A stretch of 64,000 nucleotides of DNA, taken from assembly GCA_001986395.2 (NCBI GenBank), contig MQVO02000014.1, forward strand, positions 310,001 to 374,000, given 5' to 3'. The translations under genes were made by a program, and so were the position numbers. The DNA is from Irpex lacteus. Its lineage: Eukaryota > Basidiomycota > Agaricomycetes > Polyporales > Irpicaceae. Position 1 is the first letter of the stretch. Each line of letters opens with the position of its first letter. The notes beneath the pieces were generated by a model. It searched no databases, was not told the origin of the DNA, and saw only the letters and a program-made list of their open reading frames with translations. Below, one piece after another: positions 1 to 64,000 of the stretch.

Positions 1-1610
1 GATTTGCATTACTAATGGGTTGATATTCAGTGGGCCTTGGGAGTGATCACTTATGAGTTCCTTTACGGTATTCCCCCCTTCCACGATGAGACGCCTGAGA
101 AGGTGTTCGAGAATATCCTCTCAGGGCACATTGAGTGGCACGATGATTACATCGAGCTTTCGGACGAAGCGAAGGACTTCATTTCTCGGCTCATTACTCT
201 CGATCCCACACAGCGTCTCGGCGCCAATGGTGCTGAGGAGGTCAAGAGGCACCCCTTCCTCAAGGATATCGACTGGGCTAACGTGACTACCACTGAGGCT
301 GCCTTCATTCCTCAGGTCACCGATCCGGAGTCGACAGACTACTTCGATCCTCGAGGGGCTGTACTGCAGTTGTTCAACGACGACGATCGTGCAGCCGCTG
401 CTTCTGAGGTTTCTGATAGCCCATCGTTTAGCTCTGAGCCTGCCCCAGCTAGTGCTCCTCTGCCTGTCACTGGTCGTGAGTCGACGTCTACTCCGAGCGA
501 CGACGACTTCGGTTCCTTCAGCTTCAAGAACTTGCCCGTGCTCAAGCAAGCAAACGATGATGTGATCCGCAAACTGAGGACTGACCAACTTGCACCTATC
601 ACCCATGCACTCTCTGAACCGAGCCCGATTCACGCTCGTCGCAAGTCAATCTCGAGCCGCATCAAGAAGCCTTCAAGCGTTATCACGACAATGGAGAATC
701 CAGCGAAACCGTCACCGACAAACCCGCCGTCTCCTGCTACCTCTACGTCTTCTATTGCTTCCTCTCCCTCTCGCGGTCCACCAACGCCAGGAAGTGCCGG
801 TAGTCATGCTAGGAAACCATCTGATTACGGGGCTGTGGAACGTTTCAAGCTAAACCACCTCGAGGGCGACATACATCGACGGAACTCCATGCCCAGCAGG
901 CTCCGTACTGCGTCCGTTTCAACAAGCGGTGATGGCTCTCAGTCCGACTCGTGGTCAGCAGCGGCATCTCAAGAGATCGGTCGTTGGGAGGCACACACTC
1001 CTCCGTCGTCAGTAGCATCCGTTGACCTGAAGAGAGCGCCCGATCCGCAAGACCGTGCGGTGACGTGTTTGTTGGCGGAAGATAATCCTATCACTGCCAA
1101 GATTATCGAGACTCTGCTCATGCGGTTAGGCTGTCGTTGTGTGGTTGTTGCAGATGGTTCTGAGGCTATCAGTGTTGCGATGGGGGATATCAGTAAGTAC
1201 TTGATATATTGCTGGCTAGTGCTTGACATGCTCATCATGACTTGCAGAGTTTGATTGTATTCTTATGGACCTGCACATGCCCATCCGTGAGTAATCTCAG
1301 TTTATCCGCTTCGTTGAATTGTACTCATTGTTATGCAGTCGACGGTGAAGGGGCAGCTCGGTATATCAAAACCACGAACAACAAGAACGCAAACTGCCCG
1401 ATTGTCGCCGTTAGTGCTTACGGTGGCTCAGATCCTACAGAGGGCAGCGACCTGTTCTCTGCGTTCCTTGCGAAACCTGTACAGAAAGCGGATTTGTTGG
1501 CGGTCATGAAACAGCTCGGCTTCAAGACCTCTTCGGCTCCCAGTCGCAGTCGGACTACTGGCGCATCTGCACCGACTGCACCTATGTCTACAATCATTTC
1601 TACGCGGTGA
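1..1610 (+). CDS. Rim15/Cek1-type AGC kinase, C-terminal part with receiver domain (5'-truncated by window edge)
   Basis: Only the last 490 or so residues are inside the window. Bases 1-30 are the end of an intron (branch-like actaat, then cag). Exons are 31-1192, 1248-1286 and 1339-1610. The first exon opens in kinase subdomain IX (WALGVITYEFLYGIPPF) and ends the catalytic domain at RLGANGAEEVKRHPFL. A Ser/Pro-rich linker of about 250 residues follows, then a response-regulator receiver domain. The receiver has an acidic pocket (LLAEDNP), a phospho-acceptor Asp in ILMDLHMP, a Ser in VAVSAYGG and the conserved Lys in FLAKPV. A kinase followed by a receiver is the known order in Rim15 of yeast and Cek1/Ppk of fission yeast, which act in nutrient limitation and entry into quiescence downstream of TORC1/PKA. 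The N-terminal PAS-like region and kinase N-lobe would lie left of the window. Confidence 0.88.
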
Positions 1611-2292
1611 CATTCTCAGGATATCCCTTTCGCTTGTGACCTGTTTTCTTCTTTGGTTTTTGGGTTGCCTTGCTTCGCCCCCATTGGTTCTACACGTTGA
1701 CCATTGTCATGCCCACCTTCCTTCCACTAATCTGTCATCCATTCTTCACGATACTTTCAAGTCGATCACGTAACTGTCCCCCGCCCATTATCATCATCAC
1801 CATCATCATGCATATTTTCTCTTTCAGCATCGCATCATCCCAATATCTTCCGCAATGTCCATATCTGCTCTGCATTCGATTCTAGTACTACGCTTTCACT
1901 GTACACTGGAGTTGTTCATCTTTATTGTTGAATGGCATCGGTGGCTCTAGCTGTGCCCTTCATGAAATACTCTTACTGCGTGACTCTGTGCTCTGTCAAT
2001 GTTGGTAAGTAAGCAGTGCCCGATGCAATGCGACGACGGGCGGTGATGAGGGTGTAAGCGGTAAGCGTCTCATTGGTCCCGCACGAACCGAGAGGCCTGT
2101 GAGGTTCCTGGGTTGCTTGCACCCTGCCACCAACCACACATGCGAACATAATGCAACAGCCTCTTTCAACTCTCAATCTCTACTAACCGCATCCTAACTG
2201 TCGTCCATACACAACTTGTAGCTTTACCTCGCTATTTCTCATCCCTGTATAATCTAATCTACATCAACCTCTCAGCCACATCTATCTACGCG
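1611..2292. other. Intergenic region, kinase 3' end to UIM-protein promoter
   Basis: No gene is supported here. The first 300 bases are pyrimidine-rich, as expected for a 3' UTR. A CAT repeat (catcatcac...) near 1790 is a simple low-complexity tract. The region just before 2293 is C/T-rich, as in many fungal promoters. Confidence 0.5.
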
Positions 2293-4919
2293 ATGGCAGC
2301 TCAATGGGGAGATAGTCGATATCCGCCATTCGCGCCGCCAGGTCCCTATCCACCTAATGGCCAGCCTGTGCAGCAGCCGTATGTCGATCCCAGGAGACAG
2401 TACGTGCCACAACCACCATCTGGCTTCTATAACCCTGCTCTACCTCAGCCGCAGCCAGGGTATGCGAGTAACCCTCCTCCACCAATCGCCATCCCGACGC
2501 CCTCAATACCCAGTATCTTACAGCCAGGCAGTGGAGGAGCCTACCGTACAGTAAATCGGACGTCGTCGAGAGCGGACATTGGAGACTTGTTCTTCGGGGG
2601 AGCACCGTCGTTTCCTGTACCAGAATTTCCTAGCGGACCTATCCAACCTGGGCCTCGAACGTCGTCGCTGAGTGCTCCCCCATTGAAGCATACTGTCTCA
2701 GCACCCCCAGCAGCACCCCCAATCCCCAGGAAACCGGACTTCAGCCAACCCCCACTACCTCCGAAGCCGTCCTATAACCCTCCACTCCCCACTGCACCGC
2801 CAGTACTCGACGGGTATTCACACTTTCAGCAACACGTCGCGCCTCCACCACCACCCCCACTACCTGCCAGCGTGAACGAAGATGAAGAATTCAGACGTGC
2901 TATCGAGCAGTCTGAGCGAGAGGCACAGGCTCGCAGAAGGGGGGAAGATGAAGAATTGGCACGCGCCGTGCAAGAATCATTACGTGTAAACGGCGCTGCT
3001 TCAGTCACTGGAGATAGCAACTTGTCGTCGTCGCCAACTTCGTACGCTTTCCCAGTATCTGCTCCGCCTCTGCACAATGCACCGTCCAACTACTTCGGAT
3101 CACCGGAGCAGATGAGCGTACCCATACCAGGCCCATCAACAGCATCTTCTCCAGGACCCAGTAGAAGTCGAGCGGACTCGGCGAAGCAAGTGTCCGAGGA
3201 TGAAGAACTGGCAAGGAGGCTGGCGGAGGAGGAGCTGCAGCAGGCGAGGAGGGCAGAGGAACAGCAGGAGCAGCTTGTGAGGTTGCGGGAGGAGGAAGCT
3301 AAGAGGCTTCGCGAGGAGCAGGAACATATGAAGAGAGTGCAGCAGGAGCAGGAGGAAGCCAGGCGAGCGCAGGAGCAGCATCAACAAAGTCAAGGACCAT
3401 CGTCAAAGGCGCGAATGGACGCGCCTGCGCAGGTACATCGCGTGGTCAATGCCAGTGCCGACGATGGATTGCCACAATACAGCGAGTTCACACCGTCGAC
3501 TAGTGCAGGCCATCTGTACAGAAGAAACCCTCTGTACCGACTCTGACGAGGCCACACTCTGCGTCAGCATCAGTAGCGCGACCACATTCATCGTTCGACT
3601 CTTCACCAAACCTACCGAACTCATCCGTCTCGGGGATGTACCGCAGTACATCTGCCAGTGCTGTACCGAACCAACTACTGGACCCATTTTTGGTGCACAA
3701 TATACGTACTGGACGATCCCCTTCCGTCGACTCCACAACCAGGCCTGCTTCTAACGCTAGCTCACCGACAGATTCGCCCTCTGTACCATCACGTTCACCG
3801 GTAGCTTCTCGACCAGCAGGAAGACCATTACCGCCTGTCGATGAAGGCTCTGAGTCGGTTGTATCAGGTTCCTCTGTAACAGAATCTGGGCATTCGCAGT
3901 CGTCTCACGCGGTTGCGCCTGCACATACGAACGATCCATCTGCGTCTCGACCGCCACCTCCAGTGGGCCCCGTACCAAGCAGCCAATTCGTGGATCCTCA
4001 ATTACTCCTTGGTTTAAGTAGGCCTTCCTATGATATTCATACCACTGATACGAAGGTTAATCTCCTTTGTTCATTATAGCTATGGGATTCTTCCCACCTG
4101 TGATTACCCCCAACTGGAGCCGTATAAGGAGCGTATACCAATGTGATTGCTCTGCCATATGGCCGGTCCCCGCCATTGCACATCAAGGCGCCGAATTGGC
4201 GGGAATTGGTGCGACTGATGGCGCTGTTGAGCGAAACGAGAGTCGAGCCGAACATCGAGGCGCAGGCGGTGGTGAAGACGGCTATGCACCTGAGGGTGGT
4301 AATCAATTTCGTGAAGGTGTGTTTTAACTCTCCAAGGAAGCCAGAATGAACTCCTGACATTATTTATACTCTAGCTACACGCCACCTCGCTCGATTGGCA
4401 TGTTATCCTATACCTAACCATAGACCTGCCTGTGCCAACGAACAACGGTTCAACAAATACCGCAACCTATCCGACCCATCTATCCTCCCCTACTCATACA
4501 CCCTCTCACCCACACCCACCCACCTCCGCGAAGCCGCCGACAGCCCCTCCAGAAATGGTACTCCATCCCAGCCACCTCAACGAACCCATTCGTCACTCTC
4601 CCCGTCTCCTTCCCCGACCTCGCACAGTATCTAATCGTCGCCGTCGAAGAGTCCCGTCGCGCGGTGAGCGACCGGACGACGGGGATGGGTCGCTTGCGAA
4701 GTGTATTGATATGTTTTATCCGAATAAGGGGAACGGCGGTGGGCCGATTGGGTCGAATTTGTTTGATGAGAGGGAGGAGAGGGAGGGTGGTGGCCGGGGA
4801 TTAGGGAGAGGGTGGGGAGGTTCTTTGGGATTGGGCAGAGTGGGCAGGCGGCGAGGCCTGCGAATGATGATAGGGCGACGTTGGTGACGCCATTCTATGC
4901 GGATAATTATGGGAGGTGA
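2293..4919 (+). CDS. Pro-rich UIM-motif protein with conserved C-terminal domain; 3' half frame-disrupted
   Basis: The start is ATG 2293 (MAAQWGDSRYPPF). The first 380 codons are Pro/Gln-rich and hold two clear ubiquitin-interacting motifs (DEEFRRAIEQSERE and DEELARAVQESL), a third degenerate one (DEELARRLAEEEL) and a Glu/Arg-rich coiled coil. The reading frame changes after about 3432, either by an intron 3433-3521 or by a missing base near 3510, and continues Ser-rich to about 4017. An intron follows (donor at 4018). The conserved-looking C-terminal domain then appears as pieces in different frames: VIALPYGRSPPLHIKAPNW (4143 on), DWHVILYLTIDLP (after the intron 4317-4374), LPYSYTLSPTP, IPATSTNPFVTLPVSFPDL, LAKCIDMFYPN, and a terminal LVTPFYADNYGR ending at stop 4917-4919. 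Each switch equals one missing base. The gene is either a decaying copy or carries sequencing errors. Its function is unknown; the UIMs suggest ubiquitin binding. Confidence 0.55.
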
Positions 4920-6132
4920 TTTGTGTTCGAGGTAGTGAAGTGGTGTGTGGTTGTGTGGTTTTGATGTGCGAAGGATATCTACGCTTGGTGGCTATCGCTG
5001 CCACTGACGAGTTCCATCTTACGGAGGAGATTGTTGGGCTGCTCTGTAGTACGACAACTTTACCCTGTCTATGTTTTCTGACTGACGACAAAGATGATTA
5101 ATTTATTGAAGAGTATCCTATTTTCAACGGACTATACGTAGCAAAGTGTACGAATAGAGAAAGGTAGTTGCACTGCTCGATCGAAACGACTCGGAAATGT
5201 GAATGGCTTCCGTTCGGGCCTAGATCCTTCCTTCAGTGGTACACATGGTTTGCCGTGCTCCGAGTCTACGTCTTTGTTGGTATCCAGCTCGTAAAATACA
5301 CGTATGTGAGCGTTGTTCGGTCCGATGAGCATGACACTCACCATCTGCCACTGCCTCGGTTGAGGGCACGATCTTTTATGAAGGTGTGAGCAGAATGTGC
5401 CTCAACTACGTCTCTCGTACTCTACATATACGTACTTGTTAATTACTACTGGTGTCACAAACACTGAGACGGTAAGAAGCTAGCTATTTTTGCTTTCCCG
5501 CGCGACTCGGGATGTAGATGACTATTCCCGACTGCCGGGAAAAGGGCCGGTTGTTTACTACGATTGCCTTTTTGGGACACAACGCTACTTCACTTCGCTT
5601 GCCTGAGGTGATTATACTTCCGTTTTGTTACTCAACCTCGGTCGTCTGCGACCATCTTCCCAGTTTTCCAACCGAGCATGTGTTGGAGGTCTCGTAAGGC
5701 GGTGTCAGCTGACTGGGAGAGGGCTGTTTACGGCTGATTCTGGCGGAGTGATGGAATGTCACAGCGTTTTCTCACCCACTCGAGATCGCTCTCCTCCCTT
5801 ACTCAGCAGCCCACCCATCCCTCTCCCAGACGACCACCACACCCCCGCCTCCATCTCCTAGCCTCACCGACCTCTCGCATCTCAGCTCGACGTTTTTGAC
5901 GACCATCGGACGCCCTGCTGCCGACGGTGACGCCACATACAGCCCCGGGCGCAGCTTCCTTCGTCATACTTGCTTTCCACAGCTTGTTTACAGCCGGTAT
6001 ATATAACCCCTCCCTTCTGTTATACCTGGGCTAGATCTTTCCTCTTCCCTCTCGCCTTCATATACACCTCCAGACTCCCCCGCGAAAAGAGACTATTAGT
6101 CTTCATATTACTTGTATTACCCCGCAGAAGCC
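4920..6132. other. Intergenic region of 1.2 kb
   Basis: I see no supportable gene. Short open frames here lack coding character. The last 400 bases are C/T-rich and hold a TATA-like element, consistent with the promoter of the gene starting at 6133. Confidence 0.4.
5998..6006 (+). promoter_or_regulatory. TATA-like element upstream of the 6133 gene
   Basis: The sequence tatatataa lies about 127 bases before the ATG at 6133 and is followed by a C/T-rich stretch, as is common at fungal core promoters. This is a motif match only. Confidence 0.3.
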
Positions 6133-7286
6133 ATGACGTCCACCCAAGCCGCTTCCTTCGCCCAGCAGATCGTCCGAATCTCAGCCTCGTCTCCTCGCGA
6201 GACACATGAGGCGCATGAAGCCCAGAACAACGCCAACAACTCCGAACTCAGCGACGTCGATGGCGACTCCGACTTCGACTACGACGGCTCAGACGACGAT
6301 CGTAGTCCTGCACGCCACGGACACATCCGTGTCCCACCTCAGCTGTCTTGGGCGACGGCCGCCGAAGACGCGTCGAACGGCATCCAGTATATCAAGGAGC
6401 GCTTTCCGGGGGATAACATCCCGTACCTACCCACACCGTTTCGTCAGGAGCCGATCAAGGTCGAGCCTGATGATAAGGTAGTCGTATTGGACGAAGTCAC
6501 TGAGCATGCGGTTCGCGTGCGATTGGTGAAGACGGGCGAGGTGGGAATTATACCAAACTGGACTGTGGAAGACCCACTCGAGAAACTGGCGAGGCAAAAT
6601 ATGCTGTGGAATGAAATCGTAAGTGGCGCATATGTGCTATACCCTAATATGCGCGATATGGGATTGTGTACTGATCTTCGTTTTGCATGCGTGTAGGCAA
6701 CCTCACCGGCCGTAGAAGAGCCTACCACTATCAACACGATCAGGCTCCCAGCTCGTCGTCGTTACTCTCCGACGAGGACGCAGACATGGACGAAGAGCTC
6801 GACTCTGATTGGCCTCTCACCCCTACATCTCCCACAACATCTTTCATGCCGTCCTCCTCAAATGCTCGTCGTCCTCTCCTCATACCATCCAAACCTTCCA
6901 CTTCTCACTCCGCCTCAAAAACCCAAACATCGTCCTCTACACTGAGGCTGAAGCGCAAAGTTGAATTCTCCTCTTCCCCACGGAAGATGATATTCAGATA
7001 CTTCGCGCCACACGACCCCGAGTCGCAGTGGGATAGCGACTCTGACTCTGGGTCCGAAGCATCTGCTCAACGCTCGGAGGAAGCTCGTGATAACGGTAGT
7101 GACGCCCGCGAGGAGCAGGAGGGAGACTCGAATTGGTGGTGGGACGGTTGGGAGGAGGCGCATGAGGACGACGAAGAGGACGATAATCGCGAGCATGAGG
7201 ACGCGCGTGAGGGCCCATTCGACATTGATAGGGAGAGGGAGAGGTGGAGGGAGGGACAGAGGAGGCGTACGTTTATCGTCGCTTGA
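6133..7286 (+). CDS. Acidic protein with SH3-like N-terminal region
   Basis: The start is ATG 6133 (MTSTQAASFAQQIVRISASS). Exon 1 runs 6133-6618 and has an acidic patch (SDVDGDSDFDYDGSDDD) followed by a compact segment (VVVLDEVTEHAVRVRLVKTG, then EVGIIPNWTVEDPLEKLARQ) that reads like an SH3-type barrel. The donor gtaagt at 6619 can be joined to the acceptor at 6743, keeping frame and giving exon 2 at 6744-7286, about 342 residues in total. The closer acceptor at 6696 would read ATSPAVEEP but then needs a one-base shift, or a weaker donor at 6623, so this junction is uncertain. The second exon is Ser-rich, then basic (RKVEFSSSPRKM), and ends in a long Asp/Glu/Arg-rich tail. I know no specific function. 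Bud14-like SH3 proteins are one possibility. Confidence 0.6.
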
Positions 7287-7895
7287 GCTGGCTCCCCTCT
7301 CGCAGGTGAATATCGTTCTGTGTGCATTGCTCTGGACTCTTGTCATAAAACAGGTGAAATATTTGGGCTTGTGCGCTGCCTGTCTGTGTTTGTCTCTCTT
7401 GTGACTTCTATCTTCTTTTCTCTTTTGCATTTTTCATAACGATACCTCCACGACTCTGACCGGCTTGTTTTGGTTTTCTCTCTGCTCCTTACACATAATG
7501 ACTTTGGCTCTGAAATCGCTTGGATTCGAGTAAATTAATCTGTTGTACTTGTACTTATAGTCGTAGCACGTAGCAAATACCTCATGGCCACCTGGCCACT
7601 GAATCGTATACGTATATTTTTAGCAAAAATCAAATGACAATGTAACCCTAACTCACACATCCACCGTCTTCAAGTTGGACGTTGGACCTCGCCAGCGATG
7701 GCGGCTGTGACATCGCGTCGGGCGTTACGCCGACGTATCCCGACGTCACGGTCACGAGCTTGAGTTTAATCCGCTTAGTCAGCAGCTTATTTGGGTCACC
7801 GCGCCTTGATATCCGTGTGCCCAAACTTCTCTCGTCGCGACCTCTTTCATCGACGCGCTACCCAGTCTCGAAGACCGTTCTCGACGGCTGTAGTG
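7287..7895. other. Intergenic region of 0.6 kb
   Basis: This is a T-rich 3' UTR-like stretch (7290-7560) followed by the upstream region of the zinc-finger gene. I see no gene. Confidence 0.4.
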
Positions 7896-10800
7896 ATGAG
7901 CAATGGACAGGACAACGCTGCACCGTCGCAGCAACTCGCGTTGCAGCTGGCATCTATGTTGGGTCGGGACCGCATAGTGAACAACGAGCAACTTACGTCC
8001 ATCATGGGACAGGTAGCCCAAGCGCGTCGGCTTCTGGACAGTATAGAGCAGGAGGCGCAGAATAGGCACTCTCAATATCAGAGCATGGTTCAGCAGTTGC
8101 AGGCTCGCGTGAATCAGGGAGCTGAAGCCGAGTGAGTAATCCTGAAGACTAGCGCGCAGACTATCGTTAACAGGAGTATTGCAGGCAGTTGCTGAGACGA
8201 CTTGGAACACAGGCTCAGCAGATACAACAAGCGCAACAGACACAGCAGACACAGCAAACACAACAGACGCGGCAGACACAACAAGCGTATGTCGCTCGCT
8301 CGCAGAGACAGTCTACTTCTAACGACCGCCACAGTGCACCATTCGTATACGGTGCAAATGTTGTTCAATCGCCACAGTCTAACGGGTATTACTTCCAACA
8401 ACCCAATCCACAGCAGCTCTCATATCAGGCTGCTGCTGCTGCTGCTACTGCGACTGCTAGTGTCAATGTTCCTGGCCCATCACGACTACCTGAACAGCAG
8501 GTATGTTAATAGACTCTCGACCCTTTATTAATTGTCTTATAGTATATCCTATTTAGTCCAGCTCGTATGCTGCTCAAGTCCAACAACAGGCCGCTTTCAC
8601 CCAGTACCAACCGGGTCCACAGACTACTCAACAACCACAAGCCAATCAGCACTCCCGACAACCGACTGCAGGGGGTCCCCATAGATCACGACATTACAAG
8701 GATCGTCATCGACACCACGTCTCTGTTCATTCTGAAGCCCCAATGGTCCCGCCGCCTGTAGTTCAGCAGCGCCACCCACCCGTTGCTCAACAGCCATCTC
8801 GGCCGTCTCAATCCCCCCAGGTCCCTCCTGTCGCGTTTCCTCCGTTGGGTATGGTTTCTCTGCTCATTTGTTCTACGGCACTTAATTAACTCTTGTCACT
8901 AGAGTCCCATGGTGCATCACGTCGTCCGACCGTATTGGCTACCGGAGCTGGTGCCAACATAAAGAGCTCTCCTACTGTGCCTTCGACTTCGTCGCCACCA
9001 GCGAGACCACCACAGGCCCCACAGGCCGCCGAGTCTCAAAATTCAAACTTCACACAATCACAACTAGCGGGTATCACGATGGAGATTCACGATTTGTTGA
9101 AGGTTAGTTAGCCCGCTTGCGCGTTACAGCGTTATCTTACGTACTGCCCATATAGCCCCGAACTCGTGAAGTCATTGAGTCTGTTTTGCCGCTCGTCATG
9201 AGGGAATTGCACAGTCGAGGGAAGATGGGACTGAACGCGCACGACATACAAGTCGTTTATAACTGGCCATTGGATCCACGCATCGCCCCAGAAGTCACCC
9301 CGCTTTTCCTTGCCATTGTGAAAAAATTATTGGTACGCCCAAGCTGCTATAATGTTGTATGCCATCTCACTTGTCACGTCCACGTAGCCTTTGAATTCAG
9401 CACAGAGCGGTCCTATCATTCGCCTAATTCTAACATCCCTAAACCGACGACCATCTGTTGCAAACCCGAACGTGCAGCAACTTGGCTCGCGTCCTGCTAC
9501 CCCATCCACGGCGCCTACAGTTAATGGTTCTGCGCCAAATCAACCTTCCTCTTCTGCGCCACTCAACGGCACTCAACCCGTTTCTCGTCCTAGCTCTGCG
9601 CAGGGATCAACACATCCAGCACCTCCAGCCGGAGCGCCCATCTCGGAACCTCCTACAGCCCCAATGACAAACGGCCGGGATCAACCTCAAACTTTGGTTG
9701 GATCACCATTCTCTGCCGTGACATCCAATGGCCGTCCAGATTCTATTCAACCTCCTACGCTCCCGGCGAACCGACCTGCACATACAGTACTCAACTCGCC
9801 GCCTTCATCCCAAGGAAATCTCCCGAGTACGCCACCTGCGGGGCAACGTGATACACCTTTGACACCGAATACGAAGACTCTTGCGAGAGATATTCTGCGT
9901 TCGCTGGGGCGTCCAAGGGGCTCGCTTTCGTCAAACGCATCGTCACAAGGTAGTTCTGGACCGAGCAAGCTGCGTGTCGATCAACACAGACCGCCCCTGG
10001 CCTCACAACCTAGCGTTCCCGCACCTGATCAGCAATATCGCGAGAAGGAGATCATAGTTATAGATGATGATTCGAGTGTGTCGTCGCGTCCACCTTTCGA
10101 TAATATGTCCGTGGATGAAGTATCCCTACCCGAGAAACCTGTTGAAGCACCATTACCTCGCCCTACATCACCTCCTTCCCGACTACCATCGCCGCCACAG
10201 CGATCATCATCTCCCGCTCAGCATCCTCCCGTAGAGAAACCTGCGCCTGCCGTTCCAGGACCCGTTGACTTCGATGTTGTAGAGATTCAGACTCCCGGTG
10301 CGATACAAATGGCGTACGAGGAAGTACAAGAGATTCTGCAGAACGGAGCTCCGACTGCGAGTATCGACGAAATTATTGGTATTCCAACAGCCAACGTTTC
10401 TATCCCTGCTCCCAGCTCTCCTAGACTCAGCTCCGCCGCGTCGCCGCCTCCTCAGTCGCGTTCATCAACACCAGCCGACCTTGTGCCTGCGCCGAGGACC
10501 CCTACTCCCGAACCTCCACCTGTCGCTGGGCCATCCAAAGAGCCTTTGTTCCTCGCCTCATCACCTCCCAGCTCCTCCGCTGATGTAGAGGAACAGATGG
10601 TCATCGAGCATGATGAGAATGATCAGCGAAGCACCGATGCGTTCACACCGACCGGTTTGTTGGGCTTTGGTACTGCACCACAACAGACTGCGTCCTCACT
10701 GAACAAGGGCAAGGGACGGGCTTTGGAAGTGGACAGCGACGAGGATTCGATGCCTAGTTTAACCTCAAGACGTAAACGGCAGAAAGTCGATCATGTGTTG

Positions 10801-12546
10801 GCTAGTGACTCGGAGGTCGTGGAGACTTCTGAGCATGGTGAGGGAGCTCGTCGAAGGCAGCTGCGGAGGGAATATAAGGTTTATGTGGACGTACCGTCGA
10901 TGAGTGAGCAATATGAGCGGTACCGACGTCGAGTCGAGCAGCGCGGCGAAAGCGGTGACAGGAGGAAGCGGGCGAGACCGTTAGTTGTGCTCTCCAGTGC
11001 ATCAGGCTCGGATGTGGAGGTTGTTGGGGATGATGAAAGTACGTTATAGACTGCTTCTATTTCTTTTTTCCATCAGCTTACGAGGGGATGTTGGGTTTTT
11101 GAAGTTGAAGACGAGGAGGGAAGACAACAGCGATGTACGTTGTGCTAGTTGCGAAAAATATGAAAGGCTTTATTTTGCTAATTCTGGATCTACTTAAGTG
11201 TATGAAGAGCGTCAAGCAGTGAAGCTTTCTGTTTCTCGTCTTCGTGAGACGCCTTGTCATTGGCAAGGCTGTCGAGCCGTACTCGAGACAGCTGAGCGGC
11301 TAGCTCAACATTTGCAGCTACATGCCTGGGGAAAGACATCGGTACGCTTTTACTTGATACTTTCGTACGTACTAGGTACTGAGCTTCAGTCAGCCGCCCC
11401 TCATTTGTGACTGGGAAGACTGCAATCGTCGGTTCTCCAGTCATGAAAAGTTCGTCGACCACCTTTCGCACCATTCTGAGGCCGAACTCGTATGTGCTTA
11501 TGCCAGTAAGCTTGCGTCTTTTTGATATGCTACAACGCTTCTGATATACGCGACTCGAGATTGCCCCGTCATCGCTCTCACGCCCCGAGAGTTGACTCTT
11601 CACCACGAGAAGAAACATAATGGGCAACGGTTGAAGCGAGGGGCTGGCTTATACAAGCCTCGCCTTCCTCCGCTGGGCCCACTCCCTCGAACGCTCCCTG
11701 CATACAAATCCGTCCCTCTCAAGGTGTTGCCTGCTCGTATCTCTCGCAATCAACATATCTGGATTGGTTCAAAGGTGAGATCAACTCTAACATGACTTAA
11801 TTATAGACTGCTGATCCTGTCTCGCCTCCTTCCAGATCGCTGCGAACATTACGTGCTATGTTCATCCGGGCAGTCGACCGAACGCAGCTGCCCCTTCGCG
11901 CACGTCCCGCCGCCTTGCGGACAAGGTTGCAGAGATCGAACGACGCGCTCAAGCAGCTGGCCTTGATCCTACTCAGGCAATCTTGCACATGAGCCATGGC
12001 GAGTACGATGCTTGGCTGCCAGAGTATCGCGAACGCGGTCCTCGTTCTTGCTCTAACTTGCCTTCGTCTGAGGTGACCGAAATGGTCAGGAAAGGGCTTG
12101 TCATCGGTGCAGAGTATCTGGAAGGAGACCGCCGGGTGCCTCTCGAGGATGAAGAGGAAGAGGACGAGATAGAAGAAGGGAGCTTTGGTGACGAAGAACA
12201 CGATATCGGCGAATTCGAAGATGCACAGGGGGTCGGTAACGAGAGTGACCAAACCATCGTTATTGAAGATGCGTTCCAAGCGGCCATAATCAAGGAGGTT
12301 GAAGTGCCGGATGCTGTTATGGCTGACGAGCACTTACCGGAACACCAGGCCGACGACGAAGTCCGCATCGAGGTGCTACAACCGTCGTCAAGTGCGTCGA
12401 TACCGGCGGCACATGGTGACCAGCAGGATGTTGACATGCAGGGCGATGCCAGTGTTGATGGGACGAGATCTGGGTCCGAGAACTTATCACTGCCCGGGTG
12501 GAATGTCTTGCGGGGAGATAGTGTTGATGTCGATGGCATGCTATAA
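7896..12546 (+). CDS. Large Gln/Pro/Ser-rich protein with three C-terminal C2H2 zinc fingers
   Basis: The exons are 7896-8131, 8185-8500, 8557-8848, 8903-9102, 9156-9332, 9388-11019, 11077-11134, 11199-11341, 11394-11505, 11560-11774 and 11836-12546. They sum to a whole number of codons, about 1,363 residues. The N-terminus (MSNGQDNAAPSQQLALQLAS) leads into a Gln-rich tract from a CAG/ACA-like repeat near 8220-8280. A conserved-looking helical segment (REVIESVLPLVMRELHSRGK) is encoded at 9156-9332. A long disordered Ser/Pro region follows, with acidic patches and a basic KRRKRQK-like stretch. Three fingers with C-x4-C-x12-H spacing follow: CHWQGC..HLQLH, CDWEDC..HLSHH and CAYANC..HHEKKH. This spacing resembles the GLI/ZIC and RSC9/ARID2-type fingers. 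A nuclear DNA- or chromatin-binding role is inferred. The donor used at 11020 (gttgtt) is weak, but it is the one that keeps frame. Confidence 0.75.
8216..8290 (+). repeat. Gln-coding trinucleotide-like repeat (Gln/Thr tract)
   Basis: This is a degenerate run of caacag/cacag units in the second exon of the zinc-finger gene. It translates to an alternating QQT/QQ tract. Such tracts vary in length between strains in many fungal regulators. Confidence 0.6.
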
Positions 12547-13056
12547 AGCATGTGCGGGTGTCTTCTTGTCGTATATACGAGCAGCTTTCCTATTCAGTCT
12601 CATGCTATTGTAGTCATTGTCTAGTTGGACGCATCCGGATATCTGTTTGGTCAACTATGGAATTTAACTTACTAGCATCTATAACAATTAGCACTGCTAC
12701 TTTCGGGCAGTACTTACTACGGTGTCATTGTTTGCTTGATGGGCAGCAGCGGCGTGATGGGGTCAACATGGTGTAAGTGTTTTGCTAATGTCTGATAGGT
12801 GTTTGATGATGAGAGCATGCTGCTGGATAGACAGAGTTCCGAAGGCGAGCCAACCGAGGTGACGGTGGCGGAGTATAGAGGGCAGCAGTGTCCCACAACA
12901 GCCGCCTGTTTCATCACTTCATTGAGTGCCATCTTCGTTTGCGTCCACCCGTACTGGACTCCAGTCCTTTCCTTTCTCTTTACGACCACCACGTCGCTGG
13001 CCGTGGCTAACCAGGTCTTCCGTCTCATCTAGTCTCTGCTCTCTATCTAATATCTT
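12547..13056. other. Intergenic region of 0.5 kb
   Basis: This is the 3' flank of the zinc-finger gene and the promoter of the following gene. The short open frames at 12799-13032 look non-coding. I see no RNA gene. Confidence 0.4.
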
Positions 13057-16000
13057 ATGATGTCTGGAAACTTTGAACCTTTTGCCGGTGAGCTCATTGA
13101 AGTCTGGCGTACATACAGAGCGCTGAGCCCCAACGGATTGTCAATGCAGGACCTACCTATATAACCTCTCGCTCGGCGGACGTAATACTGTCGGATGTGC
13201 GACCTATCAAGCTCAAGCTAGAAGCCTTGCGCTCTATGAATGTTCTTCTCGATGAATTCCTCTACAATGTACTGAACGCCGCAAACTCTCTTTCCACGGA
13301 CAAGCTCAAGACCGGGTTACACAAAGTGCTGCCCTCTAATCTAGGGAACGACTCGATATTGGAGGCGGAATTGGAGTTGAAGGCGTACTGGGAGAGGAAT
13401 ACACCTCATGCCCCGGCGAACCAGGAGTTTGACTTGCAGTGGTCGTTCGAGGTACGCGCTCACAGTATTGCATTGTCATTCTTGCTGTGACACTCTTGTA
13501 GCTTTTAAGGCTTAAATGCGAAGCATACTCTACTATGAATGATACCGACGAGGATCCGGAGGTCGAGAAGAGGCTGAACGAGAGAATGATCAATGCTGGT
13601 GGGACTGCGCCTCCTCATACAAGTTTGATGGCACCGGCTGCACTGTACTTGACTGCAATCCTTGAGTATGTATCCAACTGCATATTGTTTGTTTTCTAAT
13701 TAACAAAGCGCGTGTTACAGACATGTATGCCAGTGCGTTTTCCGGCAATCGTGTGGCGCACCAAACTTCTACTCACGACTATCCTCTAACTAGACATATA
13801 CTTTCTAATGTCAGTCGCGTCGCAGCACGCGACAGCAGTCGTACGCTAGCCACAGTGAACGATCTCTTCATTGCACTGTGCGAAGATCCCTCGATATACC
13901 CCACATTCAAGACGATGAAGGGTACGTTCATCCCTGGGACAATGTAGCTTCTAGCGTCAGTCTCTAATTAGCTATGCTTTAGTCTACCAGCAGATTGAAT
14001 CGCTTTCGAAGGCTCCGAGACGACACAAGTCAATGTCTAAATCGAGCAACAAGAGTATCGACAGGTCGCGTGCAGCGTCGCCGAATATCGACGTGACAAT
14101 CCGAGATATAGTGTCGCCACAGCGAACGCGTGTTTCGTCGGAGAGCGTCAGCAATGCTGCGGCCGCCGTTTTGGCCTCATTAGGAAGTAGTCGGACATCA
14201 CAGGACAAGTCGAGGATGAAGTTATTTGGCGGGAGATCATCGGGTGATCAAGATCGCTCAGAAACGCCCAGGAGCTTCGATGAAGAAGGAAGAGGCGGGA
14301 GCTTTGAATTGATGGTATGTGCCATCGCAACAACTGCCAGCGGTATTTTTCATTCCTTTGACTTTCTCCTCCAGGACGAGGAGGCCCAGCGGGAGTTCAA
14401 CGAGCTCATGCGGTCTAGCACGACCATGAAGGTCTCGCTGACACCTGACAGGCTGAAGAGCATGGAGGTGCGTGTCCGGATTGATATCGCGCGTTGCCGT
14501 ATGGTTTTGATATCAATATTTCCAGGTGTACAAGCAAGAGAAGAGGCGGAGAGCTCCCGGACAAGAGTCGGAGAATGACCCAGTCATTGCTATTAGTGGT
14601 GGCGGCGAAGTTAGACGTGCAGTTAGTGCTCGACGTGCCCAAGCGCGGTTGGTGGACGCTATCACCGAGGACGACGAACCTTCTCCCATCAAGGCACACC
14701 CTTCTAGTCCATCCCAGCCTGCTAGTACCGTCCCACGGGTACGACAAAAGAGCTTGACCGCTGCTGCAACACCTGCTTCCTCTCCCTCTGAAGCTCCTCC
14801 TCTTCCTCGCTCGCGCTCCGCCACTGTCTCGAATCCTCAGGTCCAGAAGAAGCGGTCTATTGGACAGATCAGGCCAGGCATCCCGCAAGTTCCTTCGACC
14901 ATTCTCATCCCTTCACGGGAGAACTCTGTCACGTCCACCCCTTCTGCTCCGCCAATGCAAAATGGGATGAAGAATGGGCGACCGCCGCGAACACGTAAGA
15001 TAGGGCGTCACAGAGAGTCGATGGACTTGGACGAGATAATGGCAGGGGCCGATGATGAACTAGGCGCGTTATCCCCGCCTCCTCGTACCCCCCGCACACC
15101 CTCCTCCAAACGCGATCCCAGCAAGCCCTACATATCGAAGTCAGCCAGGGACCTCATTGACTTCCTTGAAGAGGGTCCTCCGGAGGAGCTGAGCCCACCA
15201 CCAATCATCAATGCCAACCCGAGTATGATCTCACTGGAGTCTTCCAGGAGCAAATCTGGTCGTTTACAACGCATGATGTCTAAATTGTCTCTGGGTGGCT
15301 CTAGTGAGAAACTGAATGGTTCGTCTGACACGCGCCGCTCGCCCAGCATGAATGGCAATGCTCCCTCTTCGTACTCCCAATCCTCGATCTCATCGCGCAA
15401 CGGCAGGCAGATGCCAAACGTCGTCGTCGCGACTCCGCCCCCTCCTCCCAGCTCGTTCTCACCTCCGCCCGTGGCCTCTTACCCCTCACCGCCTGCGCAA
15501 TATACATCACCGGCATCTGCAACAACTTCTCCAACGTTCTCACCAAGCGGTTCCATCTCTAGCGCCTTTCCACATCAAGAGCTCGCACCTTCCCTCGGAC
15601 GCAGTACACCTAACGAGTTTAATGTCCCCGAAAAGGTGCGCCCTCCAGGCCGACGAACTTCAATTATACGCAAAGCCGTGCCGTCGCTCGAACCTCCCAC
15701 CGATCGTGCACAGGACCGCCGAGACTCGCCCTCTCCCTCGCCTTCGTCGAATGTCCAAACCATAACCGTTCCTCCCGTAGAGAAATCCCGTGCGAAGTCA
15801 TCTTCGCCACTTGATGAGTTCCCACCTGTACCAACAGCCGTGAACATCCCGCCACAGGCGCGCCAGCGCAATGACACCATGTCGGGCAAGTCGGATATGA
15901 GCATTGGTGCGGTCATCTGGGCGGAGTCGTCTTCTACGAAGAGTCCCCTGGGCAGCCCGGTGGGTACTGCGTCCCCGAGCCCTAGCTCGTCGTTGCGGAG

Positions 16001-16568
16001 GCCCTCAAAGCAGACGTCACTCAGATCTGTTGGGTCGCCGAGCACGCCTACTTCGCATGTTAATGGTGTGAATGGTGTTCACCATCACCATCAGTTGCGT
16101 CAGGCTTCTCCATCACCTGAACCCGCACCATCATCTGAGCTTCAGTCAGAGGTGGAAGAGGTGATCCAGATCCAAACCCATTCTGTGGAGCCCTCCGCCA
16201 CTACAGCTGTATCAGCCGCTCCTCAAACTGAGGTTGTCAGTAAGGAGGAACCAAACCTTATAACGGCTGTTCAGTCACCTCCTGCATTGACAATTGACGC
16301 TGCGCAGGACATGCGGAAGATGCTCTCGTCGGCGAGCTCTGCAGATGAATGCCGTCTTCTGGTGGACATGTTCCTCGTCAGGAGTGGGTATCCCGTCTTG
16401 ACAGGACCCTTCGAAGAGACCGTCGCCTCGGAGGCCGAATTATCGAAAGCCGGGGAGGATCTCTCGAAGAAAGCTGCTGAGAACGCTGAGATGGAGCGCT
16501 CTCTCATCATGCACTATCTTGGAGGGTTTGATGACGCCTCGGACGAGTCGCCTGTGGTCTCTGCGTAA
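13057..16568 (+). CDS. Large Ser/Pro-rich protein with histone-fold-like N-terminal domain
   Basis: There are eight exons: 13057-13087, 13150-13451, 13502-13665, 13721-13732, 13794-13921, 13983-14314, 14375-14467 and 14526-16568. They sum to 1,035 codons. The N-terminal 200 residues are well-ordered. They include ADVILSDVRPIKLKLEALRS, a charged middle part, and LMAPAALYLTAILE + HVCQHILSNVSRVAARDSSR. The last pair resembles an H2A-type histone fold (compare YLAAVLEYL..AARDN), so dimerisation with another histone-fold protein is inferred. The remainder is a long disordered Ser/Pro/Arg region with many SP and RxxS sites, ending in a short helical module (DECRLLVDMFLVRSGYP). The fourth exon has only 12 nt. 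The family is, as far as I recall, common in Agaricomycetes and lacks an assigned function. Confidence 0.8.
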
Positions 16569-17303
16569 ATGACTAGTATCCCGACTACTGGTGTCGTTTT
16601 TGCTGCTCTCTCATATGTTGTATTTATCTCTCTCACTCTCGTGTCTCTCCTTCACTGCTAATCGCTCCTTTAGACCCACCCCTTTCTTTCGTCTTCCCAT
16701 GCTCTTGGTGTTACCCCGGCATCCGCTCTATTTCATGATACCTTACGCTCCCTTCATTCAGACGTTCATCTTACTCGTTGTTTATCCGTATCTACCTCGC
16801 CTTATGTCGATCTATCCCAATTCTCAGACACTCCCTCTCTCCTTCTCTATCCCCTCTATCTTTGTTATTCTCTTTTGTTCTCATTCTTGCTCGGTCTATG
16901 TGTCATAGTCAACCACTTGGTTTTTCTGCTTTACTTTTATTTTTCTATGCCGGATGGAGGTTACCCACATAACGCATATATCATAGGCATCACAATCAAT
17001 GACCGTGTTGTTGTCTGGCGATTATTACCGCTCATTCGTTTGGGGCTAGCGACCCCTTTTTCTGCTGAGTTATCTATTTCGTGTATATGGTACAGGTTCT
17101 GTTTGAGAACGCACCTGCCCTGTCAGGTTGCAGGATGTGTTCTCCCGTAGAGCAATGATCGTACACGGGGGATGACATACTTATATTACTACCAAATGCA
17201 GCCGATCGTTCAAGCTGTAGCACGAATCAGTCTCTCCGCTGCCAGTGATCTCGAGATCAAGGTGTAGTTAGTCTTGTCGGGGTACCTATTATTGCGCTCA
17301 TGA
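16569..17303. other. Convergent intergenic region
   Basis: The first 350 bases are strongly C/T-rich and look like the 3' UTR of the preceding gene. The rest is the 3' flank of the minus-strand P450. I see no gene. Confidence 0.4.
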
Positions 17304-19390
17304 CTATTGCCAGTTATCATTGACGTGAACTGACGGTACGTACGACAGGAGACCAGAGGTCATTTGTACAGCAGTATCCAGCTGTTTCCCGTTTTCGTCC
17401 TTAGCAGGGACGATGTCGAATACGTGAAGCACCGATGCGATTATCATGAAGGCGTTGTCCTTAGCCAGATGCCTACCTGGACACACCCTGGCATCGATGA
17501 CGTTTGAGTGCATTGGCTGTTTCACGGGGCAGTCGAACACATACCTTCGTCCAAACCCGAAGGCCAGCGTGTTTGGGTCGCGGACTTCAGTGTTTATGGC
17601 GCCGTCTTTCATGAACCGATCAGGGTTGAACCGGTCTGGCTCTGGATAGTCTTGAGGGTTGCGAAGGATGTGCCTACATATAACGAGATCTAGTAAGCGG
17701 AGGCCATACATTATATCGCGACCGTAATCACCAGATATTCTATGGCATTAGGTAAACAGTAAGCATCTCCTTCGTATATTATAGGGATAAGTTGAAGGAT
17801 ACTACGTACGGCGAGAATGGTAGTTCCTGCGGGAATGAAGTATTCCTTGTAGTATTCATCAGCGGTGACGCGGTGAGGAATGCTGATCGGGACGACGGGC
17901 AGCCATCTCGCGCATTCCATGAAGATAGCTCGGATATATGGCAAAAAATCATAATCGTCGTATGTCGGTAGTCTATCAGGACCAACGACGAGATCGAGCT
18001 CTTCCTTGGCCTTCTGCTGTACTTCCGGGTGCATTGCCATGCAGCAGAAAAATGTCTGGAGGATAGAATAGGTCTGTACACTCAGGATTGAGGTCAGCGC
18101 TATGGGTCTGCCTCAGTAATTGGATATCGCTCACGGTATCCGCACCCCCTAGTATGTGAATAGCGAAGTCAGAACACTTGCTGTCATCGGACAGTTTTCA
18201 TACCATACCTCCGTAAGCAATAGCAGAGGCATTCTTTGCGTTCTGTTCCTCCTCCTCCCGTTTCACTGCATCTAGTTCATTGGCGATCTTCGAGATCAAA
18301 CTTTGAGTCATTGACGGTATAGGAGTCTACAGACCAGATAGTCACTTTCTGTATGGTTTGTGGCACTACAATATGTAGTCCTTCTGCGAGAGTACTCACT
18401 GTGGTTTGGAGCTGCCGCCTGACCTCGTTGAAAGGTTTGTTCACCATCTCCTCAACGGCTGGTCGCCATCGCGCCGCGAATTTGGCTGCCTCCGCTCCAG
18501 GTACCCATGCAGGAACGTATTTCAGGATGGGCATGTAGTTGACCCAATATTTCCCTTCTAGCTGGCTAGAAGCGAATACATGCAGCGATTCCACGGCCAG
18601 TTGGACATACTTATCCTCCATGCTCTCGATCTGAACACCGTAAACGATATCCATTATAATGGTGGCGAGGGTCCTGAAGCATGATGTTGAGAATACCGTA
18701 ATGGCTGAGCTCAGGAATATGCTTTCGGAGAGGTTAGACTTACAGACGAACATGGACTGGATCGAGCGGCTTCCCTGCTGGTTGCTCGAGGCAGCGGCGC
18801 AAGAACGCATGGACTTCCTTCCTTTGCTTATCACGATAATGAGGAACGACCGCTTGATTGAAGTGTTGATGGAACATCCGGCGGACACTACGCCAACGAG
18901 GTCCGTAACGCATATTGCCCATCGCAAAGCCCCAACCTGTTCTGGTAATGAAAATATCAGGGAGTGAAAGGATGCCGTGAAATATGTACTCACAAGTCAA
19001 GAATAGCCATGGGCGGTCTGTCGGAAGTAGTCGAGGTCCTCTTCTCCATGAGGTCCTGCGCGATCTCGGCCGAGGAAACCAGGAGCATTGGAGTATCAAG
19101 GATTTGGTAGAAGATAATATCGCCTATCAGCAATAGTGATGAGTATTGAAACATTAGGGAACAGAGCGGAAGCTCAACTCACCATACTTGTGCGCCCATT
19201 CGCGGTACGCAGTCCACGGCCGCTCGCAGGTTGGAAGATCAAGCAAACAGCCCACAATCGGCCATCCACGGGGTCCTGGAGGCAGATGGTGACCATGAAT
19301 TCTGGCCCTCCACTTGCGCCTAAGATCCACGTATATGCCTGCAACTACGATGGCAGTAATGATTAGTGCGGGTTGAGACAACACAAACAT
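17304..19390 (-). CDS. Cytochrome P450 monooxygenase (basidiomycete OrdA-like)
   Basis: Read on the minus strand, ten exons make a 508-residue P450: 19390-19183, 19123-18994, 18941-18744, 18673-18400, 18326-18209, 18148-18135, 18073-17810, 17739-17732, 17673-17545 and 17487-17304. The landmarks in order are an N-terminal membrane anchor (MFVLSQPALIITAIVVAGIY), a proline hinge (PPGPRGWPIVG), the C-helix WRSVRR, the I-helix GGGADTT, the K-helix ExxR as ECAR, the PERF-like FNPDRF, and the heme loop FGFGRR-VCPGRHLA with the Cys ligand. The length is normal and no stop interrupts it. Two exons are only 14 and 8 nt, and both are required for the I-helix and the beta strand before PERF. It is an ER-bound oxygenase needing a P450 reductase; the substrate cannot be told. 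It is the only minus-strand gene in the left 29 kb. Confidence 0.93.
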
Positions 19391-20762
19391 CGCAGATGAG
19401 AATATAGTTATGAGAAGGGCACCTCGTTTTCATAACAACGGTGTATTTGTAGCTTCGAGGCTTACGACACCACCACCCCTTGAAGCTTGAAGGTCGCGGC
19501 ATTCCAACGGTACCCACTCACAAGCATGTCACTCTGTGAGAGAATTGTGTGTCATCAGGTAGAGGATTGGCGTAAAGGATTCGTAGCAAACGTTGATTTT
19601 CGTGAACTTAGACCACCTGCAAGCGTCCTGAATATTAGGTGACCATGACGTATCATACTGGATAGTACTAGCAGTATGTACTTACTGAATGAGTATCTGG
19701 ACCAAATAAGTTACGACATCATGAATCGGTTTCTGCGTTTGCATGTGGAGCTGTAAGCAAGCAATATTGGGATACCGTAACTGCCGGAGCTTGAGTGGAG
19801 TACTTAAGTATGTAACTTGAAGGACGTGTGAGAGGAGGAGACATCTATATTGAAGTTGATTGGGATGGTACCGATTTCGCCACGATCATATTTACTTAGA
19901 AGACCTGGTGACGACGCCGTCATCAGTTCTGTGCATATACAGTAACTCGTGATCGACAGCGTCAGAGGGGACTTTCGTAAGTGGGTATAGGTGCTTGAGG
20001 GCACCTACGGCGACCGTGACGAAGATGGACTCGGAGGTTGGGCGCTCGTTCTGCCCCCTTTTTGCCGAGAACTGCCTCTTTCGGATACGCGTTCGTTCGC
20101 CGTGACGGTCATCACCTTACGTTTGTCGTCTTTTCATCTGCAAATCCCAGTTCAACCATTTACGAAACTTGAATGCTGATGACTATGGAACTAGAAGTCA
20201 TTTCGCGTATACTTGGAACAGGTATCAGAAAAGGAGACAAGCGAGTAAGAGTCGTGTCGTCATGAGGGCCCGGGAGCTCAAGGTGCAGAGCATTCAGAGG
20301 AGGCTTCAAGAAACTCAAGTGGCATTAAAACATCGAAACGGAAGTCAAAGAAGCCTGACAATCTACTTTACAGCAAGAGCATAACATAGAACATACACGA
20401 GACTGTTCAGATATGAGGTAAGGGAACCCCGTCTGCTTCCACCAAATCTTATGAAGTCCGCAGTACGCCACTTCAACCGCAGGCCTGTCTCTGCTCATCG
20501 AGTTTCCTTCATCTCCCACTTTGCACCAGGATCTTCTGCATTGGGAATGCATGGAGGCGAAGAGAAGACCTCTCGCAGTCGAATCCTGATCGATAGCTTG
20601 GCCTCGCAGTTTACATGTACGTTACTCTTGCAAAACAGGCATCTCACTTATCCGGTTTGAACGTGAGGAGTGCTATTAAATCAAGCGCAGCTGTGAGCTC
20701 TGTCCAGTTCCTTCAGTGCTCGTCCTCTCCAACCCCTCGCATCTCCCTACCAGAACACAATC
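19391..20762. other. Divergent promoter region between P450 and first SET gene
   Basis: This is 1.37 kb with no supportable gene. It must hold the promoters of both divergent genes. Short frames such as 19804-20004 and 20169-20384 show no coding signal. Confidence 0.4.
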
Positions 20763-22217
20763 ATGGGTGCTGACGCTGGCTTCGACATGGTGCCTTGTCT
20801 TTCACGAGGAGGGAAGGACAAGGAAGACTGGGATCGATTCATCCAATCTATCAAGGAGTACTACAAAGGCGACCCCCAGGTCGAGGTTAGGCCGAACTAC
20901 ATCGAATTTGTAGCCGGGGAACATCCTAGGCTGCCTTTCGAGGGCCACAAGCTTCTAAGGTTCAGCTCTAAGATTACGGGGAGCACCGCGAGCAGCACGA
21001 ACGTGGAAAGCTACCTCAATGTGGTTACGCGGATGGCGGTGCGCAGCTTTGGCTCTCGTGTTCAGCGTTGGAACGAGCTTGTCGACAAGTTCGGTCATTA
21101 TGGCTGGAATGAGGTCAATGCTTCATTGCGTTCTTATGAACATGTTCGTCAAGATTTTATATAGCTTGTACACCTTGATACTGATGTTATTCGATCTCTT
21201 CATTTATAGCCAGATGAGCCCGAGTCTCATCCAGCTCGCACCGGTACAAACCATATCGGAGAGCTCGATAATGCACTTTTCGAAATACGAGACATCCCTG
21301 GCAAGGGAAGGGGCCTTGTGGCTCGTTTCGATATTGCCGAAGGTACCCGCATTCTCTGCGAGAAGCCACTATTCATAGTCGAATCTACGGCACCCGAGAG
21401 ACTGCAGCTCATTATCGCGGCAAAGCTGAAGGCCCTGTCCAAAGAGGACCAACGACAGTTCCTCTCCCTTCACAACAACTTCCCTGGTCGGTTCGCTCTC
21501 GTCGGCATCGTCAGAACAAACGGACTGCCCTGCGGGTGCGGTGCGTCCAACGGTGGTGTATATTCGACGATATCCTTCATCAATCACAGTTGTCTGCCAA
21601 ACACCCACAACAACTGGAACCCTGATGCAGAGCACGAGACCATCCACGCCGTCCGACCCATCCCGGCTGGCGAGGAGATCACGATCGCATACGATTCTTT
21701 CCTCCCGTTCACTGCTCGTCAGACTCATCTGAAGAAGTCCTTCGGATTCGACTGCGAGTGCCGTCTGTGCTCCCTGAGCGCTGCTGAACGGCGAGCCAGC
21801 GATAATCGACGCCTGCAGATCAAGTCTCTCGACGAAGCTATCGGGGACCCGCTGCGTATGGCCCTCAGACCTGAAGACGGTTTGAGAGACTGTTACTCGA
21901 TGCTCCGAATCTTGAGAGAGGAGTTTGACGGGCACATTGGAACACTGGGGGGCAGACTCTACTATGATGCTTTCCAGATCTGCATCTCCCATGGTGACGA
22001 GGCTCGAGCGGGCGTCCTTGCGGAGCGAGCGTACATACTCAGAAGGGGCTGTGAAGGTGAGGACAGCTGTGTGACTCAGAGGTTGAAGTCTCTGTCGTTG
22101 AACCCAGCGAAGCACGAAAGCTTCGCAAAGCTTTCTAGGAAGTGGAAGTTGAAGAAGTCGCTGGTACCGAAGGGTCTTGACACCGCACAGATGGAGAAGT
22201 GGTTGTTTAGACTGTAA
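20763..22217 (+). CDS. SET-domain protein, tandem copy A
   Basis: There are two exons, 20763-21143 and 21210-22217, encoding 462 residues. The N-terminal 127 residues (FEGHKLLRFSSKI, VESY, RSFGSRVQRWNE) are shared by the three neighbouring copies; I do not recognise this region. The second exon carries the SET core. It has an opening GKGRGLVAR, the SAM-binding FINHSCLPNTHN, EEITIAYDSFLP and the Cys-rich post-SET FDCECRLC. This arrangement is typical of protein lysine methyltransferase-like SET proteins expanded in mushrooms, with the substrate unknown. The intron (21144-21209) begins gttcgt, an uncommon donor also used by copies B and C. The catalytic motifs look intact. Confidence 0.88.
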
Positions 22218-23029
22218 GGACCTTGGCTCGCGTTAAGTAGTAGTACATGACCCTGCGCCTGACAAGTGATCAATGTTCTGGTATTACTGAGAAGTGTATA
22301 AACGTCCTTGAATTTTGACACATCGACGCTATACAAACGACGAATACAGACAGAGTTATCATGCCTTGCGCATGCGTAGGGTTTAGTCGATCAATCACAT
22401 GTGCATCTGAGATCTGATATCCATATTCCATCTTTCTCCTTCGTACTACGACTTGGCATAAACACGGCAAGGTTCAACATCTTATAAAGAGACGAATGCT
22501 AACCAGTTCAGAAGCCAAAGGTTGTTATGCATAACGGGATTAAACGAGGCAATGATGCGAAACTCGCGGGGCCAAATAAGTACTTGTCGTCACGAGATGG
22601 ACATGAGACCAGCGAGGAAGGGATGACAAACATTCCAACTCTTACTGTGCCGCAGAGTAGCCTGGGAGAGCAACAGCAACGGAAGGCCCGTATTTCTCCA
22701 TTTCATAAGGCAAGGGAATCCGCCTTTGTTCAGTCTCAAGTGACGATAGTTTCCGTACGCCTTCTCTCTTCTTCTAGCTTCATCTAACTCTATGTCTCGC
22801 CCAGACTCCCACGCCTGAGTTCTTGAGAACGGCGTGGAAGTCTGGAGGCGAGAAGAAGACCACTTAGAGTTCATCGATAGGCTGCGGTTACACAATCAAA
22901 GCAGGTGTATGCAATTGCAACGTTTTGAACGTTAACCTTGAGCCATGCGCAACTACCACTTAGTTCGTCCATCTCATTCGCCTGCTCTTCCTCCTTCCCC
23001 GCCCCTTGTTTCTCTACCAGATTGCATTC
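22218..23029. other. Intergenic spacer A-B
   Basis: This is 0.8 kb of spacer homologous in blocks to the B-C spacer. It holds the copy A terminator region and copy B promoter. There is no separate gene. Confidence 0.5.
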
Positions 23030-24472
23030 ATGGATGTCGCTGCTGGCTTCGACATGATTCCTCGCCTTGCGCGAGGAGGCGTGGATGAGCACAGCTGGGA
23101 CCTCTTTATCGAATGCGTCAAAGAGCATTACAAAGAGGACCCGCAGGTTGTGGTCAACTCGAACTATATCGAATTCAACGCGGGAGAGCACCCTAAGCTG
23201 CCTTTCGAGGGCCACAAATTTTTGAGGTTTAGCTCAAAGATTTCGGGCCCAACAGCAGCCGCCACAAATGTGGAAAGCTACATCGATACGATTGCGTGTA
23301 TGGCGCAACGGAGCTTTGGCTCTCGTGTTCAGTGTTGGAACGAGAGTCTCGATCAACATGGCCACTACGGCTGGGATCAAGTTCATGAGTCAACTAGGTC
23401 CTACAACGAGGTTCGTCTAGATCCGATATGTTCATGAAATTTGGTCTTGATCGTATCCGATGCTCATTTTCAGCCAGACGAACTCGAAATCCGCCCCCTC
23501 ACCGACCATGCGGTAGAGCTCGACACTCCACTCTTCGAAGTACGAGATATCCCTGGCAAGGGAAGGGGCCTCGTTGCTCGTTCTAATATTGCTGAAGGAA
23601 CTCGCATTATTTGCGAAAAGCCGCTCTTCACGGTCGAATCTATGGCACCCGAACTACTGCAGCTCATCGTGGCGGCAAAGCTGAAGACCCTGCCCGGGGA
23701 GAGCCAGCGACAGTTCCTTTCCCTGCACAACAACCATCCTGGGCGATTCGCTCTCGCCGGCATCGTTAGAACAAACGCGCTACCATGCGGGCCCGGCTCG
23801 TCCATGGGTGGCATATACCCGACGATATGCCTCATCAACCACAGCTGCCTGCCGAACACACACAACAGCTGGAACACCGACGCAGAGCACGAAACTATCC
23901 ATGCCATTCGACCTATTCAAGCCGGCGAAGAGATCACGATAGCATACGATAATTTTCTTCCGTATAATGCGCGCCGGGAGCATCTGAAGAAGGCCTTCGG
24001 CTTTGACTGCAAGTGCCGTATGTGCTCCCTGGGCGTGGCTGAGCGCAAGGCCAGCGACAGCCGACGCATGCAGATCAAGTCTCTCGACGAGGCCATCGGG
24101 AATCCGCTGCGCGTAGCTTTCAGACCTGAGGAATGTCTCAGAGACTGTTACGCGTTGCTCCAAATACTGAGGGAGGAGTTTGACGGACACATTGGGTCAC
24201 TTGGGGGCAGACTCTACTATGACGCTTTCCAGATCTGCATCTCGCACGGAGACGAGGCTCGGGGAAGCGTGCTTGCGGAGCGAGCGTATATACTGAGAAG
24301 GATCTGCGAAGGCGATGATAGCTTTGATACTCAGAGCTTGAAGTCGCTATCGACGGACCCAGCAAAGCACGCAAGCTTCGCGATGCTCTCTAGGCGGTGG
24401 AAGTTGAGGAAGTCACAGGTACCGAAGGGTCTTGACACGGAGCAGCTTGAGAAGTGGTTGTTTAGACTGTAA
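23030..24472 (+). CDS. SET-domain protein, tandem copy B
   Basis: Exons are 23030-23410 and 23474-24472, encoding 459 residues. ATG 23030 was chosen because it aligns with copy C and is preceded by no other in-frame ATG in homologous sequence. Exon 1 ends QVHESTRSYNE and exon 2 starts PDELEIRPLTDHAVEL; these boundary sequences are the parents of the repeat in copy C. The SET core is intact: GKGRGLVAR, LINHSCLPNTHNSWN, EEITIAYDNFLPY and a post-SET FDCKCRMC. The intron is 63 nt with donor gttcgt. The function is as for copy A: a predicted SAM-dependent lysine methyltransferase of unknown target. Confidence 0.88.
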
Positions 24473-25305
24473 GGACCTCGACTCGCATTAGTACATGAAT
24501 CTGCATTTGACAAGTGATCAATGCTTTTGTATCGTTGAGAAGTAAACAAACCTCTGCCAGCTTGGTAGTCGATCAATCACATAAATATGCGTGAGATCTG
24601 AGATCTGAGATACGTGGTCCTCCGAAAACTTTCCTTCTCCTTCGTACTACGACTTGAAATAAACATTGTGAGGTTCAACATCTTGTAAAGATTCGACCGC
24701 TAACAAATTCAGAAGCCAGAAGTTGCTATGTGTAACTGGATTTACTGGAGACAAGGATGCAAGATTCGTAGAGGTACTCACCGGTACCGTCGTGACGGGA
24801 TGAGGCCCCTTGAAGAGACCACTGGCACCGAGGACTCGGAAGCTGGAAGGATCGTATGTATCCTCACTGGTACTGTGACGCAGACTAGTCTAGGAGAACA
24901 ACAGCAAGGGAAGGCCCGTATTTTTTTAATCTCATAAGCTCTAAGAAGGACGCACACAATAACACTCCCCACCTATTGTGAGGGTAGGGGAATTCGTCTT
25001 CGTTCAGTCTCAAGCGACGATAATTTCGGTACGTCTTCTCTCTTCTTCTAGCTTTGTTCAACTCTATGTTTCTCCCTGACTCTCACGGCAGAGTTCTCGA
25101 GGACAGCGTAGAAGTCTAGAGGCGAGAAGAAGGCCACTTACAGTTCATCGATAGGCTGCGGTTACACATTCAAAGCGGGCGTACGCAAGTTGCAAGGTTT
25201 TGAACCTTGAGCCATGCGCAACTACTACTTGGTGTGAGACTCGTCCCTCTCCTTTGCCTGCTCTTCCTTCTTTCCCGTCACTTGTTTCTCTACTAGATTG
25301 CGTTC
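24473..25305. other. Intergenic spacer B-C
   Basis: This is 0.83 kb of spacer, block-homologous to the A-B spacer. No gene was seen. Confidence 0.5.
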
Positions 25306-27373
25306 ATGGACGTCGCTGCTGGCTTCGACATGGTTCCTCGCCTTGGGCGAGGAGGTGTGGATAAGCGCAGCTGGGGCCTCTTTATTGAATGCGTCAAAGA
25401 GCATTACAAAGACGACCAGCAGGTTGTGATCCGCCCTAACTATATCGAATTCAACGCGGGAGAGCACCCTAAGCTGCCTTTCGAGGGCCACAAACTTTTG
25501 AGGTTCAGCTCAAATATTTCGGGCCCAACAGCAGCGGCCACCAACGTGGAAAGCTACATCGATGCAGTCACGCGTATGGCGAAGCGCAGCTTGGGCTCTC
25601 GTGTTCTGTATTGGAACGAGTATTTCGATATGGATGGCCACTACGGCTGGGATCAAGTCCATGAGTCAATTAGGTTCTACAACGAGGTTCGTCGAGGTCT
25701 GCTATGTCCACGAGTTCTGGTTCTGATCGTGTACAATTATATTTACAGCCAGATGCGCCCAAAATCCACCCCTCCACACCAGTTCATGTTTCAACCACGT
25801 CCTATAACAAGGTTCGTTCAGATCTGACATGTCCATAATTTCTAGTTTGATCATATATAATTATGGCATTCACAGCCAGATGAGCCCGAGTTCCAACCCC
25901 TCACTCAAGTTCATGTCGCAACGAGGTCCCACAACGAGGTTCGTCGAGGTCCGATATGTCCATCAATCTTAGTCTTGATCGCACCCAACCTCATTCACAG
26001 CCAGACGAGCCCGAGATCCAACCCCTCACTCAAGTCCAGGAATTAATTAGGTCCTACAATGAGGTTCGTCGAAGTCGATATCTCTATGAATTTTAGTCTT
26101 GATCGTACCCAATCTCATCAACAGCCAGATAAGCCCGAGATCCACCTCCTCACTCAAGCTCATGACTCAACCAGTTCCTACAACGAGGTTCGTCGAGTTC
26201 GATAGTATGTCCATGAGTTTGGGATTTGATCGTAGACAATTATATTACAGTCAGATGAGCCCGAGATCCACCCCATCACTCAAGTCCATGAATCAATTAG
26301 GTCCTACAATGAGGTTCGTCGAGTTCGATATGTCTATGAATTTTAGTCTTAATTCTACCCAGTCTCGTTTACAGCCAAATGAGCCCCAGATCCAGCCCCT
26401 CGTCGATCATGCCGTAGAGCTCGATCTTCCACTCTTCGAAGTACGGGACATCCCTGGCAAGGGAAGGGGCCTTGTTGCTCGTTCAGACATAGACGAAGGA
26501 GCTCGCATTCTCTGCGAAAAGCCTCTCTTCACAGTAGAATCCACGGCGCTCGACAGACTGCAGCTCATCATTGCGGCAAAGCTAAAGACCCTGTCCGAAG
26601 AAGGCCAACAACAGTTCCTCTCCATGCACAACAACCACCCTGGTTGGCTCGATCTCGTTGGCATCTTCAGAACAAACGCGCTGCCCTGTGGGGCCGGCTC
26701 GCCGAAGGGTGGCATATATACGACGATATGCCTCATCAACCATCGCTGCCTTCCAAATTCACACAATAACTGGAACCCCGAGGCAGAGCACGAGACCATC
26801 CACGCTATTCGACCTATCCAGGCTGGTGAAGAGATCACAATCGCATACGATGATTATCTTCCGTACGCTCCCCGACAGATGCTTTTGAAGAAGTCCTTCG
26901 GGTTTGACTGCGAGTGTCGTTTGTGCTCCCTTAACCCGGCTGCACGTCGGGCCAGCGATGACCGACGTCTGCGTATCAAGTTTCTCCACGAGGTCATTGG
27001 GAACTGGCAGCGCTTGACCCTCAGGCCTGAAGCGAGTCTCAAGGACTGTCACAACATGCTTCAACTTTTGAGAGAGGAGTTTGATGGGTACATTGGAACG
27101 TTTGGTGGCATGTTGTATTACGACGCTTTCCAGATCTGCATCGCGCACGGAGACGAGGCTCGGGCAGGCGTGTTCGCGGAGCGAGCCTACGAACTCAGAA
27201 GGATTTGCGACGGCGATGATGTATCTGAGACTCAGGATTTGAAAGCTCTCTCGGAGAACCCAGCGGGGCACCCAAGCTTCGCGGTACTCTCTAGGAAGTG
27301 GAAGCGGAAGAAGTCTAAAGTACCGAAGGGTCTTGGCACCGTGAAGTTTGAGAAGTGGTTGTTCAGGCTATAA
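25306..27373 (+). CDS. SET-domain protein, tandem copy C, with five inserted 63-nt mini-exons and altered NHSC motif
   Basis: The proposed exons are 25306-25686, mini-exons 25749-25811, 25876-25938, 26001-26063, 26125-26187 and 26251-26313, and the SET exon 26375-27373. The product would be 564 residues, about 100 longer than copies A and B. Every mini-exon is exactly 63 nt, free of stops, phase 0 at both ends, preceded by acag and followed by gttcgt. Each encodes PDEPEIxPLT followed by a QVHESIRSYNE-like half. The SET exon keeps GKGRGLVAR, EEITIAYDDYLPY and post-SET FDCECRLC, but the SAM-binding motif reads LINHRCLPNSHN, with Arg where A and B have Ser. Methyltransferase activity is therefore doubtful. 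The splice model is inferred from sequence alone. Confidence 0.8.
25687..26374 (+). repeat. Tandem intron/mini-exon array (unit about 125 bp, five mini-exons, six introns)
   Basis: Introns are 25687-25748, 25812-25875, 25939-26000, 26064-26124, 26188-26250 and 26314-26374 (62, 64, 62, 61, 63 and 61 nt). They alternate with five 63-nt exons. Introns two to five are followed by cca/tcagatgagcccgag-like starts. All donors read gttcgt and all acceptors end acag. Introns 3, 4 and 6 share tagtctt-(g)atc-tacccaatctc blocks, while 1, 2 and 5 share gtacaattata-like blocks. Confidence 0.85.
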
Positions 27374-27680
27374 GGGACTTGTCTCGCATTGGGGCCGTAT
27401 GTAATATGTTGCTACTGGTTCATTGAAGTGATCTATGCGGCTGGTATGACTATGAAGTATACTTATAACTTGAACCTCCTTCCCAAAACGTCGACGCCAT
27501 AGGCACTGGAATTTCCAACAAATTTACCGTTCAGACTATTTACTGCATAGTTATGTTCTTCATTTTGTCTACTACTGCTAAGTAGCAGCTAAGAGGCGGC
27601 CGAAGTAGTGACGGTGGGATTGATACTGTAGAGGCTTCCGAGTCGGAGAGCTTCAGCGCTCCATTAAATCCTCGGTGTCG
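27374..27680. other. Intergenic spacer before NDUFAF5
   Basis: This is 0.3 kb with the copy C 3' flank and the NDUFAF5 promoter. No further feature was seen. Confidence 0.4.
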
Positions 27681-29157
27681 ATGCCGCCGTCAAGACCAGC
27701 GACCACCACCATGCTGTCGGCCTTCACGCGACGTGCACTTAATGCACGTACATGGACTAGGACGACTAGCAGAGCATACGCTTCTGTCTCCTCGTCGTCA
27801 CCTAACCCCAACACAGTCGGTCCATTCCAGGTCTTCGACCGAAATGCGAAGCGTATCCAGAAAGACGCGTCAGTAACGAAGGGCAATGGGGAAACAAGCA
27901 GAGTCGTAGACTATGTAAGGGAGGAGGTAGCAGACAGGATGATGGAGCGATTGCTGGTAAGTCACAAGTACTGAATGCTGCCACCGACAGTAGCTTGCAA
28001 CAGTAATACCTATAGGATATCAAGAGGAAGTTCAACACTATACTGGACCTTGGTTCAGGGCCAGGGCATCTATCCAAGATGCTTGAAACTACGAACACGG
28101 ACAGGGTTATCATGCTCGACTCGAGTGGTACGGCCTCAATGTCTCATACACGTCAATCAAGCTAAGTCGCTAGTACTTAGAGAAGCTGCTACATCGTGAC
28201 CCGGACTCTGAATTCGAGGGTAATTCCAACGACCAGTTTTTGCTAGTTGCGTGCTTACAGACCAATTTAAGTCCAAGTGGAACGTGTACATGCAGACGAA
28301 GAGAACCTCCTCCAGACAATCCCGCGCAACTCCCAAGAAGCAATCGTCTCGTGTCTCAGCTTGCACTGGGTGAACGACCTCCCCGGTGTCCTGGTGCAGA
28401 TACGAGAAGCACTGAAACCAGATGGTGTCTTTCTTGGTGCTCTGTTTGGCGGGGACACGCTGTTCGAATTGCGGTACGCACTATTCGACGCGAATTAATT
28501 ATCTCTTGCAACTCAATGCGATGCACATTAGAACTGCGTTGCAAATCGCCGAAGCAGAGCGAGAAGGTGGTATCTCACCCCATGTCTCTCCAATGACTGG
28601 TCCGTCCTTCGAAACTCACTTACTTACGAGGAAGCTAAAGTTAGTTAACAGATTCCAGAGACATGTCTAACCTTCTCGGAAGAGCCGGATTCACTCTGTT
28701 GACCGTGGATGTCGATGAAGTCAAGGTAAACTACCCGTCTATGTGGGAGCTCATGGACGACTTGCGCGATATGGGCGAGAGCAATGCTGTCATTGGGCGG
28801 TAAGTACAGTAGCAGCAGTCTCATATTATGGTCGCTTCATCCTCGTCCAGGCGGCATATACTGCATCGGGACACTCTCGCTGCAGCTTCGGCAATCTACA
28901 AAGGTTGGTCATGATTGCAACTGCATGGCTTCTCTCAGCTGTCGAATACTTATACACCCTTACCCAGAGTTACACGGGAATGAAGACGGATCCGTACCAG
29001 CGACATTCCAAATCATCTTTGTGGTATGTGGTACCGGGCTTAACTCTTTTACCATGTGGGCTGACCTTTGACGAAGATTGGGTGGAAGCCTGCACCAAAC
29101 CAGCCGAAGGCTCTCGAGCGTGGCACGGGGCAGACAAACCTAAAGGAAGTCCTGTAA
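27681..29157 (+). CDS. NDUFAF5: Mitochondrial complex I assembly methyltransferase/hydroxylase NDUFAF5
   Basis: Nine exons sum to 345 codons: 27681-27956, 28016-28127, 28181-28219, 28272-28473, 28532-28599, 28652-28799, 28851-28903, 28968-29023 and 29077-29157. The Arg/Ser/Thr-rich N-terminus ([20 protein letters not shown] from Met11) looks like a mitochondrial presequence; the start may be 27681 or 27711. A class I SAM-binding motif follows ([15 protein letters not shown]), then [14 protein letters not shown], the family signature [38 protein letters not shown], and the C-terminal [13 protein letters not shown] and [11 protein letters not shown]. Human NDUFAF5 hydroxylates an Arg of NDUFS7 during complex I assembly in the matrix. 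Its presence implies this fungus assembles complex I. Confidence 0.95.
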
Positions 29158-29171
29158 AGTACATCATTTCA

Positions 29172-30499
29172 TTATGAAGATGGTACTTCCGGGTGCGTGT
29201 TATCCATGGCGACACCACTACCATCCTGTGTGGGATCAAGAGTGTCAGGCTGAGATGTGACCAACGTTCCAAACTTCCCTCCTGCAACCTCTACATCACC
29301 GTCTGGCGTTTCCGCTAGCTCTTCCTCCTCTTCGAGCGTAGTAGCATCGATCACAACAGCGTCCACTTCCTGCTGTTCTGAATCTGCTGCTACACCCTCA
29401 GCCTCCTCCGGCTCCTCGCCCGACTGGTTCTTGTTCCCTTTACGGTTCCTCCCCTGCTCGTTAAACTTCCTCTTCGGCACAACCGACTCCAACGCCTGCT
29501 TCCAATCCCGCGTCTCCACCCACTTCAACAAGATCTCAAACGTCTGGTTGACAGTTAGCACTTTTCTCGTCTTCAGCTCGGCGAGATATGTTCCTATGGG
29601 AAGGCGTGCTGAGCGGATACCGGACTCCTTGGATTTGTTTAGACAGAGGTTCTACGGAGAAAAGTTTAGTTGGTGACGGTGTGTCGAGGACGTGGGTGGG
29701 GAAAAGTACTTTATAACGGTTGTGATCACATATTCCGCCAATGATATATGTCTCGCCTTCCTTGAGTTCTGATAGCTCGTCGTTGCTGTCCGCGGTGAGG
29801 TAGACAACGGATTCTTGTGGTGCTGATTGTCCCCTCGTTCCTTCCGTACTTTCCTCCGTACCCTCAGTCCGCTGCCCTGTCCACAATCGTTCATAGCTCT
29901 CATGCCACCACTCCGTATCATGCCATCTTTTATATGCCGCATCACCAATAGCCTCAAGTCGCGTATGCGTCCGCTTCTCGAGTGATGTGAAAAGAACAGA
30001 TTCGAAGGGCTGTGTAGCTTTGCGATTCGCACTGTATGTAAACGCGAGCTGAGACGTCAACGACTTGATTTCCTATCGTCTCATGGGCATTAACCACACA
30101 CAACAATTCCAAAGTATACAACGAACGTATGTTAGAACGTACATTCTCGCTCATCAAGTCATCGAAGCCCAAGTCCACCACAATCCTCGCCTTGAACGGC
30201 ACCCTCGGCCCTGCGTCTGCCTTTGCCTTCTTCCTCGGCCCTCCCTCTTCGGCATCATCACCTAGCTCTCCTGCAGCTCTCTTCTCTGCTAGTTGTCGTT
30301 TCTTCTCTTTCTTCTTCTCCTTCTCGTATGCGCGACGTTCTTTCTTCTGTTCGGCTAGGCGAGCAGCACGAGCAAGCTTTTTCTGTGCGTTCTTGGAGAG
30401 TGGTTGTGGCTGCGTTGATTCGGAGGACTCGTTCGGAGGTTGAGTGTTAGTAGAGGTGCTTGGTACGGCTTGTACTTCCTCCATCTTTGGCGAGTTCAT
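29172..30499 (-). CDS. TRM10: tRNA (guanine(9)-N1)-methyltransferase Trm10
   Basis: Three minus-strand exons, 30499-30143, 30072-29710 and 29651-29172, encode 399 residues. The start could be Met1 or Met6 (MEEVQAV). A Lys-rich helical N-terminus (KKLARAARLAEQKKERRAYE) leads into the SPOUT domain. Its motifs are VVDLGFDDLMSENE, SLTSQLAFTYSANRKA, VYLTADS, LKEGETYIIGGICDHNRYK and the signature KSKESGIRSARLPIGTYLAE plus VLTVNQTFEILLKW. It transfers a methyl group from SAM to N1 of G9 in tRNAs. The C-terminal 110 residues are an acidic, disordered tail longer than in yeast. The stop lies only 14 bases from the convergent NDUFAF5 stop, so the 3' UTRs must overlap. Confidence 0.95.
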
Positions 30500-31577
30500 G
30501 GGTGCAGAAATTGGAAAGAAATAGATAGATGAGCGCGAGAGTCAAGAGTTGATGCGGCAAGCGTGTAGATCGAGATAGCGTTTGTACGAAGATCCGCTGG
30601 CAGATCTCACACCTCTACCATCACCTCGATTTCCAGCAAATCGAATACCGTCTCCGAAAATCAGGCGCGAATTCGAGCAAGTACTGTGTCTTCACGTAGC
30701 GTAATTACTCCATGTTATTAACCATGTCCCCCCAAGCTTCAATTTTTTCCTTACCGTTGCTCAATCGCTTCATTTTTACTTACGAGGCCATGTCAGGGCG
30801 TCCATTGCTTTCTTATCTTTACTTACCTCGCTTACTATAGTGCTTACTTATTTGACTCGATAGTCGTGCCCTCCCCTCCCCCGCAGGATCTCTGGCTTCC
30901 CTGGCTATTTATCTTTCGATGTGTACCCTATGATGTCATTTATTTGAATCCTGTGTCCCTTCTATCTTTTCCCGGTGGAGACTTCGCGAAGCAGTCTTTT
31001 GTTCTGCTGCGGTATTACCGTAAGTATCGGCCTCCGCTCTTACTGAACTCAAATCTCAGAGTGTACCGTGATCCGCTTTCCTCTTGCAGTCATTGATCCT
31101 TGCACCCTCGCTCCCCTGGACCACCCGGAGCGTAGCGAGGGCCACTCTTGTACTCTTTGACTCATGTTGACTCTTGCAGTGAGCACGCTATGTTACTAGC
31201 AACAACCCTGTAAATCGTCAAGCAATTCCATACGACAAATAATGCGCGAGTCGATAGACATATTCTTCTGTGGAGATTGATCATGAGTTCAGAGATCTGC
31301 CTAAAATTGCGGCTCGAAGGCTCGAAGAACTAGTGAAGGCGAAGTCTTCGGAAAGAGGCGACACTTCTGCGAAGAGAGTCACTGCCATTCACGACAGGGC
31401 AGGCTTCCAGAGCTGGCGAACAAAACCTTACACACCGTCCAATTTTCGGCTTAACAAAGATAAATGGGATTCATGGTATCAGCAGACGATAGAAGTCACA
31501 AAATTAGCAGAATCAACGGTGTAGACGTCATCCTAGGCTGTCTTCATAGTACATGAAGTATAGCAGCGATGTCAACG
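30500..31577. other. Intergenic region between TRM10 promoter and VPS41 3' end
   Basis: This is 1.08 kb containing the TRM10 promoter (minus strand). It includes an imperfect 8-bp inverted repeat, ccctcgct at 31105-31112 and agcgaggg at 31134-31141, and one open frame at 31258-31524 described separately. Confidence 0.4.
31258..31524 (+). other. Unassigned 85-90-codon open frame
   Basis: The frame is open from the tag at 31255 to a TAG at 31522-31524 and has no ATG near its beginning. The peptide is charged and has a plausible composition (LPKIAARRLEELVKAKSSER, then RAGFQSWRTKPYTPSNFRL). I do not recognise it. An ag just before 31258 could be an acceptor, so it might be a terminal exon or a gene relic. 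Confidence 0.25.
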
Positions 31578-34500
31578 TCACGCTGTAAGTGCATCACTGC
31601 GCTTGTGGCAGACTGGGCACCCCTGATTCAGGCGCGCCTTCACCACTGCAGTTCTAGTGAGATGAACTCATATCAGTATCTATTCTGGTTGATCTGTAGA
31701 GAAGCGATACCAACCTGGCAATCCTTGCTGTAAGACTTGCCCTATTGATGTCCGTATGCGAAGGGATAAACCCTCGGGCACTGGCACATCTCGCGTGGAC
31801 AACGTGTCGGCACAAGAACAGCAGTAACAGTGATTGTGACGTTTCGATAAGTGGCAACGAGCACACGAGACACTGAAGCTTGCCTACAGCGAAAAGATGT
31901 CATCGAAAGTCAGATAGAAGATACATCCTGCGACGTACCACTCAAAGGGAATCCCTGTGTCTGATTCGTATGCAGTTTCTGCGCTAGATCGGAAGAGTCG
32001 CCATTCAGGATCGTTTGACAGCCTTCGAGCAGGGACGATTGTAGATTGAAGTCATGTAAAATCTTGATCAACGCGGGCTTCAGCCCAGGTATCTCCAATC
32101 CGTTCTTGATGCGTCTGATGAGACGTATAGGGTCGATTTCGGCACCAACGTTCTCCAATAATCCCCGTATAAATGCTGAAGATTAAATCAGTTCATACTG
32201 GCTCACAGGAATTGGATAGAAAAGATGATGACTTACTTGGTCTTGTCTCCGAATACCTTAATAGATCCTCCCAAAGATCGTCATCATGTTGTTCCTTTGC
32301 GAACTCGATAGCCTACGCGAACAATCAGATAATTTCTTCAGTTTGAACGAAGAAGAAAGTACCCGGTGTACATCGCCCAATCTCTCGATGATGAGAGTCA
32401 AAGCTTGCCTGTTGTTACCCATCCGTCCTAGCAAGAATACCATCTCCAGCACAAGGTTTCGTTCGTTGCATACTTGATACGCCTATCCAAGCTGAATTAG
32501 ATGTCGAGCAACAAGTTCTAAAGGAGTGACTTACTTGTTCTAAGTTGTAGTAATTGCTGGCTCGAAGGAAGTCAATAAGCCGTTTGGGAGCATGTTCGGC
32601 ATAAAGCTTGACCTGAGAAAAAGGATTGTCAGCTTGGCGACACTCATGTCTTGAGGCAACACAAACCTGCAAGTCCGCAAAGTCGGAGGTCAGATGCGAA
32701 TCCCTTGAAAAGAGGGCGTCCAAATAAAGATGCAAGTAATATTGACGAGTTTGTAGCTGCTGAACCACACGGCCAATCTACAATGGTCGCTGTCTGAGTA
32801 AAGGGGTTATCGACAAGGATAATAAGTAAACGTACTGGTATGGAGTGTATGTTATCGACCAGCAGCTTAATTGCAACGCTGTCGCTCGGATCGACGTCTT
32901 CTCCGGCCTTCCTCCTCTTCTCCAAAAGTTCCTGATCAAAGTCCACCAGTAACAGTACCTGATCGCGAACAGCGGTGAAAAGATTGTGCTCTCGTATGAG
33001 ATCGAAGACATTAGGTCTACGAAGGCGCAAATAGAATGGAAGTGCCTTGCCCGGCTGACGATTCGCAGTATATCTGGTACTCACGGGTAAAACAATGTTC
33101 TCTCGCGTACGGTCAACGGGAGACAACTTACAGCTCGGCTAAGCATTCCATGAGGATGGTTGTATCAGGGCGGGTAGAGTCGCTGGACGACGTTGACGGT
33201 GCGCGATCTAACTCGGCTTGGACTACGACAATCACTGCTGAAATGTCGTAGATACCGGTTGGCCAGTCCTTGATGGTCTTCAACAGAGCCTATAGAGCCG
33301 TCAGCAGTAGGTCAAACGGTTCAGGGCCCTACATTCCTACCTCTCTGTCGTGAGAAAGGAAGTAAGCGAGGATCATCTCGTATACCAGATGTCCTAGCGT
33401 TGGGGTTTTGGTGGGCACATATGGGATGATGGCCTGTTCGGGTAGAATAATGAGTGACGAGAACCATAGCAGTAGGTCGCATATACCTGAAGCTGGTGCT
33501 TCTGCACGAAGACGAATATCCAGTCTTCCCACCGTTTGACATCTTGCCCGCAGACTTTGGGACACAGTCGTGCAGCCTTCGCAAACTCGCCTGGTTCAAC
33601 AGTTTGTCAACCTCTCAAAAAGGGAACAGAACAGAAATTACTCACCTTCACTTATGAGATGCTCAATATACTTCTGACCAATCTTGACGGCATCAATCAC
33701 ATCCTCCTCTTTACTATCTGCATGAGACTGCCTCTCAAGCTCCTCCAACGCCTCTTCGTATCTCTTCCTCTCAACCAGCCACGCTACGTGATCTCTCCAG
33801 TCTCTCGGGTGCACCAACACGACATCCTTCGGGCTCACAACGACATAAGAGCTCGCCTCTCCCGCCACAGCAGACGGAATCTCTACGAGAATGTAGTCAT
33901 TACAGCCCCATCTCTCGAAATTCGATATCGAGAGTGCGTCCGCAGCCAGTTCTTCACCACTGCGAGATATGATGCGTAGTTCAGGACGTTCTGCAGCCTT
34001 GCGAGCTTGTTCGGCGCGTGAAGATGCCGTCTCTGTGAGGAATGACGTATCGGGGGGTATATACGCCAATGTGAGGAACGCCGTGAGCGTAGGTTTCGGA
34101 GGAGCGGATAGTGTTGAGTTGACCGCTGTTGCGGACTCTTGGGAGGGTGAAATGGGATGAGGTGTAGCGTATACGATGTGGGGAACGATTCCCGATATCA
34201 TGCAGTCAAGTTGGAAGACGGCGGTGATTTCGACGATGAGGGGAGGGAGAGTGGCGGACGGAGCTGTGGTAGACCTTGGGCGAGCACGTATTCGTGCGAC
34301 CTTTATCTGGTCTGCCCATGCAATGAGGAGTGTTGAGTCGTCTTGCCAATGGAGGGTGCATTTGAACAGATCCGCTCTGGGACTGTCTGCCGGTCTGTCA
34401 ATGAAGATGATGCGCATCTGAGACGTAGTATCGTATATTTTGACACCCTGAACAGGCGTGTAAGTTAGCATCAGCGTAGGGTAGAGTCAAAGTTACACAC

Positions 34501-35356
34501 CAGGTCGTTGGCCCAAGCTATGAGTCGACCCCTCCATCGTGCCTGCCATATAGGACCTTCTCCGCTGTCTAAAAGAGTCTCCTTATGACCTAACCAACCT
34601 TTCTCATGCATAGTGAGATTTCCGGACAATCCTCCGCACACAAATGCTCGTCCACTTCGTTTCACGAAGTTTGGTTCGAGAGCAATAGTGCGCATAGGAC
34701 GTTTCTGGTCGAAGCGGTAGACTTCCGGCGTGCTCAGGGAGTATATGACGACCTGTCCTGGAGCGGACAGGTTTAGTACGGGAATAGTTTGTATAGTAGC
34801 TACGTACCATCAATAGAAGCAGTAGCAATGAAGTCTCCGGTCTCATCCACCGAGATGTCGATGATACTTGCAGAGTGAGGCTTAACCGACTTGAGCCGTT
34901 CTCCCTTCAGGTCCAGTATATGTATGATGCCTGCATGGGTCCCAAGAACCTGTCTGTCATAGGTACGATATCAAGCATACTGACAGAGGTCAATAAACAT
35001 ACCAGTTTCTTATTTGAATATGCCAGTGCAGAGGCCGAGTCCTTGTGAAGAAGGTCATGGACCGACCCACCCAGCCTGTCGTACTTCAGAGTGGGCTCCT
35101 CATCGTCATCTTCGTCGTCGTCCTCTCCTTCATCCTCACTGTCTTCATCCTCAACCGGTGAGCCGTCGCTTCCTTCATCTGCTACATGGTGCACAACTTC
35201 ACCGTTACTGTGGCCGTTCAACGCGTTGAGATCCTGTTCGACGTCGGCGTCGCTGTCTTGTCCATCTGATGCATCTCCATCCTCTTCTGCCTCGCTCATT
35301 GGCTCGGGGCTGTTAGAGACAAAACGGTCATTCTCCTCGTCGGCATTATTGGACAT
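31578..35356 (-). CDS. VPS41: HOPS/vacuolar sorting protein VPS41 with RING-H2 C-terminus
   Basis: Fifteen exons on the minus strand sum to 1,005 codons: 35356-35003, 34949-34808, 34757-34501, 34447-33646, 33590-33487, 33433-33341, 33289-33132, 33073-32836, 32777-32667, 32612-32535, 32482-32363, 32312-32237, 32175-31939, 31883-31715 and 31653-31578. An extended acidic N-terminus (about 90 residues) precedes a WD40-like propeller (VLGTHAGIIHILDLKGERL, LGVKIYDTTSQMRIIFIDRP). Then come clathrin-heavy-chain-type helical repeats (RQPGKALPFYLRLRRPNVFD) and a RING (CLVC..CRHVVHARC..GCPVCHKR) whose last pair sits in the 76-nt final exon. VPS41 links Rab7/Ypt7 to vacuole fusion in the HOPS complex. 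It is complete and normal in length. Confidence 0.95.
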
Positions 35357-35736
35357 AGCAGAACGATGAAAGTGGGTGTATAACGCGTGCCAGGACAAGG
35401 AGCGGCGCTGCCGATTCACGCGAAGAGTATGGGCGTCTCTTTCTCGTGTTTCTTGAACTCGACTTCCACCTACAAACTCAAACACCTTTCAACGGGAAGG
35501 AACCTTGTTAGGTTTTATCGTCGACAAGTGTTTGTGAGCCTCATGTGTGTTTAACATGGAGATATCTATCAGCAGACGGCGTCGAGTGTCAAAGCAATAA
35601 CGCGAAAAATGGATCATAGAAGTGTGTACAACTTTGCTACAACATGTCATTGATACAACGACGAGAGCATAGAACAAAGCATGAAAAGAAATACTACAAC
35701 TAACAGAAAGACACAACCAGCACCAGAACAGCACAT
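35357..35736. other. Intergenic spacer eIF3b-VPS41
   Basis: This is 380 bases holding the VPS41 promoter and the eIF3b 3' UTR. Nothing else was seen. Confidence 0.4.
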
Positions 35737-38289
35737 CTACTCAACGACCTCCTCCTCAATCTGCTCGATAACCTCATCGATCCAGACCTCAATCTCCTCC
35801 TTCTCTTCCGCTACCTCCTCCTTCTGCTTGGGAGCAGCCTTCTTACCACCCCTATCAGCAGCCAACTCCTCCTTCGCCCTAATACGCCACGCGTTCCACT
35901 CATCCACAAGACGCTTCCTCTGGGCGATGAGTTCAGCGCTGACGTTGCTCTCCTCGGCAGCATCTTCCTCGTCGAACGTTCTGCTGTACTCCTTGAGGTT
36001 ACGACGAATCTGGCGAAGCTGCTCCTTGGTGAGGAGCGTGCGCGGGCGAGGGCGCCAGAGGAACTGCTTAAAGCGGTCGAGAATGTGCTTCTCGAGCTCC
36101 TGGCCCTTGAAGTCCCAGATGGCGTAGCCGTTTTCGAGAGTGTGTCTCCACGCACTGGCGCTGGTGGCCAGGTAGCGGCCACTGGGATCCCACTCGGCGT
36201 CGGTCAACGCATAGTGGTCGGCCGTGCCCAAGTGCTGAACACTGGCGCCAGACTCCTTCTCTGTCTTCTCCACCGTGGTCTCACGGCGATCGTCGGTATT
36301 GAAGTCGAGGTCCCAGAACTCGAGTTCAGACTTGGTAGATGAACCGACAGTGGCAAGAACGACGTGACGACCGCGAGGTGACCATCGGATAGTGTTGCTT
36401 GTGCGTCCAGGGAGTGTACGGATGAGCTTGAAGTCGCCCTTGCTGCGGACGTGCTGGTAGAAGCTGACGTCAGTCTTGATGGTGATACCGGGGCCAGGGT
36501 TTCCGAGGTTGGGATCGTTGCTCGAGATGATCGCGAACCGTTCGCCCTTGGGCTCCCATGAGAAGTCGGTTACAGCATCTAGACAGCGATGTTTAAGAGG
36601 GCATTCCGGCGAGATAGCTGAGCTATGTACCTTTTAGTTCGACAACTTCCACTGGGAAGTCTTTCTCCCGTACACGGAAGATCTCGAGGTTACAGAAGAT
36701 TGACTTCTTGGTCTTTGTGTGTCGGTCGACCTTGACACAAAGGAAGTCGCCCTGGTTCTGCCAGTAGAGTTTACACTACGTTGCACATTTAGTTAGACGA
36801 TAATCCTTGTGCGATATATAACAGAACGTACCTCAGTGACATTGAACAGGTTCTTTTGTCGCATGATGGCACGGGTAGGGAAGTTGATAACCGTCACACG
36901 TGCCGGTCCGTTGGCTACCTCAGGAGTCCAGTATGCGAGCAGGTTCTCCTTCGGCTTCTTTCCTGCCTTCTCGGCCTTCTCAGCGTCGTCCCGGTCCTTG
37001 TCTCCAAGAGGGCACCATTCAAAGTCGACAACTCCCTCGATTTTGATACTCTTCTTGTCGTGCAGACGCATACTCGGTAGCTCGTACACACTGATCTGTG
37101 AGCCAGGAGTGACACGGCCAACAAACTTATCGTCAGCACTCCACTTCAGCGCTGGCCACTGCATTTGCCTCTTCGCGCCGTCCTCTGACTCAGGGAGCAG
37201 AGATGGGAAGGTACGGAGAAGGTTACCAGTCTTGATGTCCCAGACAGCGACGTTATTGCCCTCATCTTCTGGGGAGAAGAACTGAGGACCTTGCTGAGCG
37301 CCCTCCGGCACGATGATAGGATCGTGCGACCAGGTGACGAGGTAATTTTCGCAAGGTGAGAAGTCGATGAGTTTTACGAATGGGTGCGCGAATCGTTGTT
37401 GAGCCTCCCACGATTGGCCACCCCATAGTCGAACACCTTGACGATGTAGCGAGGCCAGGTAGGTTCCGAGTGGCGACCAAGAAACGTACAGGTCTGTCCA
37501 GCCCTAAAAGAAACTTGGTAATGTTCTGAGAGAGAAAGAGGGATAGAAGACCCACATTCCGTGCATGGGCAACCTCACACTGTGAGGGCTTCCCGTGCCA
37601 ATGAACCTCGACCTCCTCACCACGGTAAGTGACATACTGATCACGGCCTTGAGGATCACCCAGCCAAGCTCGGAGATGTTCCTGTATGATTATGAGCCTA
37701 GTTTCGGGTTTCCATATTCTTAGAGAACATACCTTGGGCTTGTATGGCTCGGGCTCGGGCTCAACCCATGTCTCGTCTAGATTCACATACTTTTCGACGT
37801 CGATGAAACGGTTAATGTAGAATGTGTGCCTTGCGTCGAAGGGGTGTCCGTTCATCGCGGCCAAGGCGTACGCAGCATCGTCCGCGTTTTTGAATTCCAT
37901 GAAGATAACTCTACGAATAATTTGTTGAGCGATTGAGGAAAACCAAGCGTATGTTCGCGAAGACCCCCACGTACCCTTTGCTCTTTCCAGTGGTGTCGTC
38001 CCATGGGACAAACATATCGTCAGGCTTGATGGGAGCTCCCTTCCTGCCAAACTCCTTCGAAATCCTCGCCAGCAGCTTCTCCAGCTTCGATCTGTCGATG
38101 ACTGGTACACCATCTACGACCAGAATGTTGTCGAGGCCTTCATCGTATTGTACCTTGTACCTGCGCATGAGGAGTCGTCAGTTATTGATATTTGCACGAG
38201 AAAGGTCCACCAAAGACGGACTTTGCTTCGATATCGGAGTAGTCAATTCCTTCGTCATCTTGAATGCCGTTTACACCGTCGATAGCCAT
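35737..38289 (-). CDS. PRT1: Translation initiation factor eIF3 subunit b (Prt1)
   Basis: Seven exons on the minus strand, 38289-38222, 38160-37975, 37910-37733, 37681-37556, 37503-36832, 36775-36631 and 36578-35737, sum to 739 codons. After [20 protein letters not shown] comes an RRM ([30 protein letters not shown]). The WD40 beta-propeller follows ([69 protein letters not shown]). The helical C-terminus [15 protein letters not shown] leads to an acidic end. eIF3b is the scaffold of eIF3 on the 40S subunit. The length matches the family (yeast Prt1 is about 760 residues). The first intron donor is gtccgt, which is weak. Confidence 0.96.
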
Positions 38290-38620
38290 GATGGGCAGCT
38301 TGCGGTGAGGAGGTCGTCGTGGGCGTTGATGAGCAAAGTTTTAGGCAGCGTACCATGATGGAAGCGCCCAATCTATCTGGTGCGCGGCCGCCTCGATCAA
38401 ATCTCAGTCACCTTTGACCGTGACCGTCTTTCACGTAGAAAAGCAGCTGCGAGCTATGCAGCGAAAGTAAATCGACCAATTATCTCAGGGAACGCTGCAT
38501 ATTCCAGTTGAACCTCTGCGTGTTGCAATAAAATTACATGACTTTCCAGCAACATGAGCAAGTTCTCTAAGTCAGCCCCAGAGGACGCAACGTCCACTGA
38601 TATCTGACGAGTATTACATC
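38290..38620. other. Intergenic spacer APT-eIF3b
   Basis: This is 330 bases forming the eIF3b upstream region (minus strand). No other feature was seen. Confidence 0.4.
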
Positions 38621-39721
38621 TTAGTCAGATGGTGGAATAACCTTCTCTAGCCACTTTTGCATGTCTTCCAGCTCCGCATCGTTCGCAGAGTGCACGAGTC
38701 CAGGGTAACTGTGGAATTCTAAGCCAGCCTTGCTCTCACCCTTTGCCTCTCCAATTCCCAGCTCACTTTCCAAAAATGCCTTGGATCTAACTGCAAACTG
38801 GTACTTGACCAAAGGATCGCTCTGACCGTGTCCCCAGAATATGGGGATTTTCTTCGCGTGGTCATTCAGCATCTAGTGCAGTGATCGGATCGCGTCCGTG
38901 TCAGCAAACCTCGCAAGTTCAGCTCTTAGATAGAAAAGGTGCTTACCGCCTTGAACTTCGTCCTAAGCGGCAGCCATCCGCTCATAATAATCAACCCGCC
39001 AAGCTTTCGCTCAGAAGTCAAACCCGTCAGAAGGCTCATCGCCGCTCCCTGACTGAATCCTCCGAGTACGATGCGGTCTGAGGGTATACCAGCATCGACT
39101 TCTGCCGTGATGAGCTGGTTGAGACTTCTAACAGTACGAAGCATCCCGGGTTCATCTTCTGTCTCGAAACCGAAACTTTCAATGTCAAACCTTAGAAGCC
39201 AAACTCAGTGACATGAGAGCTTCCGAGTTTAACAAGGTTGAGCCTACCAAGATGGCATGACCATGCCGCCATTGGCAGTCACTGGCATCTGAGGACTGTA
39301 GATGCATGGGATTAGCTATGATCAGTTGCTTGTATGTAGAACGTGAAGTCGATACGTACGCATGCGGAAGGACCCACTTGATATGTTGGAACGCAGGTGT
39401 ACTGCCCAACATCGTCGCGACGGGCTGCCAACCATATCCAGTGTCGCCAAGACCCTACACCCATGATATGAGAAGGTTGGTTCAATCCTACTAAAAGGTA
39501 CTCACATGGACGAAGATAACAGTGGCAGTATGTTTGGCGCGAGCCGCCACAGTGAGGAACTTGAGAGTTGATGCCATCGTGTCTTGAGTTTCAATGGTCG
39601 AAGTTGCTGGAGACGCTTGCGTCTCGTTCTGAGGTTGATTGTAGTACTTATAAACCTGTAACGCGGACCAGAGAACGAAAACACTCAGGAGGAGGAGTAA
39701 TCGGTACGTCGATGATCGCAT
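38621..39721 (-). CDS. APT1: Acyl-protein thioesterase / lysophospholipase with optional N-terminal membrane anchor
   Basis: Five exons (39721-39506, 39454-39360, 39295-39248, 39190-38947, 38872-38621) give 284 residues. The alpha/beta-hydrolase core is complete: VIFVHGLGDTGYGWQPV, KWVLPHAPQMPVTANGGMVMPSW, the nucleophile elbow VLGGFSQGAAMS (Ser), GHGQSDPLV (Asp) and PGLVHSANDAE (His). APT enzymes remove palmitate from proteins such as Ras. Relative to the usual family start (here Met49, MASTLKFLTVAARAKHTATV) this gene has 48 extra residues carrying a hydrophobic segment (YRLLLLLSVFVLWSALQVY). It resembles a signal anchor. Both ATGs are in the first exon, so two forms are possible. Confidence 0.92.
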
Positions 39722-40612
39722 TCAAGACGGAACTATCACGAGCGTCGACTCGCAGATGTCGACGTAAAGTGCAAATCCCCTTTTACATCTCACGAACTTT
39801 GCAAACTCAACGATAGGAACTTGAAGGGAATTGCATGAGGCTTCACACAGGGATTTCAGTCTTATGAGCGAAAATAAAGGGTAGAGTCATTAATTCTCAT
39901 TGAAAGTAAGAGCGTGAATGGTGTACGTAGGGAATATCTTCAAGCGTCGTCGTATTACTCGATACATGATGTAGAACGGGGAGAAGAATGGGTAAGATCA
40001 GCAGCGTAATGGTCCAAACTAATGGATTCGAGGGCGGAGTAAAAGTAGGAGAGAAAGGGAGAACACGAAACTAGTCAAAACAGCAGCATATGACGATGGG
40101 GAGCGGATTTGCAAGAACGACACGGATCGAACGAAGCACAGACCCTGAGGGGTAACGGGGGAATATGGGATTGAGAAGAGCGACAAGGAGACTACTGCAA
40201 ATATGACGGGATGTGGTAAAATGGGGTAATAATGGGATATCAGACTTTGATGACACTGGATTGGATTGCGGTAATGAAGCGTTGGGTTGCTGTGTGCTGA
40301 AGTAAATAGGTCAGGATAAAACATATGAAGCAGCCGTTAGAGAGACATCGTAAGGTAAAGTGTATGAAGGCGAAACGCCCAAGGGGAATCTTGAGAAATA
40401 AGACACTGTAGTGAATAGAGTTTGTCAGCTTTAGAATCGAAGATGGAGTAAAAGTAGGAGGGGGATAAAGACGAAAAGGAGGAGGCAGAAGAGTCCGACA
40501 AAATAGGGAACCAGGTAAATATGCGGCGAAAGAATAACAGACGCGATGTGATCATACGTTATAGTACATGTTGCACGGTTGAAGTGAGGATATGAAGTGG
40601 TCGAATGTTGAT
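39722..40612. other. Intergenic region downstream of the Whi3-like gene
   Basis: This is 0.9 kb, purine-rich on + (pyrimidine-rich on the coding minus strand), probably the long 3' UTR of the RRM gene and the promoter of the thioesterase. No gene is supported. Confidence 0.4.
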
Positions 40613-43600
40613 TTAGCCCACACGGCTCGCCTCTACATTGGCGTGGACCGGCGACAATGTGCGTGACAGATGCTCGGTGTTTGACTCGGCACTGGGCTGG
40701 TCGGGTATCGTTGATTGTGATGGTGAAATGCCGAAGGGAGAAAATGTAGATGAGGCGCCCGGAGGCAGGCCATAGCCCTGTGGCGTCGTTCTAGGGAAGA
40801 TAGACGAATTGGAGAGCGATGAGGCAAAAGACGGAGGGGATGTGAACCTCGGTGGCGGCGATGACATGTTGGTATAGAAATACGACGTCGTTGGCGACGT
40901 GACACCAGAACTGGCGGTATCGCGACGAGAAGAGCGGAAGCTTTCTAACTCGCCAGACGAGAACAGCGTCTGCACAGCACCGATAGACTGCTGTTGCTGC
41001 ATCGAACCGTTTCCGGTGGTGGGCGTGCGCACACCAAGAGGGTTCTTGCTGTAAGACAGGCGAATACCACCACCTCTGATCAGGCCGCCGAGGTTGTCGC
41101 CGTTGAGTTCGTTCAAGGCCTTGGAGGCATGAGCGACATCCTCGAACTACGAGAGTAGCATTGTCAACAAACCTAACAAATAGTAGATCATTAAGAACAT
41201 ACCTCGACGAAACACATCGGTCCGTTACTCTTGTGTCTGAAGCACAATTTGCGATAGCCAGGTCGGTGGCTAAACAAATCGCGCAGACGTTCTTCGAGAT
41301 ACGGCGAAGGAGAACCACCCGGAGAATTAGAAGCGGGTAAGTTACCGACATAGAGGGTATTGATCTGTGTCAAGAAGCGTGAGTCTCTTGTCATGAATGT
41401 TGATTGATATAATAGTGCTGTGTACTCACCGGTGGATTCTGATCGCCAGGGTTCCGTCCAGTGCTCGAACTCGTGCCGGATGACGGGGACGGAAGCTGAG
41501 GAGACAGAGTACCAGCGGCGGAGCTTGAGGGCTGTTCACCAGTGCTTACGGCTAGAGCACCGACGGCACGGCACAGCTCCTCTTCGTTGAACATTCCGCC
41601 AATGCTGGAGGTACTCGAGACAGATGCGGTTCCCCCAACCTGATTCTGCTCGATGTTCTGCTGATGGTCGAAAGCAGAGAACGTGCCAGGAAGAGCAGAC
41701 GAAGTTGAATCAGGAGAGAAGGCATCGCTCGGATTAGTGCTGCCGGAAGTCGATTGTGCGCCAGAGGGGGGACTGCTCGTCATGTCGCGGGTAGGACGGA
41801 ACTCGTGCGGGTCAGTGGAAGATGGACGCTGGATGGAACCTGCCGCGTTCATCTTCCTGGACATGGCACTAGCGCTCATGTCCCTGAGGCTTCCCCAAGG
41901 TCCACCGACATTATCTGCTTGAGAGCCGATGCTTTGCATCGACGACTGGGCAGAGAGACTGTGAAGCCTCGGTTCGCCGAGCATCCCGTTCGCTCCCATC
42001 GTACCGTTCTCAGCGGACAACAGCGAATTCGCACCCTGTCGAACCATCTGCTGAGGAACCGAGTGGAAAGCCTCGAACGCAGAATTGTTCTGACGAAGAC
42101 GTGCGGCTTCCTTCTCTTTTCGCTTCCTCTCACGCTCACGTTCGTCTTCCTCTGCGCGTTCGCGTGCACCTCTCGGACCGAAGTTGGCGATACCCATCGC
42201 AGACGGTTCCTCCACGAGCGTGCCTCGGCGCTGACCAAGGCCTGCGATACCCATAGCACCTAAGGCACCGAGTTCCTTCTCACGTTGCATGAACACCTCA
42301 CCGGCGGCAGTAGAGCCATTGATACCGGTAAGGCCGTTGATACCAGACCCCATAGCATCCGTCTGAACAGCCGAGCCTTGCAAGGATCCAACGCTGTTGC
42401 CCAATGGGCCCATTCCAGTAGGACCTCGCTTCGTGTGAAGATTCTTCTTCGCCATCTCTGCCTTAAGCACGGAGCCCTTCTCGAGGTCGACCCGACGGCC
42501 TTGCAAGACGTCGCGTGCCTCGAGCGCCTCCTGCCTCGTCCTGAACTTCGCGAAGCCAATGATCTGCTTCCTCGGAGGTTGGACAGTCTGAACGAAGTGA
42601 CCTTCGTCCATAAACGGCATCGAAGGAGCGGGCCACGACGAAGTTGTTCCATCGCGGCTGTCTACCACAACACCCCCTTGATTCACGGTGACGAGGTTGT
42701 AGGGATCGTTAGATCCTGCATGCATCGGCAGACCGTTGATACGAGGTCCTTGTGCCGAAACGAGACCGTTCGTCCCATACGAAGTAAGTTCCCTATTCGG
42801 GATCTTCAATGTAGCAGCTTCAAATCCGGAGGAGAACGTGAACATGTTCTGGAATTCCCGTTCCTGTTAAATGGATGTTCTGATTAGCGTCCGTTTTGAC
42901 AGGTCTGGCAGCTAGAAGACGATGCAGTGGAAACGGATAACGGCACACTTACCGACATATCATCTGGAAATCCAACTACAAAGATGGTAGAGATCTCCTC
43001 TTGAGGCTGCTGCTGCTGCGAACTACCATGCGGAGGCCCGTTGACCGCGGAGGTCGACGTCTGAGTCGGTCCGTTGGTACCAAAAGGGACTTGCGATTGC
43101 AAAGTGTTCTGGTGGGACAAAGCGTGCGTAAGGCCATTCAAGTGTGCCTGCATACCGGGGTGGTTCATGAGAGACGGCTGCGGCTCACGCTGCAAGAGGC
43201 CGTTCTGACCAACACCACCATTACCCATCATCCCGGGCGGCCTCATCTGCTGAGTGGGTGAGAGAGGATCCAACCCCAGACGATAAGCATCCATGGCGCT
43301 GAATGCTGGTTGCTTTGGCGGACCTGGAAGAGTCAGAGATGGTGCGGACTGTGAGGCGCCGAGGGGATAGTCATAACGGTGGTGAATAGATTCGTGAGGA
43401 GGCGGGGCAGCAGAGTTCGTTTGTTGATTCAGGGAGGCTGGATTAGAGATGTAGATATCCTGTTGGCCCGGAGGGTATGGCGGAGAAGTGGGATAATTGC
43501 TGGAGGTGTCGCGGATAGTGGAAGTGTTGTGTCGCGGGCGACCGTTGCTGGGAACAGGAAATGGGTTGAATGAGTTCCTGTGTGGCCCAGCAGAGTTGGG

Positions 43601-44092
43601 GAATCCGTTGGCACTAGTTTGTGAATTAAGAGCGCTGATATCGTGCTCCGATGGGTGTACAGATGCAAAATCGGGACCGAGTGGCGGATGAATACCGTTA
43701 TTTATGCTGTTATACATTTGATATGAATTGTTGGCGTTTTGAGGGCCGATCTGGGCGAACGAGTCCGAGTTGTGCGAAGGCGAGGTTAAGTAAGAGGGAA
43801 GCATGCTGCCTGAGCTGGGAGATTCCGGGCCAGAGCTCGGCTGTTGCTGCGACGGCAAGGAGGAGTGGTAAGGGACTGGGGGAGATCCGACAGCACTTGC
43901 GGACATGGACCCCATCGTATGCCTGGGCCCGTTGGGTCCTTCGGAATCGGAGGAGGAGTGAGGCTCTGCGTCAGCCTGAGCGTCGAGGCTGTCGAGGAGA
44001 GAACGATTGATATACTCCTCGTCTGCGTGCGATGGGGCAGAAGGGAAGGGAGCGGGACGACGAGATGCAATGGAGGACGCCAGGTTGGGCAA
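40613..44092 (-). CDS. Whi3/scw1-like RNA-binding protein with two RRM regions
   Basis: Four exons (44092-42953, 42863-41430, 41364-41203, 41146-40613) sum to 1,090 codons. The long Ser/Pro/Gln/Asn-rich N-terminus is followed by a first RRM split by the first intron ([14 protein letters not shown], then EREFQNMF, and after an insertion [20 protein letters not shown]). A second, canonical RRM lies across exons 2-4 ([54 protein letters not shown]). This order matches fission yeast scw1 and yeast Whi3, which bind mRNAs of cell-cycle and cell-wall genes and form condensates through Q/N-rich regions. The poly-Gln runs near residues 370 and 960 fit that behaviour. The name is by domain pattern. Confidence 0.88.
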
Positions 44093-45620
44093 ATGTATAT
44101 GAGAGCACAGAGGGGTTATGAGGTTGGATAGAGATTCAACGAGAGGCGAGCGAGAGTGGAGACGACTTCAGAGCATCAACAGCCAGAACGGCAACTTGCA
44201 GAGCGAAGGGTGGTATGCGAGGCGGTTGCCGGTTATAAATACAGACAGTGACAGACTAGAGCAGTTTGGATGCTGGTATTGTACGTGCTCGACGGCGTGC
44301 TGGATGCTGGTGGCGAAACGCGACGCGTGAGATTGGTTGCGGTTGAGGGTTCTGAATACGATGCGATGCAGTGAAAACGAGGGGGAGAGGATGATGAGGA
44401 CGAGTCAATGATGATATGGCAAACAGTGGGGACAGCGTCGGTGACAGCGAGGAGAGGGTCGCGCTCGCTGTGGCTGGCGATGAGCGGGGAGGGGACGATC
44501 GAGGTTGGTGATGAGGGAAGAAGCGGACTCAGCCGAATGCAGTTTCGGCGGAGCTCAACTTACAACGAACCAAACGGACCAGATTGCGCACAGACCATCT
44601 GGAGCAAATACGCACAAATAGCCTCACGTGACGGAAATGGCGGGACCCCGGTCAGCGCCCGGAAGCATTTTGGCATACGGCCGGCCGATGAGCGGGGTTC
44701 CTTCGTCATTGTCTTCCACGGCGGCGACGACGAGGACAAAGAAGCACTCACCGTTACTCACCTGCAGCCACCGCCTATTCCATTGTTCCTCCCAGTGTAT
44801 GCCTATAGCCCTCATCCTTTGTGCCCTGCCGCATGCGTTCGTCTGTGTATCAAACTGAATGCTTTATGTGCGCGTGTGCAGTTTTGAGATGATAGCAAGC
44901 TAGTGTCAACATCGACGCGACGACATCCAGAGAACAAAGCAAACATACCGTGCGCATACAGGCGGATTGAGTCGACGAACTTTGACGAAAAAATGCCAGA
45001 GAAGACGATGGCGAGAGTCAAGGAAGAGAAAGGGAAAGGGGTGTCTGGATAGGATGGGGCGTCCCACGCGAGTCGGGCAGCCTTTACTGTGATAATATGA
45101 TAAAAGGGCAAACATGGGACATCGCATTTCACTGCTACCTCGATGTCTGTCGTCAAGCCTTACTGCAGGGTTAATACAAGCTCACTGCGGCCGAAGGGGT
45201 CTAGCCCAGCTTACATACCCAGGTTACACACCATGCCAAGCTGTCACCGAACATTATTTTGTAATTCTAAAGATAATGTGTTCCTAAAGGCTAGCACTAT
45301 AAAACGATACAAGGCAGATACAGTACAAGAAGGTAATAAAAAGTCATGAAGAGAGTCGTCAAGAAACAAGACACGGTGCTGTATATACACACCAATTACT
45401 AGAGATTATCCCTTGCTGTATGCGCCCTATCTCACACGCCACCGTCGTGCCATAAGCCACAAAGGCCGCAGCGGAAAGCCGTCCAAACCGGTTGCAGAAC
45501 ATCCTACTCGGGTCTCAGAGATCAGCGTTCCCAATATGCAGCAAAGCAATACTCACAAGTCTCATAATATTAACGTACACCCGCCAAAATGAGAAGGCAT
45601 ACATTCGCCCCTCAGCTCAC
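44093..45620. other. Long upstream region of the Whi3-like gene
   Basis: This is 1.5 kb without a supported gene. The first 200 bases upstream of the ATG (minus strand) are pyrimidine-rich. Open frames such as 44408-44887 lack coding character. A long 5' leader or multi-element promoter is likely. Confidence 0.4.
44233..44240 (-). promoter_or_regulatory. TATA-like element upstream of the Whi3-like gene
   Basis: On the minus strand the sequence reads atttataa, about 140 bases before the start codon at 44092. It is a motif match only. Confidence 0.25.
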
Positions 45621-46031
45621 TCACTGATCCATCCACGGATCCCCGTTCCCACCAAACACCACTCGCCAACCTCGCCACGGTCTCCGCTGAATCTCAACCT
45701 CCATGCCGAATATGAGACTGGCAGCGGACAGGATGACGAACGCCCAGAACAGCGCGCCGATGAAACGCCATCGCGCACGAGCGACCGCTTCAGCGACAGA
45801 GTACGACGAGCGTGGGTCGTAATATGGAAGAACATGGCTCTGCTGTGCTAACAAGGGCGTTGGACCGTAGTAATTGTCGCCATGATATGGGGAGGAAGGG
45901 CGAAGCTGTGGAGGTGGCTGCGGTCTCGACGATGAGGAGGCCGACTGTTCAGATGGGTCGAGCTCAGCGTAAGCCGGCGGTGGTGAAGGTGGTTTCTGTG
46001 AGGGCCCTTTAGTGTTTGGTGTTTCTACCAT
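45621..46031 (-). CDS. Small single-pass membrane protein
   Basis: This is a single exon of 136 residues starting MVETPNTKGPSQKPPSPPPA. The frame is open further upstream, but the upstream Met lies in non-typical sequence, so the Pro-rich start was preferred. The first 90 residues are Pro/Ser/Tyr-rich with PPPAY and PYY motifs. One transmembrane helix follows (RWRFIGALFWAFVILSAASL), then a short Trp/Arg-rich tail (RRPWRGWRVVFGGNGDPW). Tail-anchored or type II topology is possible. I do not recognise the family. Similar Pro-rich small membrane proteins are, as far as I recall, common and unnamed in Agaricomycetes. Confidence 0.65.
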   Translation of the reverse strand: MVETPNTKGPSQKPPSPPPAYAELDPSEQSASSSSRPQPPPQLRPSSPYHGDNYYGPTPLLAQQSHVLPYYDPRSSYSVAEAVARARWRFIGALFWAFVILSAASLIFGMEVEIQRRPWRGWRVVFGGNGDPWMDQ

Positions 46032-47637
46032 GGCCAATCTCTGTGATCGTTGTCGTCCCGTTGTTAGCAAGCCGTAAGTGACGTTGTGGACGAAAGCAAA
46101 GCAGGGCGTCGTTTGGCGCGCATGAGTTTGATGGCCGAGCGACCCTAACCTTAATCTCGGGCTGAGGCCATACCTTGTCAATTGTATGCAGCATTTCAGA
46201 ACCAACCGTAGCGACACTTTCTGATACAGAGGGGGTATTTAATATTTAATAGCACGTGTATGTGGGTCTGCAGGAATTACATCCACACATGATCATCTCG
46301 CAAAGAGACACGAGAAATACTTATGATGGCATCTAACACCAACAAGCAAGCTCAAAACCGTCTCGCGAAGAGACACGAGGATCAAAAATTCAACGGCCAT
46401 GCAGCAGCCAAGGAGTAGTCTGAATCGAGTTACACGTGAGTGGACGAACCACTTGCGCGCGCCACGAATTGCACTAAAGGGCGGGAACATATGTCAGCCT
46501 GTACACAGAACTCAATTCTCCTCGTATGCCACGGTCTCCACAAGCTCGGTGCGCCGGTATTGCGGCTTAGCCGCAACAGCAGCGCGACAGGTATGCCCTG
46601 TACCGTAGCACGGGCATCCCATCTACCAGCTATGCTGGCTGCCTCTATTTCAAGAAGCAAACGTGATCTTATCACGTTGGACAGGGCCAAGTATTAGGTC
46701 AGCCCAAACCGCCCGTATGGGCGGTGTCTGCACGCTCGCCACAACCATTAGGGGCATACGCCGGCGTCGCACACCGTTCGGTGCGCTCGACCGCATATGC
46801 CACTAGATAGGAAGATCACTAGATAATGGCGAAGTGCCACCACCCAGCAATCCAGCCTACCCTTCGCAGCTGTGGACCCACATGGAGAATCCGGGCTCAT
46901 AAAGACTTCCAGTCCTCGGCCAGGAGAGGCGGAGTCCGGGCGATTTCAACTCATCGGAGGCTCGCAACGCCCCCGTCGGTTTCCTATACGGAAACAGTGA
47001 CACCGATAGAGAGTAAAAGAAATGGTACGTAGCAAGACACATATACACTGCCCGCATCCTGCGGCCAGTTTCAACAACATCTGGGCAACCCTCCCCAGTG
47101 GTAATGGCTGGCTGGGTCATTGGGCGTGGAGTATGTCCAACGAGCATCCATGAGTTGCGGATGGATGTTGAGATTTCTGGTATGCCGCTCGGTCGTTATA
47201 GACCGACTCCGTCTGGGAGTGATGAATAGGACTCAGACCTTAGCCCGCTCGCAAGTAGAGATGCGCGAGGCATCCTGTCCGTGGCAAGCATCGTGGCCTC
47301 AGAGCTGCTGCATGGTGGTTGGAGAGAGAAAGCGTATTCGATCGATGGAACTTTATACGTAAGATTGACAGTTGCCTAATGCGGGTGAATGGGTTTCCCT
47401 ATATGGCAGTCACACGGCTTTGTGGCGCACCTCGACTATATTCTCAAGCATAAGTACTGTGCTACGATACTGTCCGGAAACCATGGCTGTAATCTTATAC
47501 ATAAAAACTCTACATGTGTGTATAACCAAGGAGTATTAGTCTGGTGTAGTATTCGACGTCCCTGATAACCAAGCAAAGAGATCCTATGACACAGAGCGAT
47601 GGAAGGGTATATGGAATAGAGTAAAGTTAAATGCGCA
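46032..47637. other. Intergenic region of 1.6 kb without recognised gene
   Basis: This holds the promoter of the small membrane protein, a direct repeat (46296-46314 and 46361-46379), GC-rich short hairpin-like sequence (ccgcccgtatgggcgg near 46710) and several overlapping short frames on both strands with no recognisable product. It may contain remnants of an old element, but I see no transposase motif. Confidence 0.35.
46296..46379. repeat. Short direct repeat, two copies 65 bp apart
   Basis: The 19-base word tctcgc(a/g)aagagacacgag occurs at 46296-46314 and 46361-46379 with one mismatch. The word is itself partly palindromic (ctcg..cgag). Its role is unknown. Confidence 0.6.
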
Positions 47638-50600
47638 TTATATTTCCCTACCTCGGGGGAATCCACGACCCATAGAAGACTCCTCCCTCATAGTACCGAC
47701 ATAGAAAGGCGGTGGACGGCCAGCATCCGTGGTATCTCCAATCCCGTCAGAGTCCACGGATATAGCTGGTGAAGCCCACGACGAGAGGTTGAGATTCTGG
47801 AAGAGATTAGAGCCCGGGGATACCGCCCTTTCAACTCCAGACTTCCGCGCAGTAATAGTACCGCTAGATCCTCCCTTCGGAGTCTCACTCGGAGCTGTGG
47901 GTCTTGCCTGCGAAGACGTGGTAGACTCGGCGTCCTGATCATCGGCGGCACTAAAGGGCTTAGTAGGAGGGATGAAGGATGAACTTGCAAGCCTGAAGCT
48001 CTGCATCTTCCGACTCAAGGTCTGAAGGACTGACTGCCTGTCAGGTCTCTCCGAAGTTCCTTCGTCCAATGGCCTGGCTATCTCCTCTTCTTGAGCCTCA
48101 GCAGCATGACTCGTGAAGGTCGTGTGTATCGATGAATCCGACAATCCGCGAGGTCGTAATGTACGTTGAAGCAGCGTATCATGCACGACATCCCGTGCCT
48201 CAGTTGCATCCTCTCCGGCAACGCCGGCTTGAGTAGGATCGATAACGGCGTCGACCGCTCTGGGGAGCCGTTTCCTATCGTCTGCGCTCATCTTAGGTGG
48301 CCGATTACGGAAGTTGGCCACGCTGGCGCTGCGCGAGGCTGCTCGTCCGATTGTAGTTCTTCCAGGCAGGCCTTGAGGACTCGGGAGGGTTTCAGCCCTC
48401 TGAGGTTTAGGAATAACGACCCATGGATCGGCAGAGTCCACGGGACGGGGAGCACCCGCGAAGATATCCATAACACTCCTCGTGGCCTCCGAGGTAGAAC
48501 CCGATGAGTTCTGGCGAGCGACAACAGTAGGTGGAGCGAGCATTGAAGTATCAGCATTGTCGGTTGCGGTGCTTGTCACAGCCCTTCCGACACCAGCGCC
48601 GCTGAACTCAACGTTGACTGTGGTAGCGCTCGCAGCTAAGGCGGGGCCTCGTTTGGGGACGATACGAGTCGCGGGGCGAGTGAGAGTCCGAGCTGAGGGG
48701 CGAGCTGGAGGGGAAAGTGCACGAGCAGCTGCTTCATCTACTGCAGATCCACCTGGTAGTCCTAGCAGTTTAGAGATTGGAGCCATCCAGCTGGAGCTAG
48801 ATTGGGCTCCCGTCGCCGTTTGATCAACGCCTGTGCCTGAAGAGGTCTTCGAAGGATTCATAGCAAGGTCGCTGACACGACCGGCGACAGTTGGGTCAAG
48901 TATGACATCGTTGAGCGTGACGCGTAGTTGGCCCATCTCGGTGAACATGTCCTTGAATACTTTAAACAGTGCGCGTAGGTCCCGACGTGTGCAAGTGGTA
49001 GTGATCTTCTCATCCTCTAGAAAAGCGCGGAACTGGATTCGAAGAGCATTGGCCTCGCCTAAGATTGAGCTGACAGTTGTTCGAGAGAGGTGTGAAACAT
49101 CTGCGCCCACAAGGTGTTGCCGCTTGAGCCTGGTGGTCAATGTTAGTGCGTCGGCCTGCATGAGTCGATTGAGCAACAGGCTAATGCGTTCCACGAGTAC
49201 GCCGACAACCGTTGAACTATTCTCTGCCAGGGATGATGAATCTGACTGTCCGTCGTGAGATGACAGATGATCTCCAGGTATACGCGGGATCGGAGACGGC
49301 GCTAGTGAGCTACTAGTTGGAATCTCATCTGTCTGTACTGCACGAGATCGAGTGAGGAGGAGCAATGATTTCGGAGGTCGAGGGCCATCAGCGGGATGTA
49401 GCTGTTCTTCGTCGACACCATCATCCTCCAATTCCAAACTTAGGTGGGAAGGTGGGTAGTTGGGGCGAGGGCGCAGCGAAGAGCGCTTGGACCTATTGGC
49501 TAAAGCAGATTCTGCGGGGGATAGAGGGCGTCGGTTTGTTTCGGGGGTCAAGGGTTCCTGCAATTTCGAGTCAGTTTCGTCGTAGAAATGGGGATGTGCC
49601 ATACGCACAAAAGTATGCCTCCGTTCACGCTCTGTGCTCGCTGCACGTCGGCTTGATGATGGTGTGGTATTGGTGCGGCCAAATACCGAGTTCATGACAG
49701 AGGTGGCGGGAGCTGTACCAATGTTAAAGTGGGAAGACAGGGGCGAGTAGGGATCTGGGAATGTTGAGGAACCAACGCTATCACTGGCACGATGGCGCTT
49801 ATAAGGAGTTTCAGCTCGGTGCTCATCCACTTCTTCCCGCAATACACGCAAGTCTTCTCGCGCCTCAGTTAGGAGGTTCTGCAGCTCGGCATTATCATGC
49901 TTCAAGGCCTCGTTATCGGCTACTAACGATTCTAAGACTTTCGTTACTTCATCATCATCGCCAGAGGCAGAACTGCCAACGTCCTGTCAAATGTCAGATA
50001 TACGGAGGTCTGAGGACGAGGCATTTCTTACCAAGTGCTGCAAATGCTGTAGACGGCTTCGGGCCTCAGTCAGGATTTCATTCGACAGCTCTTGCCTATA
50101 AGAACGCTGCACTTCAAGATCCTCCCGGAGCCGTCCAACTTGAGCTTGCAGTTTGGCTATTTAGAATTGATAAGTTCTCTGCACGAATGGACAATGGGAA
50201 TATTATCTCATACCACAACGCTCTTTCAAAGAGTTCATCCGAGTTTCTGCAACTTTGGCTCGTTGTGTGGCACTATTGCATTCTTGTTGAATATCATCTT
50301 TCTCCTCTAGAGCACGAGTGAGCCGCTTGTCTACCCCTGTTAATCGAGCATTCTGGGCGGACAAATGCGCTATCTTCTCTTTAGCCTCCTTGAGTTCTGC
50401 GAGGACCTTCTGGTGAGCTAGATCGGCAGCTTCACTATTCACCAATGCTTGAGAGAACCGCTATGCATACTATCAACATCAGCTTACACCTGGGACAGGC
50501 AGACATACCTTCTCTAACACTGCGTTCTACTCCCGCGTCAGAAGACAATGACATATCTATGAGGTCTTTCAGCACGCACCTCTCTCAGAAGATCGGCCAC

Positions 50601-51062
50601 TCGCACATCAACGTCTCCCTCCTTTTGCTCTGATAGATCCCCCAACGATGCGGATAGGTCGGCCAAAGAGTATCCAGACTAAATTTACGAAACCACATTC
50701 GAATTGAGCAACTTGGATACAACAATGAGAAGACGTACCTCATGGCGACGAACATACGCCTCGTGTCTCTGCAGCAGAGCCTGTCCGACCTCTATTGCGA
50801 AGAGTGTTAACGAGGATATTGTAGAGCACTCAAACTACACACCTGCGCTCAGCACAAGACGATCCTCCAGCTTTGCCTTGTATGTTGCCCAGCATACGCT
50901 ATTCTCACAGGTGTCTTTACCGCAGCAGCATCTTGTGACTCCTTCTGGTTCCGGAGAGGAGGCATGGCTGAAGTTTGCCAATGCTGTTGTCAAGTCGTCG
51001 ATTGTTGCATTCGCTTTGCGAAGGCTGCTTGGCGAGTCAGGCGTTGGAGGCCGCAGAGACAT
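47638..51062 (-). CDS. Large coiled-coil protein
   Basis: Seven exons (51062-50843, 50791-50739, 50678-50580, 50526-50509, 50460-50214, 50156-50032, 49983-47638) sum to 1,036 codons. The N-terminus MSLRPPTPDSPSSLRKANAT includes a small Cys cluster (TRCCCGKDTCENSVC). This is followed by about 250 residues of heptad-rich coiled coil (LAELKEAKEKIAHLSAQNAR, LQAQVGRLREDLEVQRSYRQ, DNAELQNLLTEAREDLRVLR). The remaining 700 residues are Ser/Thr/Pro-rich with one helical stretch (LVERISLLLNRLMQADALTL). The coiled coil plus disordered tail suggests a scaffold at the cytoskeleton, spindle pole or Golgi, but no family was recognised. One exon is only 18 nt. The gene lies head-to-tail downstream of the RasGAP gene, 417 bases away. 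Confidence 0.75.
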
Positions 51063-51479
51063 GAGGGGCAAGCTTCAAAGTCTGCCACGTTATACTAGAT
51101 GGCGGAAACAAAGGAGTCGACTCTCCGCAACGTGTATAGAGCAGTCAGCAGCATGCAGACGGAGAGGCTGGGGACAAGAACGAAATGAAACAACGCGTCT
51201 GGTGCCGACGCGTTCAGGCAGTCATTCTGGATGATCGGCTAAGTCAGCCATGATCCATATGGTGTGAATCGAAGTACTCCAGTAGCTCGCTTTCGCAAGT
51301 GAATAACATACATACTAGCTAGATTGTGAGGCAGCTATAAATCAACTAAGAGCGATAAAGTAAAGCATTACCGAGACGATGCAGAAGGAAGCTACAATGA
51401 AGAGTTATACGAAGTTACAGCAGATGATCCCATGATTCAGTGAAAACATATGCCCAAGACAGAAGGGAACTCGACGTGT
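51063..51479. other. Intergenic spacer RasGAP to coiled-coil gene
   Basis: This is 417 bases with the RasGAP 3' flank and the coiled-coil gene promoter (minus strand). Nothing more was seen. Confidence 0.4.
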
Positions 51480-54400
51480 CTACTCTATGATCTTCGAAAC
51501 CAGCTCGGATATCCATTGTATCATCTTTGTCACCCCATTGAGCCCGCGCCCGGCAGGCAAGAAGTGGAAGTTATTTGTGAGGCCTTGCATTTCGAGCTCT
51601 TCAAGGGCATTCAAGTGGAAGCGACCAGGGCCCCCGGCGTGACCGTTAGCCTCATCGACGGTGCTGAGAGTAGACGATGATCCTCGCAAGGTAGATGTAT
51701 GCCGAGGATCCTGCATCGCAACTCGGAAGACGTTAGATGCGGCCGATAAGATGGAAGTATTGGAGGAACCGGCGAACACCTCTCTGATTTTATCCTGTAG
51801 ACTTTCGAAGCTGGAGAAATAGTGCATCAGTATACTAGCTGATGAATCAATGCTTGGAAGGCGTACGTTATCGAGATAGTCTCAGGATAGGAATCCGCAA
51901 TACATGAAAGCCCGTTCAACAGCATCTCAGTTTCCGTGTCGTCACCCTGAGCGGTGATGAGCATGGCAGCGATGAAAGATGTCATGTACAGGGCGTCCGT
52001 GGCAGTATAAACACCCAAGAGCCCGAATGGCACTGCAGAGATAGCGTCGTCGTCGTCTTCGGTGGCAAGTATGTCCGATGATGACCACGACGCATGAGCA
52101 CCCGCTTCGTCTAACAACTGCCGGAAAGTCACGCTTGTCGTGGAGAATGGAATCAAGGCCATGAAATATCCCGTAACCTCCGTGCAGAGAGGTGCTCCAG
52201 CCTGGTCGTCTTCGTGCAGATGATGAGGACAAGATTTCACGGTAATCTTGAGTAAGGCTCGCAGAGCTGCCTCCGCGTGGCCTTTGAGTAACTGATGCCG
52301 CACCCCTTTGAAGATGATTGCAGAGAGGGCGAAGGAGAAGTTCGACGAGAACGAGAGGCCAAGAAGCGAGTCCAGTTGACAGGCGATGTCCGAAAGAGTG
52401 CGTCGATTCTCGAGTAGCGTAGCCGCCACACCTTGCGCTTTGAAGCTTCCTTGGTCAAACATGCTTTCAAGAGTAGCTTGCAAGAGCTGTATGGCTTCGA
52501 TATACACTGGCATATGGCTACTTTCAAGGAGGGCGACGGCAAGCCAGAAGAGCGACGGTAGGTAGCGGGAGTTCTGCGGCAAGGCGGGGATGACCTTGCA
52601 GATGCACTTGAGCATACTGACCACAGCGGTAGTATCGGATTCGTCATATGTCGATAGAGCTTTCTTCAGCGCGACGAGCATCTGATAGAGCAAATCATCG
52701 TCGACATCCGACGTGGCCAGGATGCCCAAGGAGACGAAAGCACGAGTTTGGATGGCAGGTGAGAGCTGGAAAGCAGATGATGTCACAAGGCTCATCCACC
52801 GAGCGCGCCATACGTTCAGCAAAGCTGACAAGCACAAAATATCAGGCGAGAAACGTCTGGTGTGAAGGAATAGTTCTTACCTCGAGAACCTGCTGTAGCC
52901 TCCATAAAACGTGCAAGAAGCAAAGAGAGTTGCTCTAGTGAATCCAGGTATTGTTTATCGCTCGGAGGATCATATACAGCATAGTCGCTGGTCGAAGTGG
53001 GCTTCCTGAGACCGAACATCTTCAAAGTCTTCGGAGAAGCGCATTCGTCTAACAAGCTCTGAATCTCTGGACTGACAGTCGCTTCCCCGGTGGAGGTCTT
53101 CGAGAGGTACATCGAATGCAGAAGGTTGATTACCACACCATAGATAGAGGTGCGAACCAACAGCTGACCCGTTCCGGCGAGTAGAGTGACGAAGTGTGCG
53201 GTTTCTGGAACGTACAACTGCACATGCGATATATGCTTCGGGAGGAAATTCGCGACGAGGGCGAGACGTGTAAGACAGGCCAGCTCATTCCAGTAGACGT
53301 TGTCGGACAGCGATTTCGAAGGCTTCAGGGAAGTCTTCCCCAGAGTCTGGAGAGCAAAAAAGTTAGCGTGAGGAGAACACACGCGGGGGATGAAGTACCT
53401 TGCGTATGCGAGCAAATATGCGACCTCGGACATTGATGGACGTCAAAGCTGACATAGTGTCGGCAATGACCTCACATCTCTGGGATCCGATGCCACCATC
53501 GACAGCAGCACGTATCAGTTCATCCAATACAGTGTTCACAAGCTCGCTATCCAGCTTTCCAATCTCTTGCCATACGGTTTTCTCACCAACGGCGTGAATC
53601 TATGGATGGTTGAGTGACCATATACGACCATATTGGAAGAACGAACCTCCTGATCTGCCATAGTGAGATCGATGAGAACTCGAACACAGTCCCGAAGTCG
53701 TGCCCCAGACTGCTCGTACAGTCGGCTGGTAGGATCGGTAAACTTCGGGAGATTCTTGATCCAAGGAGACATATACTGTAAGCAGCTGATCCGTTGTGCC
53801 ACTGACGATTTGCCCATGTTTGCAGTCACTTCTTGAATGAAATCCAAGGTTAGCTGTGGGGCAAAGCTCGACAATTTTTCGCTGAGTTGGGTGACGAAAG
53901 GACCTGCACGTCCAGGGATGACGATGGCTATGATGGCGGTGTTAGTCATGAGAGTTGCCTGGTAGAATCTCTCATACCTTTAGTAGGAACAATGGGTCTT
54001 CCTTCGAAGTCCAGGTATGTACAGACTGCGCAAAGCAGTTCATAAGATGCCAAACGCAGTTCGTCGTTGTCGCTAACGATGTTGATCATGCCCACGTGAA
54101 GTAGAGTCGCAATCACACTCGATAGTTTGGAGAATCTTTCAGAGCCTGCGACGGGGACGTTGCGCATGCTACCTTTGGCAGCACGTATGATCTGTAGATG
54201 ACTATTAATTCTGTACAGGCGGGATAAGGCGGCTGTGTACCTTGACAATAGCATCTCTGGACGGCGACGTAAAGAACAACGTGGTGCCGTGACGAATCTT
54301 CCGGATGACGAACTCATGAGCATCGTGGCCTGTTGCGACATTGTATATGTCGCTTATGTCTGTAAGAGGGACAATCTCAGTAGCTCTGCACGACAGCGTG

Positions 54401-57400
54401 TTATTGATGGGCGTCGTTTTCAACTGTGGTGCATGGTTAGTCGACACCTATTGGTACTCAGAATACTACTCACAGTGACAATGCGCAGGTGAGTACTTCC
54501 GATGTGCATAATTACAGGGACTCGCATAGGATGGTTATGGCGCATATACACCTCCTCGAACTCCTGGGCCTCTTCGTTCTCCTGATCGACTGTGAAACCA
54601 TAAGCTATGATTATTTCGAAGGTGACAGCGATACTTACTCGCATACTGAAGCGATGCCATCCTGGGTTCATCAGGATAATGTCGCAATAATTCGGTTGTG
54701 GAAGTATGCATGGCATACTGGGGTGCGAGGCTGGCGCCTGCGACGGAAACTCAGAAGCTTCGACCTTTCTAATCAAATATTACTGACCGTTTGTAAGGTT
54801 GTAGAGCCGCCGCATATAGCGTAAGGCCAATGCATTTGGTGTCAGGTTACGGAACACCCGGAAACGCCGCCGAATATCGATCGGTAATATCTCGTATGCG
54901 AATTTCAGCCAATGAGTAGGGATTTGAGAGCTCTGAGAAAAGGCTGTCCAGTCGAAAATGATGTCGAAAGGCTTGTCATCGTAGGGAGGAGATGTAACCG
55001 TCTGAAGCACTCGGTCAGCGATAGGAAGCGACGCACACCTCATGCAACTGACCTTGAAACAGTAATACAGCAGAAGTTCTAGGTCCAAAGCCTCCACGTC
55101 GATTTTCGACACCGAGAGAACGAACGCGACTACAGGGCCCTAATCGATCCACTCAGTATCCAGCGCCGATGCTTTTCTATGTTACTGACCTTAGTCACTG
55201 CGGGCACAAACAGATGGCTAACAGGGCTTGTATCCCTATGACTGTAGCGAGCCATGAGGTCCAGATAATCCTGATGTTCCGTACTTGAAGCGGTAGACAT
55301 CACCGGGATCACAGAGGCCTGGGTGGTATCCACGAGAGCGTTACAGATAGAGTTCCATAATCGCTTCCCGGCACCGGTAGCATCGTCCACATCCTCTTCG
55401 TCAGCGTGTGTACTGCTGAGCAGCTCCTTGCCGACTTTATCTGCGTGCTTGTCAAAGAACCGATGTAAAACGATAATATCTGTATCATCGTAAGCCGTAT
55501 CCAGCCACTCTTCCTGTTCGTCCTCAGGAGGAGTGTATTTCTAGGACATTTGATCAGCCTGAGTGTATACAAGACAAGAGGAATATTGTACGTTGACTTC
55601 GCTGAGGTATCTCGTGATGTTGACTATGTTTGCAGACAGAAAATCGTTAAGCGGTATCATATGAACCTCTTTGCCAAAGAAGATGTTGTTAGCCAGATTC
55701 TGAACGATCTTCGCAATGTTCATAAGACCACGTCGAATCACAGGATCCGTAGGGGCCTCGACATCGACCAAAGAGGGATTCACGATGGCGGGAGATATGT
55801 ATCTAGGGTGGACGATATCAGCGATGATAACGCATGCAGAATTCAACCGAGATGCGAACCTGAGGAAGATGAACGCGCCAAGAGCGGAGAACTTCGCTTC
55901 CGGCCATACATCATTGCTGTTACACATGAGTACAGAATGAGAGCATGATTATGGGCAGAAACTTACATAGTCTTCCCTATATGTGCACAGATTTCTCGGA
56001 ACATGCTGGGCATAGCGTCAGTTGTAGATACAGAAACAAGGTCGGTAGAACGTAACTCACGAAGGCAATGCAGGAATCGAGGCAGTGATAATCTCCAAGA
56101 AGGAAGACGCAACAAACTCCAAATCTCTTTGGTTCTGAACTGGGTCGTGAATGACAGCCTTCGTCGGATCTAGGTCGTAGCTGTGGCCAGGAGGTAGAGA
56201 TGTCATGGTCTTGACGAGAGGAATGATGAGGTTCCGCAAATAGTTATACCCATATATCCTAGCAAATGCGGACAAGAAGCGAGTACAGGTGGAGTTGCTT
56301 CGGAATAGAGACGCTTCGTTCTCTACAGGCAAGTAAATTCAGCGAACTTCCCGCGGAGGTGGACGAAACTCACCAGTGTCCCGAACCTCGCGATTGATCA
56401 TGGATTTGAGGAGACTCATAAGCGATGACCGTGTGTCGAACATGTTCAACAGGACATTAATCATCTGATCCACTTCGTTTGGAGGGCAAACCGAGCACAT
56501 CGCGAGTGCAAGTCCGGTCTGCATAGGCGTCAGCATATGATTAATTTGTACGGAAATGCACTCACATCGGCACCCTTGATTAGCTAGTGGAACGATGTTA
56601 ACAGAAAGGAGGTTAATACTAGAAGGCCACGTACCTCGCACAGCTTGCTCTGTTTGTTGACAGAACTGGGCGCCTCCTGAGGCTCGAACTGGATGCCCTT
56701 TGCGACCACGCGAGCGAAAACATGAGCAAAGATTATACGCTGGGAAGGGTCTGCATCGTCGGTCATCGAGAGGCATTGTTTCACCCCAATCTCCGTATTA
56801 GCACTGATAAGCGAGGCCATTCCATTGATAATAATCTCTCGTAGGTCAGTTTCCTTCCCTCCTGGTCGCTGTATCTCGGCAGTTAGAGAGATGTGACCAG
56901 TAAATTGATCGATACATACCTGAGAAAATGTAGTGTGCTCCGACACACCGTCATCCTGTGTGTGCAGATATTCAACCAGTGTCCGCAGCTGTGACACAAG
57001 TCGCACGCACCAAGACATCAGGCCACTTCGACATCTTGTGCAGAAAATTGAAGTATTTGTTGAAGTGACGTGCAGCACTGTGACCACTTTCCTCTTCGGA
57101 ACCGGTTTCGTCAGTCTGTAGCTCAAGTCGATCGAAGAGCTTGACAACAGTCCGGATGGCGCTGGAATTCATTTCACGTTGCGAAGACGTTGCGCTGTCT
57201 GAACCGTCGCTTGCCTGAATAACGTTAGTTGAGTGTTCTCATTAAGAAAGAAAAGACAGCACCGACATTACTGAGATCCCTGGTCCACTCGATGATGTGA
57301 TCGGCTATGCTAATACGAGCAGCGTTGTCCTTTCGTACAGGGAAAGATTCCGATCTTTCGAGGAAACTATCACACATCGAGCAGAACTTCAGCTTGAGAC

Positions 57401-60400
57401 GAGTCATCGCCGGATCTTGTGATTGTGAGCGAGTCAACAGCACAGCGATCTTCAAGAAAATGGCCGTCATGTCAATAGACCTCACTTCTTCGCCATCTGG
57501 AACGTTCTCGACTATAACTTTGACGATAGAGATGAACTATGTGTACGCGTGAGCATAGTCTATCTCGATTTCGAAGAGCTTGTCCTACCTGCTCCAGGAA
57601 AATTGCCAAGTGATCCCAGTCTACGCTATCCCCGCTTTCTGTGACTTGATGAAGTACACTAAACACTGGGATCAGCATCACAGTCGCAATCGTACGAGAA
57701 TAACACTTACTGATCCAGTTCTCGAAGAATACGAGAATATAGGCGAGGATGTGCTTCGACGCTCAATGCTTCACGAGCCAAGTCTCGAGCCTGTGCGCTG
57801 TCAGCCAATAGGAGATTGATGACTTCGGATATGAAGCTAGTTAATAGATCTGAAGGATCTCTGAGGACGCGCATCTGATCAGGCAGGAATCGTAGTGGTA
57901 TGATTGCAGCGAGAGCATGGGGGTCATGCGCATCATTCAAGCAACATGCTCCGAAACTCGCAAGGAATAGGGTCAGGTTGTGCCATTGCGCTTGTCGTTG
58001 CTGCTTGCGGAATTAGAGTTGGGATCTCAGCGGCGAAGACACAGAAACACTTTACCTCAACGGTGAGGCTTTTGTCTCCCACGGGGCGGGTACCATCCGA
58101 AGGATCAAATCCTTGACGGTTGGCCATCTCCCCTAAAGAGCGCCACCTGAAGAAGCATTCCTCCCAGACCGCGATATGGCCCGGAGAAGCAATGGCCAGT
58201 AGACGAATGAGCTTGCGTATTCGCTTCTGATCAGCAACTCGTCCTAAAACATGCTTGTAAGTGATATGCACAGCCAGGACGACGAACTCTCATACCCAGA
58301 ATCAAGGCCTTCGGATCACCAAGTTGCTCATATACAGGATACCGCCTGGCCTTCTCTTCCTCGCTGATGAGATGAGCGGGCGGAGAACCTCTCTGCCTCT
58401 CGGCACCAGCGATCAAGCGAAGGCATTGCGCAGAAGTAGCAGATACGGTGCGGTCAGCGGATGTCAGCGACACCATAAACGCAATCTCGGCTATAGCGAA
58501 GGCCCCCACACGTTCTGGTGTTAGCTGAATTGGGCGGACCTTGTCCTAGAATGTGTAAAAGACATGTTACACTCGTGTATCACGGTAGAAGGCAATGGCT
58601 GAGTCTTACCAGGGTTGTACGGGTATACCTGAACATGAGTTCATGTCCTAGGCTGATCCACATACGCTGCGCGTCGAAGTCGTTTCGCGCGAGGAGAAGG
58701 CACATTCCAAACGCAGCCATAGTTCCAGCACTGTACAAATGTCCGTCAGGGTAGGTGATTGTCCACAGCAATAGAGACACTTACCCGCACTGCGTCATCC
58801 ACTTAGCACCCAGTTGGAAGACATGGGTGTCAGTCGGGCTATTCCTGATGCCCTCTTGAATATACCGAATCGTCCTTGCGTAGCTATATTTGATCGAATT
58901 ATCCACGGGCGAATGCCACGTCTCAAGCACCTGTGAGAGCCACAAATTTTCCTGCGATGTGTCAATGCCTTCGATAAACCAAGTCACGTCTGCTCGCCAT
59001 AAAGCCATGATGGCGTGTAGCAAAAGCTCTCGATCTGGCAACGTCTCCGTGGTGTATCGCTTTGCCTTGGGACGATAGTTTGCCTTCCTCATTATACCAG
59101 AAGAGTCGATCTCGCTCCGTCGAGAGACAACAGCCTAGTCGATGCGTGAGTAGTAGTCCGAGGAACAACAGTAGGTCACTGTACCATGAATATTGGATAA
59201 AGCCTCGCCATGACGGGCCCCTTGAGAGGCGTGAGAGATCTCTGCCACTCGAGCCTGGGAGACTACAGAACAAAAGTCAGTTTATTCGAATGATCCTCTG
59301 TGACATGCGCTGACCTCAGTGATCAAAGTGATGCAAGCCTTAGTTGCTGCAATCTTCACCGCATCCGACATCTCAGGCTGCAGCGACTGGACAAACACCG
59401 GAATGCTATCACTCTCAGGTAGAAACCTGTACAGAGTCACCATCGCATCTGCAACAAGCGCGACGTCAATCTCATCTGAGCATTCATAGAATGGTTTCCG
59501 TTTGTCTTCGTCCGTGGCGGTGGTCCCTCGAGGCGGGGTGCCCCACTTTGCCAACATTTGCTGCGAAGGATATGTCAGTACAAACTAGAGACGTGTGATG
59601 AATGAAACATACCCTAATCTCGTGGGCAATGTCCACGGCGATGGAGAGAAGAGGTGATTCGTATTCTCCTGGCTTCACGCGGGAGGCTGCGCGACATATG
59701 TCGATCATACAGATAGTCGCAGCATCTTGGAACTTCGAAGGACTCAGCATAGCACGTGTCAACGCCTCTACGAAACCGCGCTCCTAGGAGAAGTAAATAT
59801 CCGATTACACAACCTTCCGATAGTTTTAGTGAAACAGTGCTTACCTTTCGACGGGTACCCTTTGGGATCCCGAGAGAGTTCACGTTATACTCTGCTCTGA
59901 TCCTATCCGAGCTGATGCACATCAGAATCGCAAGAGCGGGCCAAATGGCACCCTTGTTGTTCGTATCAACCTGAAAGAGCAGGTCGAATACGCGCTCTGG
60001 CGTTCCTTCCAGCCTACGGTGGAGTAGACTATCGTTGAACTCGTCCCTGTGAAACTCTATCCAGTTCCACACAGCCGTTCGTAAAGGCCCAGCGACAGCA
60101 ACCTGCGCTTCTGACCTCATGTTCACAAGCAGAGACGACAGTTCTAACATAACACGAATGGCCGATCAGAAACAACAGATATCATCATAAAGACTCCACG
60201 CACCAGTCAGCAACTGAATGAGTCGGGCTCGGTCCAAAGAACAATGTTGCATCAACTTGACATCCATGATATCGAAATCTTCGTCGCTGGTACTGGCGAG
60301 CGCGTGTATCTTGTTCTTGATGCGCTGGAAGACCACAGGCCAGTTGGACGCAGAAAGATGATAGACTATCCGCCCAGCGAACTTTGCAATCAACGCGTTC

Positions 60401-61525
60401 ATGGCAGATATGGAGCCGCACGAGACGGCGGAGGTACGCTCGTAGGAGAGACTGTGTTGGGGGAACTGACCAGAAGTGGTCATGCGAGGGATCTTCTCAC
60501 CAGTGCGCATGAAGGAGGGCAGTTTCGACTTGTCGGCTTTTGGGTAGTAAGATCCTATACTGGGTGGTTCTTCGGGGCCGGTATGGAAGATGTCGAGAGA
60601 CGTCGTGACCTCTATAGACTCGATGGACTCCAGGTCGTGATAAGAAGCATTGAAGTTGAGGTTAGCAGCGGACATGAGCCGTTGTTGTGGAGGCGCAGCA
60701 TCCCGCAAGAACAACGCCATCACGTGAAGGATATACTTCGCGCAGCTGTCGTCCAAAGGTGGGGGCTCAACCCATGGTGAGGCGGAGGTGAGGGTTTCGT
60801 ACGAGATCTGTCTACCACGTCCCATACGACCTGAGTGTCCTCCGGGAGAATCGGGGTTGCTTGACCCAATCGACGGGGCCTTCGAGGTCTTGTCTGTAGA
60901 GTCGTCCGATGTATGTTCCCCTCGACGACGCCAACGCGCGGCCATAGCAATCGAAAGCACCTTCAATAAGAACACCTCCGATTGTAGCACTTGTATTGAA
61001 GTTGTACTCTGGTCATTCTGTGATATCGCGTCAGAGGCATTGTGGGTACTCAGCAGATCACAATATGCGCACCCGAAGTTTGTCCAGCCGTTCAGTCAAA
61101 GCCCACGCAACAATATCCAACGAGTCTCTCGAGATGTCCACCAGTGACTCCACCGCCTGCTGTATCGCGTCGTTGTTCTCGAGATCGGAAAGCGTAGTAA
61201 GAGAGTAGCATGGTAGCTATGATTCGCACACCACACGTCATTCAGTATCAAGTATTGACCAAAAGGAGAACCGTCAAGAATCACATACTTTGTCTTTCAG
61301 TCGATTTACCAGCGTGTCGACGATCTTGTGTTGTATATTCGTGCTCCCATTCGGTGCCGAGCTGCTGCTGTACGGCAGCGACGAGTAGCTGGCCATGTTG
61401 GCCGACATAGACGAGGAGGGACCAGCGACGTTGTGATTGGACCCGTTGCTCCTGTGTACGCGCCCGGTGGGGTTGTTTGCAGAATAATGTCCACCTGCGG
61501 CGGAAGAGCGTCGTGCGGGGGGCAT
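51480..61525 (-). CDS. Neurofibromin/Ira-type Ras GTPase-activating protein
   Basis: This is a 10-kb multi-exon gene on the minus strand, starting MPPARRSSAAGGHYSANNPT at 61525 and ending at the TAG at 51480. It was not fully spliced base by base; I estimate over 2,600 residues. The N-terminal half is HEAT-like helical repeats (57-61.2 kb). The RasGAP domain lies at about 55.4-56.7 kb. It holds the arginine-finger sequence ASLFRSNSTCTRFLSAF (near 56.3 kb), IYGYNYLRNLIIPLVKTM, and FIFLR + FISPAIVNPSLVDVEAP with the second conserved Arg. A Sec14/CRAL-TRIO-like plus PH-like module follows (LDLELLLYYCFK, KPFDIIFDW; 54.4-55.2 kb), then a long HEAT-like C-terminus. It inactivates Ras by stimulating GTP hydrolysis, so it restrains cAMP/PKA signalling. 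Junctions checked around the GAP domain are in frame. Confidence 0.93.
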
Positions 61526-64000
61526 GACAATAAATCAATCAAAGTGTCCAGGCTCAAATGTTTGTTTGCCGTGCCCGCGACCTCAGTTGGAGGACTGATG
61601 CCGCCTTGCTGTGTAGGCTAGTAGTGCAGTAGCCCTGGAGTTTGTCGTCTTTTGAACTGGCGAGGACGGATGTTGCGTTCTTCCCCGCACTGGTAGTAGT
61701 GTGTACTAGTATCTGGCGTGGGACGGTAATGAGCGCGAGAAACGATCCAGAAGATCGCAGGATATTCGTAAGTCCGAGGACGGATTTCGAGGCGTGGTCG
61801 TTACGAGTAGTTGAAAGGAAAGACGTCGAAGGCGTGAAGGGCGGGCTGGCCGCGTCCGAATGTCGTGACCGACGCTATCGTCGTCCTGCGGGGCAGCGAC
61901 CGAGCGGATTGGCAGCTCTCTCAGATCTGGATTACGTGATCAAGATCGGGATACTCTGATGTTCCGTATTTGGTGATGGAAGTTTGTATTAGACGCCAAT
62001 GAGGTGAGATGGAATTGCTTTGCATGGCCAGAGGATGTACGACTATTGAACATAGGTGTATAGTGGGTCCAATTATGTGTCGTGTAATTTTCTACGATTA
62101 AATCTGTCTGCCCTCAGATGGCTAAAAAGTAAAGTGAGCGTCACTAATAGTGCACCGCGGGTTCGAAAGATTACGGTGGAAGATAGAGCGACCTATTGTG
62201 CCTCAAAGTAGTATAACGTAACCGAAGCATAGTTGTAAGTATCTCCGTATCAGTCTGCGCTTCAAGCCGCCCATTGTTCGATGCTGACACCTTTACTGCC
62301 TTGCTTTATCACTACAACCTTGACGCTCATCATTAACAAAGCAGCGTCACAGCTCACGGTATCATTCCTAGCAAAGTAGTAAGCCTCAATACCGATACCC
62401 CCTGTTGTCTTTGGTATGCGACAAGTTTTGTCTTCTTTGCTGTGCATACAGTATAATCTGCTCCGCTGATAATCTGTCAACTCGACCCTGGAAGGATGGT
62501 ATCAACGTACATAACACCTGATGAGACGTAAAAATCAGACGTCTTTGGAGGAGCATCCGCCACGATATCAGGCTCTACCCACAGTTATTCCCGCGGTGAG
62601 CAGTAGTAACTTGAAGCTCGAAGGATGCTATGCTTGGTCACAAGTATAACAGCGGCCGAAGAACCTGTAAATACGGTGGGAAACACGTCTTCTAACAACG
62701 TATTGTCAAGCAGATACCAACCTCCAAGATCGGAGGAGACATACGTACTTCCTTCGGTCCAACCTTCTACGCCGTATCCAGACGGAATGCGCCGGTATAA
62801 CCAATAACCAAACTAGCTCTCGGAGCGCTGTCCATAATTCCAACACCACTTCTTCGGTCAAGCCACGGAAACACTCCGTCCATCCACTCAGAACCGCGAA
62901 GCACCATGCCCATTCATGCGCGGGCGACCGGCGACTTGAATATTATGCGTGTGGCCTCATGTCCTCGTGTGCAGGGGGGCAGACGAACAGCAACTGAATT
63001 GCGTGTACTGTCGGGCGCCAGAAGTCGCGGTGAGTTACAGCATGATCAGGAGGCTGTTGTGCACCCCCAGGCCGAGGGGTTGCACTGCTTGGAGTGCGTG
63101 GTAGATGAACAAGGGGAAGGTCAGTACCGGATGACGGCTGATGAGTGTATCATGGTGATGATAATCATTCTGGATGTTCCGTTCATTTCCTGACCCGTGC
63201 GAAAACTGGGTGTTCCGACCCTATTGTCAGAGGCACGGTAAACAGAGAGTGTTTACCAGGACATAGCATGCACGTTTACTTTGCCAGTGGCAGGACAAGG
63301 ATATGGATATGCCAAGAAATACACGGGTGTGGCGTGGTTAGAAGGAAACCAAATATACGTAGTACGCGTGTCTATAGGCAATTTAGATAATCATTCACGA
63401 AAGCTTGAATATGACAGGGAAGAGCGGACCCACCTGGACCCACAAAGCGTTGACTGGCGCGATCGGACTTCTCGAGCCGCCGGATTTATGAGAATTCTGA
63501 GCAAAGTCAGGGCTTGATGCACGCTCGCGTGGGAGATGGAGACAATAACGAGTGCCTGGGGGGAAGTGAACAATGAATTGAGCTCCAAACCGACGTGGAT
63601 CTGCAGTCATGTCGCCAGAAGCAGCTAGCCCGCGTGTGCTGCAGCCTCTGGTCGGAGGCGGATGGCAGGACGGATCTAGGCGCAGTCTTTACAACTTGGC
63701 CCTATCAAGGAAGGTGAAAGAGAGGAGAACCGCACACCCTCGTCCTCATTGTTCTCGCGAACTGTTCTAGTCTGTGGTCAAGTCGGAGTGGAATTGCTCT
63801 CCGCCCCGGAAAGGACAAGCCAAACTCCGCCACGCCAGCATCACCCGTGGCTCTGGCTCTCTTCCACCACCTCGCACGTCCCCTACAGTGCTCTTCGACC
63901 GACACTGCACGCCCCGTTGAAGCGAGGGCCCCCTACTCTACGCACGTATACTCTACGATCGCGCTACTACTCTCGCTGTCGAATTCTCTTTTGTGATCGC
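61526..64000. other. Gene-poor right end (2.5 kb)
   Basis: This is the RasGAP promoter followed by sequence with many short frames on both strands. Nothing matches a family I know. Possible low-level coding signal on the minus strand at 62262-62480 is listed separately. A C/T-rich stretch from about 63730 to 64000 could be the promoter of a + strand gene beyond the window. Confidence 0.4.
62262..62480 (-). other. Possible exon of an unrecognised minus-strand gene
   Basis: This 72-codon frame ends SIEQWAA and contains three Cys (RLYCMHSKEDKTCRIPK, NDTVSCDAALL) and a hydrophobic SVKVVVIKQG stretch. It has the look of the end of a small secreted, cysteine-containing fungal protein. No convincing upstream exon with a signal peptide was found. 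It could equally be a relic or chance. Confidence 0.2.

Follow-up and report, generated by a model that had tools for sequence, protein, structure and literature searches.

Tandem mini-exons in a SET-domain gene of Irpex lacteus, probably derived by duplication across a single ancestral intron

Symmetric tandem exon arrays are known in animals, for example the 54-bp exons of the fibrillar collagen genes. Introns, too, can be gained by local copying: in Zymoseptoria tritici, under 1% of single intron gains are put down to an intron being duplicated in tandem inside its own gene (a value cited in PMC4457414), and the potato RdRp case, as outlined in PMC4974935, acquired an additional intron through a tandem duplication. 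For fungi, our search of the literature on tandem intron-exon arrays and fungal intron gain, which was mostly at the level of abstracts and covered few subscription journals, yielded no described gene in which exons and introns have multiplied together into an array such as the one presented here.

The array lies in the third of three tandem SET-domain genes (gene C; 25306-27373, plus strand) in the window, by which we mean the whole 64,000-nucleotide stretch of Irpex lacteus DNA that was analysed. Exon 1 (25306-25686), which encodes the N-terminal domain and reads the same in the paralogues A and B, is followed by intron 1 (25687-25748; 62 nt, GTTCGT..ACAG, with a branch-like CTGAT), after which mini-exons and introns alternate: mini-exon 1 (25749-25811; PDAPKIHPSTPVHVSTTSYNK), intron 2 (25812-25875; 64 nt, branch-like TTGAT), mini-exon 2 (25876-25938; PDEPEFQPLTQVHVATRSHNE), intron 3 (25939-26000; 62 nt, branch-like TTGAT), mini-exon 3 (26001-26063; PDEPEIQPLTQVQELIRSYNE), intron 4 (26064-26124; 61 nt, branch-like TTGAT), mini-exon 4 (26125-26187; PDKPEIHLLTQAHDSTSSYNE), intron 5 (26188-26250; 63 nt, branch-like TTGAT), mini-exon 5 (26251-26313; SDEPEIHPITQVHESIRSYNE), and intron 6 (26314-26374; 61 nt, branch-like TTAAT). 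The last exon (26375-27373), on the plus strand like all of these, carries the SET domain (PF00856) and the C-terminal region. Each of the five mini-exons is 63 nt long, in phase 0 and free of stops, and all six introns begin with GTTCGT and end with ACAG. The first-pass annotation, which had described the mini-exons with just these lengths, this phase, ACAG to their left, GTTCGT to their right and introns of 61-64 nt between them, is thus exact in every particular, and its further point, that the frame is kept whichever mini-exons are skipped, follows from the symmetry of all five: the reading frame is open over 564 codons with every mini-exon spliced in and over 459 codons with all of them omitted. 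The array proper spans 25653-26401, reaching beyond the coordinates of the first-pass annotation (25687-26374) to take in the final 34 nt of exon 1 (from 25653) and the opening 27 nt of the last exon. Its repetition is far beyond chance, Tandem Repeats Finder giving a score of 718 at a period of 124 (6.0 copies, 25653-26401) and of 785 at a period of 250 (2.9 copies, 25672-26401). The array, the SET genes and the flanking DNA are each found once at full length in the assembly.

The two sister genes, A (20763-22217) and B (23030-24472), both on the plus strand, each contain one undivided intron in the position and phase of the array (A, 21144-21209, 66 nt, GTTCGT..ATAG; B, 23411-23473, 63 nt, GTTCGT..TCAG), which bears out the single intron first read in these copies. 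Compared with them, every mini-exon of gene C is seen to consist of the start of exon 2 (CCAGATGAGCCC...) joined to the end of exon 1 (TCAAGTCCATGA...AACGAG), with a copy of the intron between one mini-exon and the next. This anatomy implies that one segment of about 124 bp, spanning the sole intron that the ancestral gene had, was copied in tandem. On either side of this intron the segment would have carried coding sequence, 27-29 nt from the start of exon 2 and 34-36 nt from the end of exon 1, and it was probably duplicated inside gene C in several rounds, partly as dimers. Since its exonic sequence comes to 63 nt, which is divisible by three, and the new junction is in frame, each copy adds a full intron and a chimeric mini-exon of 21 codons; the equal length and the symmetry of the mini-exons arise because the units are copies of one another, and are by themselves weak evidence. 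A tree of the units separates those of introns 1, 2, and 5 from a group in which those of 3, 4, and 6 stand with A and B (support 0.94, all other forks at most 0.705); this split, and the fact that the 250-bp period outscores the 124-bp one, suggest that some rounds copied two units together. Between any two mini-exons, 6 to 20 of the 63 sites differ (68-90% identity, counted without gaps) and the longest exact repeat within the array is 28 bp, so that the array looks old and ill-suited to unequal crossing-over; the ready variation in copy number between strains that had been envisaged for it is, for the same reason, unlikely.

All six introns retain the donor, an acceptor and a branch-like YTRAY, which is found in 6 of 6 at 21-25 nt before the 3' end; the donor, GTTCGT, deviates from the usual GTRNGT. 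Most likely, each of these short introns would be removed singly, by ordinary splicing across the intron, and the protein would gain 105 residues in a linker. The main product would then be a 564-residue protein with a longer, repetitive and probably disordered linker between its N-terminal and SET parts. This course of events, from the tandem duplication of the segment of about 124 bp to six singly spliced introns and a long-linker protein as the main product, is the one we consider probable. The first-pass annotation had instead proposed that the locus makes isoforms with zero to five repeats. Donors and acceptors would for this have to pair out of register, producing a ladder of linker lengths in steps of 21 residues; all units are indeed symmetric, the six donors are identical over their first six bases, and the frame stays open from any donor to any acceptor. 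However, introns of 61-64 nt should favour pairing between nearest sites, so that six short introns with identical donors would be expected to include all five mini-exons; exon skipping is comparatively low in fungi, according to PMC6142364; and the symmetry is explained by the duplication, with no need of selection for skipping. The isoforms are thus unsupported, and variable splicing of the array appears unlikely.

The extent to which the units have diverged bears on a further reading, in which the whole of 25687-26374 is removed as one intron of 688 nt and the inner copies are relics. When the six introns are aligned, no variation occurs in the first six or the last three positions (9 of 9 columns invariant, as opposed to 15 of the other 50 that are free of gaps; P = 1.0e-4, or 3e-5 in a count that takes gapped columns as variable), the nine columns having been chosen as standard signals only after the sequences had been seen; for the internal splice sites alone, the counts are 9 of 9 and 18 of 50 (P = 3.7e-4). 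The mini-exons have diverged by 0.211 per site and the intron interiors by 0.318 (permutation P = 0.015), although the bootstrap intervals overlap, the one for the intron interiors being wide (0.242-0.396, against 0.151-0.276 for the exons). By codon position, the divergence is 0.167, 0.190 and 0.276 for the first, second and third, with P = 0.005 for the first two against the intron interiors, and 35 of 63 exon columns are invariant as against 19 of 50 in the introns (P = 0.048). Taken at their own divergence, the exons look neutral: amino-acid changes number 8.4, where 8.54 +/- 0.81 are expected under neutral drift, and dN/dS between the copies is scattered from 0.27 to 2.81. Their freedom from stops was rejected as proof of coding, as neutral drift leaves five 63-nt copies all stop-free in 23-39% of simulated sets. 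Constraint on the mini-exons is visible only with the intron interior as the yardstick.

For the 688-nt intron speak this neutral-looking change, an outer donor and an outer acceptor that are both good copies, and a product that would be a normal protein of 459 residues, as in A and B. An intron of this extent would not protect the internal splice sites, however, and their invariance therefore counts against it, as does the lower divergence of the exons; moreover, the exons have kept their length (63 nt in 5 of 5) while the introns vary between 61 and 64 nt, and the homologous introns of A and B, at 66 and 63 nt, are some ten times shorter. The invariant signals and the slower divergence of the exons favour splicing and inclusion, and removal as a single intron seems quite unlikely. 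The pattern suggests that the mini-exons are real and included, under weak coding constraint at most, as would fit a linker.

Gene C could also be a decaying pseudogene, whose array has no product. It has accumulated 51 lineage-specific replacements against 32 in gene B, and the NHSC motif that the SET domain has in most aligned relatives is NHRC in gene C (26738-26749); of the 109 rows aligned, which include A, B, and C themselves, 101 have the serine and the others N (3), R (2), C (2), or E (1). In view of these replacements and of NHRC, the enzyme may be drifting. The frame is nevertheless fully open, the splice signals are conserved, the SET domain scores above the curated Pfam cut-off of 22.4 bits (51.1 bits, with 56.8 for A and 56.0 for B), and dN/dS is 0.31 towards B and 0.27 towards A, by which gene C as a whole appears to have been constrained; decay is thus quite unlikely as well. 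Apart from this, NHRC may point to a change of activity. That the introns multiplied as mobile, introner-like elements is hardly credible: such elements are known from fungi (PMC4457414) and would give sequence-similar introns within one gene, but here the exons are repeated together with the introns, and the DNA of the array has three matches genome-wide, each of them either within this locus or in gene B and none in an unrelated gene.

Within the protein, the repeats would enter at a site that seems suited to them. The predicted model of a homologue from Talaromyces proteolyticus (P0014; alignment of 45 sequences; mean pLDDT 87.8, pTM 0.65) has a single stretch with pLDDT below 50, residues 131-150, and the intron position falls after residue 127; by this model, the repeats are predicted to enter at the edge of the sole low-confidence stretch, between the N-terminal and the SET parts. 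The stretch between the GxYxW motif and the beginning of the SET part measures 28 to about 50 residues in 106 homologues, and up to 75 where an intron seems to be retained; since its length varies among them, the site tolerates additional length, and this tolerance may be the cause of the array's survival. In Foldseek, the model resembles SMYD2 and SMYD3 over most of its length, SMYD2 being the best match (E 4.3e-14, 17% identity, TM-score about 0.4); because the TM-scores are low and the rmsd high, either the overall arrangement differs from theirs or the model, with its pTM, is loose. The three tandem genes are accordingly read as having a SMYD-like fold, by the likeness of an ascomycete homologue to these lysine methyltransferases; A, B, and C themselves show SET alone in Pfam, without MYND.

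The full-length search for homologues gave 355 matches, of which 120 were listed and 106 of these, of 391-519 residues, were aligned and their intron region read by eye. None of these 106 near-full-length homologues, taken from the best 120 of 355, contains a repeat array, so that the first-pass remark that no fungal SET gene with such an array is known holds across this set. Their longest stretches in the intron region, of 58-75 residues, look like one retained intron; several, including the organism-named P0007, P0058, and P0086, read V directly after the same junction when inspected by eye, as if the intron had been retained in those gene models. A search with the repeat region only (residues 118-250), perhaps too weak for distant arrays, had as its sole match the window's own protein (P0001, E 3.9).

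Where the homologues come from bears on the origin of the three genes. Irpex lacteus belongs to the Polyporales, in the Basidiomycota, and an unrelated reading frame 20 kb downstream of the trio (47641-49986, minus strand, 782 residues) has counterparts in Irpex lacteus (92%), Irpex rosettiformis (76%) and Trametopsis cervina (65%) among the best 120 of 481 matches. The organism-named SET homologues, by contrast, 98 of 98 among the 120 listed of 355, are all of genera that we take to be Ascomycota, and where other SET loci examined in this genome match the trio, they reach no more than 28-41% identity, over shorter stretches. Ascomycete-only named homologues in an Irpex-like basidiomycete genome suggest horizontal transfer. 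A quick 95-row tree groups the trio with two further proteins in a single clade (SH-aLRT 100), placed within ascomycete sequences (91 for the 56-row set around it); because its root depends on a single very long branch, nesting is not proved by this tree alone. Our preferred origin, as a candidate, is horizontal transfer from an ascomycete with the position of the intron kept, after which the gene would have been duplicated twice; the trio could instead be old and vertically inherited, with wide loss. Literature searches on Irpex and horizontal transfer gave nothing on this SET gene. Genes B and C are alike (77%) over about 1.1 kb (22431-23497 and 24632-25772), which takes in exon 1 and some 600-700 bases upstream of the start, so the gene duplication carried the upstream region along. 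A further protein, P0041, from a contig of 8250 bases, is close to A (94% over 310 residues) with a C-terminal end that by eye is more like B; in another isolate or species, A-like and B-like genes may thus have undergone gene conversion or fusion. Should the ascomycete origin be true, a transferred intron would still be evolving within a foreign spliceosome. The fuller chain, in which an ascomycete-derived SET gene brought one intron that in one of three descendants became a six-intron cassette with variably paired splice sites and a ladder of linker lengths, appears improbable; if true, it would make a SET enzyme whose length is tuned by splicing register and not by regulated exon choice.

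Around the trio, the window also contains an interspersed repeat of about 450 bases (30704-31151), 3.3 kb downstream of gene C and without clear terminal repeats, which has 19 further full or partial matches at 84-95% identity on 12 contigs; a many-intron gene on the minus strand (17500-19500) that by eye is cytochrome P450-like and has relatives of 64-75% identity elsewhere in the genome; and a short tandem repeat (8209-8287; 27-base unit, 2.9 copies). Elsewhere in the assembly, contigs C187 (L017) and C140 (L045/L046) share about 3.4 kb, split into two pieces, at 99-100% identity; the assembly thus contains some doubled stretches, perhaps from two nuclei, while the SET locus itself turned up once.

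Gene C offers a clean record of how one intron and the exon edges next to it multiplied into new exons and introns within a compact fungal gene; the undisturbed sisters adjoining it serve as natural controls, and the gene itself could show, as a natural test, whether the splicing of short introns copes with six nearly identical cassettes in their proper order. Two classes of intron were considered for it and rejected: gain of the AGGT type, in which exonic DNA is duplicated between AGGT copies, as here the ancestral intron itself was copied, and stwintrons, in which one intron interrupts a splice element of another, as the introns of gene C are 63 coding nt apart. Among described systems, gene C corresponds to a tandem exon duplication array, in that its exon and intron copies stand head to tail and all five exons are symmetric and keep the frame; that these exons enter mature transcripts, as in such an array, is probable on the indirect evidence of the splice signals and of exon divergence. 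With the exons of fibrillar collagen it shares equal-length phase-0 exons that arose with their introns through tandem duplication; it differs from them as a fungal enzyme gene with very short introns, in that two ancestral exon ends are fused in each mini-exon, and in that the array is placed in a linker and not in a structural repeat. With the potato RdRp gene (PMC4974935) it has in common the addition of introns by tandem duplication, but in gene C all splice signals came ready-made from a whole duplicated intron. The same-gene intron duplications of Zymoseptoria tritici, as cited in PMC4457414, likewise gave new introns by local copying in one fungal gene, whereas in gene C the flanking coding ends were copied as well, giving five new exons. 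The process of multiplication is thus of a known kind; six copies of an intron in one fungal gene are unusual.
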